DNA of 64,000 nucleotides from Phycisphaera sp. (lineage in GTDB: Bacteria > Planctomycetota > Phycisphaerae > Phycisphaerales > Zrk34), in assembly GCA_016125285.1 (NCBI GenBank), contig WGMA01000050.1, positions 1 to 64,000 on the forward strand, written 5' to 3'. Position numbers and translations under genes: made by a program. The notes beneath the pieces are model-generated. The model ran no database searches. It had not been told where the DNA came from and worked only from the letters and a program-made list of their open reading frames with translations. Positions 1 to 64,000 of the stretch are shown piece after piece; the first letter of the stretch is position 1; every line of letters begins with the position of its first letter.

Positions 1-105
1 ATCGCGTCGATCACCGACTACATCGACAACTACTACAACCCCCAACGACGTCACTCGGCCCTGGGCTACCTCAGCCCCGTCGAGTATGAACAATCCGCCG
101 CCTAG
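1..105 (+). mobile_element. IS3-family transposase, C-terminal fragment (partial at window edge)
   Basis: The first 34 codons are open in frame 1 and end at a TAG at 103-105. They encode the last part of the DDE integrase domain of an IS3-type OrfB, with the typical motif YIDNYYNPQRRHSALGYLSP followed by a short tail. The motif carries the conserved N-x-RRHS-LG-Y-P pattern at the end of the catalytic core. The rest of the element lies to the left of the window, so completeness cannot be judged. I see no clear terminal inverted repeat between 106 and 290, although a palindrome at 146-168 lies just downstream. Confidence 0.9.
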
Positions 106-145
106 CGATATACTCGCGCCCACCGTTCGTGGGGAACCTCAGGCG

Positions 146-168
146 CACTGGCGGGCAAGCCGCCAGTG
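146..168. repeat. 9-bp perfect palindrome
   Basis: CACTGGCGG at 146-154 and CCGCCAGTG at 160-168 are perfect reverse complements around a 5-nt loop. There is no T-run on either side, so it is not an obvious terminator. It sits about 40 bp after the transposase stop and may be a dispersed palindromic repeat or part of the IS end. Confidence 0.6.
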
Positions 169-199
169 GCACACGCGATCAACTATCTGATGTGCGCAT

Positions 200-253
200 A
201 AAAAACCGGAGGACGAAACTGCCGTGTTTCGCCCCCCGGATTCTCTCCTCCGG
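200..253 (-). terminator. Terminator of the downstream P-II gene
   Basis: Read on the minus strand, an outer 8-bp stem (246-253 with 206-213) encloses an inner 6-bp stem CGAAAC/GTTTCG (226-231 with 214-219). The structure is followed directly by six T residues (200-205). It lies about 40 nt beyond the stop of the P-II gene ending at 295. Confidence 0.7.
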
Positions 254-294
254 AACCCCGAGGACTTTTCCCCCTTCCGGGCTCGAACTCTATA

Positions 295-636
295 TCAGCC
301 GATGGCGACCGTGCCACGCTCGGCGGTGCGGATGCGCACGCACTCTTCCAGCGGCAGCACGAAGATCTTGCCGTCGCCGATCTGATCGGTGCGGGCGGCC
401 TCTTCGATGGCTTCGATCACGGTCTCGACGTACTCGTCATTGATGGCGATCTCGAGCTTGACCTTCTGGATCAGCGTGCTCGTGGCCTTCAGACCGCGGT
501 ACTGATGCGACAGGCCCTTCTGGCGACCGCGACCCATGACGGTCGTGGCGGTCACGAGATGGATTTCCTTTGCTTCGAGCTTGTCCAGCACGATGTTGGC
601 CCGCTCGGGCTTGACGATAGCAATCACATACTTCAT
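295..636 (-). CDS. glnB: P-II family nitrogen regulatory protein (GlnB/GlnK type)
   Basis: A 113-residue P-II protein, the normal length for the family. The start at 636 is chosen because the protein then begins MKYVIAIVKP and is preceded by AAGGAG at 8 nt. The T-loop region GRGRQKG...YRG (about 35-48) and the C-terminal IGDGKIFV motif (about 89-96) are intact, so binding of ATP/ADP and 2-oxoglutarate is expected. Numbering is colinear with E. coli GlnB: Tyr46 is kept, but position 51, the uridylylated Tyr, is Ala. Regulation by uridylylation is therefore unlikely. The gene has its own sigma-54-like promoter (762-777) and terminator (200-253). It is separated from the second P-II gene by a terminator, so it is probably its own unit. 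Confidence 0.93.
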   Translation of the reverse strand: MKYVIAIVKPERANIVLDKLEAKEIHLVTATTVMGRGRQKGLSHQYRGLKATSTLIQKVKLEIAINDEYVETVIEAIEEAARTDQIGDGKIFVLPLEECVRIRTAERGTVAIG

Positions 637-761
637 CACGGGATCTCCTTCACGCGTGTGCACGCCCAGACCTCGTTGTCAGCGGCGCTGCATCAATCAC
701 ACCCGTCGCGATCGCCACATGCGAACGCGCGATACTCCGGGTGCGGGTACGCGTGACTTCA

Positions 762-777
762 TACAAACCTCGTGCCA
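762..777 (-). promoter_or_regulatory. Sigma-54-like promoter of the P-II gene
   Basis: On the minus strand the 16-mer TGGCACGAGGTTTGTA matches the RpoN consensus TGGCACR-N4-TTGCW at all fixed positions but one (C to T in the -12 GC). The expected start site near 750 gives a leader of about 114 nt before the ATG at 636. An element with the same spacing lies in front of amtB (2974-2989). Confidence 0.55.
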
Positions 778-793
778 GACGGTCGATTCGACC

Positions 794-818
794 TAACGCA
801 CGTAATTCAAGTGCGTTA
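794..818. promoter_or_regulatory. Dyad upstream of the sigma-54-like promoter
   Basis: TAACGCAC (794-801) and GTGCGTTA (811-818) form a perfect 8-bp inverted repeat with a 9-nt spacer. It lies 17 bp upstream of the -24 element on the minus strand. The GCAC...GTGC half-sites recall NtrC sites, but the spacing is 2 nt longer than in the classical site. A role as activator site is inference. Confidence 0.4.
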
Positions 819-931
819 TAACTGCGCATCGACCCCGTTCGCCGCGATTTCCAGTGCGCGCTCCGCGCGCAACGCGCTGATTTGCATGACATGAGTGCCT
901 CCAAAATGCGCGGTCACGCGCGGGATTGCCC

Positions 932-962
932 GAAAAAAGAAAACCCCGCCGAGTTGGCGGGG
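932..962 (-). terminator. Rho-independent terminator after the amtB-linked P-II gene
   Basis: Minus-strand CCCCGCC, loop AACTC and GGCGGGG (962-944) are followed by TTTTCTTTTTTC. It ends the amtB / P-II transcript about 55 nt after the stop at 1017. Confidence 0.85.
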
Positions 963-1016
963 TAATCGTTAACCGACGTTCGGAACGACGGCGAGTTTCT
1001 TCAGCCGGTGGCGATG

Positions 1017-1358
1017 TCAGCCGATGGCGACGTTGCCCGTTTCACCGGTCCGGATGCGGATGCAGTCCTGCAGGTCCAGCACGAAGATCTTGCCGTCGCC
1101 GATGTGCTCGGTGCGTGCGGCGGCGGTGATCGCGTCGACGGTCGGCTGGACGTAGTCGTCGTTCACGGCGACCTCGACCTTCACCTTCCGCAGCAGGCTG
1201 CCGACCTCTTTGTGGCCGCGGTAGACCTCGGCCTGACCCTTCTGACGCCCGCGGCCCATGCACTGGGTCACGGTCGCGAGGTGCACCTCGCGCTTCTCGA
1301 GCTCGTCGAGCACCTCGTTGAGGCGATCGGGCTGAATGATGGCAATGATGTATTTCAC
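1017..1358 (-). CDS. glnK: P-II family nitrogen regulatory protein (GlnK type), amtB-linked
   Basis: A 113-residue P-II protein with a GTG start at 1358, preceded by AAGGAG at 8 nt. It follows amtB by 63 bp and is closed by a terminator at 932-962, so it should be co-transcribed with amtB. That linkage makes the AmtB-binding GlnK role the best guess: the T-loop plugs the ammonium channel. The signature GRGRQKG...YRG and the IGDGKIFVLDL segment are present. Tyr46 is kept, but the uridylylation site at position 51 is Glu. The protein differs substantially from the paralogue ending at 295, so the two are not a recent duplication. Confidence 0.93.
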   Translation of the reverse strand: MKYIIAIIQPDRLNEVLDELEKREVHLATVTQCMGRGRQKGQAEVYRGHKEVGSLLRKVKVEVAVNDDYVQPTVDAITAAARTEHIGDGKIFVLDLQDCIRIRTGETGNVAIG

Positions 1359-1421
1359 GGCTAGCGCTCCTTCGTGGAGTTTGTCTTTGCTGTAGGTTCA
1401 GTGGTAAACGATTCGACCGGC

Positions 1422-2846
1422 TCAGTCCACCATCGTGTACGCGTGCTCGGCGTGATCGGTCAGATCCATGCCGACGCGTTCGTCGTGCTCGGCGGCGCGG
1501 AGGCCCATCGTCGCGTCGACGATCTTCAGCAGCACGAACGACAGCACGCCGGACCAGACGAGCGTGAACGCCACGGCCTTGAGCTGCAGCATGACCTGCA
1601 CGCTATTGCCCTCGAGCAGGCCGCCCGCCTTATCGACGCCGTAGCCCTTGATCGCCCAGATGCCCGTGGCGATGGCGCCCCAGATACCCGAGATGCCGTG
1701 GACGCCGAACACGTCGAGCGAGTCGTCGTAGCCGAACTTCGGCTTGAAGAACGCCACGGCGATGAACGACAGCACGCTGGCGCCGATGCCGATGCAGATC
1801 GCGCCGCCCGGATCGACGAAGCCCGACGCGGGGGTGATGGCCACGAGTCCCGCCACCGCGCCGGTGATCATGCCCAGGCACGTCGGCTTGCCGTTGTGGA
1901 ACCACTCGATCATCGACCACGCGAAGCCCGCCGCGGCCGTCGCCACGTGCGTCACCACGAAGGCGCGCACGGCCTGGTCGGTCGCCGCGCCCGCGCTGCC
2001 GGCGTTGAACCCGAACCAGCCGAACCACAGAAGCCCCGCGCCCAGCACCGCGAACGGCAGGTTGTGCGGCGGGCTGATCTTGCTCGGGAAGCCCTGGCGC
2101 TTGCCCAGGAGCAGCGCCGCGACAAAGGCCGCGATGCCCGCGTTGATGTGCACGACCGTGCCGCCGGCGAAGTCCAGCGCGCCGTCGCCGCCGAGACCGA
2201 AGAAGCCACCCGCGCCGCCCCAGACCCAGTGCGCCACCGGGCAGTACACCAGCAGCAGCCACGCGGCCATGAACACGCAGAACGGCCCGAAGCGGAACCG
2301 CTCGGCGAACGCGCCGAGGATCAGCGCCGGCGTGATCACCGCGAACATGCACTGAAAGACCATGAACAGCTGCCCGGAGATCGTCAGCCCCGGCCACGCC
2401 TTGTCGAACTCGACGCCCTTGAGCATGAAGTACGTCATCGGGTCGCCGACCAGGCCGCCGGCCGTGTCGGCGCCGAACGCCAGGCTGAACCCGACGACCA
2501 CCCACAGCAACGTCATCAGGCACATGCACATGAAGCACTGCATGAGCACCGACAGCACGTTCTTGCGACGCACCAGGCCGCCGTAGAAGAACGCCAGGCC
2601 CGGCGTCATCAGCAGCACCAGCGCCGACGACGTGAGCATCCACGCCGTGTCGGCCTTGTCGATCGGCGCGGGGGCGGGCGCCGCATCGTTCGACGTGTCC
2701 TTGGACGTGTCGCTGGAAGTGTCGCCGCTGGTGGTGGCGGCGGGTTGATCGGTGGACGTGTCCTGCGCGCGCACCAACGCCGGCGACAGCGCCAGCAGTG
2801 CGAACAGCGCGCACGCTACCCACGGGACAAACGATCGGACTTGCAT
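1422..2846 (-). CDS. amtB: Ammonium transporter AmtB
   Basis: 474 residues. An N-terminal signal peptide (about 1-27, ending RAQ) is followed by a Ser/Thr/Asp linker containing repeated DTS units, then the Amt/Mep/Rh membrane domain. The pore histidines are visible in HINAGIAAF and HGISGIWGA, with the conserved DFAGGTVVH just before the first. The C-terminal tail keeps the MDLTDHAEHAY motif that couples subunits and contacts GlnK. AAAGGAG lies 6 nt before the ATG. A sigma-54-like element at 2974-2989 would give a leader of about 115 nt. The gene is upstream of a P-II gene, the usual amtB/glnK linkage in reversed order. Confidence 0.95.
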   Translation of the reverse strand: MQVRSFVPWVACALFALLALSPALVRAQDTSTDQPAATTSGDTSSDTSKDTSNDAAPAPAPIDKADTAWMLTSSALVLLMTPGLAFFYGGLVRRKNVLSVLMQCFMCMCLMTLLWVVVGFSLAFGADTAGGLVGDPMTYFMLKGVEFDKAWPGLTISGQLFMVFQCMFAVITPALILGAFAERFRFGPFCVFMAAWLLLVYCPVAHWVWGGAGGFFGLGGDGALDFAGGTVVHINAGIAAFVAALLLGKRQGFPSKISPPHNLPFAVLGAGLLWFGWFGFNAGSAGAATDQAVRAFVVTHVATAAAGFAWSMIEWFHNGKPTCLGMITGAVAGLVAITPASGFVDPGGAICIGIGASVLSFIAVAFFKPKFGYDDSLDVFGVHGISGIWGAIATGIWAIKGYGVDKAGGLLEGNSVQVMLQLKAVAFTLVWSGVLSFVLLKIVDATMGLRAAEHDERVGMDLTDHAEHAYTMVD

Positions 2847-2973
2847 CGCGTCTCCTTTACCTTACGAGATGTCTGAGCGCGCCCGACCCGCCTCGTTGCG
2901 ACCCGGCCGCGAAAAAAGCGTCGCTGGCTCCTTTGCGCAGCGATACCGCTTACCTCAATCCAACGCTCCAGCC

Positions 2974-2989
2974 CACAAATCGCGTACCA
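2974..2989 (-). promoter_or_regulatory. Sigma-54-like promoter of amtB
   Basis: Minus-strand TGGTACGCGATTTGTG resembles the RpoN consensus TGGCACR-N4-TTGCW. The -24 GG is intact and the -12 GC is GT, as in the element at 762-777. The predicted start site is about 115 nt upstream of amtB. Confidence 0.45.
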
Positions 2990-3130
2990 CCCGGGCATAA
3001 GCGTGTAATCCATTGACAAAAAGAGATTTATAGCCATGCCAGCACGTGGGTCATGTTGCCTATTTGATGCGCACATCGCCATAAGTCGGACTTTCGTGCC
3101 TTGTTTTTGGGCACCCATTTCGAGTTCGTT

Positions 3131-3141
3131 GGGGGGGGGGG
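3131..3141. repeat. Homopolymeric G tract (11 G)
   Basis: Eleven consecutive G residues between TTCGTT and AGGTAG in the amtB upstream region. Such tracts can vary in length by slippage and are prone to sequencing error. Confidence 0.9.
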
Positions 3142-3256
3142 AGGTAGCATCGATCGGGTCGCGTGCCCAACCAGCGGGCGCGGGCTGCGCGGCGCTGCCG
3201 AAGAAACCCGAGGCTGAGGCGACCTCCGAACGCGCCGCCGCGGCGTGAAAAACGCG

Positions 3257-3333
3257 GTGCGCCAACGGTGCGCCAACGGGGCGCCAACGGGGCGCGCATG
3301 GGGCGCTGTTGGGGCGCGATCGGGACGCCAGCG
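3257..3333. repeat. Degenerate 11-bp tandem repeat, seven units
   Basis: Seven consecutive 11-bp units, two identical GTGCGCCAACG, then GGGCGCCAACG, GGGCGCGCATG, GGGCGCTGTTG, GGGCGCGATCG and GGACGCCAGCG. The 5' half is conserved and the 3' half has diverged. No function is evident. Confidence 0.8.
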
Positions 3334-3406
3334 GACCGCGGGCGTGTTGCACGGTCGCCTGAACGGGTCGGTGGGAGGGGGGAGCGAACGCGCAGGCGTT
3401 CGCCAT

Positions 3407-3441
3407 GCAAGTTGCAAAATGAAAAATGCAAATTGCAAAAT
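3407..3441. repeat. 7-bp-period array, unit GCAAAAT
   Basis: Five consecutive heptamers GCAAGTT, GCAAAAT, GAAAAAT, GCAAATT and GCAAAAT. It is an A-rich island in GC-rich DNA. It belongs to the heptad-array class also seen at 15947-15974, 17934-18000, 19087-19174 and 35905-36005. Confidence 0.8.
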
Positions 3442-3668
3442 GGGGGAGATGCCGGGTCACGCGATCGGCGCGCACGTTGTCTGCGGTGATTGCCATGTGC
3501 CGGTCCTCCATATAAGGGCGAAACGACGCGCAGGTGCGCACGGGCGCGTCGCGACGCGCGGGGCGCGACGTATATCTACGGCGCGTCAGAGGCGTTGACG
3601 ATTTTCCGACCAAATCGCGCTGACGCCGTTTCCCGTGCACGTCGGTGCGCACGGAGGGGCGATGAGAA

Positions 3669-4793
3669 TCAGATGACGAGATAGGCCGCCGCTACGGAGA
3701 CCTCATTGAACGGCCCCGACAGCGACCATCCCTTGCCCTGCTCGTGGCCCAGTTGTGTGTGGGCGAGCAGGGCGTCGAGGTCGACGAGGCTCTCATTGAT
3801 GAAATCCCACATCGCTTCCTCGTTGCGGAACGACTTGGGCCGCTTGCGGCGGCGACTGCTCTTGAACCTGGCCTGCATGTCCATGCCGATGCCGGTGTCG
3901 AGCTCTTCGGTGACCTCGCCGTTCTCGAGTACACGCCAGCCGATGCACTCGGAGGTGTCGTCGTAGATCATCCAGACGACGGGCGACTTGCCGATCGCAT
4001 TGGACAACTCCGTGGCATCTTCGAGGGTGGGCTCGGGATAGGTGACAACGTGCGTCCAGTCATGATCCTTCATTTGCACGACCACGGCGGGCTCGATGTC
4101 GTCGGGCACGTCGGGAAGTGGCATCTCGTACTCGGCAGCCTTCAACGGCTCGATCTTCTGACTCCCCCGCAGCTCTTGCACGGCCTTGCCGGTTGTCTTC
4201 GCGTCCGCATTGACGAGCAAGAGCGCCCACGGCGTTGACCAGCGATCCAGGTCGTATTGGCCTCGCTGATCGCTCAACTCTTCGGCATCGCTTCGCTTGG
4301 CTCCCACAGATATCAGGTAGTCGATCACCTCCTGGAAGCTCTGCGCCCAACCTAGTTCTTTCAACCGCTCTTGATTCTCCGGCTTTGCCAATCCTTGACG
4401 CACTCTCGGGTCGGCAGCACGTCGGAGCACCATGTCCAAAGCATTTGAATCACGATCGCTATCGTATAGATTCGGATCAGCGCCATGCTCGACCATCGCT
4501 TTTAATCCCTCGAGGTTGAGCGGCTGCTTCTCGCAGAAAGTCACAATGGGTAACCCGCCGTATCCAGTCTGCGCATTGACATCAATCCCTTGTTCCAACA
4601 ATAGGCGAAAGGCCGCTGCAGAGATTTGAGAATGACACACTTGGTGGATCAACCTAACTCCATCAACCTTTCGCGTGTTTAAATCCCACTGAGGCAGATG
4701 CAGGGCCAATTGCTCCAAGTCGCCTTTGTGCAGGAGGTCTCCAAACATGACGAACTCATCGGGCCCGAGCGGTGGCTTCGTGTTGCTGTTCAT
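3669..4793 (-). CDS. Ankyrin-repeat protein with uncharacterised C-terminal region
   Basis: 374 residues from the ATG at 4793; a TTG at 4826 would add 11 residues but has no better context. Two to three ankyrin repeats lie in the first third (motifs HQVCHSQISAAAFRLLLEQGID, VEHGADPNLYDSDRDSNALDMVL). A linker and a C-terminal region of about 180 residues that I do not recognise follow. That region contains VVWMIYDDTSECIGWRVLENGEV and a basic RRRKRPK stretch. No signal peptide is seen, so it is probably cytoplasmic. The GC content is lower than in neighbouring genes, which hints at acquisition. It stands alone between the amtB block and atpD. Confidence 0.8.
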   Translation of the reverse strand: MNSNTKPPLGPDEFVMFGDLLHKGDLEQLALHLPQWDLNTRKVDGVRLIHQVCHSQISAAAFRLLLEQGIDVNAQTGYGGLPIVTFCEKQPLNLEGLKAMVEHGADPNLYDSDRDSNALDMVLRRAADPRVRQGLAKPENQERLKELGWAQSFQEVIDYLISVGAKRSDAEELSDQRGQYDLDRWSTPWALLLVNADAKTTGKAVQELRGSQKIEPLKAAEYEMPLPDVPDDIEPAVVVQMKDHDWTHVVTYPEPTLEDATELSNAIGKSPVVWMIYDDTSECIGWRVLENGEVTEELDTGIGMDMQARFKSSRRRKRPKSFRNEEAMWDFINESLVDLDALLAHTQLGHEQGKGWSLSGPFNEVSVAAAYLVI

Positions 4794-4896
4794 CGTGATT
4801 GACCCCGTTCGATGTGAAGCAAGCAAGGCATGCGGCTTGTGGCTTCGATCGTCAAGAATATAGCGTCTTTAGTTGCCCAAGGGGGTGACGATTGAG

Positions 4897-4930
4897 CACG
4901 CCCCTGCGGGGCGTCGCTAAACGTCACACA
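4897..4930. repeat. Dispersed repeat, copy 1
   Basis: ACGCCCC-T-GCGGGGCGTCGC followed by TAAACGTCACACA. A nearly identical copy in the opposite orientation lies at 55297-55330, with only a few differences over about 34 bp. The first half is itself a palindrome. Confidence 0.75.
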
Positions 4931-4955
4931 GAACTCGGTGGGGGATCGACGCATG

Positions 4956-4988
4956 AAAAAACCCGCGACGGGTGTCGCGGGTCTTTTT
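4956..4988 (-). terminator. Terminator of atpD (bidirectional form)
   Basis: Perfect 9-bp stem ACCCGCGAC/GTCGCGGGT (4961-4969, 4974-4982) with a 4-nt loop. A-runs on the left (4956-4960) and T-runs on the right (4984-4988) allow termination in both directions. It lies about 30 nt after the atpD stop. Confidence 0.9.
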
Positions 4989-5013
4989 GTTTCGTGGGAT
5001 GTCGCGTCGGTGA

Positions 5014-7716
<2,703 letters not shown>

Positions 7717-7749
7717 GCGGGACGTGAACGGATCATTGGACGCACACGG

Positions 7750-7780
7750 GAGTGGCCGCTTAAACGGCCACTCCTTTTTT
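7750..7780 (+). terminator. Rho-independent terminator of the lipoprotein gene
   Basis: Perfect 9-bp stem GAGTGGCCG/CGGCCACTC around a 6-nt loop, followed by CTTTTTT. Confidence 0.9.
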
Positions 7781-7788
7781 CTGCGCGC

Positions 7789-8574
7789 TCAGCCCTGCAG
7801 GCCGCGCACGTAGCGGGCGGTCAGGTCGTGGGTTGGGGTGTCGAAGACCGCGGCGGTGGGGCCGTGCTCGATGATCCGGCCGGCGCCGTCGTGGAGCCAC
7901 ATCACGGCGGTGTGATCGGCGAGGCGTCGCGCCTGGGCGAGGTTGTGGGTGACGAGGACGACGGTGTACCGGCCGCGGAGCGAGGCGATGTGTCGCTCGA
8001 CGGTCTCGGCGGCGATCGGATCGAGGGCGCTGCAGGGCTCGTCCATCAGCAGCACGTCGGGCTCGAGGGCGATGGCGCGAGCGATGCAGAGTCGCTGCTG
8101 CTGCCCGCCGGACAGCGTGGTGGCGGGGCGGTCGAGGCGATCGCGGACCTCGTCCCACAGGCCGACGTCGCGCAGGGCGCGCTCGGTGATGGCGTCGAGG
8201 ATGGCGCGGTCGGACACGCCGTGCTCGCGCAGGGCGAGGGTGACGTTGCGGCGGACGGACATCGCGAAGGGGTTGGGCCGCTGGAAGATCATGCCGACGC
8301 GTCGGCGGAGTGCGACGACGTCGGTGCGCACGTCGTAGACATCGGTGTCGCCGACGCGGACGTGACCGGTGACGACGGCGGTGGGGATGAGATCGGTCAT
8401 GCGGTTGAGCGCGGCGAGGAGTGAGGATTTGCCGCAGCCCGACGGGCCGACGATCGCGGTGATCGCGCCGGCGGGGATGTCGAGCGAGACGTCGGCGACG
8501 GCGGTGGTTTGGCCGTAGCGGACGGTCAGTTCGCTGATGCGGAGGGGCGCGGGATGGGTGGGTGAGTCGGGCAT
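7789..8574 (-). CDS. pstB: Phosphate ABC transporter ATP-binding protein PstB
   Basis: 261 residues from the ATG at 8574, starting just before the LRISELTVRYG strand typical of ABC ATPases. Walker A is GPSGCGKSS, the signature is LSGGQQQR and Walker B is VLLMDEPCSALDP, all standard for PstB. The C-terminus has the usual HGPTAAVFDTPTHDLTARYVRG. It is the last gene of arsR-pstSCAB and is separated from pstA by 220 bp of palindromic repeats. No ribosome-binding site is obvious. phoU is not adjacent. Confidence 0.95.
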   Translation of the reverse strand: MPDSPTHPAPLRISELTVRYGQTTAVADVSLDIPAGAITAIVGPSGCGKSSLLAALNRMTDLIPTAVVTGHVRVGDTDVYDVRTDVVALRRRVGMIFQRPNPFAMSVRRNVTLALREHGVSDRAILDAITERALRDVGLWDEVRDRLDRPATTLSGGQQQRLCIARAIALEPDVLLMDEPCSALDPIAAETVERHIASLRGRYTVVLVTHNLAQARRLADHTAVMWLHDGAGRIIEHGPTAAVFDTPTHDLTARYVRGLQG

Positions 8575-8594
8575 GTGTCGTTCGGTTGGGGTGG

Positions 8595-8800
8595 CACTGA
8601 CAAGGGAGTGAAGCGAGCTTGTCAGTGGAGCTGTGCCGGGTGCGTTAATGATCTGGTGGTGTGATGGTTCGTCGAACGGCTTTCCCTCACCCTCGCCCTC
8701 TCCCGGCGGGAGAGGGGAGCGGCGCGGCGACACGCGGCGTGGAGCGAGTGAGGCGATGCGCCGGTCGCCCTTCGCCACTGACGAGCGGCGCTTGTCAGTG
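8595..8800. repeat. Composite palindrome cluster between pstA and pstB
   Basis: Two near-identical hairpins, CACTGACAAG...CTTGTCAGTG (8595-8627) and CACTGACGAG...CTTGTCAGTG (8776-8800), flank a CCCTCTCCC/GGGAGAGGG palindrome (8696-8716) inside a CCCTCACCCTCGCCC context. The last hairpin overlaps the end of pstA. The arrangement could act in mRNA processing between pstA and pstB, but may simply be repeat accumulation. Confidence 0.75.
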
Positions 8801-9685
8801 CCACCCCGGATGCGTGCGGCGTGTGATCCAGTTCGTCAAGAGGTTGATGGCGAGCAGCACGGCGATGAGCAGCAGGGCGGCGGCGGACGCGTGGGTCTCG
8901 CCGCCGGGCACGTTCATCGCCAGGTCGTAGATGTGGACGGAGAGCGAGCGGCCGGAGTCGAGCAGCGAGGCGGGCGTGCGCGTGACGTAGCCGCTGGTGA
9001 AGATGAGCGCGGCGGTCTCGGCGAGGGCGCGGCCGACGCCGAGGACGAGGCCGACGGCGAGCGCGGGCATCGCGGCGGGGAGCGTGACGCGGAGCAGCGT
9101 CGTCGTGCGCGACAGGCCGAGCGCGGCGGCGGCGTGGCGCTGGGCGTCGGGCACGTCGCGCATGCCCTGCTCGGTGACGCGGATGAGGATCGGCAGGACC
9201 ATGCACGCGAGCGTGAGTCCACCGGAGAGGATCGAGTAGCCCATGCCGAGGGCGAGGCAGAAGAAGGCGTTGCCGAACAGGCCGAACACGATGGACGGCA
9301 CGCCGGCGAGGACGTCGAGCGAGCGTCGCACGAGCCGGGCGAAGCGCGTGTCGCCGCGCGTGAACTCGGCGAGCAGCGCCGCGGCGCCGAGGCCGAGCGG
9401 CACGCTGACCGCCATGCACACCGCGAGGATCAGCAGCGTCGAGAGGACGACAGGCCCGACGCCGCCGGCGCGACCGGCGTCGCTCGGCTCGTCGACGAGG
9501 AACGACCACGACAGCCCGCCCACGCCGCGCCACGCCACGTCGATCAGCAGCCACGCGAACGCCGCGGTGACGATCGCCGCGCATCCCCACGCGAACAGCG
9601 CGGCGGCGACGTCGAGCGTGGCGGCGCGCGACATAGCCCCGGGCTTGCCCGGGGTCATCGTGCGAGTTGTCGGCGTGTGTGACAT
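8795..9685 (-). CDS. pstA: Phosphate ABC transporter permease PstA
   Basis: 296 residues with six predicted membrane segments. The first is around residues 25-47 (AALFAWGCAAIVTAAFAWLLI). The inner-membrane-component motif is seen in AQRHAAAALGLSRTTTLLRVTLPAAMPALAVGLVLGVGRALAETAAL, with the EAA-like loop that docks PstB. With PstC it forms the channel of the high-affinity phosphate importer. It follows pstC by 66 bp in the same direction. Confidence 0.93.
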   Translation of the reverse strand: MSHTPTTRTMTPGKPGAMSRAATLDVAAALFAWGCAAIVTAAFAWLLIDVAWRGVGGLSWSFLVDEPSDAGRAGGVGPVVLSTLLILAVCMAVSVPLGLGAAALLAEFTRGDTRFARLVRRSLDVLAGVPSIVFGLFGNAFFCLALGMGYSILSGGLTLACMVLPILIRVTEQGMRDVPDAQRHAAAALGLSRTTTLLRVTLPAAMPALAVGLVLGVGRALAETAALIFTSGYVTRTPASLLDSGRSLSVHIYDLAMNVPGGETHASAAALLLIAVLLAINLLTNWITRRTHPGWH

Positions 9686-9751
9686 GGTGGTCTCGTCTGG
9701 TCTGGTCGGGCGTGGTGGGTGTGCGTGTCGTTTCCCCCGGTAAACCGCGGG

Positions 9752-10603
9752 CTATGTGACGTGAACGCGCCGCCGGTCGATTGCCTCCGCGATCAGCACG
9801 AGGCCGGCGACGAGCAGCATCAGCACGAGTCCGCTGACGAACAGCACGGCGCGGTGGCGGTCGTCGGCGTAGCCCATCTCGAGTGCGATGTTGGCGGTGA
9901 GCGTGCGGACGGGGTCGAACACGCTGTGCGGGGTCTGCACGATGTTGCCGCAGACCATCAGCACGGCCATGGTCTCGCCGAGCGCCCGGCCGGTCTGAAG
10001 GATCACGCCGGTGACGATGCCGGCGCGCGCCGCGGGGATGACGACACGCCAGGCGATCGCGCGGCGGCTCAGGCCCAGCGCCGCGGCGCCGCGCCGCGTG
10101 TCGGCGGGCACGGCGGCGATCGCGGCGTCGGTCGTCAGCGCGACCGTCGGCAGCGTCATCATCGTGAGGATCAGCACGCCGGCCAGCAGGCTCTGCCCCT
10201 GCCCGAGCGGGCTGACGGTCGCGATCAGCGGCGCGAGCACGGCGATGCCCCACAACCCGAACACCACCGACGGCACGCCCGCGAGCAGCTCGACGACGCG
10301 GCGGTACACCGACGCGACGCGGCGCGGTGCGTAGAAACGCAGGAACACCGCGGACCCCACGCCCAGCGGCGCGGTCAGCAACACCGCGCCGAACGTCGCG
10401 GCGAGCGTGCCGATCAGCATCGGCGCCATGCCGTACCGCCCGGCGGTGGGGCGCCACGCGTCGTCGGTCAGCAGCCGCGTCACGCCGACGTCGCGCAGCC
10501 CCGGCCAGGCCTCCGCGGCGACGAACCACGCGATCACCAGCACCACCGCCGCGCTGACACCCGCGGCGCACCGCAACGCCGCCAGCAGCAGCGCGTCGAT
10601 CAC
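9752..10603 (-). CDS. pstC: Phosphate ABC transporter permease PstC
   Basis: 283 residues from a GTG at 10603, 37 nt after the pstS stop. A longer frame reaches 10720 but would overlap pstS and has no match in the family. Hydrophobic segment 1 (ALLLAALRCAAGVSAAVVLVIAWFVA) is followed by the periplasmic DDAWRPTAGRYGMAPMLIGT typical of PstC. The permease motif is ADTRRGAAALGLSRRAIAWRVVIP...GRALGETMAV. It partners PstA in the membrane. Confidence 0.88.
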   Translation of the reverse strand: MIDALLLAALRCAAGVSAAVVLVIAWFVAAEAWPGLRDVGVTRLLTDDAWRPTAGRYGMAPMLIGTLAATFGAVLLTAPLGVGSAVFLRFYAPRRVASVYRRVVELLAGVPSVVFGLWGIAVLAPLIATVSPLGQGQSLLAGVLILTMMTLPTVALTTDAAIAAVPADTRRGAAALGLSRRAIAWRVVIPAARAGIVTGVILQTGRALGETMAVLMVCGNIVQTPHSVFDPVRTLTANIALEMGYADDRHRAVLFVSGLVLMLLVAGLVLIAEAIDRRRVHVT

Positions 10604-10640
10604 GCGTCGTCGGCGCGCGTGGCGCGTCGCGTCGATCGTG

Positions 10641-11504
10641 TCAGTGCTTGATGGGGACAAACGACTGGGCCTCCACGAGATCGTCGACGTCGCTCGACGT
10701 GGCGAACGCGATGAACGCATCGACGAGCGGGCTCGGCGTGTCGTTGCGCGTGATCATGATCAGCGGGCGGGCGAGCGGGAACGTGCCGTCGAGCACGGTC
10801 GCGACGCTCGCGGGCACGCCGTTGAGCGGCAGCAGCTTGATCGGCACGCCGCGCGCCGCTTCGTGCTCGCTCGTGCCGATCGACAGGTAGACGATCGCGT
10901 TGGGGTTCGTCGAGACGGACTTGATCGCCTGCTGGTTCTCGCCGGCGATCGCGTCGGCCTTGATGTCGGGCGTGGTGATGCGGAAGAAGTGCGTGACGAG
11001 CTCGACCTCGCTGCGTCCCTCGGCCCGGTCGATCACGACGATCGGCGCGTCGTCGCCGTCGACCTGCTTCCAGTTGTCGATCTTGCCGGTGTAGATCGCC
11101 AGCAGCTGCTCGTTGGTCAGCGCGGCGACGGGGTTGTCGCGGTGGACGATGAAGCAGACGCCGTCCCACGCGACGGTGTGCGTGGTCAGGCCGGGCGTTT
11201 CGTCGGCGTTAAGCGATCGGCTGGACATGCCGACGTCGGCGGCGCCGCTGGTGACGTCGCGGATGCCGCGCGACGACCCGCCGGTCTGCACGTCGACGCG
11301 CACGCCGGGGTGCCGCTGCTCGAACCGCTTGCCGATCTCCGCGGCGAGCGGCGCGAGCGTGCTCGACCCGGTCAGCGTGAGCTTGCCGGTGAGCCCGTCG
11401 GCGGGGGACCGCGCCGTCGCGGGCGCGTCGCTATCGCCGCACCCGCCGAGCAGCGCGGCGAGCATGAGCGTCATCATCAGGTGCGCAGCGATCGCGCGAA
11501 ACAT
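10641..11504 (-). CDS. pstS: Phosphate-binding protein PstS (lipoprotein)
   Basis: 287 residues from the ATG at 11504, with AAAGGA 8-9 nt upstream. The signal peptide ends in LLGGC (Cys21), so it is probably lipid-anchored. The phosphate-contacting loops are visible: LTGSSTLAPL near the mature N-terminus, TGGSSRGIRDVTSGAADVGMSSR, and IDRAEGRSEVELVTHFF (the second usually reads GSG-x-G). It is a class of compact PstS with the substrate contacts in normal order. It is the second gene of the arsR-pst block. Confidence 0.93.
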   Translation of the reverse strand: MFRAIAAHLMMTLMLAALLGGCGDSDAPATARSPADGLTGKLTLTGSSTLAPLAAEIGKRFEQRHPGVRVDVQTGGSSRGIRDVTSGAADVGMSSRSLNADETPGLTTHTVAWDGVCFIVHRDNPVAALTNEQLLAIYTGKIDNWKQVDGDDAPIVVIDRAEGRSEVELVTHFFRITTPDIKADAIAGENQQAIKSVSTNPNAIVYLSIGTSEHEAARGVPIKLLPLNGVPASVATVLDGTFPLARPLIMITRNDTPSPLVDAFIAFATSSDVDDLVEAQSFVPIKH

Positions 11505-11538
11505 GCGGGATGTTCCTTTCACATTCGGTGGCCTGGCT

Positions 11539-11690
11539 CCCTCTCCCTTCGAGGGAGAGGGCTGGGGTGAGGGTCTGACTCGTCGAACGCGGCGCATGTT
11601 GCTCATGCGGTGCGACGTGTTCGATGAATCGACTCCCTCACCCAACCTCTCGCCCACCCGGGGGGAGAGGAGTTTGGGCTCTCCCCCGAT
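11539..11690. repeat. Paired CCCTCTCCC-type palindromic repeats
   Basis: Copy 1 is CCCTCTCCCT/AGGGAGAGGG (11539-11561) followed by CTGGGGTGAGGG. Copy 2 (11632-11690) is an inverted, more diverged version beginning CTCCCTCACCCAACCTCTCG. Together they form a large inverted repeat between arsR and pstS. Similar repeats are common in many GC-rich genomes. Confidence 0.75.
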
Positions 11691-11716
11691 CCCTCCGTGG
11701 CAGGGAGGGAGGTCTT

Positions 11717-12037
11717 TCACTCGAACGACAGCTTGCAGCAGCCCAGGTCGATCGCGTCGCCGGACTTCTTGCGGCTCGCCACGCCGGGCGCGATGCGGTA
11801 CAGCATCGCCTTGCCGTCGCGTTCCGCCTCGACCAGCCCCGCCTCGCGCAGCACGCGCAGGTGGTGTGACAGCAGGGTCTGCTCGATGTTCAGCGACTCG
11901 TTGATCGCCCCGACGTGCTTCGGGCCGTCCATCAGCTCGCGGAGCACGGCCAGCCGCGTGTCGTCCGCCAGCACCTTCAGCCGCGCGGCGCACGCGTCGG
12001 CTTCGGTCTGTCCGGAGATCGGCAGGCTGTGGGACAT
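11717..12037 (-). CDS. ArsR/SmtB-family transcriptional regulator
   Basis: 106 residues. The winged-helix domain spans about 14-80, with recognition-helix region TLLSHHLRVLREAGLVEAERDG. GGAGGAG lies 6 nt before the ATG. Cys16 and a tandem pair Cys100-Cys101 near the C-terminus (LGCCKLSFE) could bind a soft metal or As(III); arsenite-sensing ArsR proteins with adjacent cysteines near either end are known. The gene is first in a row with pstSCAB, and a dyad resembling ArsR sites lies at 12071-12090. A role in sensing arsenic, or in matching phosphate uptake to arsenate, is inference from the neighbours. Confidence 0.9.
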   Translation of the reverse strand: MSHSLPISGQTEADACAARLKVLADDTRLAVLRELMDGPKHVGAINESLNIEQTLLSHHLRVLREAGLVEAERDGKAMLYRIAPGVASRKKSGDAIDLGCCKLSFE

Positions 12038-12070
12038 CGAACGCTCCTCCGCTGGGATGAGCGAATCTTA

Positions 12071-12090
12071 ATATGAATTTGCATTCAAAT
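12071..12090. promoter_or_regulatory. ArsR/SmtB-like operator
   Basis: ATATGAAT, spacer TTGC and ATTCAAAT form an inverted repeat with one mismatch, an AT-rich island in GC-rich DNA. It lies 33 bp upstream of the arsR start and 15 bp from the end of the convergent-side sulfatase gene. The TGAA...TTCA half-sites are typical of SmtB/ArsR operators, so autorepression is likely. Confidence 0.6.
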
Positions 12091-12105
12091 CAAACCGCTG
12101 CGCGT

Positions 12106-13506
12106 TCAGTTCAGCTTGCCCACCGGGCGCTTGGTCTTCTGCAGTTCGGCGTCGAACTCCTCGGCGGCTTTGGAGAGTCGCTCGACAACGTCCGGGTTGC
12201 CCGACGCGACGTTCGACGTCTCGCTGATGTCGTCCTCGAGGTTGTACAACTCGACGTTCTTCGGGTTCTTCGACGGGCGGAGCTTCCACTTGCCCGAGCG
12301 GATCGCCTGGAGGTTGTTGCCCTTGTAGAACGGGTAGAAGTCGTGCGGGGTCTTGGCGCCGGGCTCGCCGAACATCAGCGGGCGGATGTCCTTGCCGTCG
12401 ATGACGCGGTCGGAGGGGATCGGCGCGTTGGCCAGGTGGGCGAAGGTCGGCAGCATGTCGATCGACGAGGCGATCTCGCTGCAGACCTTGCCGGCGGGGA
12501 TGTGGCCGGGCCACCACATGATCGTCGGCTCACGCATGCCGCCCTCCCACGTGGTGAACTTGCCGTCGCGCAGCGGCAGGGCGGACCCGCCGTCCTTGCC
12601 CTTCTTCAGCCACGGCCCGTTGTCGGACGTGTAGACGATCAGCGTGTTCTTATCGATGCCCAGGTCGCGCAGCGTCTTGATGATCTGGCCGGACGACCAG
12701 TCGATCTCTTCGATCGCGTCGCCGTACAGGCCGCGCTTGGACTTGCCGCGGAACGCCTCCGACGCGGCGAGCGGCACGTGCGGCATCGTGTGCGGCAGGT
12801 ACACGAAGAACGGCCCGTCCTTGTGCTCCTTGATGAACCTGATCGCCTCGGCGGTGTAACGCTGCGTCAGCGTCGACAGGTCGGCGGGCCACTCGATGAT
12901 CTGCTCGTTGCGCATCAGCGGGGGCCCGCCGCCGCGGCCGTTGCTCTTGCGCAGGTCCTCGAGCGTCTTGCCCTCGCGGAACACCGCGTCGTCGGCGACG
13001 TTGGCGGTGGGGTCGACGCCCATGTCGTTGGAGTAGGGGATGCCGAGGTAGCTGTCGAAGCCCTGACGCGTGGGCAGGAACTCGGGGTGATGGCCGAGGT
13101 GCCACTTGCCGATGGCGATGGTCGCGTAGCCCTTCTGCTTGAGGACCTCGGGGATGGTGACCTCTTCGGGGTTCAGGCCGACCTTGTCACGCGGGAACAG
13201 CACGCCGGTGATGCCGACACGCTGGCAGAAGCAGCCGGTCATCAGCCCGGCGCGGCTGGCGGAGCAGACGGGCGCGGCGACGTAGAAGTCGGTGAAGCGC
13301 ATGCCTTCCGCGGCCATCTTGTCGAGGTTCGGCGTCTTGATCAGCGGCGAACCGAAGCTGCCGAGGTCCTGGTAGCCCTGGTCGTCGGTGAAGATCATGA
13401 TGATGTTGGGCGGAGCCTCCGCCGCAGCGGCGAGACGCGCGAAGGACAGGCAGGCGGTGAGCACGAGCACAGCGACAGCGATAAAGCGGCGTGGGTGAAA
13501 ACGCAT
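12106..13506 (-). CDS. Secreted sulfatase (arylsulfatase A-like, formylglycine type)
   Basis: 466 residues from the ATG at 13506, with TTGGAG upstream. The signal peptide (about 1-29) is rich in Ala and Leu. The first metal-binding strand is NIIMIFTDDQGYQDLG, and the formylglycine signature is CSASRAGLMTG with the modified Cys at 81. GKWHLGH and the C-terminal SDNGPWLKKG and KWKLRPS segments are also in place. Family knowledge says it needs a formylglycine-generating enzyme and cleaves a sulfate ester in the periplasm or outside; the substrate is not predictable. Planctomycetes carry many such genes. It ends only 15 bp from the arsR operator and may share the intergenic region. Confidence 0.95.
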   Translation of the reverse strand: MRFHPRRFIAVAVLVLTACLSFARLAAAAEAPPNIIMIFTDDQGYQDLGSFGSPLIKTPNLDKMAAEGMRFTDFYVAAPVCSASRAGLMTGCFCQRVGITGVLFPRDKVGLNPEEVTIPEVLKQKGYATIAIGKWHLGHHPEFLPTRQGFDSYLGIPYSNDMGVDPTANVADDAVFREGKTLEDLRKSNGRGGGPPLMRNEQIIEWPADLSTLTQRYTAEAIRFIKEHKDGPFFVYLPHTMPHVPLAASEAFRGKSKRGLYGDAIEEIDWSSGQIIKTLRDLGIDKNTLIVYTSDNGPWLKKGKDGGSALPLRDGKFTTWEGGMREPTIMWWPGHIPAGKVCSEIASSIDMLPTFAHLANAPIPSDRVIDGKDIRPLMFGEPGAKTPHDFYPFYKGNNLQAIRSGKWKLRPSKNPKNVELYNLEDDISETSNVASGNPDVVERLSKAAEEFDAELQKTKRPVGKLN

Positions 13507-13675
13507 GACGAACTCCAAATGGATAGTGATCGACACCCGCGCGATCCACACGCCGGCGCATGCCCGCAGCAGAGTAGGCTGCCCGAATGCGGATGTCGAG
13601 TGAGGAAATGCCACGGGCGCGACGATCGCTGGTTTTCGTTGCTGTTGGCGTAGCGGAGTCGTAGAATCAGGCATC

Positions 13676-13858
13676 ATGGCTGACGCCGACGTTAAATCCG
13701 ATTTGCGCAACATCGCCGACCACCTGCCGCCCGAGGCGACATACAGCGACGCGATGTACGAACTGTACCTGCGCAAGAAGGTCGCCGACGGCCGCCGCGC
13801 CGCGGCTGAGGGACGGACGGTTTCGCACGAAGACGTGAAGCGGAAGTTTCAGCGATGA
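13676..13858 (+). CDS. Small antitoxin-like protein without a partner
   Basis: 60 residues. The pattern is typical of the small antitoxin-like proteins found before RelE/ParE toxins: a helical N-terminal part with LPPEATYSDAMYELYLRKKV, then DGRRAAAEGRTVSHEDVKRKF. The family usually reads LP..AT..D.M..I......E.G...ADAG....HEEVK. The expected downstream toxin is missing. The next plus-strand frame overlaps a better-supported minus-strand gene (13875-14378) and is not toxin-like. It is either an orphan or the remnant of a lost toxin-antitoxin locus. Confidence 0.7.
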   Translation: MADADVKSDLRNIADHLPPEATYSDAMYELYLRKKVADGRRAAAEGRTVSHEDVKRKFQR

Positions 13859-13874
13859 CACGCTTGTGGTGGCG

Positions 13875-14378
13875 TCAGTCCATTGTGACGGCATCTCGGA
13901 TCACCGCGAAGTGTTTCGTCACGAACAATTCGGCGTGCGACATCACTTCGGCAAAGTCGATCTTTGACTCTAATTGGCGGATCTCGTTTGACGCCGCTTC
14001 CCATTTGTCGCCGTGCAGTTTGCGGAAGCTCGTCACCGAATACTCCGGAAGGTGGGCATCGGCGCGATCGGCTTGTATCGCATCATGCGTCATGCCGACT
14101 GAGCTTGCGATGTCCAAAATCTGTCGCAGGATCGCTGCCTGAGTTGGACAACCGATGGCCTGCAATGCGACGACTGTCTCGTCGGCGAACCGCCCCGAGC
14201 TATTCCCAATGAAGTCGTTGATACCGCTCATCGAAACCTCAGTTTCGAAGTCGATGATCAACACGAGTAGCGCAAGCGGGTTGGTCGGATCATGGATTTC
14301 CGCAGTGTCGCGAAACGAGATCAATGGCGGTTCGTAGATCTTGACCGACAGTTCGCCAAGCAGGTCGGCGGGGGTCAT
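13875..14378 (-). CDS. DUF4375 (DMP19-like) family protein
   Basis: 167 residues from the ATG at 14378, which follows the frdD stop by one nucleotide. The middle carries the pattern of the DUF4375 family: DFETEVSMSGINDFIGNSSGRFADETVVALQAIGCPTQAAILRQ. The function of the family is unknown; some members mimic DNA. Its close coupling to frdD suggests co-transcription, but a functional link is not supported. Base composition is less GC-rich than in the frd genes, which argues for a late insertion. Confidence 0.75.
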   Translation of the reverse strand: MTPADLLGELSVKIYEPPLISFRDTAEIHDPTNPLALLVLIIDFETEVSMSGINDFIGNSSGRFADETVVALQAIGCPTQAAILRQILDIASSVGMTHDAIQADRADAHLPEYSVTSFRKLHGDKWEAASNEIRQLESKIDFAEVMSHAELFVTKHFAVIRDAVTMD

Positions 14379-14379
14379 C

Positions 14380-14754
14380 TCAGATCCCAAACACGATATA
14401 CGCCGAGATGATCGTGCCGACGGCGGCTCCGCCGTAGGCGGCGATGTAGAGGACGGGGACGATCGCGGGAGACTTGAGGCCCAGGTCCATCAGCGTGTGG
14501 CGGATGCGGTGGGCGCAGTGGAAGAGGGTCAGCGAGAGGACCACGAGCAGGATGAGCTGCACGAGGACGTTGCCGAACATCGAGCGGAGGGCGTTGTAGT
14601 GCGCCTCGGCGGTGTCGGCGTGATCGGTGGGGACGAGGAAGCCGGTGAGGACGATGAGGGCGGGGATGAACAGGGCCGCCATGACGCCGCCCTGCGCGAA
14701 GAGGAACCACCACATCGCCTCGTTGTGCTTCTTGTGTTCGTGTTGTTCGCTCAT
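14380..14754 (-). CDS. frdD: Fumarate reductase membrane anchor subunit FrdD
   Basis: 124 residues with three membrane helices: QGGVMAALFIPALIVLTGFL, LVQLILLVVLSLTLFHCAHRIRH and a C-terminal one. The segment LSLTLFHCAHRIRHTLMDLGL is diagnostic of FrdD, including the conserved His. Its ATG overlaps the frdC stop (ATGA). It anchors the FrdAB dimer and helps form the quinol site in the E. coli-type complex. Confidence 0.93.
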   Translation of the reverse strand: MSEQHEHKKHNEAMWWFLFAQGGVMAALFIPALIVLTGFLVPTDHADTAEAHYNALRSMFGNVLVQLILLVVLSLTLFHCAHRIRHTLMDLGLKSPAIVPVLYIAAYGGAAVGTIISAYIVFGI

Positions 14755-15161
14755 ACCAGCACGCTCCAGACGATCCAGATGATCAGCGAAACGGTCGCCC
14801 ACGGGCCGTAGCCTGCGAGGACGGCGAGGGCGCCCGGTCCGAGCTTCTTCTCGCCGAACTGGAACGGCTTGCCGGGCAGCGCCTTGGGTGTGAGGTTGAA
14901 CCAGGTGATCGAGTGGTACAGCGCCCCGCCCAGCAGCAGCAGGTTCAGCAGGTACCAGAAGGGGCTCTTGAGGGCGTCGACGCACGCGGTAAACTCCGCG
15001 AGGTCCCCCTTGCCGAGCTTCGCGAGGATCGACAGGAAGATGCAGACGTACAGCAGGACGGCCACGGAGGTCGCCTCGCGGACCATGAACCGCTTGTAGG
15101 CGGGACGGGCGAGGAACCACTTCCACGACCACGGCTTCTTGTAGGGCTTGTTGGCGCTCAC
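14751..15161 (-). CDS. frdC: Fumarate reductase membrane anchor subunit FrdC
   Basis: 136 residues with a GTG start whose G overlaps the frdB stop (GTGA). It has three membrane helices ([55 protein letters not shown]). The [17 protein letters not shown] and [15 protein letters not shown] motifs match FrdC. In E. coli this subunit contributes quinone binding and carries no haem. Confidence 0.93.
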
Positions 15162-15934
15162 TTGCCCGCTCCCTTCGGGAAGACGAACATCTCGTTGACG
15201 ATGTCGAGTTTCATGGAGTGCAGCGCGGCCGAGAGCTTGGCTCCCTGGATCGCGCCGGCGGGGTCGACGTGCTTCGGACAGACCACCGAGCACTCGCCGA
15301 CGAACGTGCAACCCCAGACCGCGTCGTGCTCGGTCATGATGTCGAGGCGTTCGTAGGTGCCCTCGTCGCGGCTGTCGAGGTTGTAGCGGTGGCCGAGGGC
15401 GATGGCGGCGGGGCCCATGAACGACGGCTCGTGGCCGAGCACCGGGCACGCCGCGTAGCACAGCATGCAGTTGATGCACATCGAGTACTGCTTGAACAGC
15501 GCCAGGTCCGCGGGGCTCTGGAGGTACTCGCCGCCGGTCGGATCGTTGACGTCGTCGTTCTTGCGGATGATGTACGGCTTGACCTTGGTCAGCTTCTCCA
15601 TGAACGGGTCGAAGTCGATGATCAGGTCGCGCTCGACGGGGAAGTTGGCGAGCGGCTCGACGCGGATCGGCCCGGGCATGTAGTCCTTGAGGAACGCGGC
15701 GCAGGTCAGCTTCGGGTCGCCGTTGACCATCATGCCGCACGACCCGCACACGCCCATCCGGCAGGACCAGCGGTGGGAGATCGTCCCGTCGACGTGGTCC
15801 TTGATCCAGTTGATCGCGTCCAGCACGACCCAGTCTTCCTTGAACGGCACGTCGAACGTGTCGAAGTACGGCTCGTCGTCGGTCTCCGGGTTGTACCGAA
15901 AGATTTCGAGTTTGATTGTCTTTTCTTCAGCCAT
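15158..15934 (-). CDS. frdB: Fumarate reductase iron-sulfur subunit FrdB
   Basis: 258 residues. The N-terminal 2Fe-2S domain shows [21 protein letters not shown] (about 58-78). The C-terminal ferredoxin domain has [12 protein letters not shown] (about 152-163) and [17 protein letters not shown] (about 209-225), supplying the 4Fe-4S and 3Fe-4S ligands. It passes electrons between the quinone site and the flavin of FrdA. A 7-bp-period repeat lies in the 41-bp gap to frdA. Confidence 0.97.
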
Positions 15935-15946
15935 GGCTTTGCCAGT

Positions 15947-15974
15947 AGTCAGGGGTCAGGAGTCAGTGGTCGGT
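15947..15974. repeat. 7-bp-period array, unit RGTCAGG
   Basis: Four heptamers AGTCAGG, GGTCAGG, AGTCAGT and GGTCGGT in the 41-bp gap between frdA and frdB. The reading direction of the operon gives CCTGACY units. Confidence 0.8.
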
Positions 15975-15975
15975 A

Positions 15976-17760
15976 CTACTTCCGCTTCAGGCCGCTGTCC
16001 TTGCCGTAGGTGCGCGCGCCGGGGGGCCACTTCGTGATCACGACATCCTTGTAGTCGATCTTCGGGGCGCCGCCGTCGGCGTTGAAGTGGGCCATGGAGT
16101 GGGCGAGGAACTTGTCGTCGTCGCGCTCCTTGTACTCCAGTCGCTGGTGGGCGCCGCGCGACTCGGTGCGGGCGTTGGCCGAGTGCACCAGGGCTTCGGC
16201 GACGTCGAGCATGCAGCCCAGCTCGAAGGCGTACTGCAGCTGCGTGTTGTACGCGCCGGAGTGGTCCTTGACCTGCACCTTCTTGTAGCGTTCCTTCTGC
16301 TCGGCGATCACTTCCGCGGTCGCCTTCATCGACGACTCGGTGCGGTAGATGCCGGCCCCGTCTTCCATCGAGCTCTGCATCGCGGTGCGGATGTCGGCGA
16401 TCGACTCGGTGCCGTCGTCGTTCATCAGCGCCTTGACGCGGGCCTCTTCCTCGTTGCCCTGCTGCGTGAGGGCCGCGACGTTCAGGTCCTTGGCGCTCTT
16501 GGCGAATTCCGCGGCGTTGTCGCCGGCCTTGCCGCCGAACACCAGCAGTTCCGTCAGCGAGTTGGAGCCCAGGCGGTTGGCGCCGTTGATCGACACGCAG
16601 GCGCACTCGCCGGCGGCGTAGAGGCCGGGCAGCGTCGTGGCGGCGTTGATGTCGGTGTCGATGCCGCCCATCATGTAGTGGATGACGGGGCGGACGGGGA
16701 TCATGTCGGTGACCGGGTCGATGCCGACGTAGTTCTTCGACAGCTCGCGGACGAAGGGGATCTTCTTGTCGATCTTTGCTTCGCCGAGGTGGCGGAGGTC
16801 GAGCATGACGACGTCGATGTTGTTCCACGCGGGCAGCTTGATGGTGCGGCCCTTCTCACGCTCCCAGTAGAACGCCTGCGAGAGGCGGTCGCGCGGGCCG
16901 AGCTCCATGGTGCGCTTGACCGGGTGCGCGGGGCTGTCGACGGGCTGGGGCTTGCCGAGGTCGTAGTCCTGCAGGTAGCGGTAGCCCTCGTTGTTGACGA
17001 GGATGCCGCCCTCACCGCGTGAGGCCTCGGTGATGAGGATGCCGGTGCCGGGCAGTCCGGTGGGGTGGTACTGGACGAACTCCATGTCCTTCAGCGGCAC
17101 GCCGGCGCGGTAGGCGAGCGACATGCCGTCGCCGGTCTTGATCGCGCCGTTGGTGGTGAAGGGGAAGATCTTGCCGGCGCCGCCGGTGGCCATGATGACG
17201 GCCTTGCCGGCGATGGTCTTGACCTTGCCGGTCTTGAGCTCGACGGCGACGCAGCCGCAGCAGCGTCCGTTGTCGACGAGGAGCTTCGTGGCGAAGTGCT
17301 CGTCGTAGCGCTTGAGCTGGGGGTAGCGCAGGGTGTTCTGGAAGAGCGAGTGGAGCATGTGGAAGCCGGTCTTGTCGGCGGCGAACCACGTGCGCTCGAT
17401 CTTCATGCCGCCGAACGGGCGGACGGCGACCTTGCCCTGCGGCTCGCGGCTCCAGGGGCAGCCCCAGTGCTCGAGCCGGGTCATCTCCTTCGGCGCCTCG
17501 TTGACGAAGTACTCCACGGCGTCCTGATCGGCGAGCCAGTCGGCGCCGCTGATCGTGTCGTAGATGTGATCTTCGAGCGAGTCGTTGGGCTTGATCACCG
17601 CGGCCGCTCCGCCTTCGGCGGCGACCGTGTGACTGCGCATTGGATAGACCTTGGATACCAAGGCGATCGACAGGCCGGATTCGGCCAGGGAGATGGCTGC
17701 ACGGAGACCCGCACCGCCACCGCCGATGATCACCACGTCGTGCTGGATGAAGTCCGACAA
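15976..17760 (-). CDS. frdA: Fumarate reductase flavoprotein subunit FrdA
   Basis: 594 residues from a TTG at 17760, preceded by GGAAGGG; a TTG at 17790 would add 10 residues. The FAD Rossmann motif is [25 protein letters not shown] contains the His that binds FAD covalently. [21 protein letters not shown] and HYMMGGI carry active-site residues. The gene order frdA-B-C-D with overlapping stops and starts matches the E. coli quinol:fumarate reductase rather than a sdhCAB cluster. It may run as fumarate reductase or succinate dehydrogenase; sequence alone does not decide. Confidence 0.95.
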
Positions 17761-17876
17761 GGCTGTTTTACCCTTCCAATTCCTGTGCAAACAGCTTCAG
17801 CTGTCAGGCAGTGGGTGAGTCTATCGCTATTCGCCGTGCTTCGCCAGTCGGCCCGGGGGAGACAAAGACGCCGGAT

Positions 17877-18000
17877 GCTGGATGGCTCGCTGACGCTCGC
17901 GATGCTGGATTGACGCGGGTATATGCTGGGCGCATCCAGCATCCAGCATCCAGCATCCAGCATCCAGCATCCAGCATCCAGCATCCAGCATCCAGCATCC
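17877..18000. repeat. 7-bp tandem repeat ATCCAGC (9 perfect copies) with inverted copies upstream
   Basis: Nine perfect ATCCAGC units fill 17934-17996, followed by ATCC. Inverted copies GCTGGAT lie at 17877-17883 and 17904-17910. The array ends 44 bp before the methyltransferase ATG. It is in frame with that gene in an open frame that reaches back to a GTG at 17811. A gain or loss of one unit would shift the frame of any longer product. Confidence 0.95.
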
Positions 18001-18044
18001 GCCACCGGCTTGCGCCCCGCGCCCGTGCCCGCTACAATCGCCCC

Positions 18045-19082
18045 ATGCCTCGATCTGCGAATAAACCGCCCGCCAACGCCGTCGCCGTCGGTGACTGCAT
18101 CGACACCATGAACGCCTGGCCCGAAGCCTGCGTCGACCTCGTCTTCGCCGATCCGCCCTACAACATCGGCTACCAGTACGACCAGTACGAGGACAAACGC
18201 GACGACCACGACTACATCGACTGGACCAACCGCTGGATCGACGCCTGCGTCCACCTGCTCAAGCCCACAGGCTCGCTGTACATCCTCATCGGCGACGAAT
18301 ACGCCGCGGAAACCCGCCTGCACCTCAAGGCCCTCGAGAAGCAGCACAAGCTCGTGTTCCGCAACTGGATCATCTGGCACTACACGTTCGGCCAGAACTG
18401 CCGCGCCAAGTTCAACCGCAGCCACGCCCACCTGTTCTACTGCGTCGGGCCCGCCGCGTTCCAGAAGCACACGCTCAAGACCCTGCCGTACGCCTTCAAC
18501 CGCGACACGATCGCCGTGCCTTCCGCACGTCAGACCACCTACGGCGACGCACGCGCCAACCCCACCGGCAAACTCCCCGACGACTCGTGGTACCTCCGCC
18601 CGCAGGAAGCCATGGAGGATCAGCCCGTCGACGACTCCGAGTGGCTCTTCGACCCCGACGGTGACACGTGGTACCTCTCGCGGCTCTGCGGCACGTTCAA
18701 GGAACGCCTCGGCTGGCACCCTTGCCAGCTCCCCGAAGCGCTGCTCGAGCGCATCATCAAGCTCAGCTCCAACCCCGGCGACGTCGTGTTCGACCCGTTC
18801 ACCGGCTCCGGCACGACCCTCGCCGTCGCCGCGCGACTCGGTCGCCAGTGGCTCGGCTGCGAGCTGAGCGACGAGTACGCCGCGAAGGCCACCGAACGCA
18901 TCGAGCACGCCGCGGAGACCGGCGAGACGATGCAGACCACGCTGTTCGACAAGGGCATCGAGCGCGGCAAGCCGAAGAAAAAGGCCGAGCCGCACCGCTC
19001 GCCGCACCTCAAGAAACGCACGTCGAAGAAGAAGGCCACGTCGAGCCGCAAGGGGTCGACGAAACCGAAGAAGGGCGAGTAG
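18045..19082 (+). CDS. Orphan DNA methyltransferase (N6-adenine/N4-cytosine type)
   Basis: 345 residues from the ATG at 18045. The catalytic motif DPPYNIG (36-42) comes first and the SAM-binding DPFTGSGTT (about 252) last. This is the beta-class order, also found in CcrM and HinfI methylases. The C-terminal 35 residues are Lys/Arg/Ser rich and probably contact DNA. No restriction endonuclease is adjacent, so it is likely a solitary enzyme acting in regulation or replication; the target is unknown. The next gene starts 5 nt after its stop. The 7-bp repeat upstream (17934-18000) may affect its expression or N-terminus. Confidence 0.92.
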
Positions 19083-19086
19083 TGAG

Positions 19087-19174
19087 AATGACCAATGACC
19101 AAGCACCAATGGCCAATGCCTTGCGCGCTGGGTGTATCGGGTCATTGGTCATTGGGATTTGGTGCTTGGTCATT
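19087..19174. repeat. Two-armed 7-bp-period array (AATGACC / GGTCATT)
   Basis: The left arm is AATGACC twice, then AAGCACC, AATGGCC and AATGCC (19087-19120). The right arm is GGTCATT twice, then GGGATTT, GGTGCTT and GGTCATT (19140-19174). The arms are imperfect reverse complements around a 19-nt spacer. The array overlaps the 5' end of the esterase gene and is read in frame as its signal peptide. Confidence 0.9.
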
Positions 19175-20107
19175 CCCTCGCCGCAGGCGCGGGCAGCAGC
19201 TATGTCCGACTTCAAGACCGTCCAGATCAAGTCGACGAAGGACGGCACAGATCAACCGTCGCGGGTGTTCATCCCCGACGAGGCGAAGACACAGGCCGTG
19301 CCGCTGCTGGTGTGGCTGCACAGCTGGTCGAGCGATTACAAGCAGAACGACCCGGCGACGGTGATGATCCCGGAGGCGGGGCGGCGCGGGTGGGCGGTGG
19401 TGATGCCGAACTTCCGCGGGCCGAACAAGCAGCCCGAGGCGTGCGGGTCCGACCTGGCGGTGCAGGACATCCTCGACGCCGTGGCGTACGTGCGGTCGGT
19501 CGCGAAGATCGACCCGCAGCGGATCTACATCGCCGGGGCGTCGGGCGGCGGGCACATGACGATGCTGATGACGACGCGCGCCGCCGACCTGTGGGCCGCG
19601 GCCTCGGCGTGGGTGCCGATCACCGACATCGCCGCGTGGCACGCCCAGACGAAGCAGGCGGGTCGCGGCTACTGGAAGATGATCGAGGGCGCGTGCGGCG
19701 GGGCGCCCGGCGCGTCCGACGCCGTCGACGCCGAGTACCGCCAACGCTCGTCACTCTTCCACCTCGACCAGGCGAAGGGCCTGCCGATCGACATCAACAC
19801 CGGCATCCATGACGGCCACACCGGCTCCGTGCCGGTCAGCCAGACGCTGCTCGCGTTCAACCGCCTCGCCGTCGTCAACGGCCACCCCGACGCGCAGGTC
19901 CCCACGGACCTGATCGACGCGATGGTCGACACGCAGAAGGTCCCCGCGCCGCTCGCCGACGAGCACGCCAACGACGACCCGCAGCGCAAACGCGAGGTCC
20001 TCTTCCGCCGCGCCGCCGGGCCCGTCCGCGTGACCGTCTTCGAAGGCACCCACGAGTCCGACATCCTCGCCGCGATGCGCTGGCTGGCGCAGTTCCGCAA
20101 GGACTGA
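19088..20107 (+). CDS. Secreted alpha/beta-hydrolase (esterase or peptidase S9-like)
   Basis: 339 residues from the ATG at 19088, 5 nt after the methyltransferase stop. An alternative start at 19202 (MSDFKTVQIK) would give a cytosolic 301-residue form. From 19088 the first 38 residues form a plausible signal peptide, with core CIGSLVIGIWCLVIP and ARAAA before the mature part. It is encoded by the heptad array at 19087-19174. The catalytic Ser152 lies in GASGG and a His322 in FEGTHES. The fold includes VPLLVWLHSWSSDY and IYIAGASGGGHMTML. The substrate is unknown. Confidence 0.85.
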   Translation: MTNDQAPMANALRAGCIGSLVIGIWCLVIPSPQARAAAMSDFKTVQIKSTKDGTDQPSRVFIPDEAKTQAVPLLVWLHSWSSDYKQNDPATVMIPEAGRRGWAVVMPNFRGPNKQPEACGSDLAVQDILDAVAYVRSVAKIDPQRIYIAGASGGGHMTMLMTTRAADLWAAASAWVPITDIAAWHAQTKQAGRGYWKMIEGACGGAPGASDAVDAEYRQRSSLFHLDQAKGLPIDINTGIHDGHTGSVPVSQTLLAFNRLAVVNGHPDAQVPTDLIDAMVDTQKVPAPLADEHANDDPQRKREVLFRRAAGPVRVTVFEGTHESDILAAMRWLAQFRKD

Positions 20108-20183
20108 CTTGTGGCGCAGCCGCCCCCGGCTGTGCTACATATCCCGGCTATGATGCATCCGCACCTCACTCGGGAGGCACGCC

Positions 20184-22511
20184 ATGCCGCGCATCACCGT
20201 CGCGATCGCCACGCTTGTCGCGTTGCTGTGCGTCCACACGCTCGCCACCGCAGCGGACGTCGACACGCTGCCGGGCACCGCGCCGCTGACCGTCGAGGGC
20301 GACTTCGCTTCGCAGATGGTCGACGGGATTGACCGCTTCCTGCTGCGGCAGATCGCGGCGTCGGTCGACGGGCGCGCGGCGTATTGGAAGCGCGACACGT
20401 CTTCACCTGCGGCATATGAAAAGTCCATCGAGCCCAACCGCCGACGCCTCGCCACGATCCTCGGCGTCGTCGACCTGCGCATGCCGTTCGATGCTCCCGA
20501 ACTCGTCGCCACCACCGATCAACCCGCGCTCGTCGCACGCGGCGACGGGTTCGACGTCTACGCCATCCGCTGGCCCGTCCTGTCCGACCCGCAGCCCGAC
20601 CGCAAGCTCGTCTCCGTCCACGGCGAGGGGCTGCTGCTCGTGCCCACCGGTCGCGAGCCCGTCGCCGACGTCGTCGCCATCCCGCACTGCGATCAGACGC
20701 CCGAGCAGATCGTCGGCCTGACCCCCGGCGTCGCCCCCGCTTCGCAATTCGCCCGTCGCCTCGCCGAGGCCGGGTGCCGCGTTGTCGTGCCCGTGCTGAT
20801 CAACCGTGAGGACTGCATCAAGGACCTGACGCACCGCGAGTACATCTACCGCGCGGCGTACATGGTGGGGCGGCAACTCACCGGCTACGAGGTGCAGAAG
20901 ACGCTCGCGATTGTCGACTGGTTCAAACGTACCGCGCCCGATCGCAAGGTCGGCGTCATCGGCTACGGCGATGGCGGAATGCTCGCGCTGTACGCCGCGG
21001 CGCTCGACACGCGGATTGACGCGGTCGGCGTCAGCGGATCGTTCGGCCCGCGCGAGGCGATGTGGTCGGAGCCCATCGATCGCAACACGCACGGCCTGCT
21101 GCGTGAGTTCGGCGATGCGGAACTGATGACGATGATCCCGCCGCGGTCGTTGGTCATCGAGATCGCGCCGCACGCCGAGCGCGACTGGCCCGGCGGGCGC
21201 GGCGCCCCTGCGAAGATCGTCACGCCTAACGAGGACGCGGTGAAGGCCGAGATCGAACGCGCCGCGGCAGTCACGAAGAAGGTGCTGCCGTCGACGGCGT
21301 GGCTGACGATCCGCAAGCGCAACGACGAAGCGGCGCCCGACAGCCCCGGCATGACGCGCACGCTGCACAGCTTCGCGCGACAACTGTCGGCGAATGCCGA
21401 CCTGCCGCGCGACACTGCCGCGCCGAAGTGGCTTGCGAAGCCGCTCGACATCGCCGCCCGTCACGCCCGCCAGTTCCACGAGATCGATCGCCACAACCAG
21501 GCGCTGCTGCGCGAGTCGATCAACGTGCGCAACGCGTACATCAAGCCGCTGGTCGACTCCGCGAAGCAGGGTGTCGGGGCGTACGAGAAGACCGCCGCGG
21601 TGTATCGCGAGAAGTTCTACAACGAAGTGATCGGGCGGTTCGACATCGAGCGCAAGCCGTTCAACGCGCGGTCGCGGAAGGTGGCCGAGAGTGACAAGTG
21701 GACGCGTTACGAGGTGATGCTCGACGTGTGGGACGACGTGTTCACCTACGGGCTGCTCATCGTGCCGAAGGGCATGAAGGCCGGCGAGCGGCGGCCGGTC
21801 GTCGTGTGTCAGCACGGGCTCGAGGGTCGGCCGATCGACTGCGTCGAGGGCGACCACCGCGCGTATCACGACTTCGCCACGAAGCTCGCGGAGCGCGGCT
21901 ACATCACCTTCGCGCCGCAGAATCCCTACATCTTCAAGGACCGCTTCCGCACGTTGCAGCGCAAGGCGCAGCCGCTCGGCCGGTCGCTGTTCAGCGTGAT
22001 CATCCCGCAGCACCAGCAGATCGTGGACTGGCTCAAGTCACGCCCCGAGGTCGACGGCGACCGTATCGGGTTCTACGGACTGAGCTACGGCGGCAAGACC
22101 GCGATGCGCGTCCCGGCCGTGGTCACCGGCTACGCGCTGTCGATCTGCTCCGGCGACTTCAACGAGTGGGTGTGGAAGAACGCCGCGACCGACACGTTCG
22201 CCAAGCGGTACACCTACGCAAACAAGGGCGAGTACGAGATCTTCGAGTGGAACCTCGGCCAGACGTTCAACTACGCGGAGATGGCGATGCTGATCGCCCC
22301 GCGCCCGTTCATGGTCGAACGCGGCCACGCCGACGGCGTCGCCCCCGATGAGACCGTCGCCTGGGAATTCGCCCGTGTGCGACGTGTGTATGAGGAGGCG
22401 CTGGGTTTCACCGACGACCGCTGCGCGATCGAGTGGTTCAACGGCCCCCACACGATCCACGGCGTCGGGACGTTTGAGTTTCTGGATCGGTGGTTGAAGA
22501 TGAAGCAGTAG
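20184..22511 (+). CDS. Secreted protein with two alpha/beta-hydrolase domains (acetyl xylan esterase-like)
   Basis: 775 residues with a signal peptide ending near ATAAD (about 24). There are two hydrolase domains. The C-terminal one is complete, with Ser634 in GLSYGG and His in FNGPHTIHG (about 756-759), resembling acetyl xylan esterase/dienelactone hydrolase proteins. The N-terminal domain has the same architecture, but its elbow reads GYGDGG, with Asp263 in place of the nucleophilic Ser. It is therefore either non-catalytic or uses a different chemistry. The gene follows the preceding esterase by 76 bp in the same direction. A role in polysaccharide de-esterification is family-based inference. 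Confidence 0.88.
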   Translation: MPRITVAIATLVALLCVHTLATAADVDTLPGTAPLTVEGDFASQMVDGIDRFLLRQIAASVDGRAAYWKRDTSSPAAYEKSIEPNRRRLATILGVVDLRMPFDAPELVATTDQPALVARGDGFDVYAIRWPVLSDPQPDRKLVSVHGEGLLLVPTGREPVADVVAIPHCDQTPEQIVGLTPGVAPASQFARRLAEAGCRVVVPVLINREDCIKDLTHREYIYRAAYMVGRQLTGYEVQKTLAIVDWFKRTAPDRKVGVIGYGDGGMLALYAAALDTRIDAVGVSGSFGPREAMWSEPIDRNTHGLLREFGDAELMTMIPPRSLVIEIAPHAERDWPGGRGAPAKIVTPNEDAVKAEIERAAAVTKKVLPSTAWLTIRKRNDEAAPDSPGMTRTLHSFARQLSANADLPRDTAAPKWLAKPLDIAARHARQFHEIDRHNQALLRESINVRNAYIKPLVDSAKQGVGAYEKTAAVYREKFYNEVIGRFDIERKPFNARSRKVAESDKWTRYEVMLDVWDDVFTYGLLIVPKGMKAGERRPVVVCQHGLEGRPIDCVEGDHRAYHDFATKLAERGYITFAPQNPYIFKDRFRTLQRKAQPLGRSLFSVIIPQHQQIVDWLKSRPEVDGDRIGFYGLSYGGKTAMRVPAVVTGYALSICSGDFNEWVWKNAATDTFAKRYTYANKGEYEIFEWNLGQTFNYAEMAMLIAPRPFMVERGHADGVAPDETVAWEFARVRRVYEEALGFTDDRCAIEWFNGPHTIHGVGTFEFLDRWLKMKQ

Positions 22512-22552
22512 CTGTGGAAATTTGTGGTTGCTGCGAATGAAGCTCCGTGCGC

Positions 22553-22777
22553 CTACACCTTGATATTGATGAAACTCACCAGTCCGACCACAGCCATTAC
22601 AGCGCCGATGAGAATCAATACAATACCTCGGTTGTCAGGAACGCCTGCCCCGAGATCAGACACCATTGCCCAACCTATGAATGCGATAAGTGGTCCACCG
22701 AACATGCCAAACCATGCCAAGGCCAATTTGCTGTTTGTTCGGTTTGAATCGCGATCTCTATCGATCGGCGATGTCAT
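22553..22777 (-). CDS. Small two-helix membrane protein
   Basis: 74 residues. A polar N-terminus (MTSPIDRDRDSN) is followed by two hydrophobic helices (LALAWFGMFGGPLIAFIGWAMV and IVLILIGAVMAVVGLVSFI). Its start overlaps the end of the upstream gene by 20 bp. The overall plan (helix, polar turn with DNRG, helix) resembles that of the neighbour at 22758-23021, so the two may be distant duplicates. No family is recognised. Lower GC content than the esterases beside it. Confidence 0.65.
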   Translation of the reverse strand: MTSPIDRDRDSNRTNSKLALAWFGMFGGPLIAFIGWAMVSDLGAGVPDNRGIVLILIGAVMAVVGLVSFINIKV

Positions 22778-23021
22778 GTGATGCTCCCTCAGGCTGTCCG
22801 TCTATCATGCCTGCCTTGACGTGCATGCCGAAACCGAGTGCGCCGAGTATCACGCCGCCGATGATCAGCAACCAGCCGCGCCGATCGATGGGCGTCAGCA
22901 TGATGTCCATGAGCATGATGAAGCCTGTGATGGCTGCAATGAGGCCGGCAAGCATCGTCACGCTCCCGCCGATGACCCAAGCGCGTACTCGGTGATTGCG
23001 GCGTTGACATGACTCAATCAT
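22758..23021 (-). CDS. Small two-helix membrane protein, coupled to the next gene
   Basis: 87 residues. A basic N-terminus (MIESCQRRNHRVR) is followed by two helices (WVIGGSVTMLAGLIAAITGFIMLM and WLLIIGGVILGALGFGMHV), joined by a DRRG turn. The last 20 bp overlap the next minus-strand gene, so translational coupling is likely. It lies 63 bp downstream of secA on the same strand. Function unknown. Confidence 0.65.
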   Translation of the reverse strand: MIESCQRRNHRVRAWVIGGSVTMLAGLIAAITGFIMLMDIMLTPIDRRGWLLIIGGVILGALGFGMHVKAGMIDGQPEGASHDIADR

Positions 23022-23054
23022 GGGCGGCTCGCATTCTACTAATCGTGCGACGGC

Positions 23055-23075
23055 CCGGGATGCGTTGCATCCCGG
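23055..23075. repeat. Hairpin downstream of secA
   Basis: CCGGGATGC, loop GTT and GCATCCCGG form a perfect 9-bp stem 10 bp beyond the secA stop. There is no T-run. The core GATGC-GTT-GCATC recurs in the hairpin upstream of secA at 27291-27325. Confidence 0.7.
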
Positions 23076-23084
23076 CTATTGCGC

Positions 23085-27167
<4,083 letters not shown>

Positions 27168-27225
27168 TGCTGTATCTCGATTCTGTGTGTTGGTGCGTTT
27201 GTGCTGTTGAGCGATTGCCTGCAAG

Positions 27226-27325
27226 CCCCGGGCTGCGACACGGCGTGTCGACGACCGGGGATGTGTCCGAGGCGCGCCGTGTGGATCGATCCCCACGCGT
27301 CGATGCGTTGCATCGCAGCGTGGGG
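27226..27325 (-). promoter_or_regulatory. Two strong hairpins in the secA leader
   Basis: Hairpin 1 (27291-27325) has an 8-bp stem CCCCACGC/GCGTGGGG, a 2x2 internal loop and a 6-bp stem CGATGC/GCATCG with loop GTT. Hairpin 2 (27226-27260) has CCCCGG/CCGGGG enclosing CGACAC/GTGTCG. Both lie between the stop of the small exported protein (27384) and the secA start (27167). Hairpin 2 is about 60 nt from the ATG. I see no strong Shine-Dalgarno directly before secA. Confidence 0.65.
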
Positions 27326-27383
27326 CTTACGGGCGCGCATACGCAACGTGATCACGCGGCGCGGGCCACGCGGTCCGTGCGCT

Positions 27384-27755
27384 TCAGCACACCGGCGGGG
27401 GCAGGTTCAACAGGTGCGGCAGGGCGTGGAGCTGCGGAATCGCAAAGCCCTGCGGTACAGGCGCGGCGACGGCGACACGCAGCGGCGTGACGTCGGCCGG
27501 GTAAGACACGTGTGACACGATGGACGGCTGCGACCCCGCCCACTGCCGGGCGGCCTCGCTGACGCAACGCACCAGCGGCGCGAACGCGTCGTCCCGCTGC
27601 TGACTGAGCAGCGACGACTCCCGCGCCGGCGACGCCAACCCGGTCGCGCCCGCCGAAACGGTCACCGCCAGCGTCAGCGGCATCGTCACCGCCAGCGCCG
27701 TCAGAGCCGCGGGCAGAGCGTGCCGCGTCCGGGATGTACGGGTCTCTCGTTCCAT
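27384..27755 (-). CDS. Small exported protein upstream of secA, candidate secretion monitor
   Basis: 123 residues from the ATG at 27755. The N-terminus is basic (MERETRTSRTRH), followed by a long hydrophobic core ALPAALTALAVTMPLTLAV and an Ala/Gly/Ser-rich cleavage region, so it is a Sec substrate. The mature part has no recognisable domain. It ends in a Pro-rich tail FAIPQLHALPHLLNLPPPVC, where the Pro-Pro-Pro is two codons before the end of the protein. It lies 216 bp upstream of secA on the same strand. Position, size, signal peptide and stall-prone C-terminus together resemble SecM of gamma-proteobacteria, though no SecM arrest motif is present. That role is inference. An ordinary exported protein is the alternative. 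Confidence 0.65.
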   Translation of the reverse strand: MERETRTSRTRHALPAALTALAVTMPLTLAVTVSAGATGLASPARESSLLSQQRDDAFAPLVRCVSEAARQWAGSQPSIVSHVSYPADVTPLRVAVAAPVPQGFAIPQLHALPHLLNLPPPVC

Positions 27756-27767
27756 CGTGAATAGTAT

Positions 27768-27797
27768 AGTATCGCCGAAACCGGGGTGAAGGTTCAA
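27768..27797 (-). promoter_or_regulatory. Putative promoter of the small exported protein / secA unit
   Basis: Minus-strand TTGAAC (27797-27792), an 18-nt spacer and GATACT (27773-27768), followed by a second -10-like TATACT. The start codon follows within about 15 nt, so the transcript would have a very short leader. Confidence 0.4.
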
Positions 27798-27846
27798 ATC
27801 TTCGACGATCGGTAAAATGCTGGTGGCTGTCTGATAGGAGGTATTG

Positions 27847-28107
27847 ATGGAGCCAAACGTAGCAGATCCATGGCCGGATCCCGAGATTCCAACGTACGAT
27901 GAGTCTGGGCGGATGGTCCCTCCGTGGGTTAAATACCCAAATCTGCCCAAGCGTTCGATGGGATGGCGGATGGGAATGGGCGAAGACTATCTAGAACAAT
28001 TCCGTGTATGGTGGGCCGCTCAGAAAAGGGGCGAGTTTCGAATGAACTACCGAGCTGATTACCCAGAGCCAGATGCGTGGGCAGGGTTCTTATCGCGGCG
28101 CTCTTGA
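27847..28107 (+). CDS. Small hypothetical protein with strong ribosome-binding site
   Basis: 86 residues. A perfect AGGAGG lies 5 nt before the ATG at 27847, one of the best ribosome-binding sites in the window. The sequence is rich in Trp, Tyr, Pro and Met, with PPWVKYPNLPKRSMGWRMGMGEDYLEQF as its core and a second acidic/aromatic part (ADYPEPDAWAGF). No signal peptide or membrane helix. The function is unknown to me. It has clearly lower GC content than its neighbours. Confidence 0.75.
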   Translation: MEPNVADPWPDPEIPTYDESGRMVPPWVKYPNLPKRSMGWRMGMGEDYLEQFRVWWAAQKRGEFRMNYRADYPEPDAWAGFLSRRS

Positions 28108-28161
28108 AATGACACTTATCCCGACAACTTTGCGTTTCACCCTCCGCTATACTCACCCCTC

Positions 28162-29394
28162 ATGAAACCCGGCCTCCAACCCGGTCAGATCGGCCGACTC
28201 GCCTGGCGGGTCGGTCCGCAGCAGACGATTCACCTCGGGGCTGAGTCCGGCGGCGGGGCGGTCGTGTTTTCGACGCCGGCGATGATCAACATGATGGAGC
28301 ACGCGGCCCGTGAGGCGCTGCGGCCGTACCTGGAGCCCGGCGAGGAGTCGGTGGGCGTGACGGTCGAGGTGCAGCATCTCGCGGCCACGCCGATCGCCGC
28401 GGAGGTCCGCGCCGAGGCGAAGGTGACCGCCGTGGACGGCAAGCTGATCGACTTCACCATCGCCGCGTTCGACGCCGCCGAGGCGATCGGGCGTGGCACG
28501 CACCGCCGGGCCGTGATCCGCGTGGATCGCATGCGTGACCGGCTCGCCGAGAAAGCCGCGACCCTCCCCAACGGAGTGCTGCTGCCGATGCACATCGAAC
28601 CCAACACCGGCCAACTGCCCGACCTGCCCACGCTCGCCGTCGCCGTCGAAGGCGCGGTGGCGACCGTGACGCTCAACCGCCCCGACAAGCTCAACGCCGT
28701 GAACGTGCAGATGACCGGCGACCTCGAGAGGCTCGTCGCGTGGCTCGCCGGTCACCCCGAGGTGCGCGTCGTGATCGTGACCGGCGCGGGCCGCGCGTTC
28801 TGCGCCGGCGACGACGTGAAAGAGGTCGGCACGCTCGACCCCGACACCGCCACGACGCTGAGCCTGCGGCAGGCCCGCGCGTACCTCGCGTTCGAGCAGC
28901 TGCCGCAGGTGATCATCGCGGCGGTCAACGGCGCGTGCTTCGGCGGCGGGTGCGTCGCGGCGTACTCCTGCGACCTCCGCATCGCGTCGCTCAACGCGGA
29001 CTTCGGCATGCCCGAGATCCTGCTCGGCTGGCCGCCCGGGTACGGCGTCGCGCAGCTTACCGCCCTGGTCGGCAAGGCCCGCGCGCTCGAGCTGTGCGTC
29101 ACCGGCAAGACCATCAACGCCCGCACCGCGCTCGACTGGGGGCTGGTCAACGAGGTCGTGCCCCCGCAGCAGCTGATGCCCGCCGCCCGCAAGCTCGCCG
29201 ACACGCTGCTCGCCACGCCGCCGATCGCGCTGCGGGAGACCAAGCGGCTGATCCACGACGACGAGGGCGTGCAGCCGAAGATCACCCATCTGGCCGACAC
29301 CGCCGCGTACATCGACTGCCTGAAGACCGCTGACGCCCGCGAGGGGATCGCGGCGTTCGTCGAGAAACGCGGGGCGAAGTTCACCGGCCGGTAA
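28162..29394 (+). CDS. FlK-type thioesterase fused to an enoyl-CoA hydratase/isomerase
   Basis: 410 residues. Residues 1-125 form a hot-dog domain of the fluoroacetyl-CoA thioesterase (FlK) type. The putative triad Thr38, Glu46, His72 has exactly the spacing of FlK Thr42, Glu50, His76. Residues about 155-410 form a crotonase domain, with oxyanion-hole segments GRAFCAGDDVKEV and GACFGGGC and the motif GMPEILLGWPPGYG. Of the two catalytic Glu of enoyl-CoA hydratase, the second (in MPEI) is present. The first (after GGGC) is Val, which favours an isomerase or other crotonase reaction. The CoA substrate is unknown. The fusion suggests a hydrolytic step after the crotonase step. Confidence 0.88.
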   Translation: MKPGLQPGQIGRLAWRVGPQQTIHLGAESGGGAVVFSTPAMINMMEHAAREALRPYLEPGEESVGVTVEVQHLAATPIAAEVRAEAKVTAVDGKLIDFTIAAFDAAEAIGRGTHRRAVIRVDRMRDRLAEKAATLPNGVLLPMHIEPNTGQLPDLPTLAVAVEGAVATVTLNRPDKLNAVNVQMTGDLERLVAWLAGHPEVRVVIVTGAGRAFCAGDDVKEVGTLDPDTATTLSLRQARAYLAFEQLPQVIIAAVNGACFGGGCVAAYSCDLRIASLNADFGMPEILLGWPPGYGVAQLTALVGKARALELCVTGKTINARTALDWGLVNEVVPPQQLMPAARKLADTLLATPPIALRETKRLIHDDEGVQPKITHLADTAAYIDCLKTADAREGIAAFVEKRGAKFTGR

Positions 29395-29454
29395 ATTCGC
29401 CGCCGGCGGTCGCCAACCCCCACAGGTCGACGTCGTGCAGGCAATAATGAGTAG

Positions 29455-31287
29455 ATGCCTCGCGTGCTGTTCATTGTGATGACGTTGCTGTGTGTGACGC
29501 CGCTATGTCACGCCGCGGACGATCCCGCGGCGCGGGCGACGCTGCGTCGACCCGTCGCGATCGCCGTGTCGGACGGGCGCGTGATCACCGCCAACGAGCG
29601 CACGGGCAGCGTGTCGATCGTCGATCCCGACGCGAAGCGCGTCACGCGCGAGGTCGTCGTCGGGCAGAGGCTCGCGGATCTCGTCACCGTGCCGGGCGCA
29701 GACGGCGTGCTGCTCGCCGTCGACAGCAAGGCCGACGAACTGATCGTGCTGCGACACGCGGGCGACGACGTGGCGGTGACGCAGCGCGTGCTGGTGCGCG
29801 GCACGCCGGTCAGCGTGTGCCTGTCGCCGGGCGGCGGGGCGTGCAGCGTCGCGTCGCTCTGGGCCCACCGCATCACCCTCATGCTGATCAAGCCGGGACG
29901 CAGCGCAGCGCAGTCCCGAGTCGACAACACCAACACCGACGACGCACACGTCATCGACCCCGCCGCCGCCCGCGTCATCGACCTGCCCTTCGCTCCGCGC
30001 GAGCAGTGGTGGGGCGGCGACGGCACGATGCTCATCGTCGCCGACAGCTTCGCCGGGAACCTCGCGGTGATCGACACGCGGGACGTGGCGACCGCGCGCC
30101 TCCGCTTCGTGCGGTCCATCCACGGGCACAACATCCGTGGCCTGGCGACGTCGCCGAACGGCGCCGGCCTGATGATCAGCCACCAGATGCTCGACCCGCG
30201 CGTGCCGACGACCGAGCGGTTCGTGTTCTACGGGTTCGTCATCGGCAACTTCGTCCGCGAGGTCGCGTTCAGTGAGTTGCTGTGTGTCGACGACACGTCG
30301 GCCGAGTCGCCGCATCCGATCCATCACTGGTCGCTGTTTCCGCTGGGCACGCAGGAGCACGGCGCGGGCGACCCCGACGCCGTGGTGGTCACGCCGCGCG
30401 GCGCGACGGTCGTGGCGATGATGGGCGTCGACGAGGTGAGCGTGCGCCGTCGGCCCCTCGGCGACTTCGTCCGCGTGGAGGTCGGCGACGGCCCCAGCGG
30501 GATCGCGCTGTCGCCCGACGCCCGTCAAGCCTACGTCGCCAATCGGTTCGGCGACTCGATCAGCGTCGTCGACATCGACCGGGCGAAGCTCGTCACGTCG
30601 ATCTCGCTCGGCGACGGCCCGAAGATCGTCGGCCTTTCCGACCGCGGCGAGGCGTTGTTCCACGACGCGAAGCTCTCGCTCGACGGCTGGTATTCGTGCC
30701 ACTCCTGCCACACCGACGGGCACTCCAACGGCCTGCTCAACGACAACCTCTCCGACGACACGTTCGACACGCCGAAGCGCGTGCTGCCGCTGGGCAACGT
30801 GATGCTCACCGAGCCGTGGGCATGGAACGGCATGACGTCGGGCATCCGCGGGCAGGTGCGTAAGAGCATCGAGGTCACGATGCGTCACACGACCAAGCAG
30901 CCGGTCGAGCAGGACACGATCGAGGCGATCGTCGCGTACCTGCAGACGCTGACGCCGCCGCCGTCGTTGGCGCGGGCGCGCGGCGACCTCGACGCGGCGC
31001 GGTTCGAGCGGGGCCGGGCGGTGTTCGAGCGGTTCAGGTGCGTGCGGTGTCACCAGCCGGACACTTACAGCTCGCACGACGTGCTGGACGTGGGGCTGCG
31101 TGACGAGGCGGGGCTGCGTGAGTTCAATCCCCCGGCGCTTCTCGGCGTGTCGCAGCGGCCGACGCTGTTCCACGACGGCCGGGCGCGGTCGACGCGTGAG
31201 GTGATCACGAAGTTCGAGCACGAGGGCGTCGAGGGCATGACGGACGCCGAGCGGGACGACCTGCTGGAGTTCCTGCGGGGGCTGTGA
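29455..31287 (+). CDS. Secreted beta-propeller/di-haem cytochrome c protein
   Basis: 610 residues with a signal peptide (about 1-21, ending CHA). Residues about 25-400 form a YVTN-like beta-propeller with repeats such as VAIAVSDGRVITANERTGSVSIVDPD and GIALSPDARQAYVANRFGDSISVVDID. The C-terminal part holds two haem-binding motifs, CHSCH (415-419) and CVRCH (529-533), in a context like the di-haem peroxidase/MauG family (LFHDAKLSLDGWYSCHSCH, PALLGVSQRPTLFHDGRA). It is a periplasmic electron-transfer or peroxidase-like protein. The substrate is unknown, and no partner genes are adjacent. Confidence 0.85.
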   Translation: MPRVLFIVMTLLCVTPLCHAADDPAARATLRRPVAIAVSDGRVITANERTGSVSIVDPDAKRVTREVVVGQRLADLVTVPGADGVLLAVDSKADELIVLRHAGDDVAVTQRVLVRGTPVSVCLSPGGGACSVASLWAHRITLMLIKPGRSAAQSRVDNTNTDDAHVIDPAAARVIDLPFAPREQWWGGDGTMLIVADSFAGNLAVIDTRDVATARLRFVRSIHGHNIRGLATSPNGAGLMISHQMLDPRVPTTERFVFYGFVIGNFVREVAFSELLCVDDTSAESPHPIHHWSLFPLGTQEHGAGDPDAVVVTPRGATVVAMMGVDEVSVRRRPLGDFVRVEVGDGPSGIALSPDARQAYVANRFGDSISVVDIDRAKLVTSISLGDGPKIVGLSDRGEALFHDAKLSLDGWYSCHSCHTDGHSNGLLNDNLSDDTFDTPKRVLPLGNVMLTEPWAWNGMTSGIRGQVRKSIEVTMRHTTKQPVEQDTIEAIVAYLQTLTPPPSLARARGDLDAARFERGRAVFERFRCVRCHQPDTYSSHDVLDVGLRDEAGLREFNPPALLGVSQRPTLFHDGRARSTREVITKFEHEGVEGMTDAERDDLLEFLRGL

Positions 31288-31313
31288 CGGGTCGGGGTCG
31301 TGCGGCGGTGCGG

Positions 31314-33782
31314 CTACTTGGCGCCGGCCGCGCGGAGGAGTTTCGTGGCCTCGTCGTTGTGATAGAAATCGGCGCACTCCAGCGGCGTCTGTCCGCGGCG
31401 GTCCTTGACGGTGAGGTCGGCTCCCTTCTCGATCAGCCGCTTGACGACCGGCAGCCAGGTCTCGCCGCGTCGGATCGCGCCGTGAAGCGGGGGGTAGCCG
31501 TTGTCGACACGGTTCACGTCGGCGCCCTTTTCGATCAGCAGCAGCGCGACCTGGTGCCACGACCCGCCGTTGTTGATCGTCGTGGACAGCGGATAGAACG
31601 TGTTGCGTCGCATCGGCTTGTCGGGGGCCGCGCCGCTTTCGATCAGCGCGATCGCGACGGGGATCAGCGGCGTGCCGCGCGTCATCGCCATGTACAGCGG
31701 CGTGCGGTCGTAGCGGTCGGGCTTGTTGGGATCGGCCCCGGCCTTGACCAGCAGGTCGACCATCGACGGATCGGGCGTGCGGCTGGACACGAGGCGGGTC
31801 AGCGGCGTGTGGCCGTCGTTGTCGAAGGTGTTCGGGTCGAGCTTCGCCGCGATGGCCTTGCGCGCCATGATCGGGTCGCCGAGGCCCATCGCGTCGTGCA
31901 GGGGGGTTGGGCTGACGGCGCCGTTCTTGACCAGCAGGTCGTAGGTGTCGCGGTCGCCGCGCGCCGCGGCGGTCTGCACGGGCGTCAGGTCGTAGCGGCC
32001 GACCTCCGGGTTGACCTTCGCGCCGGCGCCGATGAGGAACCGTGCCATCGCCAGCGCGTCGGGCCCCGCGCGCTGCACCGCGTAGCCGAGCGGCGTCAGT
32101 CGGCGCGCTGAGGCGTTGACGTCCGCCCCGGCGGCGATGGCTTCCTTCGCCCAGACCAGGTCCTGCACGCGCGCCGCGTCGTGAAGCGGCGTGTCGGTGG
32201 TCGCGCCGTTCGCACGCAGCACCGCCGTGGCGTTGCGGTCGTAGCGTTCCACCGCGTAGCCGATCGGCGTGGCCTTCTCACGCCCGGCCACGGCGTTGAC
32301 CTTCGCGCCGTAGCGGATCAACGCCTCGACGATCGCGGCCCGCGTGTCGCGATCGCCGTAGTAGCACGCGCGGTGCAGCAGCGTGTAGCCGTTGTGGTCG
32401 GCGTAGTTCGGGTCCTCGCCACCGGCGAGCAGCGCCTCGACGATGGCGGGCGTCTCCTTGCGCGGCTCGCGCAGGACGTCCCACAGCGGCGGGTCGCCCG
32501 ACGAGGGATTGAGCATCGCGCCGTCGGCCACGAGCTTTTTCGTGGCGTCCACGTCGCCGTTGCGAGCCGCGTGCGACACGGCCTTGAGCAGGTCGCTCTT
32601 GCCGCCCTTACGCACGGGCACGTTCTTGGGCACGATCTTCCGCGCGACGAACGCGCCGCCGAGCGACGCGGCGTCGATCGTCGAGTTGGTCGCCAGCGTC
32701 TGCGGGGGCGGGCCGGTCGTGCCGAGACGGGCGAGGCGATCCTCGGCCTGCTTGAGCATCAGCTGGGCCTTGGTCTTGGCCAGGTCCTGCGGCGCGTGCA
32801 GGCGGATGTAGCGTTGGAGGTACATCTGCGAGCGGGCCGCCATCGCCGCCTGCGCCGGTCCCGTCGCGGCGTCGGCCTTGCCGCGGTACCACTCGCCGAG
32901 CGTCAGGTACTGCGCCTCGTCGAGCGTGTCGGGGTCCGCGGCGGCGAGCTTGATCATCGCGGCGTTCTGCTCGTCGGTGAGGAACGTGTACTTGCGCGCC
33001 TCGACGGGGTCGTTGAGCTCGACGACGTAGAGGTTGATGATCTCGGCGGCGGCGGCCTTGTCTTCGGGGTTGTCCTGCAGGCGTTGCTTGGCGACCTTGA
33101 CCTTCTCCTCGACGCGGATGCGCTGGGTGAGGTTGTCGATGGTGGCGCGGGTCTGGTCGCGCAGGGCGGGGTCGACGCGCGCCGCGACGGGCAGGGCGCG
33201 GCGGTACATGGCCAGCGCGCCGTCGAGGTCGCGATCGGCCATCGACGCCTCGGCCGCGCCGAGCATCGCGTCGGCCAGTTCGCGTGCGGCCTTGGTCTTG
33301 TCGTCGGGGGTGCGCGCCGCGGCGAACTTGCGGGAGTAGATGAGGATGATGCGGTCGCGCGCCTCGTCGGCTCGCTTGGGGTCGCGGTCGGCCTGGAGGC
33401 GCATCGCCGCGACCGCCGTGTCCAGCCCGTCGAGGCTGCGCGAGCTGAGCGCGTAGACGGTGTCGAGCATGATGCGCAGCAGGTTGGGCTGGTCGCTGAT
33501 CGTGCGGGCGGCGTCCATCAGCGTGTTGGCGAGGGCGACGTCGTCGGCGGTGTCGCGCGTCGCACGGGCGTGCTTGACCGACTCGCCGAACAGCTGGTCG
33601 AAGGTCGCCGCGGCCTTCTCTTCGGTGTCCTGCGGGTTCGCCGACTCCGCCGCGGGTGCGCCGTCGCCGGGCGGAGCGCCGGGCGGGGCGTCGGGCGGCG
33701 CGGGGTCCGCCTGCGCCCAGGCGTGCGTCGCGCCGCCCAGCGCCACGCAACAGCCCAACACCAACCAGATTCGATTCGCCAT
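31314..33782 (-). CDS. Secreted ankyrin-repeat protein with helical N-terminal domain
   Basis: 822 residues from the ATG at 33782, with a signal peptide ending HAWAQ (about 24). A Pro/Gly/Ala linker is followed by a helical region to about residue 360, with segments like TPR (AMYRRALPVAARVDPALRDQTRATIDN). At least ten ankyrin repeats then run to the C-terminus (for example YADHNGYTLLHRACYYGDRDTRAAIVEALI and TVKDRRGQTPLECADFYHNDEATKLL). Export of a long ankyrin protein is less usual than cytoplasmic use; it may bind partners in the periplasm or at the surface. Monocistronic. Confidence 0.88.
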   Translation of the reverse strand: MANRIWLVLGCCVALGGATHAWAQADPAPPDAPPGAPPGDGAPAAESANPQDTEEKAAATFDQLFGESVKHARATRDTADDVALANTLMDAARTISDQPNLLRIMLDTVYALSSRSLDGLDTAVAAMRLQADRDPKRADEARDRIILIYSRKFAAARTPDDKTKAARELADAMLGAAEASMADRDLDGALAMYRRALPVAARVDPALRDQTRATIDNLTQRIRVEEKVKVAKQRLQDNPEDKAAAAEIINLYVVELNDPVEARKYTFLTDEQNAAMIKLAAADPDTLDEAQYLTLGEWYRGKADAATGPAQAAMAARSQMYLQRYIRLHAPQDLAKTKAQLMLKQAEDRLARLGTTGPPPQTLATNSTIDAASLGGAFVARKIVPKNVPVRKGGKSDLLKAVSHAARNGDVDATKKLVADGAMLNPSSGDPPLWDVLREPRKETPAIVEALLAGGEDPNYADHNGYTLLHRACYYGDRDTRAAIVEALIRYGAKVNAVAGREKATPIGYAVERYDRNATAVLRANGATTDTPLHDAARVQDLVWAKEAIAAGADVNASARRLTPLGYAVQRAGPDALAMARFLIGAGAKVNPEVGRYDLTPVQTAAARGDRDTYDLLVKNGAVSPTPLHDAMGLGDPIMARKAIAAKLDPNTFDNDGHTPLTRLVSSRTPDPSMVDLLVKAGADPNKPDRYDRTPLYMAMTRGTPLIPVAIALIESGAAPDKPMRRNTFYPLSTTINNGGSWHQVALLLIEKGADVNRVDNGYPPLHGAIRRGETWLPVVKRLIEKGADLTVKDRRGQTPLECADFYHNDEATKLLRAAGAK

Positions 33783-34246
33783 GATGCGTCGCCTCATCGC
33801 TGATCGTTCGCCCGGAACCCGTGCAAGGAGCGTGGAATTATACGCGAACCGGGGGCGGGACGTTTCCCGGGCTCACGATATTCGGGCGCGGCCGCCGCTT
33901 CGCGAAAATGTAGGCGAACAAACATTGATCGGGTTCCAAACCGGTCCTAGAGTGATTTGTAAGAATTTCCGTGACGGTCGGCGCAGCCTCCTCCGCAGCA
34001 CATCTTTCGAGGCCCGCCGGATTCGGAACGGTCGTAACGGGGCCAGGTCATGCGAGTCGTTCGATACGCAAATCCTGAGTGGGTTCGACGGGCCGCGGTT
34101 CGATGCGCTCCGCGTTGTCGATCGGCGTGCTGAAAAGGCGTCTGTCGGCGTGGCGATCACGCCGCGGGCGTTTTGCTGTCGGAGAGGAGTCGTTTTGTTG
34201 TACGGAGGCGTCTCACATCTTTTGGCGCCGGTACTGGAGTGAAGCA
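33783..34246. other. 464-bp divergent intergenic region
   Basis: It separates the exported ankyrin gene and the small plus-strand gene at 34247. A promoter-like element for the plus strand sits at 33925-33953, leaving a leader of nearly 290 nt. I see GC-rich dyads (for example GGCGTGGCGATCACGCC near 34148) but no recognised riboswitch, terminator or gene. Confidence 0.5.
33925..33953 (+). promoter_or_regulatory. Putative promoter
   Basis: TTGATC (33925-33930), a 17-nt spacer and TAGAGT (33948-33953), in the region upstream of the small gene at 34247. Confidence 0.35.
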
Positions 34247-34555
34247 ATGAGTGACATGTTCGTAGGATTGCCGAGGCCCATTTGTCAGGACGGGGAACCA
34301 CGCCGCGTGGTCAGCCCGGACAAGGCGCTGGGCGACGAGATGGGACTGCCGCGTCGGTGGCTCAAGAGGCGTTTCGATGAGTTTGAGCAGGCGCCCCGGC
34401 CGCTGCTGCGGGACTCGGAGGACGCGCCGCGTAGCGCCGCCGCTTCGGAGAAGCTGGCGGCGGACGTGCTGCTGGACAAGTCGGTGGAGCAGCCCGCGAA
34501 GCGCAAGCCCGGGCAACGCCTGGTGCGCGGGATCCGCCGGCTGCTCGACGTCTAG
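34247..34555 (+). CDS. Small basic hypothetical protein
   Basis: 102 residues from the ATG at 34247, with TGGAG 9 nt upstream. It is rich in Arg, Pro, Leu and Asp, with no signal peptide or membrane segment. Charged helices (PRRWLKRRFDEFEQAPRPLLRD, ASEKLAADVLLDKSVEQ) and a C-terminal basic tail (KRKPGQRLVRGIRRLLDV) suggest a small helical protein, perhaps nucleic-acid-binding. No family recognised. Confidence 0.6.
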   Translation: MSDMFVGLPRPICQDGEPRRVVSPDKALGDEMGLPRRWLKRRFDEFEQAPRPLLRDSEDAPRSAAASEKLAADVLLDKSVEQPAKRKPGQRLVRGIRRLLDV

Positions 34556-34643
34556 GGCGGTGGAGTGCGTCCGCGGTCCGTCTCGGCTCGATCGGTGACG
34601 TGTCCGTGCGCGTCGTGTGACGCGGCGGGTCACGCCGTCGACG

Positions 34644-34838
34644 TTACCGCTCGCCGACCACGGCGTCGGGCGGCATCGCCGTGCCGTTGTCGAACTCGCA
34701 CATCACCTCGTCCGACATCATGACAAGCTTGCCGTCCTGGCGACGGACAACGACCATGTAATCACCGTCTTGATCGCCGTTTTGCCAGACACTTCCGCCT
34801 AACGCTTCGGCCATGTCGATAGCCTGCTGCTCGGTCAT
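34644..34838 (-). CDS. Small hypothetical protein
   Basis: 64 residues from the ATG at 34838 (MTEQQAIDMAEALGG), preceded by GGGAG. The pattern of a short helix and then beta strands (DGDYMVVVRRQDGKLVMMSDEVMCEFDNG) suggests a small globular domain. It lies convergent to the preceding small gene. Function unknown. Confidence 0.6.
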   Translation of the reverse strand: MTEQQAIDMAEALGGSVWQNGDQDGDYMVVVRRQDGKLVMMSDEVMCEFDNGTAMPPDAVVGER

Positions 34839-34971
34839 GGTACGACTCCCGTTGCAGGTGTGACGCGGCATTGTAGGGATGGTATCGGCCGTTGGCACGG
34901 CCATTATTGAGGAATCCGCATAAACAAGGCGATTTACCCGTGCGCCGGCGCGGGCCGACGACTGGTAACCG

Positions 34972-35880
34972 TTACCAGCGGCGGTGGACCAGGGCGCGCT
35001 GCTGGAGGTAGTCGGCGAACAGCTCGGCCATGGGGCGGCCGGTGTCGACGAGCACGCGCTCGACCTGGTTCGCCTCGCAGATCGCCGCCAGGCGCTCGTT
35101 GAACTTGTTCATCGCGTCGAGGTAGGCGTTGCGGACATCGGTGGGGCGGGTGAGGAACACGTCTTCGTCCTCGAGGCCGACGAAGCGGATCATGCCGTCC
35201 ATGTTGAAGTGCAGCTCGTCGGGGTGGAGCGTCTGCATCAGCACGATCTCGTGTCGGTCGTAGCGGAGGCGCTGCAGGGCGTCTTCGAGGTCGTTGAGGT
35301 CGACGAAGAAGTCCGAGAACACGACGATGATGGAGCGGCGTCCGGCGCGGCTGGCGAGGTCGAGCATGGCCGGGCCGATCGCCGTCTTGTTGACCGGCTG
35401 CACCTCGTCGAGCGTCTCGGTCATGTCGAGGATCTGCCGCATCGAGTTCGACGGGCGGCGGGCGTCGCGGACGCGGTCGTCGAACGTCGCCAGCGAGACC
35501 TTGTCCGACTGCTCGACGACGAGGTAGCCGAGCGTCACCGCCATGCGCGAGGCGTACAGCAGCTTCTGCGTGTCGGCCTCGCCGTAGCGCATCGACGCGG
35601 ACACGTCGAGCATGAGGTGGCAGACGAGGTTCGTCTCCATCTCGTACTGCTTGAGCATGTGCTTGTCGGTGCGGAAGTAGACGTTCCAGTCGAGGTGGCG
35701 CAGGTCGTCGCCGGCGACGTACTCGCGGTGGCCGGCGAACTCGACGGCGAAGCCGTGGAACGGCGACTTGTGGGCGCCCGCGAGGGTGCCCTCGACGAGC
35801 CCACGCGGCTGGAAGGCGTACTGCTCGACGCGCGACAGCACGTCGGGCTGGATGTACTTCGTGAGAACGGCTTTGGCCAT
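34972..35880 (-). CDS. DUF58 domain protein (vWA-like)
   Basis: 302 residues from the ATG at 35880, preceded by an AGGAG. The DUF58 signature is AGDDLRHLDWNVYFRTDKHMLKQYEMETN. A vWA-type metal site LMLDVSASMRYG and the SDFFVDLNDLEDAL segment follow. Such proteins sit beside MoxR ATPases and are thought to act with them in envelope or enzyme maturation. It is the last gene of the seven-gene operon and lies 140 bp after moxR, a gap filled by heptad repeats. Confidence 0.92.
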   Translation of the reverse strand: MAKAVLTKYIQPDVLSRVEQYAFQPRGLVEGTLAGAHKSPFHGFAVEFAGHREYVAGDDLRHLDWNVYFRTDKHMLKQYEMETNLVCHLMLDVSASMRYGEADTQKLLYASRMAVTLGYLVVEQSDKVSLATFDDRVRDARRPSNSMRQILDMTETLDEVQPVNKTAIGPAMLDLASRAGRRSIIVVFSDFFVDLNDLEDALQRLRYDRHEIVLMQTLHPDELHFNMDGMIRFVGLEDEDVFLTRPTDVRNAYLDAMNKFNERLAAICEANQVERVLVDTGRPMAELFADYLQQRALVHRRW

Positions 35881-35904
35881 CGTCGCTGCGCTCCTCGGCA
35901 GGGG

Positions 35905-36005
35905 ACAGGTAACAGGTAACAGGTAACAGGTAACAGGAGACAGTCTCAATTTCGGAGACAGGCGACGGCGGTTCGGGCTGTCACCTGTCTCCTGATTCCT
36001 GTCTC
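35905..36005. repeat. Two-armed 7-bp-period array (ACAGGTA / CTGTCTC)
   Basis: The left arm has ACAGGTA four times (35905-35932), then ACAGGAG and an ACAGTCT unit. The right arm has CTGTCAC, CTGTCTC, CTGATTC and CTGTCTC (35978-36005), inverted relative to the left. Between them lies GGAGACAGGCGACGG. It occupies the gap between moxR and the DUF58 gene. Confidence 0.9.
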
Positions 36006-36020
36006 CTTCGGCCCGACCGC

Positions 36021-37064
36021 TTATGCGGTCGGCGCGGTGTAGTTCTTGTCGGCGGGGATCGCGTCGAGGAGCATCTCGATGAGCTTCTCGGAGTTGATGC
36101 CCGCGGCGAGGCCGGCGTAGTTCGGCGCGATGCGGTGACGCAGGGCCGGCTTGATGATCGCCTGCACGTCCTCAACCGAGGCGTGGTAGCGACCCTGCAG
36201 CAGGGCCCGCGACTTGGCGCAGCTGATCAGAGCGAGCACGCCGCGCGGCCCGGCGCCCCAGCTGATCCACTTGTTCACGAAGTCCGGCACGCCTTCCTGG
36301 CCCGGCCGCGTCGCGCGGACCAGCGCCCACGCATAGCCGACGACCTGGTCGCACACCGGCATGCGCTTCACGAGCTCCTGCGCCTGCATGATCGTGTCGC
36401 CGTCGACGACGGGTTGCGGCGTGCCCATCGAGCCGCTGGTCACGCGGCGGGCGATCTCCCACTCCTCGGCGCCGGTGGGGTAGTCGACCTTGATGTACAG
36501 CAGGAAGCGGTCGAGCTGGGCTTCGGGCAGGGGGTACGTGCCTTCCTGCTCGAGGGGGTTCTGCGTGGCGAGCACGAAGAACGGGCTGGGCAGCTTGAAG
36601 TCGCGGCCGCCGGCGGAAATCATCCGCTCCTGCATGGCCTCGAGCATCGACGCCTGCGTCTTGGGCGGGGTGCGGTTGATCTCGTCGCCGAGGACGATGT
36701 TCGCGAAGATCGGACCCTTGACGAACTCGTAGCGGCGTTCCTTGGTGACCGGGTCTTCCTGCAGCACGTCCGTGCCGGTGATGTCGGACGGCATCAGGTC
36801 GGGCGTGAACTGGATGCGGTGGAAGGACAGGTCCATCGCCTCGGCGAGCGAGTGGATCATCAACGTCTTGGCGAGTCCGGGCACGCCTTCGAGGAGGCAG
36901 TGGCCGCGGGCGAGGATGGCGATGAGCATCTGCTCGATCACGTCCTTCTGGCCGACGATGACCTTGTTGAGTTCAGCGAGGACCTGCTTGCGTGTGGCGT
37001 CCCACGCCTCCACGGCGGCGACGTCGTCCTGATTGACGGGCTGTTCGGTCTGCGTATCGGACAT
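36021..37064 (-). CDS. MoxR-family AAA+ ATPase
   Basis: 347 residues with AGGAG upstream. The MoxR Walker A is LLEGVPGLAKT, the FTPDLMPSDITGT loop is typical of the family, and Walker B is VLGDEINRTPPKTQASMLEAM. Sensor 1 is in FVLATQNPLEQEGTYPLPEAQLDRF. It is expected to act as a chaperone on the vWA/DUF58 partners encoded next to it. It lies downstream of the giant low-complexity gene with a 69-bp gap. Confidence 0.96.
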   Translation of the reverse strand: MSDTQTEQPVNQDDVAAVEAWDATRKQVLAELNKVIVGQKDVIEQMLIAILARGHCLLEGVPGLAKTLMIHSLAEAMDLSFHRIQFTPDLMPSDITGTDVLQEDPVTKERRYEFVKGPIFANIVLGDEINRTPPKTQASMLEAMQERMISAGGRDFKLPSPFFVLATQNPLEQEGTYPLPEAQLDRFLLYIKVDYPTGAEEWEIARRVTSGSMGTPQPVVDGDTIMQAQELVKRMPVCDQVVGYAWALVRATRPGQEGVPDFVNKWISWGAGPRGVLALISCAKSRALLQGRYHASVEDVQAIIKPALRHRIAPNYAGLAAGINSEKLIEMLLDAIPADKNYTAPTA

Positions 37065-37133
37065 CGGAATACTCCTGCGTTTCTTCCAGTGGTGTGAGTC
37101 GAGTGTTGGCGTGCCTGTGTATCGGTGACGGAT

Positions 37134-40100
37134 TTAGTCGAGTGCTTCGAAGTAGGTCTTGAGGCGCTCCTCGTAGCCGCGCGGCAGCGACGACTTCTGG
37201 CGGAGCTTCATGGACTGGCGGACGCCCTGGGGCAGGCCGGCGGTCCATGCGGATGAATCGGCGGCCTTGGAGGCGACGTCGGCGTCGCCGGGGCGCGAGC
37301 CGTTCGTGCGCGAGTCGGCGTCGGAGTTGGTCGGCGTGGCCTGGGCGTTACCCGCGACGACGTCGGTGTTCTCCGAGTCGCCGGACTTGCCCTTGCTGGT
37401 GCCGCCGCCGGTCGCGCCGCTGGAGGCGCTGGCCTGCTGCGTCGGCTCGCCCTGGCCCTGGCCCTGCGCCTGGGCGTCGCCCTGGCCGGGCTGCGGCTGA
37501 CCCTGTCCCTGTCCGGGCTGCGGCTGTCCCTGGCCCTGACCCTCACCCGGCTGACCCTGACCCTGACCCTGGCCCTGCGCCTGAGCGAGCGCCGCGGCCA
37601 GTGCGCCCTGGGCGCCGGCCATCATCTTCGCGGTCGCCTGAGCGCCCTGCGGCGTCTGCGCGATGCCGTTGGATCCCTCGGCGCCGCTCGGCTGACCCTG
37701 TCCCTGACCGGGCTGCGGCTGGCCTTGTCCCTGACCCTCGGCCGGGGCGCCGGCCTGAGCGGCGGGCGTGCCCTGGTCCGTGCCGGGCTCGGCGCCCTGC
37801 GGCTGACCCTGGCCGGCTTCGGCGCCCTGGGGCTGACCCTGATCGGCCCCGGCGGGCTGACCGGCGTCAGCGCCCGCCGGCTGACCCGCGTCGGCGTTCG
37901 CCGGATCGCCGGTCGGCGCACCCGTGTCGGCCTGGGCGAGTTCGGCGCCGGCTGCCTGCTCGGGTGTCAGTGTGGATGCGATCTGCACCGCCTCGGCGAC
38001 GGGCTGGTTGGCCAGACCCGTCTCGCCGGTCAGGTTCGACACCGCTTCGCCGAGCTGCGCCAGCGACTCGGCCTGCTTGTTGATCGCGTTGGCCAACTGC
38101 TGGGCGGCCTTTTGAGCGGCGGGCGACTGCGGCGCCTGCGGCTGCGCGCCCTGAGGCTGATCGCCCTGAGGCTGCGCGCCTTGGGGTTGATCGCCCTGAG
38201 GCTGCGCGCCCTGGGGTTGATCGCCTTGCGGTTGATCAGCCTGGGGCTGATCGCCCTGCGGCTGCGCACCCTGCGGTTGATCACCCTGAGGCTGCGCGCC
38301 CTGCGGTTGATCACCCTGCGGCTGGTCACCCTGCGGTTGGGCGGCGTCCGCGGCGGCCTGATCGGCGGCCTGCGCCTTCTCGAACGCGTCGCGGGCGTCG
38401 GCCAGTTCCTTCGCGGAGCTGTCGCCCTGCTCGGCGAGCTGCTTGATCTTCTCGGCCAGCGCGAGCTTCTCCTCGAGGTCCTCACGCTTGATGTCCGCCA
38501 GCACGCGGGCGCGCTGCAGCTGACGATCCGTCAGCGCCTGCGGCGATGCGTCGGCGCCCTCGGGCTGACCGGCGTCGGCCGTCTGCGGCTGATTCGCCTC
38601 GGCGCCCTGCGGCTGTGCGTTGTTCGCGTCGGCGCCTTGCGGCTGATCGCCCTGGGCCTTGTCACCCTGGGCCTTGTCACCTTGGGGCTGATTCGCGTTG
38701 GCCTGCTGCGGCTGATTGCCTTGGGGCTGGTTGCCCTGGGCCTGATCACCCTGCGGCTGATTCTCGGCCTGCGCCCGTGCCTGTGCGGCGTCGGCCAGCG
38801 CGGCGCCGACCGACGGCGTGTTCTCCAACGCGTCATCGGCCAGGGCCTGCAGGTCCTTCGACGACGGCTGCGGGTTCGCCTCGATCGCGCCGGCGACCTT
38901 GTCCTCCAGACCCTTGAGGTCGTTCAACTCCGTGCCGGTCTCGTTGGCCAGCTTGTCGGCGGTCTTGAGCATCTCCTTGCGCAGCTCGTTGGCGGCGTTG
39001 TTCAGCTGGGCGGCGGTCTCCGTCGCGGCGGCCGCGGCGGACTGCTGCTTGGCCTCGTCACCCTTCAACGCGGCGGGGGCGTCCTGGTTCGTCTGCTTGG
39101 CGGACTGCTGAGCCTTGGCCAGCGCGTCGGCGGCCTGCGGGGCGAGGTTCTTCGTGCCCTCGGCGACCTTCTGCGCGATGTCGTTGACCTTCTGCAGGTC
39201 CTCGGTGGCTTCCGCGGCCTGGTCCGGCGTCTCGGGCTTGCCGTCGGTCAGCTTCTTGGCCGTCTCCTCCGCCTTCGCCGCGGCGCGGGCCAGCGACTCG
39301 ACCGAGCGGTTCAACTCGCCGAGCTTCACGGCGTCGGCGTTACGCTCCGCGGCGGCCTGCGCCTCGGCGACCTCGCCGATCGCCTGACGGATCGCGCGAT
39401 CCGCGGTGTCCTGCGCGTCCTGTGCGGTGTCACTCTTCTTGCTCAACTCCTTCGCGGCCTCCGCGGTGGCCTCCTCGGCCGAGCGGATACGCGACGCGAT
39501 CGCCGGAGGCAGCTCCGCGTTCTTCGCGGCCTGGTCCAGCTCCTTGGCCGCTTCCTTCTCGGCGCCCGCCGCCTGCTGCTGATTCTGCTCGGCCTGCTTC
39601 TCGGCCTGCTGGTGCTTGTCCTGCGCCTTCTCGAGCTGCTTCTTCGTCTCCTCGAGCGACTTGGCCAGCTTCGCGTACTCCTCGGCCGACTTCGTCCCGC
39701 TCAGGTCGCCGAACTTGTTCTCCAGCTCCTTCTGCAGCTCGGCCAGCGCGCCGATCACGCGGCCCTGGTCCTCGACGGCCTTCTTCGACTCCTCGTTGAA
39801 CAGCGACTCGCGGGCGTCCGCGGCCGACTCCTCCGCACGCTCGGCCAGGTCCGCCGCACGCTCGGAACCGGCGATCATGTTCTCCAGCCGACGCAGCTTC
39901 TGCTGGATCAGCGTCTGCTTCTTCAGCGCCTCGTCGAGCTGCTTGGCGTCCTTGGCCTGCTTGACCTCCTCGCGGACGGTCTCCTGCTCCTTGATCAGCT
40001 CCTTGACCGCGTCGGCCACGTCCTTGTCGATCGCGGCGGGGTCTTCGAGCTTGCGGATCTCGGTCAGCACGCGCGCCAGCCCGTCGATGACCTTCTGCTG

Positions 40101-40820
40101 GTGCCCGGTGGCGTCGGAGAACTTCGTGGCGTTCAGCTCGGTCTCGGCGCCCTTGAGCTCGTCGGCGATCTTCGCGTCGCGGGTGATGCGGCGGGCCTCG
40201 GCGGCGATCGCGCCCAGCTCGCCCGGCCACTTCGACACGTCGTCCAGCATCGTCGAGAACGTCTCGTACAGCGTGCCGACGTTCTCCTGCGAGCTCATCG
40301 CCAGCAGCACGGCCTGCTCGTCGCCGCCGCCCAGCGCGGTCGTCGCCGTCTTCGCGTCGGTCTGCTTGATGATGATCTCACGCACGCGCTCGATCAGCTC
40401 GGCCTGCTGACGACGCAGACGCAGACGCTCACGCTCGGCCAGCAGACGCACGAGGATCTGACGCATGCGGCCGCGCGCGTCGGCGTAAGCCTTCTGCGCC
40501 TTGGCCTCGTCGCCCTTGGCCTCGTCGGCGGCGTTGAGCAGGTCGATCACCTCGGGCATCATCTGCCCGGACAGCTCGCCGAGCCGGCTGCGCATCGACA
40601 GCAGGTCCTGGTACAGCGGCAGGTCCGTCAGCCCGTTGTCCGACAGCTGCTGGATGTGGGCGTCCAGCAGGGCGGACAGCAGGTCGGCGGTCAGCTGTCG
40701 GGCCCGCTCCTGGTTGGTCCGGTCGCGGTGGATCGGGTCCACGGTCGCGGCCAGACCGGCGGAGGCCGGCAGCAGCACGCTGCATCCCAACACGAGGCTT
40801 ACGGTGATCGCGCGAATCAT
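37134..40820 (-). CDS. Giant exported coiled-coil and Gln/Pro/Gly-rich protein in the MoxR operon
   Basis: 1228 residues with a signal peptide (about 1-24). Residues about 25-670 are largely charged alpha-helix with strong heptad character (for example EEYAKLAKSLEETKKQLEKAQDKHQQAEKQAEQNQQ), so probably coiled coil. From about 680 it becomes Ala/Gln/Pro/Gly-rich, with pentapeptide repeats QPQGD/QPQGA (DNA at 38131-38342), and a second Gly/Gln/Pro zone follows (GQGQGQPGEGQ). The last 40 residues return to an ordered, basic SWTAGLPQGVRQSMKLRQKSSLPRGYEERLKTYFEALD. Its start overlaps the stop of the next gene (ATGA). The function is unknown. An extended periplasmic scaffold is a reasonable guess. 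Confidence 0.85.
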   Translation of the reverse strand: MIRAITVSLVLGCSVLLPASAGLAATVDPIHRDRTNQERARQLTADLLSALLDAHIQQLSDNGLTDLPLYQDLLSMRSRLGELSGQMMPEVIDLLNAADEAKGDEAKAQKAYADARGRMRQILVRLLAERERLRLRRQQAELIERVREIIIKQTDAKTATTALGGGDEQAVLLAMSSQENVGTLYETFSTMLDDVSKWPGELGAIAAEARRITRDAKIADELKGAETELNATKFSDATGHQQKVIDGLARVLTEIRKLEDPAAIDKDVADAVKELIKEQETVREEVKQAKDAKQLDEALKKQTLIQQKLRRLENMIAGSERAADLAERAEESAADARESLFNEESKKAVEDQGRVIGALAELQKELENKFGDLSGTKSAEEYAKLAKSLEETKKQLEKAQDKHQQAEKQAEQNQQQAAGAEKEAAKELDQAAKNAELPPAIASRIRSAEEATAEAAKELSKKSDTAQDAQDTADRAIRQAIGEVAEAQAAAERNADAVKLGELNRSVESLARAAAKAEETAKKLTDGKPETPDQAAEATEDLQKVNDIAQKVAEGTKNLAPQAADALAKAQQSAKQTNQDAPAALKGDEAKQQSAAAAATETAAQLNNAANELRKEMLKTADKLANETGTELNDLKGLEDKVAGAIEANPQPSSKDLQALADDALENTPSVGAALADAAQARAQAENQPQGDQAQGNQPQGNQPQQANANQPQGDKAQGDKAQGDQPQGADANNAQPQGAEANQPQTADAGQPEGADASPQALTDRQLQRARVLADIKREDLEEKLALAEKIKQLAEQGDSSAKELADARDAFEKAQAADQAAADAAQPQGDQPQGDQPQGAQPQGDQPQGAQPQGDQPQADQPQGDQPQGAQPQGDQPQGAQPQGDQPQGAQPQAPQSPAAQKAAQQLANAINKQAESLAQLGEAVSNLTGETGLANQPVAEAVQIASTLTPEQAAGAELAQADTGAPTGDPANADAGQPAGADAGQPAGADQGQPQGAEAGQGQPQGAEPGTDQGTPAAQAGAPAEGQGQGQPQPGQGQGQPSGAEGSNGIAQTPQGAQATAKMMAGAQGALAAALAQAQGQGQGQGQPGEGQGQGQPQPGQGQGQPQPGQGDAQAQGQGQGEPTQQASASSGATGGGTSKGKSGDSENTDVVAGNAQATPTNSDADSRTNGSRPGDADVASKAADSSAWTAGLPQGVRQSMKLRQKSSLPRGYEERLKTYFEALD
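38131..38342. repeat. 15-bp-period coding repeat (QPQGD/QPQGA)
   Basis: On the minus strand, about fourteen consecutive 15-bp units encode Q-P-Q-G-[DA]. Related but less regular tracts lie at about 38580-38770 and 37440-37900 in the same gene. Codon choice varies between units, so this is not a very recent expansion. Confidence 0.85.
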
Positions 40821-42439
40821 GGTGTGTCTCCAATGCCCAGCTGGGCTTTGATGATCTGATCGAGCTTGCGGTCCATCTGGGTGTCCAGCTCTCGCAGCGC
40901 GGCCAACACGCCGGCGCGGTCTGTCACCTCGAAGACCAGCTGTTCGCTCTTCGTCGGGCGACCCGGATTCGCCCCGCGGTAATCATATGCCTCGAAGGTC
41001 AGCGTCACGCGGTCACCCTTCTGAAGCTTCAGGTCCGTCAGGTTCACGTTGAGGCGGTCGGCGTACTGGTACTTCTTGCCCGCCAGGTCCATCAGCTCGT
41101 CCTCACGCTCGTCGGGACCCTCGCCGCCCGACAGCGACGAGCGGGTGACCGACTTGTGCACGACGATGCGACCCAGCGCGTAATCATCGACTGCACCGAA
41201 GCTTATCGACGGAGACGCGGTCGGCAGCACGTAGCGGGTCACCGTCGCGGCGCGGACACGCGGGGGCTGGTCCGCACGCACCTGCAGCACGCCGCTGATC
41301 GGCCGCTCCAGGCTCAGGTCGTCCTCGTCGACCACCTGCACCTCGTACCGCATCGTCGCCGCGACGTTCGCCAGCGGCGTGTTGTTCGGCAGCACCCACT
41401 TGTCGCCCGACTGCTTCATCGCGAACGCCTGCTCGTCGATGGTGAACGTGGCGCTCTTCAGCGGCTTGTCCGACGTGACCGACGCGGTGACCTTCGAGCC
41501 CTCCAGCGCGATGCGGGTCTCACGCCCGTAGCTCCGCGCGGTGAACTTCTGCGTGGCGTACGGCGGGGTTTCGATCTGCATGTCGACCTCGACGGTCGGC
41601 ACGGGGATCAGCGTCAGGTCGCGCGCGTCGGTGTACGCGTCGCCGAGGTGGATCGTGTACGTCATGTCGTCCATCGCCCGCGCCAGCTCGCCGACGTAGA
41701 GCTTCGCGTCGGCCTTGTCCGGCGTCAGCTCGATCGTCGTGCGCAGGCCCGTCGACAGCGCGGTCAGCTCGACCGAGCCGCTGGTCGGCAGCACGCCGTC
41801 GGCCTTGATGCGGAAGCGGATCGGCTGGCCGTACGCCGAGCGGTCGCCGGGGCTGACGACCTCGACGATGCGCGTGGCGGTGGGGTAGTGGGCGCCGCCG
41901 AGCAGGAAGCGGTTCATGAACGCGAAGGCGTGGCCGGGCATGATGATCACGCCGAGCAGGATGATGCCGGCGACGATGCCGAGGTTGATGCCGCGCTTCT
42001 TGAGCTCGTCGCGGTCGAAGCCCTCGAGGTAGTCGAGGTGGCTGGAGACCTCGTCGGTGTACTCGACCACGGCGTGCCGCAGGTCGGGCGAGCCGAACTG
42101 CGCGCGGGTCCCGTCGGCGAACTGCAGCGCGGCGACGAGGTCGGAGGTCAGGCCCTGCTGACGCTCGACCATCAGCGCCAGCTCGACCTTGTCTTCGTTG
42201 ACGGCCAGCGCGGGCAGCAGGTGGCGGCGGACGGACCACACCGCCGTGCCGACGAACACCGCGAGCATGATGAACCGTTCGAGGCGGCCCATGTGCGTGG
42301 ACACGTCGAGGACGAACGCGGCGATCAGCACGCTGAGGACGATCGTGCCGAACAGCGCGGCCGCCGACCCCACGCGCACCGACGCGCGGAAACGCTTGAG
42401 TTGGTTCAGCCCGTTATGGAGGCTTGCCAGTTGAGTCAT
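40817..42439 (-). CDS. Membrane protein of the MoxR operon, DUF4175-like architecture
   Basis: 540 residues from the ATG at 42439, which overlaps the stop of the upstream gene. Two membrane helices near the N-terminus (LFGTIVLSVLIAAFVLDV, FIMLAVFVGTAVWSV) are followed by a cytoplasmic helical segment. A third helix (LGIVAGIILLGVIIMPGHAFAF) and a large periplasmic region rich in beta strands follow. The layout, with a low-complexity partner next door, resembles DUF4175 proteins of other bacteria, but I cannot confirm homology. It probably forms a complex with the neighbouring BatA-like proteins. Confidence 0.85.
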   Translation of the reverse strand: MTQLASLHNGLNQLKRFRASVRVGSAAALFGTIVLSVLIAAFVLDVSTHMGRLERFIMLAVFVGTAVWSVRRHLLPALAVNEDKVELALMVERQQGLTSDLVAALQFADGTRAQFGSPDLRHAVVEYTDEVSSHLDYLEGFDRDELKKRGINLGIVAGIILLGVIIMPGHAFAFMNRFLLGGAHYPTATRIVEVVSPGDRSAYGQPIRFRIKADGVLPTSGSVELTALSTGLRTTIELTPDKADAKLYVGELARAMDDMTYTIHLGDAYTDARDLTLIPVPTVEVDMQIETPPYATQKFTARSYGRETRIALEGSKVTASVTSDKPLKSATFTIDEQAFAMKQSGDKWVLPNNTPLANVAATMRYEVQVVDEDDLSLERPISGVLQVRADQPPRVRAATVTRYVLPTASPSISFGAVDDYALGRIVVHKSVTRSSLSGGEGPDEREDELMDLAGKKYQYADRLNVNLTDLKLQKGDRVTLTFEAYDYRGANPGRPTKSEQLVFEVTDRAGVLAALRELDTQMDRKLDQIIKAQLGIGDTP

Positions 42440-44973
42440 CGCAGGTTCACCAGCTTCCGGATTAGCCACTCGCCGAGCATCAGCGTCAGCACCATCGTCA
42501 GCACCAGCCACGTGTTCCACAGCGGCACACGCTTCTCGGTGTAGTCTTCGACGACGGGCGCCTTGACGTCGTCGGCGAGGGCGGCGATCTCTGACAGTTC
42601 GTACGTCTTGCCGCCGGTCTGCGCGGCCAGGGTCTGCTGCAGAGCGAAGTCGCGCACGGCGTTGCGTCGCTCGGCCGTGACCGGCGCCACCTTGAAGTGC
42701 GCCTCGACCTCTTCGTTCGTCACCGGGTCCTTGACCAGCACGCGGTGCGCCCCGGCGGAGTACACCGGCACCGTCGTCTCGAACACCACGTTGTCACGCG
42801 CCACGGGGATCGTCAGGTCCGTCGTCGTGCCCTGCTGATCGGCGTGGCCCTCGGCCATCAGACGTGACTCGAGCTTCTGCACGTCCAGTGGCTCGTAGTT
42901 CATGTCGTACGCCTCGACGGTGATCCGCACCTTGTCGCCGGCGCGGTACGTCGGGCGGTCGGTGTACACCTGAAAACGCTTCTGCGCGCCCAGCGCCCGG
43001 CCGAGGCCCAGACGGTAGATCATCTGCCCCCAGAACTGGCGGTAGTACTCCTCGCCGTACTTGCGACGCAGACGCCACATCTCGTTGAAGCCCATGTAGA
43101 TCACCTCGCCCTTGCCGTAGCGGCGGGTGGCGATGATGGGCTGCGGGGTCTTGTTGTCCACGCACTTGTCGGTCGGGTGCTGCGCCAGCACGGTCGCCAG
43201 CGGGTGCGGACGCGCGACGGGGTAGTACCACGGCAGGCGGCCGAGGTTGTCCCACGCCCGGCGGTTCTCGGCCTCGGACGAGCCGAGCTTCATGAAGTCG
43301 GTGTCCGCGGCCTCGGCGGTCAGGTTGAGCTTGAAGTCGCTGTCACGCACACGCAGCGAGGGATCGATGACGACCGGCAGCATGTCGGCGATCTCCGTGC
43401 CGTACAGCGCCTGAAGCCCGTTGCGCGGGCCGGTCAGCACGACCAGGCCGCCGCCGAACTTCTCGACGTACTCCTTGAGCATCGACTGGAAGTGCTCGGA
43501 GAGCATCTCGTTGGGGATGTCGCTGAGGAAGATCACGTCGTAGCCGAAGAACTCCGACCGCGGGCGGACCAGCGTGTCGATGAACATGTCGTTCGTGCGG
43601 CGGACCTTGAAGTCGGCGGACCGCAGGAACGTGCGGAAGCCCTCGTGGCCGATCAGCGGGTCGCGGTGGAACACTTCCTTGACGAAGCGCCACTCCCACG
43701 TCGGCTCGTACTCGACGAACAACAGCTTCAGCGAGTCGTCGCGGATGGTCACCTCGCGCTCGGCGACGTTGTTGTCCTCGAGCACCTCGCCGTCGAACGG
43801 ATCGACCTTGACCTGCAGCAGGAAGCGGCCGGTCATTGACGGCAGGAACGGCAGGTCGAAGCTGACGCGTGAGCCGTTGAGCTCGACGGTCTTGGGGGGG
43901 GCGACGGGCGTGGGCTCGGCCTCCTCGACGCCGCCGGCGGTGCCGAGCCGACGGGCCAGCAGCTGCACGCGTGCGGCGCGGCCGTCGAGGCCCGACTGGC
44001 GGATGAACACGTTGACCGAGGCCTTCTCGTCCTTCTTGAGCACCAGCGGCGTGCGGAGATCGACGGACAGGTCGACGACCTCACGCGGCCCGACGCCCAC
44101 GGTGAAGATCGGCGCCTCGAGCTGTTTGGCGGCGGGGACCGGCGGCGTGCCGGTGTTCTGGTCGAAGTCGGAGAAGACGATGACGCCGGCGGGGCGGGCG
44201 CGGTGCCGGCGACGCAGGTCGTTGAACGCCTCGCCCAGCGCGGTGACCTGTCCCTCGGCGTCGATCTGCTCGGCGAGGTGCGGGCCCTGAACCGAGTCGG
44301 GCTTCGACGTGTCGGTGGTCAGCTCCAGCTCGCGTGTCTGATCGATGCGGTCCATGACGTAGGCACGCAGGCGGAACTTCTCGGCGAGCTTGTTGAACGT
44401 CTCTTCGCCGACCTTGCCCTTGATGACCTGCTGCACGAGCTGGAGGCGGGACGCCTCGGCGATCGCGTCGGGGTCGGCCTTGCCGGCGTTGTCTTCGGAG
44501 GTCTTGGCGATAGCGGTGACGGCGTCGTCGGCCAGGCGGTCGTTGATGTTCATCGAGTCGGTGCCGTCGAACAGCAGCAGCAGCAGCGGACGGGGCCGCT
44601 CGGTGAACGCCATGGCGATGACGGGCTCGGCGAGGATCGTCACGAGCAGGGCGAGCAGGGCGGCGCGGAGGATGCCGATGGCGGTGCGTCCGCGGCGGGC
44701 CGAGGGCTGGTAGCTGCGGTAGAACGTGAAGGCGACGATCGCCACGGCGACGCAGAAGAACAGCACCAGCGCGGTGCGCTCCTGGGCCCACGGCGAGGCG
44801 AACTTCACCTGGATCGAGTGGATCGTTTCGATGTCTTCGAGGCCGAGCATGCGGCCGACGAAGCGAGCGAACCACACGGAGGAGATCACGGCGTAGAGGA
44901 CGCCGATGACGCCGCCGATCGCCGCGACGCTGATGAGGATCTTCTTGACGTAGGCGTTGATCTGGCTGCTCAC
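42436..44973 (-). CDS. vWA/glutamine-amidotransferase-like membrane protein
   Basis: 845 residues with a GTG start that overlaps the upstream stop (GTGA). Membrane helices lie near the N-terminus (ILISVAAIGGVIGVLYAVI, ALVLFFCVAVAIVAFTF, AALLALLVTILAEPVIAMAF), and one is C-terminal (TWLVLTMVLTLMLGEWLI). The vWA region begins LLLLLFDGTDSMNIND; the metal motif is D-G-T-D-S rather than the classical D-x-S-x-S. A class I glutamine-amidotransferase-like domain follows (FFGYDVIFLSDIPNEMLS, GGLVVLTGPRNGL) without an obvious catalytic Cys. Such BatA-related proteins usually accompany MoxR. Confidence 0.9.
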   Translation of the reverse strand: MSSQINAYVKKILISVAAIGGVIGVLYAVISSVWFARFVGRMLGLEDIETIHSIQVKFASPWAQERTALVLFFCVAVAIVAFTFYRSYQPSARRGRTAIGILRAALLALLVTILAEPVIAMAFTERPRPLLLLLFDGTDSMNINDRLADDAVTAIAKTSEDNAGKADPDAIAEASRLQLVQQVIKGKVGEETFNKLAEKFRLRAYVMDRIDQTRELELTTDTSKPDSVQGPHLAEQIDAEGQVTALGEAFNDLRRRHRARPAGVIVFSDFDQNTGTPPVPAAKQLEAPIFTVGVGPREVVDLSVDLRTPLVLKKDEKASVNVFIRQSGLDGRAARVQLLARRLGTAGGVEEAEPTPVAPPKTVELNGSRVSFDLPFLPSMTGRFLLQVKVDPFDGEVLEDNNVAEREVTIRDDSLKLLFVEYEPTWEWRFVKEVFHRDPLIGHEGFRTFLRSADFKVRRTNDMFIDTLVRPRSEFFGYDVIFLSDIPNEMLSEHFQSMLKEYVEKFGGGLVVLTGPRNGLQALYGTEIADMLPVVIDPSLRVRDSDFKLNLTAEAADTDFMKLGSSEAENRRAWDNLGRLPWYYPVARPHPLATVLAQHPTDKCVDNKTPQPIIATRRYGKGEVIYMGFNEMWRLRRKYGEEYYRQFWGQMIYRLGLGRALGAQKRFQVYTDRPTYRAGDKVRITVEAYDMNYEPLDVQKLESRLMAEGHADQQGTTTDLTIPVARDNVVFETTVPVYSAGAHRVLVKDPVTNEEVEAHFKVAPVTAERRNAVRDFALQQTLAAQTGGKTYELSEIAALADDVKAPVVEDYTEKRVPLWNTWLVLTMVLTLMLGEWLIRKLVNLR

Positions 44974-47519
44974 GCGGCCACCCCCTTCGTGTCGGACGAC
45001 TTGTCGTCGCCGGTGCCGGAGGGATTCGATTTGCCCGCGGCGCGTGCTTCGAGTTCGCGTTGAATGTGCGGCAGGGCGAGGAACACCATCTCACCGAGCA
45101 GCAGCAGGATCACCATGAGCATCAGCCACCACCAGACGTTGTGGCCGATGTACGTGGTGCCCGCGAGGCTGATCTCTTCGTCGGCGTTGACCCAGCGGAT
45201 GCCGTCGACCTCGACACGCTCGGCGAACTCGCGGGCGTCGATGCTCGTGAGCTTGCTCTCGGCGGACGGGCCGTTGATCGCGAGCTTCAGCCACTCGTGG
45301 TTGGCCTTGTCGTCGGCGGGGGATCCGCCGGTGGCCGACTCGCGCCACACGCGGTACACGCCGCGCTTGCCGACGTCGCGGAGCGTCAGGGCGTACTGGC
45401 CCTGCTCCAGGGCGTCGACCTGCAGCGGGTGCGGCTCGGGGTCGCCGGGCGTCTGGATCACGAACCGCGCCGCCTGGTCGTCGGCACGCAGCGGGATCTG
45501 CACCTGGTTGATCGGGTCGAGCGTGCGGCTCGGCAGCGACATCGTCAGCATCGTCCGCAGCATCCGGTCGAACAGCAGCACGCTGCCCGACGCGTCCACC
45601 GCCACGTTGTTCCACACCGGGAACGTGCCCGTCGTGACCATGATCACCTTGCCCTTGCCGATCGAGCGACGCACCGCGAAGATCGCGCCGTTGTCGTACT
45701 CGCCCATCACACGCGGCTGGGTCTGGGCGATGCGCTGCTCGATGGTCAGCTGCTCGTCGTCCGCCGCCAGCGGGTTCGACCACTCCAGCCAGCGGGCCGT
45801 GCCCTCGCCGAGCTTCTCGCGGGCGGCCTTGCGTTTCGCGGCCTCCTCCTGCGACAGCTTGCCGGCACGCTCGAGCTCCGCCCAGCGACGCTCGTTGGCC
45901 TCGTGCTCCTCGAACGCCTTACGCTGGTCTTCCACACGCTTGCGGGCCGCCTCGGCGAACTTGTCCATGCCGTCGCGGTCCACGGCCACGGCCTTGTAGA
46001 AGAACGGTGAGCTGAGCAGGTCCGACCGCTCGTTGTCGGTCATCTGCATCGCGAAGACTTCGTCCTTGAAGGTGTTCGACGCGAGGTGGAACGACGGCCA
46101 CTGGCTCGCCGACGGGGGCGGCACGTTGCCCAGCGCCTCGCTCTTGAGCGGGGCCGGGAGGATGCCGTTGCCGTCCAGCCACGCCGTGGCGTTCCACGCC
46201 AGCGGGTCGAACTCGGCGCCCGCGGCGATGAACAGCTGGCCTCCCTGCTCGACGTACTCACGCAGCGCCCGCACGAGGTCCGGCGTCGGCGCCTCGACGC
46301 CCGCGAGCACCGCCAGACGCACGTCCTTCAGGTCGTCCTGCGTGACCTCGCTGGCGATCCGGTGACGGATGTCGACCAGCGACTTCTGGTCCGGGTCGTG
46401 GCTCGTGCGCGGGGCGAGCAGGCGACGCAGCGGGAACGTCTCGCCGTAGCGGTTCAGACGCGGACGCTCCGACTCGCCGAACTGATCGACGAACAGCACC
46501 GGCACCTTCGCGACGACCGGCACGATGATCGTGCGGTAGTCGTCCTGCGGCAGGTGGTCGGCGGACACTTCCAGCGTCGCGGGCACGAACAGCGGCTCCT
46601 TCGACGTCCCGGCCACGTCGAAACGGTGCTTGAACATCAGCTGCAGGTCCTGGCCCGGCTGGAGGTCGACGAAGCGCTCCTCGGCGACGAGATCGTCGAT
46701 CTTCAGCGTCACGCGGAGGCGGCTGCGCTCCTCGTCGCCGGTGTGGCTGACCGTCGCCAGGAACACCGCGGAGGTCTGATCGTCGGCCACGCCGTCCTGC
46801 AGGCGGAACTCGCTGACCCACGTGTTCGAGCGTTTCTCGGGGCTGACCTGCACGACCTGCACGTTGCCGAGCTCCTCGAAGTAACGCTTGAGGTCGGTGC
46901 TCGCCCAGGTGCGTTCCTGCATGTCGCCGATGAACACGACGCGCTTGGTGGGGTTGGCCGAGCCACGCTTCGCGGCGGCGGCGGCGAGTTCGGCGCCGTA
47001 GCCGGCCCGCGCGTCGCGGTCGACCAGCTCGATCGCGTCGACCGCCTCGATGGCGCCTTCGCGTGTCTGGTAGACGTCCTGCGGGTCGAACCGGCCGCGG
47101 TCGCACAGCGGGATCACCGACACGTCCGAGCCCTTCGGCAGCGTACCGATGAATTCGTCGGCCTTTTCCTTCGCGACGTCGAGCAGCGTCTTGTCGAGCT
47201 GCGTGTAGCCCATCGAGAGGCTGTTGTCGATGACGAGGATCGCGTGCACGGGCTCGCCGGACCACGCGTCGTTGTCGCCGCTGGCCCAGTAGGGCTGCGC
47301 CATGGCGAGCACGAACAGGATCACCGCGAGCGTGCGCATCGCCAGCAGCAGCATGTCGCGGAGCTCCATGACGCGCTTGTTGCGGCGGACCGCCTCACGC
47401 AGGAACTCCATCGCCGCCCACTCGACGGTCCGGTGCCGCCGCTTGTTGAGCAGGTGAATCAGCACGGGCCCGCCGGCGGCGACCAGTGCGAACAGGAATG
47501 ACCCGGTCAGAAAACTCAT
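44970..47519 (-). CDS. BatA-like vWA membrane protein
   Basis: 849 residues. The N-terminal BatA domain shows two membrane helices (SFLFALVAAGGPVLIHLLNKRRHRTVEWAAMEFL and DMLLLAMRTLAVILFVLAMAQPYW). The vWA domain contains a good metal site, ILVIDNSLSMGYT. A glutamine-amidotransferase-like segment and a C-terminal helix (WWWLMLMVILLLLGEMVFLAL) follow. A Lys/Glu-rich helix lies about residues 560-600. It is the second gene of the operon. Family knowledge links the group to envelope stress and aerotolerance, but substrates are unknown. Confidence 0.92.
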   Translation of the reverse strand: MSFLTGSFLFALVAAGGPVLIHLLNKRRHRTVEWAAMEFLREAVRRNKRVMELRDMLLLAMRTLAVILFVLAMAQPYWASGDNDAWSGEPVHAILVIDNSLSMGYTQLDKTLLDVAKEKADEFIGTLPKGSDVSVIPLCDRGRFDPQDVYQTREGAIEAVDAIELVDRDARAGYGAELAAAAAKRGSANPTKRVVFIGDMQERTWASTDLKRYFEELGNVQVVQVSPEKRSNTWVSEFRLQDGVADDQTSAVFLATVSHTGDEERSRLRVTLKIDDLVAEERFVDLQPGQDLQLMFKHRFDVAGTSKEPLFVPATLEVSADHLPQDDYRTIIVPVVAKVPVLFVDQFGESERPRLNRYGETFPLRRLLAPRTSHDPDQKSLVDIRHRIASEVTQDDLKDVRLAVLAGVEAPTPDLVRALREYVEQGGQLFIAAGAEFDPLAWNATAWLDGNGILPAPLKSEALGNVPPPSASQWPSFHLASNTFKDEVFAMQMTDNERSDLLSSPFFYKAVAVDRDGMDKFAEAARKRVEDQRKAFEEHEANERRWAELERAGKLSQEEAAKRKAAREKLGEGTARWLEWSNPLAADDEQLTIEQRIAQTQPRVMGEYDNGAIFAVRRSIGKGKVIMVTTGTFPVWNNVAVDASGSVLLFDRMLRTMLTMSLPSRTLDPINQVQIPLRADDQAARFVIQTPGDPEPHPLQVDALEQGQYALTLRDVGKRGVYRVWRESATGGSPADDKANHEWLKLAINGPSAESKLTSIDAREFAERVEVDGIRWVNADEEISLAGTTYIGHNVWWWLMLMVILLLLGEMVFLALPHIQRELEARAAGKSNPSGTGDDKSSDTKGVAA

Positions 47520-47584
47520 CGTTTCGTTTGGTTCCGGCTACGTGGATACGGGAGGGTCTCAGTCATCGCGCGGCGACACGCCGG

Positions 47585-48703
47585 TCAGCGGCGGTCGGCG
47601 TTCTCCGGGTCCGCCTCGCCCTTCTGGAGGATCGGCAGGTAACGGTTGGGGATGTTCAGCACGAAGACGGCCACGGCGGTGCCGAACAGCTGTCCGGGCT
47701 TGCCGCCGACCTTGCCGCCTTCCCACGAGCCGTCGGCGTCGACGCGCTCGCTGCGCTGCTGCGACTCGATAATCGCGTCGCGGATCTTCGGGTAGGCCTG
47801 CCGCCAGCGGTCGCCGCCGACCTGGTACAGCCCCTGCCCGACGTAGTACATGGTGTACGCGTCGAAGGGGATGTGGCCCTTGCGGACGGGCATGTCCTTC
47901 TCGATGTCGTTGAGCACGTGGTCCATGGAGCGGTGGATGCGGAAGTCGTTGTACAGTCCGAATTCCTGCAGGCACACCGCGCCGCACGCCGCCATCGCGG
48001 TCGTCGCCTTGTTGCCGTTGTACGTGAACGCGCCCGGCCGACCGGCATCCGGGTGATCGCCGTAGCTCTTGCCGTCGGGCGGACCCTCGGGCTTGTACCG
48101 GGCGCGCACGTAGCGGATCGCCGCCTCGACGGTCGTCGGCGGGATCTCCAGCCCGATGTCCATCGCGCCGCGCAGCGCCTTGGCCTGCATCACCGCCAGC
48201 GACAGGTCGTGCCCGCGGCTCTGACGTTTGGCCTTGTAATCCCAGCCGCCGTCTTCGCACTGCACGTCGGTGATCAGCTTCAGCCCGTTGTCGAGCACCT
48301 CGCCGATGCGGCGGTCGTTGGTGATCCCGTACGCCTGCGTCAGCACGAACACCGTCAGGCCGTGGTTGTACATGTCACGCCCGTCCGACGCGATGTTCAG
48401 CAGGCCGGACGGCTTGGCGTTGGCGATGATGTAGTCGATGGCGCGGCGGACGTTGTCGCCGTACTTGCCGCGGTCGGGCGCGTGCCCGGCGGAGAGAAAC
48501 GCCAGCACGCCCATGGAGACGAGGCCCAGGTCGTCCGAGTCCCAGTTGCCCGCCTCGCCCTGATTGCGAGCCAGCCATTCCAGGCCACGGTCCGAAGCCT
48601 CTTCCGACGCCGGCGTCTGTTCCCAGTCGCCCTCGGCCAGCAGCGTTGCCGGCGACAAGAACACCGCCAGCACCGTGCCCAGTGCTACCCACGTCTTAAG
48701 CAT
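47585..48703 (-). CDS. Secreted prenyltransferase/squalene-oxidase-repeat-like protein
   Basis: 372 residues from the ATG at 48703 with AAAGGTG upstream and a signal peptide ending LLAEG (about 23). An alpha-alpha barrel with repeats is visible: RGLEWLARNQGEAGNWDSDDLGLVSMGVLAFL, GLKLITDVQCEDGGWDYKAK and the QxxxGxW-like patterns of squalene-hopene cyclase/terpenoid cyclase folds. The catalytic DXDD of cyclases is not seen, so a structural or binding role is likely. It is the first gene of the seven-gene MoxR operon. Homologues accompany the same operon in planctomycetes, by my general knowledge. Confidence 0.88.
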   Translation of the reverse strand: MLKTWVALGTVLAVFLSPATLLAEGDWEQTPASEEASDRGLEWLARNQGEAGNWDSDDLGLVSMGVLAFLSAGHAPDRGKYGDNVRRAIDYIIANAKPSGLLNIASDGRDMYNHGLTVFVLTQAYGITNDRRIGEVLDNGLKLITDVQCEDGGWDYKAKRQSRGHDLSLAVMQAKALRGAMDIGLEIPPTTVEAAIRYVRARYKPEGPPDGKSYGDHPDAGRPGAFTYNGNKATTAMAACGAVCLQEFGLYNDFRIHRSMDHVLNDIEKDMPVRKGHIPFDAYTMYYVGQGLYQVGGDRWRQAYPKIRDAIIESQQRSERVDADGSWEGGKVGGKPGQLFGTAVAVFVLNIPNRYLPILQKGEADPENADRR

Positions 48704-49026
48704 TACGCGCACCTTTTGACAGCTGGTTGCTGTGTTACACACCGCGGAGAGGTTGATCGGTCGTGCCCACACGCCAAAACCCCGCCCGCACCGGTACATT
48801 GCGGCTACCCCGGGCAAAGTTACACCCTTATCGCCGCCGCATCACACGTATTTGAACGGCTTTCCATTGTACGTAGTTTCGATACGTAAATCAGCCTTAC
48901 GCCGGTTCGTCGCACCCATTTATCGCCGACCCCGATTTTCGTTGCGGACCGGTCATGCCAGCGTTACGATCGCCCGGACGATCTGAAATTGCACGTTTGG
49001 CAAATCGCCGCAATATGGGGTTATCG
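48704..49026. other. 323-bp divergent intergenic region
   Basis: It separates the MoxR operon (minus) from the exported barrel-like gene (plus) and must carry promoters for both. AT-richer stretches occur at 48842-48893. I see no repeat array, terminator or convincing small gene. Confidence 0.5.
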
Positions 49027-49965
49027 ATGAACACGCGGATTTCAGTGATGCTGGCGGCCGCTTGCGTGATCGTGCTGACGTCGGTCCGCGCCGTCCGCGC
49101 TCAGCAGGGCGGCCTCGAACTCACGCCCACCGCCGCGTCGATCGCCGCGCTCGCCGCCGGTGACGAAGCCGCGCCCGCCTCCGCCGACTTCTCCCTCGAC
49201 CACCTCTTCCGCAGCGCTCAACCCGAGTACACCGGCGGCCGCGGGCTGATCACGCCTGAAGGCATCACCGGCATGTTCATCAACCCGACCTCCGGCACGC
49301 TGCCCAAGGGAACCGTCACCGCGCAGTACTGCGCCGCGTACCTCGGCATCAACGGCCCCGGCGAGATCCTCTACCACACCGGCATGCTCGCCTACGGCGT
49401 GACCGACTGGCTCGAGGTCGGCGGCTTCGTTCACGTCCGCGACCCCGAGCGCCACGCCGCGGGCGGTGGTCCCGGACCCGGCCCCAGCAGCGCGGACCTG
49501 AACGATCCGTTCTGGTCGGGCGGCGGCTTCGTGCGCGCCCGGCTCATCAAAGACGAAGAGTGGTGGCCCGAAACGTCCGTCGGCTTCATCACCCGCAACG
49601 GCGACGAAACGCTCAACCGGCACACGCTGTTCATCGCCGCGTCGAAGTACTTCGCCATCGATCCCGACGGCGTGGTCAAGGGCGTGCGCCTGCACGGCGG
49701 GTTCCGACGGTTCTGGCAGGACGACGACGCGACCACCGGCGACGGCTCGATCTTCTACGGCGGCGGCGAGCTTGAGCTGCCTTACGACGTGTGGTTCGTC
49801 GGCGAGATCTCGTCACGCGACAGCGTGTTCCCGCACACGCCGCACGCCTTCGGCATCCAGTGGCGCCCCAACCCGTGGTTCGGCATCAGCCTCGCGGGCG
49901 TCCAGACCGAAGGCTTCGACCACCTCGGCATCTACGCGGGACTCGGCATTTCGTTTGAATACTGA
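49027..49965 (+). CDS. Exported protein, probable outer-membrane beta-barrel (YjbH-like)
   Basis: 312 residues from the ATG at 49027, chosen over the ATG at 49015 because a GGGG lies upstream. The signal peptide ends RAVRAQ (about 24). The mature part has many short amphipathic strands (TVTAQYCAAYLGI, WLEVGGFVHVRD, GFVRARLIKD, GGFRRFW, GGGELELPYDVWFVGEIS). It ends GLGISFEY with a C-terminal aromatic residue, the usual outer-membrane signal. The opening RGLITPEGITGMFINPTSGTLPKGTVTAQYC is like YjbH-type barrels. Function unknown. Confidence 0.75.
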   Translation: MNTRISVMLAAACVIVLTSVRAVRAQQGGLELTPTAASIAALAAGDEAAPASADFSLDHLFRSAQPEYTGGRGLITPEGITGMFINPTSGTLPKGTVTAQYCAAYLGINGPGEILYHTGMLAYGVTDWLEVGGFVHVRDPERHAAGGGPGPGPSSADLNDPFWSGGGFVRARLIKDEEWWPETSVGFITRNGDETLNRHTLFIAASKYFAIDPDGVVKGVRLHGGFRRFWQDDDATTGDGSIFYGGGELELPYDVWFVGEISSRDSVFPHTPHAFGIQWRPNPWFGISLAGVQTEGFDHLGIYAGLGISFEY

Positions 49966-49993
49966 TCGCGGCGTCGGCGCGTGTGACGCGTTA

Positions 49994-51790
49994 TCACTTA
50001 TCGACTGCCGCGCTCGGCCCGGCCTCGATCGGCTCGTAGATCACCCAGCCCGTCGTGGGCATCGTGGCGACCGGTTTGTACGTGCGGTTGATGTGATCGA
50101 TCATCGCTGCCATCTCGGGCGTGATGCCCCAACTCGGCCGGTCGACGTGCCATCGCGCGCGGGCCTCGGGGTCGAGCGGCGGGCTCCACGGGATCGTCGA
50201 GGCGGTGTCGACGATGAGCGGACGCGTGCGGTCGATCGCCTGCCGCTCGGACGCGATCATCTCCGGCTGAACGTACGCCGTGTGCAGCAGCGGGAAGTTG
50301 TACGGAAACCGCCCCGGCGCGGGCAGGTCGAGCATCACGTTGACGTACACGCCGTGGCCCCACATCAGCAGGTGCGTGTGATTGTGCAGGTAGGGTGCGA
50401 GCTCGGCTTGCGTATGTGCCCAGCGCGTCGAGTGCGTCGCGGATCGACGAAAGTTGTGGATGCTCACGTTGAACGTCGCGATGTACACGGCCATCGCCGC
50501 CACCGCGGTCGCGCCCGGCAGCAGCGAGCGGCCCCGCCAGCGGAGCGACGCGACGTACGGCCGGACGAAGTGGATCACGGACGCGATCGCCGCGGCGCCC
50601 GTCGGCAGCCAGGTCAGGTAGTAGTAGCGGAAGTCGTAGCCGGACACGCACGCCGCGGCGATCTCGATCGGCCAGGCGATGGCGCACACGAGCATCATGC
50701 GCCGCGCGGTCGCGCCGGGTCGGGTCCGCCCGACGGCCGGGCCACGCGCCAGGCGCACGACGATCATGCACCAGCCGACCGTCGCCAGCATCGCCGGCAG
50801 CCCGACGGCGGAGAACCCGACGAGCAACGCGCGGTAGCGGTCGGCCCAGGCCACGTCGCCGGCGTACTGCAGATTGAAGACCACGTACGCGTCGACCATC
50901 GCCCCCAACCCAGACGGCCCGACGCCGACCAGCACGATCGCAACGCCGACCACGACGAACACCCCGACGCCGCGCGCCGCGCACGTCGCCAGCGCCCGCC
51001 AGTTCGCCCGACGCCACTCGACGCCGGCCAGCACGACCGCCGCCGCCGCGGGCAGCCCCACGTTGTTCGGCCGCAACCAGAAGCACGCCGCGACGCACGA
51101 CCCGATGATCAACGCCGCGGCGCGCCCGCGGCTCGGCAGGCAGCAGACCGCCCACAGCGCCAGCGCGTGAAAGAAGATCGCGAAGCACTCGGTCTTGTCG
51201 CCCGGGTCGCCGACGGACTCGAGCCCGTAAAGCACAAGCGTCGCGGCCACGATCGCGGCGCACAAACCCGTCGCGCGATGCACCGTGTGGAACAGCAACC
51301 CCACGCCGCAGCCGATCAGCAGCGACTCGATCGCCCACACGCCCCAGCGTCCCCCGGCTGCCAGCCCGGCGGCGTTGAGCAGGTACATCAGCGGGCCCTT
51401 GTGATCGAACACGTCGCGGTAGGGCGTTTGCCCGTTCAGCAACGCCTTGCCCACATACATGAAGACCGCGCCGTCGCCGATCGGCGCCGCGAAGAACCCC
51501 GGCGATCGCGACAGGTAGATCACCATCGTCACCGCCGCCCAGACCGCGACCGTCCACACGCGCGGTCGCACGCGTGCGCCGTCGCGCATGCACGGCCGGA
51601 CCGCCCGATCGTCGTCGCGCGCGCCGCCGAACATCCGCGGCCACGCGTACAAGATCATCGCCACCGCCAGCAGATACGCCCCGGCCGCCGGCAGCGATTG
51701 AAACACCGTGACCGCCGCGGCCGCGATCGTCATCCCGACCGCCGCCAGCGCCACGGTGATCGTTCGCGATGTGTCGTGCTTCGCACGCAT
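49994..51790 (-). CDS. Membrane glycosyltransferase (GT-C, PMT/ArnT-like)
   Basis: 598 residues with about 12 membrane helices. The first luminal loop carries IGDGAVFMYVGKALLNGQTPYRDVFDHKGPLMYLLNA, the typical Asp-containing motif of GT39/DUF2029-like enzymes that use lipid-linked sugars. Large hydrophobic blocks alternate with short basic loops. The C-terminal part is soluble (NHTHLLMWGHGVYVNVMLDLP). It probably transfers a sugar from a polyprenyl phosphate at the outer face of the cytoplasmic membrane. The acceptor is unknown. Confidence 0.88.
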   Translation of the reverse strand: MRAKHDTSRTITVALAAVGMTIAAAAVTVFQSLPAAGAYLLAVAMILYAWPRMFGGARDDDRAVRPCMRDGARVRPRVWTVAVWAAVTMVIYLSRSPGFFAAPIGDGAVFMYVGKALLNGQTPYRDVFDHKGPLMYLLNAAGLAAGGRWGVWAIESLLIGCGVGLLFHTVHRATGLCAAIVAATLVLYGLESVGDPGDKTECFAIFFHALALWAVCCLPSRGRAAALIIGSCVAACFWLRPNNVGLPAAAAVVLAGVEWRRANWRALATCAARGVGVFVVVGVAIVLVGVGPSGLGAMVDAYVVFNLQYAGDVAWADRYRALLVGFSAVGLPAMLATVGWCMIVVRLARGPAVGRTRPGATARRMMLVCAIAWPIEIAAACVSGYDFRYYYLTWLPTGAAAIASVIHFVRPYVASLRWRGRSLLPGATAVAAMAVYIATFNVSIHNFRRSATHSTRWAHTQAELAPYLHNHTHLLMWGHGVYVNVMLDLPAPGRFPYNFPLLHTAYVQPEMIASERQAIDRTRPLIVDTASTIPWSPPLDPEARARWHVDRPSWGITPEMAAMIDHINRTYKPVATMPTTGWVIYEPIEAGPSAAVDK

Positions 51791-51932
51791 GGCGGCAGGT
51801 CGTCCTTATCGAGAAAAATCCGAGACGCGGTCGACATGTCGTCCGCCCGACATCCCCGCTGAGCGGCGCGAGAGCGATCATACCTGCGGCGCGCGATCTC
51901 GACCAAGCGGCGCCGGGTCGGCGCGGCGGCGC

Positions 51933-54900
51933 TCAGTCGTCGAGTTCCGCGACCAGGCGCTCCGCCTCGTCGCGGTCGCGCGGCGCGTGGATCGTCCGAC
52001 AGAGCCGCAGCGCCGTCTCCGCCTCGAGTCGCGCCGCGTCGAGATCGCCGGTGACACGCCGGGCGCGCGCCAGCATCAGCCGCGCCCGCACCTCCTCCTG
52101 CGTGCGGTGGATCGCCGCGTAACCCGAGGCCGCGACGCTCAGCAGCTCCGCCGCCGGGCCGCCGTCGCCGCGCATCAGCGCCACGCTGCCGCGCCCGCGT
52201 GTCGCGCCCAGCGTCGCCAGCGGGTGCGCGCCGCCGTCGAACCGCTTGAGCACGTCGGCGAACACGCGGTCGGCGTCGTCGAGGTCGCCCAGTTCCACCA
52301 GCCCCTCGCCCATCACCACACGGATCATCCCGGCGAGCATCTCGTCGCCCACCGACTCCAGCGTCGCCAGCGCCGTGCGCGCCTCGCTCACCGCCGTGTC
52401 GCCGTCGCTGCGCTCCAGCGCGAGCAGGCCGAGGTTTGCGTGCGCCATCGCCACGCCGCGCACGTTGCCGATGCGCTTGGCCGCACGCAGGCACGCGTGG
52501 TAGTGCTCGGCCGCGGCGTCGAAGTCGCCCACGCTCATCGCCACGTTGCCCAGGTTGTTGTGAGCCCCGGCTGCGCCCTCCGCGTCGCCCATGCGCGTCC
52601 ACGTCGCCAGCGCCTCTTCGTAGTGGCGCTTCGCCGCGTCGTAGTCGCCGCGGTCGCGCGCCGTCGTGCCGAGGCTGTTGGCCGCCCGCGCCAGCTGCGA
52701 CAGATTGCCCGCCCGCGCCGCCGCGTCGTGCGCCCGCTGGTACATCGCCGCCGCGTCCTCGAACCGACCCCGCGTGTGCAGGATCAGGCCCTCGAGCAGG
52801 TCGGCGCGCAGCGTGTTGGCGTCCGCGTCGGTGCAGGGCGCATCGCGGCACGCCGTGACGCACCGCATCGCCTCGTCGAGCCGGCCGCCGCGCAGGTGCA
52901 GCTGCGCCAGGTCGTGCCACGCCAGCGCGGCGGTGTCGCCAGCCTCCGCGTCGTCCGCGTCCGTGTCGGTCGGCGCCGCGTCGGTCACCGCGGTCAGCAG
53001 CTTGATCGCCGCTTCGACGTGGCCCGTCTTCGACAACGCCGCGGCGCACACGCGGTCCGCCTCGGCGCGATCGATCGGTCCGGCCGTGTAGTCCCGCATG
53101 CACTCGGCCCGCGCCAGCGCGTGGTCGTACTCCCCACGCAGCAGGTGGACGCGCGCCGCGCCGCCGTGCGCCAGGCCCGCCGTCCGCCGCGCCGCGTCCG
53201 CCTCCGCCGCGTCGTGCGCCACCTTGTCCGCCAGCTCGACCGCCCGGTCGTACTGTCGCATCGCCTCGTCGTTGAGGTACAGCGCCGCCGCCGCGTCACC
53301 CGCACGCCGCCGCGCCGCCGCCGCGCGACCCCACCGCTCGGCCAGCTCCTCGTGGTGCGCCAACAGCACCGGCGACACGCGCCGCTCGTCGCCCGCCGTC
53401 GCCGTCAGCCCCTCCGCTACGCGCCCGTGCAGCCGCACGCGGTCACGCCGCAGCAGCGTCTCGTAGCACGCCTCCTGCATCAGCTCCTGCGTGAACACCC
53501 ACCGCGACGCCGCCGTCGCGCCCGCCGCCAGCACGCCCCGCCCGCCCAGCTCGCGCAGCATCGGGTTCACCTCCGGCCCGGCCCACCGCGCGTCCCGCCG
53601 CACCCACGACGCCACCTCCGCGTCGAACTCCACGCCCTGCACCGAGCACTGATACAGCAACTCGCGCTGCTCGCCCGGCAGCCGATCCAGCCGGCCGACC
53701 ATCGCCGACCTCAGCGACCCCGGCAGCGCCACCTCGCCCGCCGACGCGTCATACACGCCCGCGCCGTCGTCGCTCACCCGCAGCGCGCCCGCGTCGCGCA
53801 ACGCCCGCACCATCTCCGTGACGAACAGCGGCACGCCCGCCGCACGCCGCAGCAGGTCGTCACGCAACGCGTCCGGCAACGCCGCGCCGTGCGTCAACGC
53901 CGCGAGCAGCGCCGCGGTGTCGTCGTCACCCAACGCGCCGAGCCGCAGCGTCGGCGTCGCGGCGTCGTCCGTCTCATCGCTCGTCGCGCCCGCCGTCGTC
54001 TCCTCGCGCCGCGTCATCACCATCGCCACCGGCACGCCGCGCTCGCTCTGCGCCAGCGCCGTCAGCAGCTCCGCCGACGCCTTGTCCGCCAGTTCGTAGC
54101 CGTCGACAAACGCGATCGCGTTCGCGTGCAGTTCGCCCGTCACGCTCAGCAGCGTCGCGAAGCCGCGCTCCACCGTGCGACGCAATACCAGCGGGTCGCT
54201 GTCCGGCGGGGCGACCGTCGCCGTGCTCGGCGCGCTGACGTACCACAACGCGTCGACGTAAGGCCCCAACGCCTCGGCGTCCATCGACCGCAGCGCCGCG
54301 CCGAACGACGCGGCCGTGTCGACGCCCCCGCGATCACCCACGTGGTCCGCCACGATCGCGCCGATCAGCCGACGCACCAGGCCGAACGGACGCATCGCCG
54401 TCGCCGCCGTCGCCGTCGCCGCGATCACGTGCGCCCCGTCGATCCGCCCGATCGCCTCCCGCACCAGCCGCGTCTTGCCCACGCCCTTGTCGCCCGCCAC
54501 CTCCACCAGCCGCTTGCGGCTTAGCAGCCTCACCAACTCCGCCAACTCCGCCTCACGCCCGACCAGTTCCACCTCGTCCGCGCCGCCACCCGTCATCGCC
54601 GCGTGCTTCTCGCGCAGCAGCACGTACACGCCGATCGGCTCCGGCTTGCCCTTCACCGTCAGCTTCTGCTCGTCGCCGAACTCGAACAGGTCACGCGTCG
54701 CCCGCCACACCTCGTCCGACACCAGCACAGCACCCGGCGGAGCGCTCGACTCCAGGCGTGACGCCACGTTCACCGTGTCACCCATCACCGAGTACTGCAT
54801 CTTCACCTCGCTGCCGACCGCGCCCGCGACCACCAGCCCGTGGTTGATGCCGATCCGCATCCGCAGCGCCACGCCCAGCCGCCGCTCGTTCCGCGCCGCG

Positions 54901-55277
54901 TAGTCGCGCAGGAACGTCTGCATGCCCAGCGCCGCGCGGCACGCCCGGGCCGGGTCGTCGTCGTGCGCGACCGGCGCGCCGAACAGCGCCATGACGTTGT
55001 CGCCGATGTATTTGTCGATGTGTCCGCCCTCGTCGCGGATCGCCCGCCCCAGCCCCGCGAACACCTCGTTCATCACCGCGTGCACTTCCTCGGCGTCCAG
55101 CCGGTCCGACATCTTCGTGAACCCGCTGACATCGGCGAACAGCACGCTGACCTGCCGCCGCTCATCACGCTTCGTCTTCGCGCTCGGCGCAGCCTCGAGC
55201 TTCACCCCGCAGGCTCCACAGAACTTGAAGCCCGCCGGCAACACCGCGCCGCAGTTGTGACACGTGACTTCACTCAT
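51933..55277 (-). CDS. Adenylate/guanylate cyclase - AAA ATPase - TPR signalling protein
   Basis: 1114 residues from the ATG at 55277. An N-terminal zinc ribbon (Cys6, Cys9, Cys20, Cys23) precedes a class III cyclase domain. The two metal-binding Asp lie in LFADVSGFTKMS and YIGDNVMALFGAP, and the GDTVNVASRLE motif is present. An AAA/NACHT-like ATPase follows with Walker A GDKGVGKTR (about 285). The rest is a long array of TPR-like repeats (for example RAANSLGTTARDRGDYDAAKRHYEEALATW). This architecture is known in actinobacteria and planctomycetes, linking a cyclase to a signal-sensing array. The ligand is unknown. Confidence 0.93.
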   Translation of the reverse strand: MSEVTCHNCGAVLPAGFKFCGACGVKLEAAPSAKTKRDERRQVSVLFADVSGFTKMSDRLDAEEVHAVMNEVFAGLGRAIRDEGGHIDKYIGDNVMALFGAPVAHDDDPARACRAALGMQTFLRDYAARNERRLGVALRMRIGINHGLVVAGAVGSEVKMQYSVMGDTVNVASRLESSAPPGAVLVSDEVWRATRDLFEFGDEQKLTVKGKPEPIGVYVLLREKHAAMTGGGADEVELVGREAELAELVRLLSRKRLVEVAGDKGVGKTRLVREAIGRIDGAHVIAATATAATAMRPFGLVRRLIGAIVADHVGDRGGVDTAASFGAALRSMDAEALGPYVDALWYVSAPSTATVAPPDSDPLVLRRTVERGFATLLSVTGELHANAIAFVDGYELADKASAELLTALAQSERGVPVAMVMTRREETTAGATSDETDDAATPTLRLGALGDDDTAALLAALTHGAALPDALRDDLLRRAAGVPLFVTEMVRALRDAGALRVSDDGAGVYDASAGEVALPGSLRSAMVGRLDRLPGEQRELLYQCSVQGVEFDAEVASWVRRDARWAGPEVNPMLRELGGRGVLAAGATAASRWVFTQELMQEACYETLLRRDRVRLHGRVAEGLTATAGDERRVSPVLLAHHEELAERWGRAAAARRRAGDAAAALYLNDEAMRQYDRAVELADKVAHDAAEADAARRTAGLAHGGAARVHLLRGEYDHALARAECMRDYTAGPIDRAEADRVCAAALSKTGHVEAAIKLLTAVTDAAPTDTDADDAEAGDTAALAWHDLAQLHLRGGRLDEAMRCVTACRDAPCTDADANTLRADLLEGLILHTRGRFEDAAAMYQRAHDAAARAGNLSQLARAANSLGTTARDRGDYDAAKRHYEEALATWTRMGDAEGAAGAHNNLGNVAMSVGDFDAAAEHYHACLRAAKRIGNVRGVAMAHANLGLLALERSDGDTAVSEARTALATLESVGDEMLAGMIRVVMGEGLVELGDLDDADRVFADVLKRFDGGAHPLATLGATRGRGSVALMRGDGGPAAELLSVAASGYAAIHRTQEEVRARLMLARARRVTGDLDAARLEAETALRLCRTIHAPRDRDEAERLVAELDD

Positions 55278-55296
55278 GGCAACGACGCATGCCCCC

Positions 55297-55330
55297 GTGT
55301 GACGTTTCGCGACGCCCCCGCGGGGCGTGT
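55297..55330. repeat. Dispersed repeat, copy 2
   Basis: CCGTGTGACGTTTCGCGACGCC then CCCGCGGGGCGTGT, the reverse complement of the element at 4897-4930 with few differences. It lies upstream of the cyclase start. Confidence 0.75.
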
Positions 55331-55344
55331 TTCGACGCATCGTA

Positions 55345-55674
55345 CTACCCAAGCGACGATCGATACCACCGCGGCGCCTGTTCTGGAGGCCCTCGCCAAC
55401 CCCAATCAAGAAGCGTTTCTATGAACAGTTCACGATCGTATTTGCAATACAGGTCGGGGTTGAGTTGAGAACAGAAATACCCCTTTTCTTGCGCGCGATC
55501 GTGACGACGCGCGTCTCCCACCGGAACGGGAAGCGCCCCCAGCGGTCGACCGAAGTTGGCTACGTGGATCGGATACAGGTCGCCATCAACTTCGTAGGAA
55601 AAGGAGACCTCTATCTCAAGGTCTCGGGCCGCCTCGTGCCATGCAGTCATAAAGTTGTCTTCGTCATGCTTCAT
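55345..55674 (-). CDS. Small hypothetical protein coupled to an enolase-superfamily gene
   Basis: 109 residues from the ATG at 55674, 8 bp after the stop of the upstream gene. It reads as a compact globular domain: a helix (EDNFMTAWHEAARDLEI) and beta segments (VSFSYEVDGDLYPIHVANFGRPLGALPV), then EKGYFCSQLNPDLYCKYDRELFIETLLDWGW. No signal peptide. No family recognised. The tight spacing suggests it is translated with the enolase-superfamily enzyme. Confidence 0.7.
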   Translation of the reverse strand: MKHDEDNFMTAWHEAARDLEIEVSFSYEVDGDLYPIHVANFGRPLGALPVPVGDARRHDRAQEKGYFCSQLNPDLYCKYDRELFIETLLDWGWRGPPEQAPRWYRSSLG

Positions 55675-55682
55675 TGCGGTAC

Positions 55683-57155
55683 TCAATCCCGCTCCAGTGA
55701 ATCGTACCGCCACTCCGACACCGGCGTGTACCGCGTCGGGTCGAAGTCGATCGCGTAACCGAACGGCGCGTCCACCACGCTGCCCACATCGATCGCGCCA
55801 TCCTTGATGTCGAGCGTCGCGAAGCCCGCGTCGTGCATGCGGTACAGGTCGCCGTGCTGCGCGACGACCGCGCGCTGCACGTCGGCGTCGTACATGCTCA
55901 GGCCACGGAAGTAGTGGTGCCCGTTGCGCTCCACGTGCGTGATCCCCAGCGTCGCCATCACCGCCAAATCCTGCAGCAGCGCCACCGGCCCGACGTTCGC
56001 CAGGTCCTCGCCACTCATCACCAAACGCTGCGCCTCCGGCCCGCCGGTCCTTCTTCGATGCTCGATCAGGCACGCGTTGGCGATACCCTTGAACACGCCC
56101 TTGCAGTTCTTGTGCGACGTGCCGACGTAGCCGAGGTCGATCGCCCGCCGCGCCGAGTGCAGTTCGCCATCCGCCTCGTCGATGATCATCGGCGGACGAT
56201 CCGCCCACGCTTTCAACGCCGCGCCCGTCTCGTCCGTCAACGCCACGTCGCGATGCAGCGGCTGCTCGACAAACAACAGCCGCGGCCAGAGCGACGCCAA
56301 CTGCTCGTCACGCCGCAGCGCCTCCCACATCGCCCCGAACGCATCGACCGAAGTAAACGCCTCGTTCCCGTCCAGCGTGAACGCGTAATTGTTACCGCAG
56401 TGCCGCGACAGCAGGACGGCGATCGTCCTTAGCCGCTCGCGACTCCAGTCGACGTCCGCGTTGACCTTCACCTTGAAGTGCGTCAGACCGTACGTCCTGA
56501 TGCACTGCTCCAGCGACTGTGGCAACCCGTCGTCGATGCGGTTGTCGTCGTTGATCTCCGCGTCGGTCAGCGGATCGCCGAGCCCAATCGTGTGCCGCGC
56601 AACGATCTTGCGCAGCGGCTTGTCCGGCAGCAGGTCGGCGTGCTCGACTCCGTCGAGTTCGTCGTGGATCGCGCCTAGGCGGATACCCAGCGTGTTCTTC
56701 CGCACCACTTTGGCAAGCGTCGTCTTGGATGCGTGGCAGAAACCGTCGATGATCGCCCGCTCGATAAGACTTGCCGCGAAGCTCCGCAATAGTGGCGGAT
56801 TGTCATCCAAGTGGATGCTGCGCGTGACGTAATCAAGGTTGTGCATGCAGAATTCGAAGACTGTTGGGGCGCCTCCCGTTCGCTTCGAATAGCCCTTGGC
56901 GCTCCCGGTCGCGGCGCCGATGACAACTCTCATCTCATCCAGATCTTCCCGAAAATGCGTCTCCGGATCCTTCGTAAACCACTTCGGCGGCAGCCCGTCC
57001 GCGGCGATGCCCGTTGCGGTTTTCCCGTCGACGTTGAGCGTCACGCTGACGAACAGGTGCGGCACGGCCGTCAGCGAGGCGATGCCGTACTTGAACGGCA
57101 TGCGCGTGCGCATGTTGAGGATGTGCTGCTCGACGTTCTCAACCCGGATCGCCAT
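55683..57155 (-). CDS. Enolase-superfamily enzyme (mandelate racemase/muconate lactonizing type)
   Basis: 490 residues from the ATG at 57155 (MAIRVENVEQHILN); ATGs at 57173 and 57191 would add residues of poor quality. The metal ligands are visible in FTLDGNEAF (Asp), LFVEQPL (Glu) and MIIDEADGE (Asp/Glu). KVKVN supplies the catalytic Lys pair on strand 2 and SHKNCKG a further Lys. The protein is longer than typical family members. The reaction is probably abstraction of a proton alpha to a carboxylate of a sugar acid or related substrate. A Gfo/Idh/MocA oxidoreductase lies upstream, suggesting a sugar-acid pathway. Confidence 0.85.
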   Translation of the reverse strand: MAIRVENVEQHILNMRTRMPFKYGIASLTAVPHLFVSVTLNVDGKTATGIAADGLPPKWFTKDPETHFREDLDEMRVVIGAATGSAKGYSKRTGGAPTVFEFCMHNLDYVTRSIHLDDNPPLLRSFAASLIERAIIDGFCHASKTTLAKVVRKNTLGIRLGAIHDELDGVEHADLLPDKPLRKIVARHTIGLGDPLTDAEINDDNRIDDGLPQSLEQCIRTYGLTHFKVKVNADVDWSRERLRTIAVLLSRHCGNNYAFTLDGNEAFTSVDAFGAMWEALRRDEQLASLWPRLLFVEQPLHRDVALTDETGAALKAWADRPPMIIDEADGELHSARRAIDLGYVGTSHKNCKGVFKGIANACLIEHRRRTGGPEAQRLVMSGEDLANVGPVALLQDLAVMATLGITHVERNGHHYFRGLSMYDADVQRAVVAQHGDLYRMHDAGFATLDIKDGAIDVGSVVDAPFGYAIDFDPTRYTPVSEWRYDSLERD

Positions 57156-57182
57156 GCGGCCGTTGTACCGCATCGCAAAGAA

Positions 57183-57266
57183 ACAAACCACAGAGTCGCA
57201 CAGATCAACACAGATTCGGAAGTGCCGCTCCGAATGTCTGTGTTGATCCGTGGTCGTCCGTGGTTT
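57183..57266. repeat. Two-armed 10-bp-period array (ACACAGATT / CCGTGGT)
   Basis: The left arm is ACCACAGAGT, CGCACAGATC and AACACAGATT, then CGGA. The right arm is the imperfect reverse complement, TCCGAAT then GTCTGTGTTGATCCGTGG and TCGTCCGTGGTT. The whole can form a long stem-loop. It lies between the enolase-superfamily and oxidoreductase genes. Its architecture is like the heptad arrays, but with a different period. Confidence 0.85.
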
Positions 57267-57287
57267 GAAAAACGCTCTCTCGTTGTC

Positions 57288-58430
57288 TCAGCCGTTCGCG
57301 CCGACCGTCTGCTTGAGCGTGAACTCCGGCAGCTTCACGATCGCGCCGCCCTGCTTCGCGGACTCATGCGCACACAGGCCGACGCACGTCCAGTTCGCCG
57401 CGGTCACCGCGTTGGGCCAGGGGTCGCGGTCTTCGAGCAGCGCGCTGAGCATCTCGTGGACCATGTGCGGGTGCGACCCGCCGTGCCCACCGCCCTGGAT
57501 GAACGACAGGTGCCCGGCGTCGTGGATCTCGGCCGGCAGCGTGAACCGCTGGATCTCCTTCGGCAGCAGGTGCGCGTAGTCCGGCACCTCGATCTCCTCG
57601 GCGATCTCCTTCTCCGGCTTCTTGGCGGTGTGCAGCACGTGCGGCTTGTCCTCGACCAGCGACCACTCGAACGACTTCTTCGTGCCGTACACGTCGATCG
57701 ACTCGCGGTACTGCCGCGCGGTGTCGTAGAGGAAACGCCAGATGTGGGCCGACAGATCGCTGTCGTGGAACTTGATGTGGCACGACTGCACGGACTGGCT
57801 GTAGCCGCTGAGCTCGGCGATCTCGTCGCGCACCGTGCCCGACCCGAAGCACGACACGTACTCCGCCCGCGCGTCGACGATGCCCAGGCACGGCGACACC
57901 ACGTGCGTCGCGTAGTGCATCGGCACCATCCGCTTCCAGTACTCCGGCCAGCCGTCCATGTCCTGCGGATGACTCGCCGCCAGATACTGGATCTTGCCCA
58001 GCTCGCCCTTCTCGTAGAGCTCCTTGACGAACAAAAACTCGCGCGAGTACACGACCGTCTCGGCCATCATGTACTTCAGCCCCGTCTGCTCGACGAGGTC
58101 GCAGATCTGCTCGCACTCGGCGATCGTGCGTCCCATCGGCACGGTGCACATGACGTGCTTGCCCGCCTTCAGCGCCTCGATCGACATCCGCGCGTGGTCG
58201 TCGATCGGCGAGTTGATGTGCACGTAATCAACGTTCGGGTCGGCCAGGACGTCCTCGTACTTCGTGTACCGCGTGCCGATGCCGAACTGGTCGCCGCACT
58301 TGTTGAGCTTTTCTTCGTTGCGCTGACAGATCGCCGCGACGTGGCCGTTGGGGTGCGCCTGGTAGATCGGGATGAACTCGGCGCCGAACCCGAGGCCGAC
58401 CATCGCGACGTTGAATTGCTTGTCAGACAT
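57288..58430 (-). CDS. Gfo/Idh/MocA-family oxidoreductase
   Basis: 380 residues with AGGAG upstream. The NAD(P) motif is VAMVGLGFGAEF, followed by YVHINSPIDDHARMSIEALKAGKHV. The usual catalytic EKP motif reads TVP (MCTVPMGRT), so the conserved Lys is Val; a group of family members with TVP-type motifs exists, perhaps with changed chemistry. The C-terminal half contains GGGHGGSHPHMVHEML, a His-rich loop that may bind metal or substrate. It is cytoplasmic, without a signal peptide. It probably acts with the enolase-superfamily protein on a sugar derivative. Confidence 0.92.
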   Translation of the reverse strand: MSDKQFNVAMVGLGFGAEFIPIYQAHPNGHVAAICQRNEEKLNKCGDQFGIGTRYTKYEDVLADPNVDYVHINSPIDDHARMSIEALKAGKHVMCTVPMGRTIAECEQICDLVEQTGLKYMMAETVVYSREFLFVKELYEKGELGKIQYLAASHPQDMDGWPEYWKRMVPMHYATHVVSPCLGIVDARAEYVSCFGSGTVRDEIAELSGYSQSVQSCHIKFHDSDLSAHIWRFLYDTARQYRESIDVYGTKKSFEWSLVEDKPHVLHTAKKPEKEIAEEIEVPDYAHLLPKEIQRFTLPAEIHDAGHLSFIQGGGHGGSHPHMVHEMLSALLEDRDPWPNAVTAANWTCVGLCAHESAKQGGAIVKLPEFTLKQTVGANG

Positions 58431-58520
58431 GCGTGCGCTCCTGCGAATTGTCGTGTACGTGTCCCACCTTCACCGATGTGGCGAACTGAAAAAATCATAC
58501 CGATCGATGGCCGGAAGACC

Positions 58521-58556
58521 ATGATGATATGCGCAATGTTGATGAGGTATTTTGCG
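58521..58556. repeat. Dispersed repeat, copy 1
   Basis: ATGATGATATGCGCAATG and TTGATGAGGTATTTTGCGG resemble 62093-62130 (ATGATCAATTGCGCAAAG, TCGATGAGGTATTTTACCGC) in the same orientation. About five in six bases are shared. Neither copy lies in a gene. Confidence 0.6.
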
Positions 58557-58577
58557 GGGCTTGGGGCCGCGAAGAGC

Positions 58578-58892
58578 CTACTCAAGTGGGCTATTGGCGA
58601 TCATCCGCTCATAACAGGACGGACAGATCCAGGCACGACCGTCCGTGTATGCGTCCTGGATGGCGTTGTCGCAACTCTTGTTGCTGATCGTCGCGTAGCA
58701 CACTTCGCAGTGGTCGTGGTCCCAGGCATCAGCAACGAGATTGAAGTGCGCCGGATCGTATTTCTGCCCAACGTATAGCGTCATCGCGCCGCCATCAGGG
58801 TGAACCAGGGCGGGGCGACGTTCCCACTTCGCGCGGTACCAATCCTTGGCGGGGCTCAGCCCTTCGAATTCGTCATCGTCCGCATCGGTCAT
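58578..58892 (-). CDS. Small zinc-ribbon-like protein
   Basis: 104 residues from the ATG at 58892. An acidic N-terminus (MTDADDDEFEGLSPAKDW) is followed by two CxxC pairs, CEVCYATI (about 76-79) and CPSCYERM (about 94-97), which could bind one zinc. The intervening segment SNKSCDNAIQDAYTDGRAWI is compatible with a small treble-clef or ribbon. No family recognised. It is downstream of the nucleotidyltransferase pair on the same strand. Confidence 0.65.
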   Translation of the reverse strand: MTDADDDEFEGLSPAKDWYRAKWERRPALVHPDGGAMTLYVGQKYDPAHFNLVADAWDHDHCEVCYATISNKSCDNAIQDAYTDGRAWICPSCYERMIANSPLE

Positions 58893-58911
58893 TGTGTAGC
58901 GTCCCGCTACC

Positions 58912-59355
58912 TTACGGCAGGTTGTCGATATCACCCAGATCCTTCGGTCGCCCTGCGGCTCGCTTATTCGTCTTCAGGTCGTCGAGGTTCAGGATATTGA
59001 CCTCAACGTCATCGATGACGTCGCAGACGCGTCGCGCATAGCACGCGTCGAACGACACGCCGGACACGCTTGTCAGGATTTCGATGCGGATGGGTGGATG
59101 GCCCATGCGAATGATGCGGCCGCTCTCAAGAAACAATGCGGTGTTGACCGATTCGTCGTCGAAGCCGAACTCGCGCATGACTGTCACGAGCTTCTCAGCG
59201 TTTTGCGGCGTCATCGCGACCCAGACGTCGAGGTCGCCGGTCGCGCGTGGAAAGCCGTGGTAGCCGACGGCGTGGCCGCCGACGATGAGATACTCAACCC
59301 CGGTCGAGTTCAGCAATCTCAAGAACTCTTTGAAGTCGGACGGTAGTTGGGTCAT
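58912..59355 (-). CDS. Minimal nucleotidyltransferase (DUF6036/AbiEii-like), toxin candidate
   Basis: 147 residues. The nucleotidyltransferase motif is VGGHAVGYHGFPRATGDLDVWV: GG at 26-27 and catalytic Asp41 and Asp43. The C-terminal LDDLKTNKRAAGRPKDLGDIDNL matches the family's K...GR.KDL.D motif. Its start overlaps the upstream small gene by 62 bp. Pairs of a small helical protein and such a nucleotidyltransferase are common in bacterial genomes and are thought to be toxin-antitoxin or defence modules; activity is unproven. Confidence 0.85.
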   Translation of the reverse strand: MTQLPSDFKEFLRLLNSTGVEYLIVGGHAVGYHGFPRATGDLDVWVAMTPQNAEKLVTVMREFGFDDESVNTALFLESGRIIRMGHPPIRIEILTSVSGVSFDACYARRVCDVIDDVEVNILNLDDLKTNKRAAGRPKDLGDIDNLP

Positions 59356-59482
59356 AGCCGAACGCTTGCTGACGCAGGAACTCCACCGCGGCGAGCCGCT
59401 CGCTCGGGGGGCGCGACAGCCAGTAATCGAGGTCGTTGCCCGCTTGATCGAGCGTGGTGATCGACAGGGCCTGTTTGTTCAT
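59294..59482 (-). CDS. Small helical partner of the nucleotidyltransferase
   Basis: 62 residues from the ATG at 59482. It contains YWLSRPPSERLAAVEFLRQQAFG and RLQRVLEIAELDRG, a recurring pattern for small proteins encoded just before DUF6036-type nucleotidyltransferases. It overlaps the next gene by 62 bp in a different frame, so the pair must be co-translated. It is presumably an antitoxin or adaptor; this is inference from context. Confidence 0.75.
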   Translation of the reverse strand: MNKQALSITTLDQAGNDLDYWLSRPPSERLAAVEFLRQQAFGYDPTTVRLQRVLEIAELDRG

Positions 59483-59632
59483 TCTGAACTGGTCCACCGG
59501 ACGCCTCCGTACCCACATTATATCCGAAATGTCGCATAGTTGTGACAAGACTTCGCCCCGGCCCGTCGACCGGTCGGGAATGCGCCGCAACACGTTCCGC
59601 GATTCCCTCAAAACTCTGGAAGGAGTTGACCG

Positions 59633-60148
59633 ATGAAGATCCGTACGTTGCTGGTTGCTGTCGTAACGCTTGCCGCGGTGGCGGGCATCCTTGCTGGCCC
59701 GAACGCTTACGCGAAGAAGAAAAAGAAGGCTGCGGATGACAACGCGGCGGCCGCGTCCGTCGAGTCCGGCTGGACGGAGGTGTACGACGACGCCGTGGCG
59801 GAGTCGAAGAAGACCAACAAGCCGATCCTCGCCGATTTCACCGGCAGCGACTGGTGCGGCTGGTGCATCAAGCTGCACAAGGAGGTCTTCTCGACCGACG
59901 AGTTCAAGGCGTGGGCGAAGGACCACGTCGTGCTGCTGACCGTCGATTTCCCGAACGCCAAGCCGCAGTCGAAGGAGATCAAGCAGCAGAACAAGGCGCT
60001 GGAGAAGAAGTACAAGATCGAGGGCTACCCGACGATCCTTTTCCTCGACGCCGAGGGCAAGAAGCTCGGCGAGTCCGGCTACGAGGAGGGCGGCCCGAAG
60101 GTGTGGATCGCCATCGCCGACAAGATCCTGGCCAAGGCGAAGAAGTAA
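59633..60148 (+). CDS. Exported thioredoxin-like protein
   Basis: 171 residues with a strong AAGGAG at 8 nt. The signal peptide ends near NAYA (about 27), followed by a Lys-rich stretch. The thioredoxin fold has the redox motif CGWC (Cys75, Cys78) in FTGSDWCGWCIKLHKEVF, and the cis-Pro loop is EGYPTILFLDAEG. It is likely a periplasmic thiol oxidoreductase or maturation factor, perhaps for c-type cytochromes; two cytochrome genes lie close by. A strong terminator follows. Confidence 0.93.
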   Translation: MKIRTLLVAVVTLAAVAGILAGPNAYAKKKKKAADDNAAAASVESGWTEVYDDAVAESKKTNKPILADFTGSDWCGWCIKLHKEVFSTDEFKAWAKDHVVLLTVDFPNAKPQSKEIKQQNKALEKKYKIEGYPTILFLDAEGKKLGESGYEEGGPKVWIAIADKILAKAKK

Positions 60149-60201
60149 CGACGGTCGCGCCGACAGTCCGTTGATCGGATCGACCAGACACTGAACATAC
60201 G

Positions 60202-60236
60202 AATGGCGAAGCCTCGCAAGGGCTTCGCCATTTTTG
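60202..60236 (+). terminator. Terminator of the thioredoxin-like gene, possibly bidirectional
   Basis: A 12-bp perfect stem AATGGCGAAGCC/GGCTTCGCCATT with a 7-nt loop is followed by TTT. It lies between two convergent genes and may serve both. Confidence 0.9.
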
Positions 60237-60259
60237 TTAAGCGAGATGAGCGGGTGATG

Positions 60260-61954
60260 TCAGTTCACGCGCTTCAGCGTCACACAGTCGAGGCCGAACA
60301 TGTGGCCGGGGTCGGCGTCGGTGTTGGCGCTGACGATCTCGAAGGTCAGCTCGTGCGACCCGGCGGTGAGGTCGAGCGTGTTGAGGGCGACGGGGTGTGG
60401 CTCGACGGCGGGGCGGGTGTACAGGTCGATCGGCTCGACGAGGTTGCGCCCGTCGAGCTGCACGCGGACGATGCCGTAGTTGCGAGCCTTGGTGAGGGTC
60501 GCGCCGAGCTCGTACTTGCCTGCCGTATCGACGGGCAGTTCGAGCGTCAGCTTGTCGCCCGCCTTCGCGCCGGTCCACCACAGCTGGCTGTCGCCGGACC
60601 AGTGGCGCCGCTTGAACGCGGTCATGTTCTGCGGCCGGGCCTCGCCCGCGGTGAGTTTGATCACCTTCAGCGACTCGCCCTCGATCAACCCCGGAACCGC
60701 GCTGCTCGGCGTCGCGCTCGCGCCCGGTTTGCCGCCTTCCTTCTTCTCACCGGGCAGCGGCACCTGCGACGTGCTGGCCAGGTAGCCGACGAGGTCGATC
60801 ACTTCCTTGTCCTTGAGCGTCAGCAGCAGGCCCTCGGGCATCATCGAGTTGGGCAGCACAGTGGTGGACTTGATCTCGTCGCGCGGCAGATGCACCACGT
60901 CGTTGGGCGTCTGCACCGTCACGACCTTCGCGTTCTCTTCCTTGATCATGCCCGCCACGACGCGCCCGTCGGACGCGACGAACACGGTCATCTGGTAGTC
61001 CTTGCCGACGAGCGCGGAGGGGTCGAGCACGTTCTCGAGGACGTAGTCGAGGTTGTTGCGGTTGGAGCCGGTGAGGTCCGGCCCGATCTTCCCGCCCTCG
61101 CCGTAGAGCGTGTGACACACGGCGCAGGTCCGCGTGAAGATGGCGCGGCCGTTGGACTTGTCGGCGCTCGCGACGGCCTTCGGCGTGAGCAGCTTGCGGA
61201 ACTTCTCCTGCAGCGCCTTCTTGTCGGCCGAGGTCTCACGCACTTTGCCCCACACCTTTTCCAGACGCTCGGTGAGCTTCGCGTCGTTGAGACCGAGCAA
61301 CTGACGGGCGACGAACGCGGGCACGTCGGACCGCGGCAGCTTCTTGGCTTCCATCGCGTCGAGCAGGGCGTTGGCGTACGCCGGGCGCGAGGTGAGCGTG
61401 CTGACCGCGTCGCGCTTCTCGGCCTCGGTGAGCTTGTCGTAGACGCTGAAGATCACCTCGGGCGTCTTCGGGTCGTCGTACGCCGCGAGCCCTTTCAACG
61501 CCTCGGCGCGGAGGTCGCCGGACTTCAGCAGCGTGTGCAGCACGGGCGCGAGCTGCGGGTCCTTCTTGTTGATCAGCGCCTCGAGCGCCTTACGCCGGTC
61601 GTCGATCTTCGCCTTCGGGTCCGCCAGCGTGTCGCGCAGCGACTGCAGCGCGGCCGGGTCGCCGAACAGCAACGCCAGCACCTGCGCCTTGTCGCGCACC
61701 TCGGCGTTGGAGCTCTTGGCGAGCTTCGCGTACGCCTTCGGCCAGCTCTTGGGCATCGCGACGCTGCGCTGGCCCTTCAGCGCGTCCATCATGCCCACGA
61801 GCAGGTCGCGCTGGAGGTCGGCGTCGTCGGAGTCCGCCAGCAGGTCCACGAGCACCGACACGCCCGACGCGTCGTCCTCGGCCAGCGCGTAACGCGCGGC
61901 GGGCATGGCGAGCAGCAGCGTGACAAACAGCAGAACAAGGATGCGAAGCTTCAC
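60260..61954 (-). CDS. Secreted PVC-type haem-binding protein with HEAT-like repeats
   Basis: 564 residues from the GTG at 61954, which has GGAG at a good distance; a GTG at 61978 would add 8 residues. The signal peptide ends ARYALA (about 25). The N-terminal helical-repeat (HEAT-like) region runs to about 270. The PVC-type cytochrome domain follows with CAVCH and the conserved GPDLTGSNRNNLDYVLENVLDPSA and KEENAKVVTVQTPNDVVHL. A C-terminal carbohydrate-binding-like domain (SQLWWTGAKAGDKLTLELPV, LDLTAGSHELTFEIV) ends the protein. It is probably the electron-accepting partner of the upstream dehydrogenase. Confidence 0.92.
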   Translation of the reverse strand: MKLRILVLLFVTLLLAMPAARYALAEDDASGVSVLVDLLADSDDADLQRDLLVGMMDALKGQRSVAMPKSWPKAYAKLAKSSNAEVRDKAQVLALLFGDPAALQSLRDTLADPKAKIDDRRKALEALINKKDPQLAPVLHTLLKSGDLRAEALKGLAAYDDPKTPEVIFSVYDKLTEAEKRDAVSTLTSRPAYANALLDAMEAKKLPRSDVPAFVARQLLGLNDAKLTERLEKVWGKVRETSADKKALQEKFRKLLTPKAVASADKSNGRAIFTRTCAVCHTLYGEGGKIGPDLTGSNRNNLDYVLENVLDPSALVGKDYQMTVFVASDGRVVAGMIKEENAKVVTVQTPNDVVHLPRDEIKSTTVLPNSMMPEGLLLTLKDKEVIDLVGYLASTSQVPLPGEKKEGGKPGASATPSSAVPGLIEGESLKVIKLTAGEARPQNMTAFKRRHWSGDSQLWWTGAKAGDKLTLELPVDTAGKYELGATLTKARNYGIVRVQLDGRNLVEPIDLYTRPAVEPHPVALNTLDLTAGSHELTFEIVSANTDADPGHMFGLDCVTLKRVN

Positions 61955-62092
61955 GGGTGTCTCCGTTGCAATGTGCACAGACGCGTCGGTCTGTCGTTGA
62001 TTTCGTGACGGATTCGTGCGTGGTGTGTCCCGCGTCGTGCCCTAACGGCGGGTTGTGATCGAGTCAGTCTAAACGCGCGAAACGGGGTTTCC

Positions 62093-62130
62093 ATGATCAA
62101 TTGCGCAAAGTCGATGAGGTATTTTACCGC
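62093..62130. repeat. Dispersed repeat, copy 2
   Basis: See the copy at 58521-58556. This copy sits directly before the stop of the dehydrogenase gene, in the 179-bp gap to the cytochrome gene. Confidence 0.6.
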
Positions 62131-62133
62131 GAC

Positions 62134-64000
62134 TCATCGGTCCACGACGCGTTTGGCGATGAACGTGCGGATCAGCGGGATCTTCGTCCTGCTCACGAGC
62201 CCGAGCGCGCGGGTGCGGTCGGCGACGACCAGCGGCTCGATGCCGTACCAGTACATCAGCGGCAGGTACGCGTCGTCGACGTCCTCGGCGTGACCGATCA
62301 ACGCCTCGGCGATCGCCCATCGCTTGTCGAGCGGAAGGCGCTGCAGCGCGGAGGCGAGCTGGAGGCGGACGCGCGGCGAGGGTTCGGTCGCGGCCATCTT
62401 CGCCAGCGTGTCGAGCGCGGGGGCGGGCGGCTCGTGGTCTTCGCACAGCAGCTGCACCGCCCAGCCGCGCACGTGCTCGGAGTCGTGGCCGAGCTGCGCG
62501 GTAAGGAACGCGTCGTCGTCGGCGCCGATCACGTGCATCGCCCACAGCGCCCGCAGCTTGCGGGTCACGTCGGTGTTGTCGTCGAAGATCTTACGCAGCG
62601 CGGGCGCCACGTCCTTGCCGAGCGTGCCCGCGGCGGCGCGCTCCTGCATGACGCGGCGGGCGTGGGCGACGTACCAGTCGTTGTGATTCAGCTGCGCGGC
62701 GACGAGCTGGGCGTCGGTGAACTTGGCGATGTCGACCGGCTTGCCGTTCAGCTCGCCGTACGTGATACGGAACAGGCGGCCGGTCTCGCGGTGGGTTTCC
62801 TTGTAGTCGTGACACTCGCCGGTGTCGTTCCAGTCGGACATGTAGACCTCGCCGCGCGGGCCGTAGTCGAGCGTGACGCCCTTGAACCACGGGTCGCGCG
62901 ACAGGGCGAGGTCGTCGTTGTGCGACGCGACGTAGCTCGATCCGCGGAAGCTGAGGTGGTCGTGGTTCATGCGGTGGCCGTGGACGTTGCACGTGTAGAT
63001 GTCGTTGCGGTAGATGTCGGGCCAGTTGTCACCGAGGTAGACCATCGCGCCGCAGTGCGAGTGTCCGCCGCCGAGCTGGCTGTTGACCGCGCCGCTGCGC
63101 GAGTCCTGCCACTTGTCGCCCGCGAAGTGTTTGTGGTCGGCGATGGTGGGCAGGCGTTCGTAGGCGTACTTGCTGGCCGGGCGGTTCCGCCACGGCTCGT
63201 AGTGCCCGCCCTGGATCATGTGGAACACGTGCGGCGTGACGCAGTTCGTGACGAACGCCGCGCCGTAGTCGTCGAACGCCACGCCCCACGGGTTCGTCGT
63301 GCCGTCGGCGTAGTTCTCGAACACGCCGGTCACCGGCTGGTAGCGACACACGCCGCCGTCGACGTGGATGCGCTGATCCGCGGGCGTGCCGGGCTTGCCG
63401 ACTTCCGAGGGATTCGTGCGCCCGTGCCCGAAGTAGAGCCAGCCGTCGGGCCCCCACGTAAAGCCGTTGACGATGTTGTGCGCCGAGTGTTCGTTGCCGA
63501 AGCCGTCGAGCACGACGACCGGCTCGCCGTCGGGCCTGTCGTCGTGATCGCGGTCGGGGATGAACAGCATCTGCGGCGGCGACATGATCCACACGCCGCC
63601 GTGCCCGACCTCGATGCCCGTGGCGTAGGCGATCTTGTCGTAGAACACCGTGGACTTGTCGGCCGCGCCGTCGCCGTCGGTATCCTCGAGGATCAGCACG
63701 CGGTCGTGCGGCTCGGCGCCGCGGTTCGGGTAGTTCAATCCCTCGGCGACCCAGATCCGCCCGCGGTCGTCGATCGCGAAGGAGATCGGCTGCACGACCA
63801 TCGGCTCGGCGGCGAACAGCGTGACGTGGAACCCGTCGGGCACGATCATCGAGGACGCCGCGACGTCCGGCGGCAGTGGGGACGGCGCGTTGGACGGCAG
63901 CTCCGGAATGACACGCGGCGCGGTCTTCACTGTCGCCGTCGCCGTCTGCGCGTGCGCAGTCGCGGTGATCAGCATCATCGTCGCGAGCAGCAGGGCGGCT
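62134..64000 (-). CDS. PVC-type membrane-bound dehydrogenase-domain protein (partial at window edge)
   Basis: At least 622 codons; the frame stays open to the window edge. From the first Met in view (63978) there are 614 residues. The upstream codons add hydrophobic residues (AALLLATMMLITATAHAQ), so the start and most of a signal peptide lie outside. A six-bladed propeller follows, with IVPDGFHVTLFAAEPMVVQPISFAIDDRGRIWVAEGLNYPNR and DTDGDGAADKSTVFYD. This is the PVC dehydrogenase domain found almost only in planctomycetes and verrucomicrobia. A helical-repeat region makes up the last part. The haem domain usually fused to this family is absent and is encoded downstream instead. Confidence 0.93.
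   Translation of the reverse strand, partial: AALLLATMMLITATAHAQTATATVKTAPRVIPELPSNAPSPLPPDVAASSMIVPDGFHVTLFAAEPMVVQPISFAIDDRGRIWVAEGLNYPNRGAEPHDRVLILEDTDGDGAADKSTVFYDKIAYATGIEVGHGGVWIMSPPQMLFIPDRDHDDRPDGEPVVVLDGFGNEHSAHNIVNGFTWGPDGWLYFGHGRTNPSEVGKPGTPADQRIHVDGGVCRYQPVTGVFENYADGTTNPWGVAFDDYGAAFVTNCVTPHVFHMIQGGHYEPWRNRPASKYAYERLPTIADHKHFAGDKWQDSRSGAVNSQLGGGHSHCGAMVYLGDNWPDIYRNDIYTCNVHGHRMNHDHLSFRGSSYVASHNDDLALSRDPWFKGVTLDYGPRGEVYMSDWNDTGECHDYKETHRETGRLFRITYGELNGKPVDIAKFTDAQLVAAQLNHNDWYVAHARRVMQERAAAGTLGKDVAPALRKIFDDNTDVTRKLRALWAMHVIGADDDAFLTAQLGHDSEHVRGWAVQLLCEDHEPPAPALDTLAKMAATEPSPRVRLQLASALQRLPLDKRWAIAEALIGHAEDVDDAYLPLMYWYGIEPLVVADRTRALGLVSRTKIPLIRTFIAKRVVDR

Follow-up and report, generated by a model that had tools for sequence, protein, structure and literature searches.

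A candidate LPPP-type secretion monitor encoded upstream of secA in a planctomycete, and a candidate second arrest tail in another planctomycete order

INTRODUCTION

Fujiwara et al. (2024) screened more than 30,000 genomes for uORFs of secA, secDF and yidC (PMC10987492), and defined the uA_LPPP family as secA uORFs that carry LPPP within their last 15 residues and occur in the orders Phycisphaerales, UBA1161 and WQYP01 of the Planctomycetota (PMC10987492). The published set comprises 52 sequences, 45 of them with LPPP. On B. subtilis ribosomes a uA_LPPP homologue gave an arrested fraction of 1 in vitro and a TAI of 22.4 in vivo; on E. coli ribosomes the arrested fraction was 0.51 and the in vivo TAI, at 1.59, was weak (PMC10987492). 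Mutation of Leu110 or Pro111 lowered the arrested fraction, and when the homologue stalls, the P site holds the third LPPP codon (PMC10987492). In the literature searched, we did not find the name uA_LPPP outside that paper.

Two other described systems resemble the uORF analysed here. SecM of E. coli is likewise a small exported protein encoded before secA, and its C-terminal arrest would be a further shared property; in contrast to SecM, the window uORF has no RAGP arrest motif in its tail (ALPHLLNLPPPVC), no sequence similarity between the two was found, and unmasking of the secA ribosome-binding site is unsupported by folding (see below). ApdA/ApdP and the RAPP-like (RQH) peptides have Pro-Pro near the C-terminus and, like the tested LPPP homologue, stall when residue 3 of the tetrapeptide occupies the P site; here, however, Leu replaces Arg, Gln or His (L-P-P-P versus R-A-P-P), and the RQH pattern [RQH]-[AGD]-[PGS]-[PG] is absent from the window uORF tail.

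RESULTS AND DISCUSSION

A uORF of uA_LPPP type precedes secA

The window, by which we mean the whole 64,000-nt stretch of DNA analysed, carries on its minus strand a small ORF followed by secA:

27384..27755, minus strand: uORF (P0001), candidate arrest peptide of 123 aa, uA_LPPP family; in same-family genomes, homologues that share its tail adjoin secA upstream
27648..27755, minus strand: N-terminal signal-peptide-like segment, about residues 1-36, recognized from sequence and hydropathy (basic n-region, hydrophobic core, ...VSAGA)
27393..27404, minus strand: L118-P119-P120-P121, predicted arrest motif from tail conservation (LPPP at residues 118-121 of 123)
23085..27167, minus strand: secA, the presumed regulated gene; 1360 aa, above the cut-offs of the NCBIfam SecA equivalogs NF009538 and TIGR00963

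The uORF runs from an ATG to a TGA stop (window 27755..27384), and its protein, MERETRTSRTRHALPAALTALAVTMPLTLAVTVSAGATG...LHALPHLLNLPPPVC, has the C-terminus ...LPHLLNLPPPVC (LLNLPPPVC-stop), in which two codons, V and C, follow PPP. By analogy with the tested homologue, the P-site codon is predicted to be that of Pro120 (27396-27398), with a spacer of about 84 residues between residue 36 and Pro120. The earlier note had described a small ORF with a signal-like N-terminus on the same strand upstream of secA, ending two codons after Pro-Pro-Pro, and both points are confirmed; the interval that it gave, 27226-27797, is approximate only, the uORF itself occupying 27384-27755, while the rest of the description is accurate. 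The named secA loci closest to that of the window belong to MAGs labelled Planctomycetota, Phycisphaerales and Phycisphaeraceae. Two more SecA_DEAD proteins besides the window SecA were noted (L001, G000:C70:2299-3462, and L003, G000:C34:58469-59569), with open frames of 692 and 629 aa.

Pfam and NCBIfam searches with the window uORF matched no family. The uORF shares with uA_LPPP a same-strand position before secA in a planctomycete, an N-terminal signal(-like) segment, LPPP within the last 15 residues, a variable N-terminal body and a spacer of more than 30 residues; since every feature of that family that sequence allows one to check was found, we file it as a uA_LPPP member. It had been claimed that the tail holds no known arrest motif, which is wrong, arrest by this type of tail having been demonstrated in 2024 for one homologue (PMC10987492). 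Nor is a new kind of planctomycete monitor supported, as LPPP before secA in Planctomycetota was already described (PMC10987492), and a false claim of novelty for the window uORF is thus removed. The proposal of a SecM-like secretion monitor before secA was right in kind, the C-terminus being kept and the body variable in relatives.

The tail is conserved across the sampled order

Same-family genomes from two other genera have ORFs adjoining secA upstream with weakly similar bodies and the same end (...RPALIDLPPPLR and ...LPTLIDLPPPSC), and further tails came from a profile search across the order, among them LIDLPPPTDVM, SLCDLPPPMDF, LIDLPPPHFG, LMDLPPPAGC and LLNLPPPAATI. The order was sampled as secA-upstream DNA at 130 places (30 obtained as loci of the secA search and 100 retrieved) together with 11 loci from the profile search, the places being drawn from the SecA matches listed, which do not extend to the order's most divergent SecA lineages (e.g. 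family f5). A same-strand ORF ending xPPPx(0-8)-stop lies 40-420 nt before secA at 131 of the 133 distinct order loci sampled (those with at least 300 nt upstream), and at 117/133 the end is LPPP; the exceptions are L054 (IPPP, with a longer tail) and L060 (LSPP). Among control ORFs, taken as the remaining ORFs of 60 aa or longer from the same loci (n=1413), an xPPP end was found in 14/1413 and an LPPP end in 1/1413. The uORF tail is far beyond chance. Whereas the published family comprises 52 sequences, uA_LPPP becomes, in the sampled part of the order, a near-universal feature of secA, to which the window locus, known from sequence alone, belongs. Neither LPPP nor GGLYGP was found among the upstream ORFs listed for 30 SecA-matching loci in 27 genomes from elsewhere in the class or phylum.

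Residue statistics were taken over 139 distinct members (the order loci plus the named loci). Leu stands directly before PPP in 124/139, position -2 is Asn or Asp in 95/139 and position -4 is Leu in 84/139, which gives the extended tail L-[LI]-[ND]-L-P-P-P; beyond about -8 the 139 tails show no appreciable conservation. In the same set every one of the three Pro positions uses all four CCN codons and Leu is encoded by several codons, and the LPPP-type uORFs use all three stop codons. Considering that Pro codons and stops vary in this way, we conclude that selection acts on the peptide and not on the DNA. Conversely, the uORF bodies are hardly more alike than shuffled sequences (median identity 0.324 vs 0.295), so that comparison of relatives, as the earlier note had proposed, does show a conserved C-terminus behind a variable body. 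An N-terminal hydrophobic segment was detected by hydropathy in 137/139 members, a count somewhat inflated by the fact that uORF starts were picked partly by hydropathy; the control ORFs had such a segment in 21% of cases. A median of 85 residues separates the hydrophobic core from the P-site Pro in the family. Variant tails occur in L240, L250 and L175 (RLPQPPPAA, ARPPPAAGAEVRA) and might be drifting arrest motifs.

Promoter layout and proposed mechanism

A promoter-like site lies just before the uORF:

27763..27790, minus strand: TTCACC, 16 nt, TATACT; ends 7 nt before the uORF start, with a -10 element that recurs in the family

A [GT]ATAnT -10 element is present 6-13 nt before the uORF start at 63/137 loci, against 1.8 expected from shuffles, and is accompanied by a TTGA -35 element in 16 of those 63; at the same distance before secA, no -10 element was found in the loci surveyed. 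SD-like 4-mers precede secA in 45% of cases and the uORF in 7%. Given this placement of the -10 element and the rarity of SD-like sequences before the uORF, the mRNA on which the uORF is translated is probably nearly leaderless and probably carries secA as well.

Taking together what was observed directly, namely gene order, peptide-level conservation of the tail, a hypervariable body, a signal-like N-terminus, the spacer length and the promoter position, we consider that the window ORF very probably encodes a nascent-chain secretion monitor of the uA_LPPP family; that the window peptide itself arrests, is released by export and induces secA is what we infer. The uORF would be translated from an mRNA whose promoter ends almost at the uORF start codon, and its signal-like N-terminus may engage the Sec machinery while the L-[LI]-[ND]-L-P-P-P tail would halt the ribosome once Pro120 occupies the P site and Pro121 the A site. 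As long as export proceeds, pull on the nascent chain should relieve the stall within a short time; under limiting export the ribosome would stay on the uORF and more of the co-transcribed SecA would be made. Sensing weak export in order to raise SecA is the most likely purpose of arrest at this tail. The extended tail, the peptide-level selection and the nearly leaderless promoter layout are additions to what is described for uA_LPPP, and the regulation is testable in cultured Phycisphaerae.

The gap and unmasking of the secA start

Between the uORF and the secA ATG at 27167 lies a gap of 216 nt (27168-27383), exactly the size stated in the earlier note and above the median of 141 for the family. 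It holds one marked structure:

about 27217-27334, minus strand: long imperfect hairpin with GC-rich arms in the uORF-secA gap, a 118-nt imperfect palindrome (z = -2.8 or -3.3)

The gap is thus strongly structured. We found no T run of terminator type and no intrinsic terminator in the gap, and an Rfam search of the region returned only sub-threshold chance matches. That the palindrome is a dispersed repeat was considered and ruled out, as it is single-copy in the genome save for a 27-nt partial match.

Such a hairpin in the window gap invites a more specific version of the monitor reading, and one that does not exclude it, in which the secA ribosome-binding site is concealed by an RNA hairpin and the stalled ribosome opens that hairpin directly, as in SecM. 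This step was modelled at 138 loci by masking the place of a stalled ribosome in silico and computing how accessible the secA start region is: the mean unpaired probability was 0.478 for free RNA, 0.482 with the ribosome stalled and 0.484 with the ribosome at a control position, with no significant difference. Across the loci, the folds of the gaps are on average just slightly better than those of shuffles (mean z -1.06). Predicted folding at the 138 loci thus lends no support to the opening of the ribosome-binding site by a stalled ribosome that the earlier note had envisaged, and we regard this version as unlikely. Rho access, mRNA stability or re-initiation may instead link arrest to SecA output.

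Readings other than export sensing

A translated leader could instead pause at PPP in an EF-P-dependent manner and sense the supply of EF-P or of proline-tRNA, not export. PPP is a classic EF-P substrate, PF01132 (the EF-P OB domain) has two matches in the genome, and efp precedes secA in one sister-family genome at least, with four further probable cases. The conservation of Leu before PPP, and of the [ND] and [LI] positions as well, speaks against a response to PPP as such, as do the near-constant presence of a signal-like segment in the family and the arrest of translation by the tested homologue in living B. subtilis (PMC10987492); we therefore give this reading very little credence. The EF-P matches bear on the secretion-monitor reading too: they could relieve PPP pauses, which counts against arrest, and with two PF01132 matches present arrest at the uORF would need to be resistant to EF-P or tuned by it. 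Also counted against a monitor are the weak in vivo stall of the tested homologue on E. coli ribosomes (TAI 1.59), the unchanged accessibility of the secA start when a stalled ribosome was masked in silico, and a window gap above the family median. As an observation in its own right, an efp-like gene adjoins secA upstream in sister families within the class, confirmed by Pfam in L326 (423-983); those in L328, L330, L334 and L336 were judged by C-terminal sequence alone.

That the uORF encodes an ordinary small exported protein which by chance lies before secA and has a Pro-rich tail, an alternative allowed for in the earlier note and consistent with the signal-like N-terminus and the lack of any annotated family, is highly improbable, since conservation is confined to the last few residues and body identity is close to random, where a functional exported protein would show the opposite, and since the place beside secA is nearly invariant in the sampled order.

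A second tail in another planctomycete order

At four non-LPPP planctomycete secA loci (L092, L093, L098 and L099) the upstream ORFs end in [IT]GGL[YH]GP-stop, and in each of those four genomes the DNA pattern occurs once, at secA. By the published criteria, and as judged from sequence, the ORFs ending in GGL[YH]GP-stop are strong candidates for another type of secA arrest peptide in planctomycetes, and their tail offers ribosome biochemistry a candidate new arrest sequence. On balance we lean towards the view that Sec export in Planctomycetota is monitored by two or more unrelated arrest peptides encoded before secA: the LPPP type already described, which is all but obligatory in the order of the window, and an apparently undescribed R-[ILV]-G-G-L-[YH]-G-P-stop type in another order. 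This second type, with hypervariable signal-bearing bodies, would stall the ribosome at termination or immediately before it. A description of the GGL[YH]GP motif in an arrest context was not found in the literature, where the search covered publications other than the supplements of PMC10987492, and a Pfam search with three representative ORFs gave no family.

In the order to which these four loci belong, the pattern matches with TAG in 34 of the 114 genomes and with TAA or TGA in 18. Among the genomes/loci retrieved, 46 have a GGL[YH]GP-stop ORF 65-250 nt upstream of secA, with TAG as the stop in 30, TAA in 8 and TGA in 8:

L092, L093, L098, L099, L270-L292, L294-L309, L311-L313, L315-L317, L319, upstream of secA: GGL[YH]GP loci

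Elsewhere in the phylum, GGLYGP-stop gave 17 matches in 392 other genomes, none beside a detected secA, and these were taken as chance.

Among the ORFs of this second type, 37/39 full-length members have a hydrophobic N-terminal segment, the identity of the bodies is 0.33 vs 0.31 for shuffled sequences, and the motif shows synonymous codon variation among loci. The invariance of GGL[YH]GP is not independent evidence, as the search pattern set the last six residues; at position -8, which lies outside that pattern, Arg is present in 28/42 of the ORFs.
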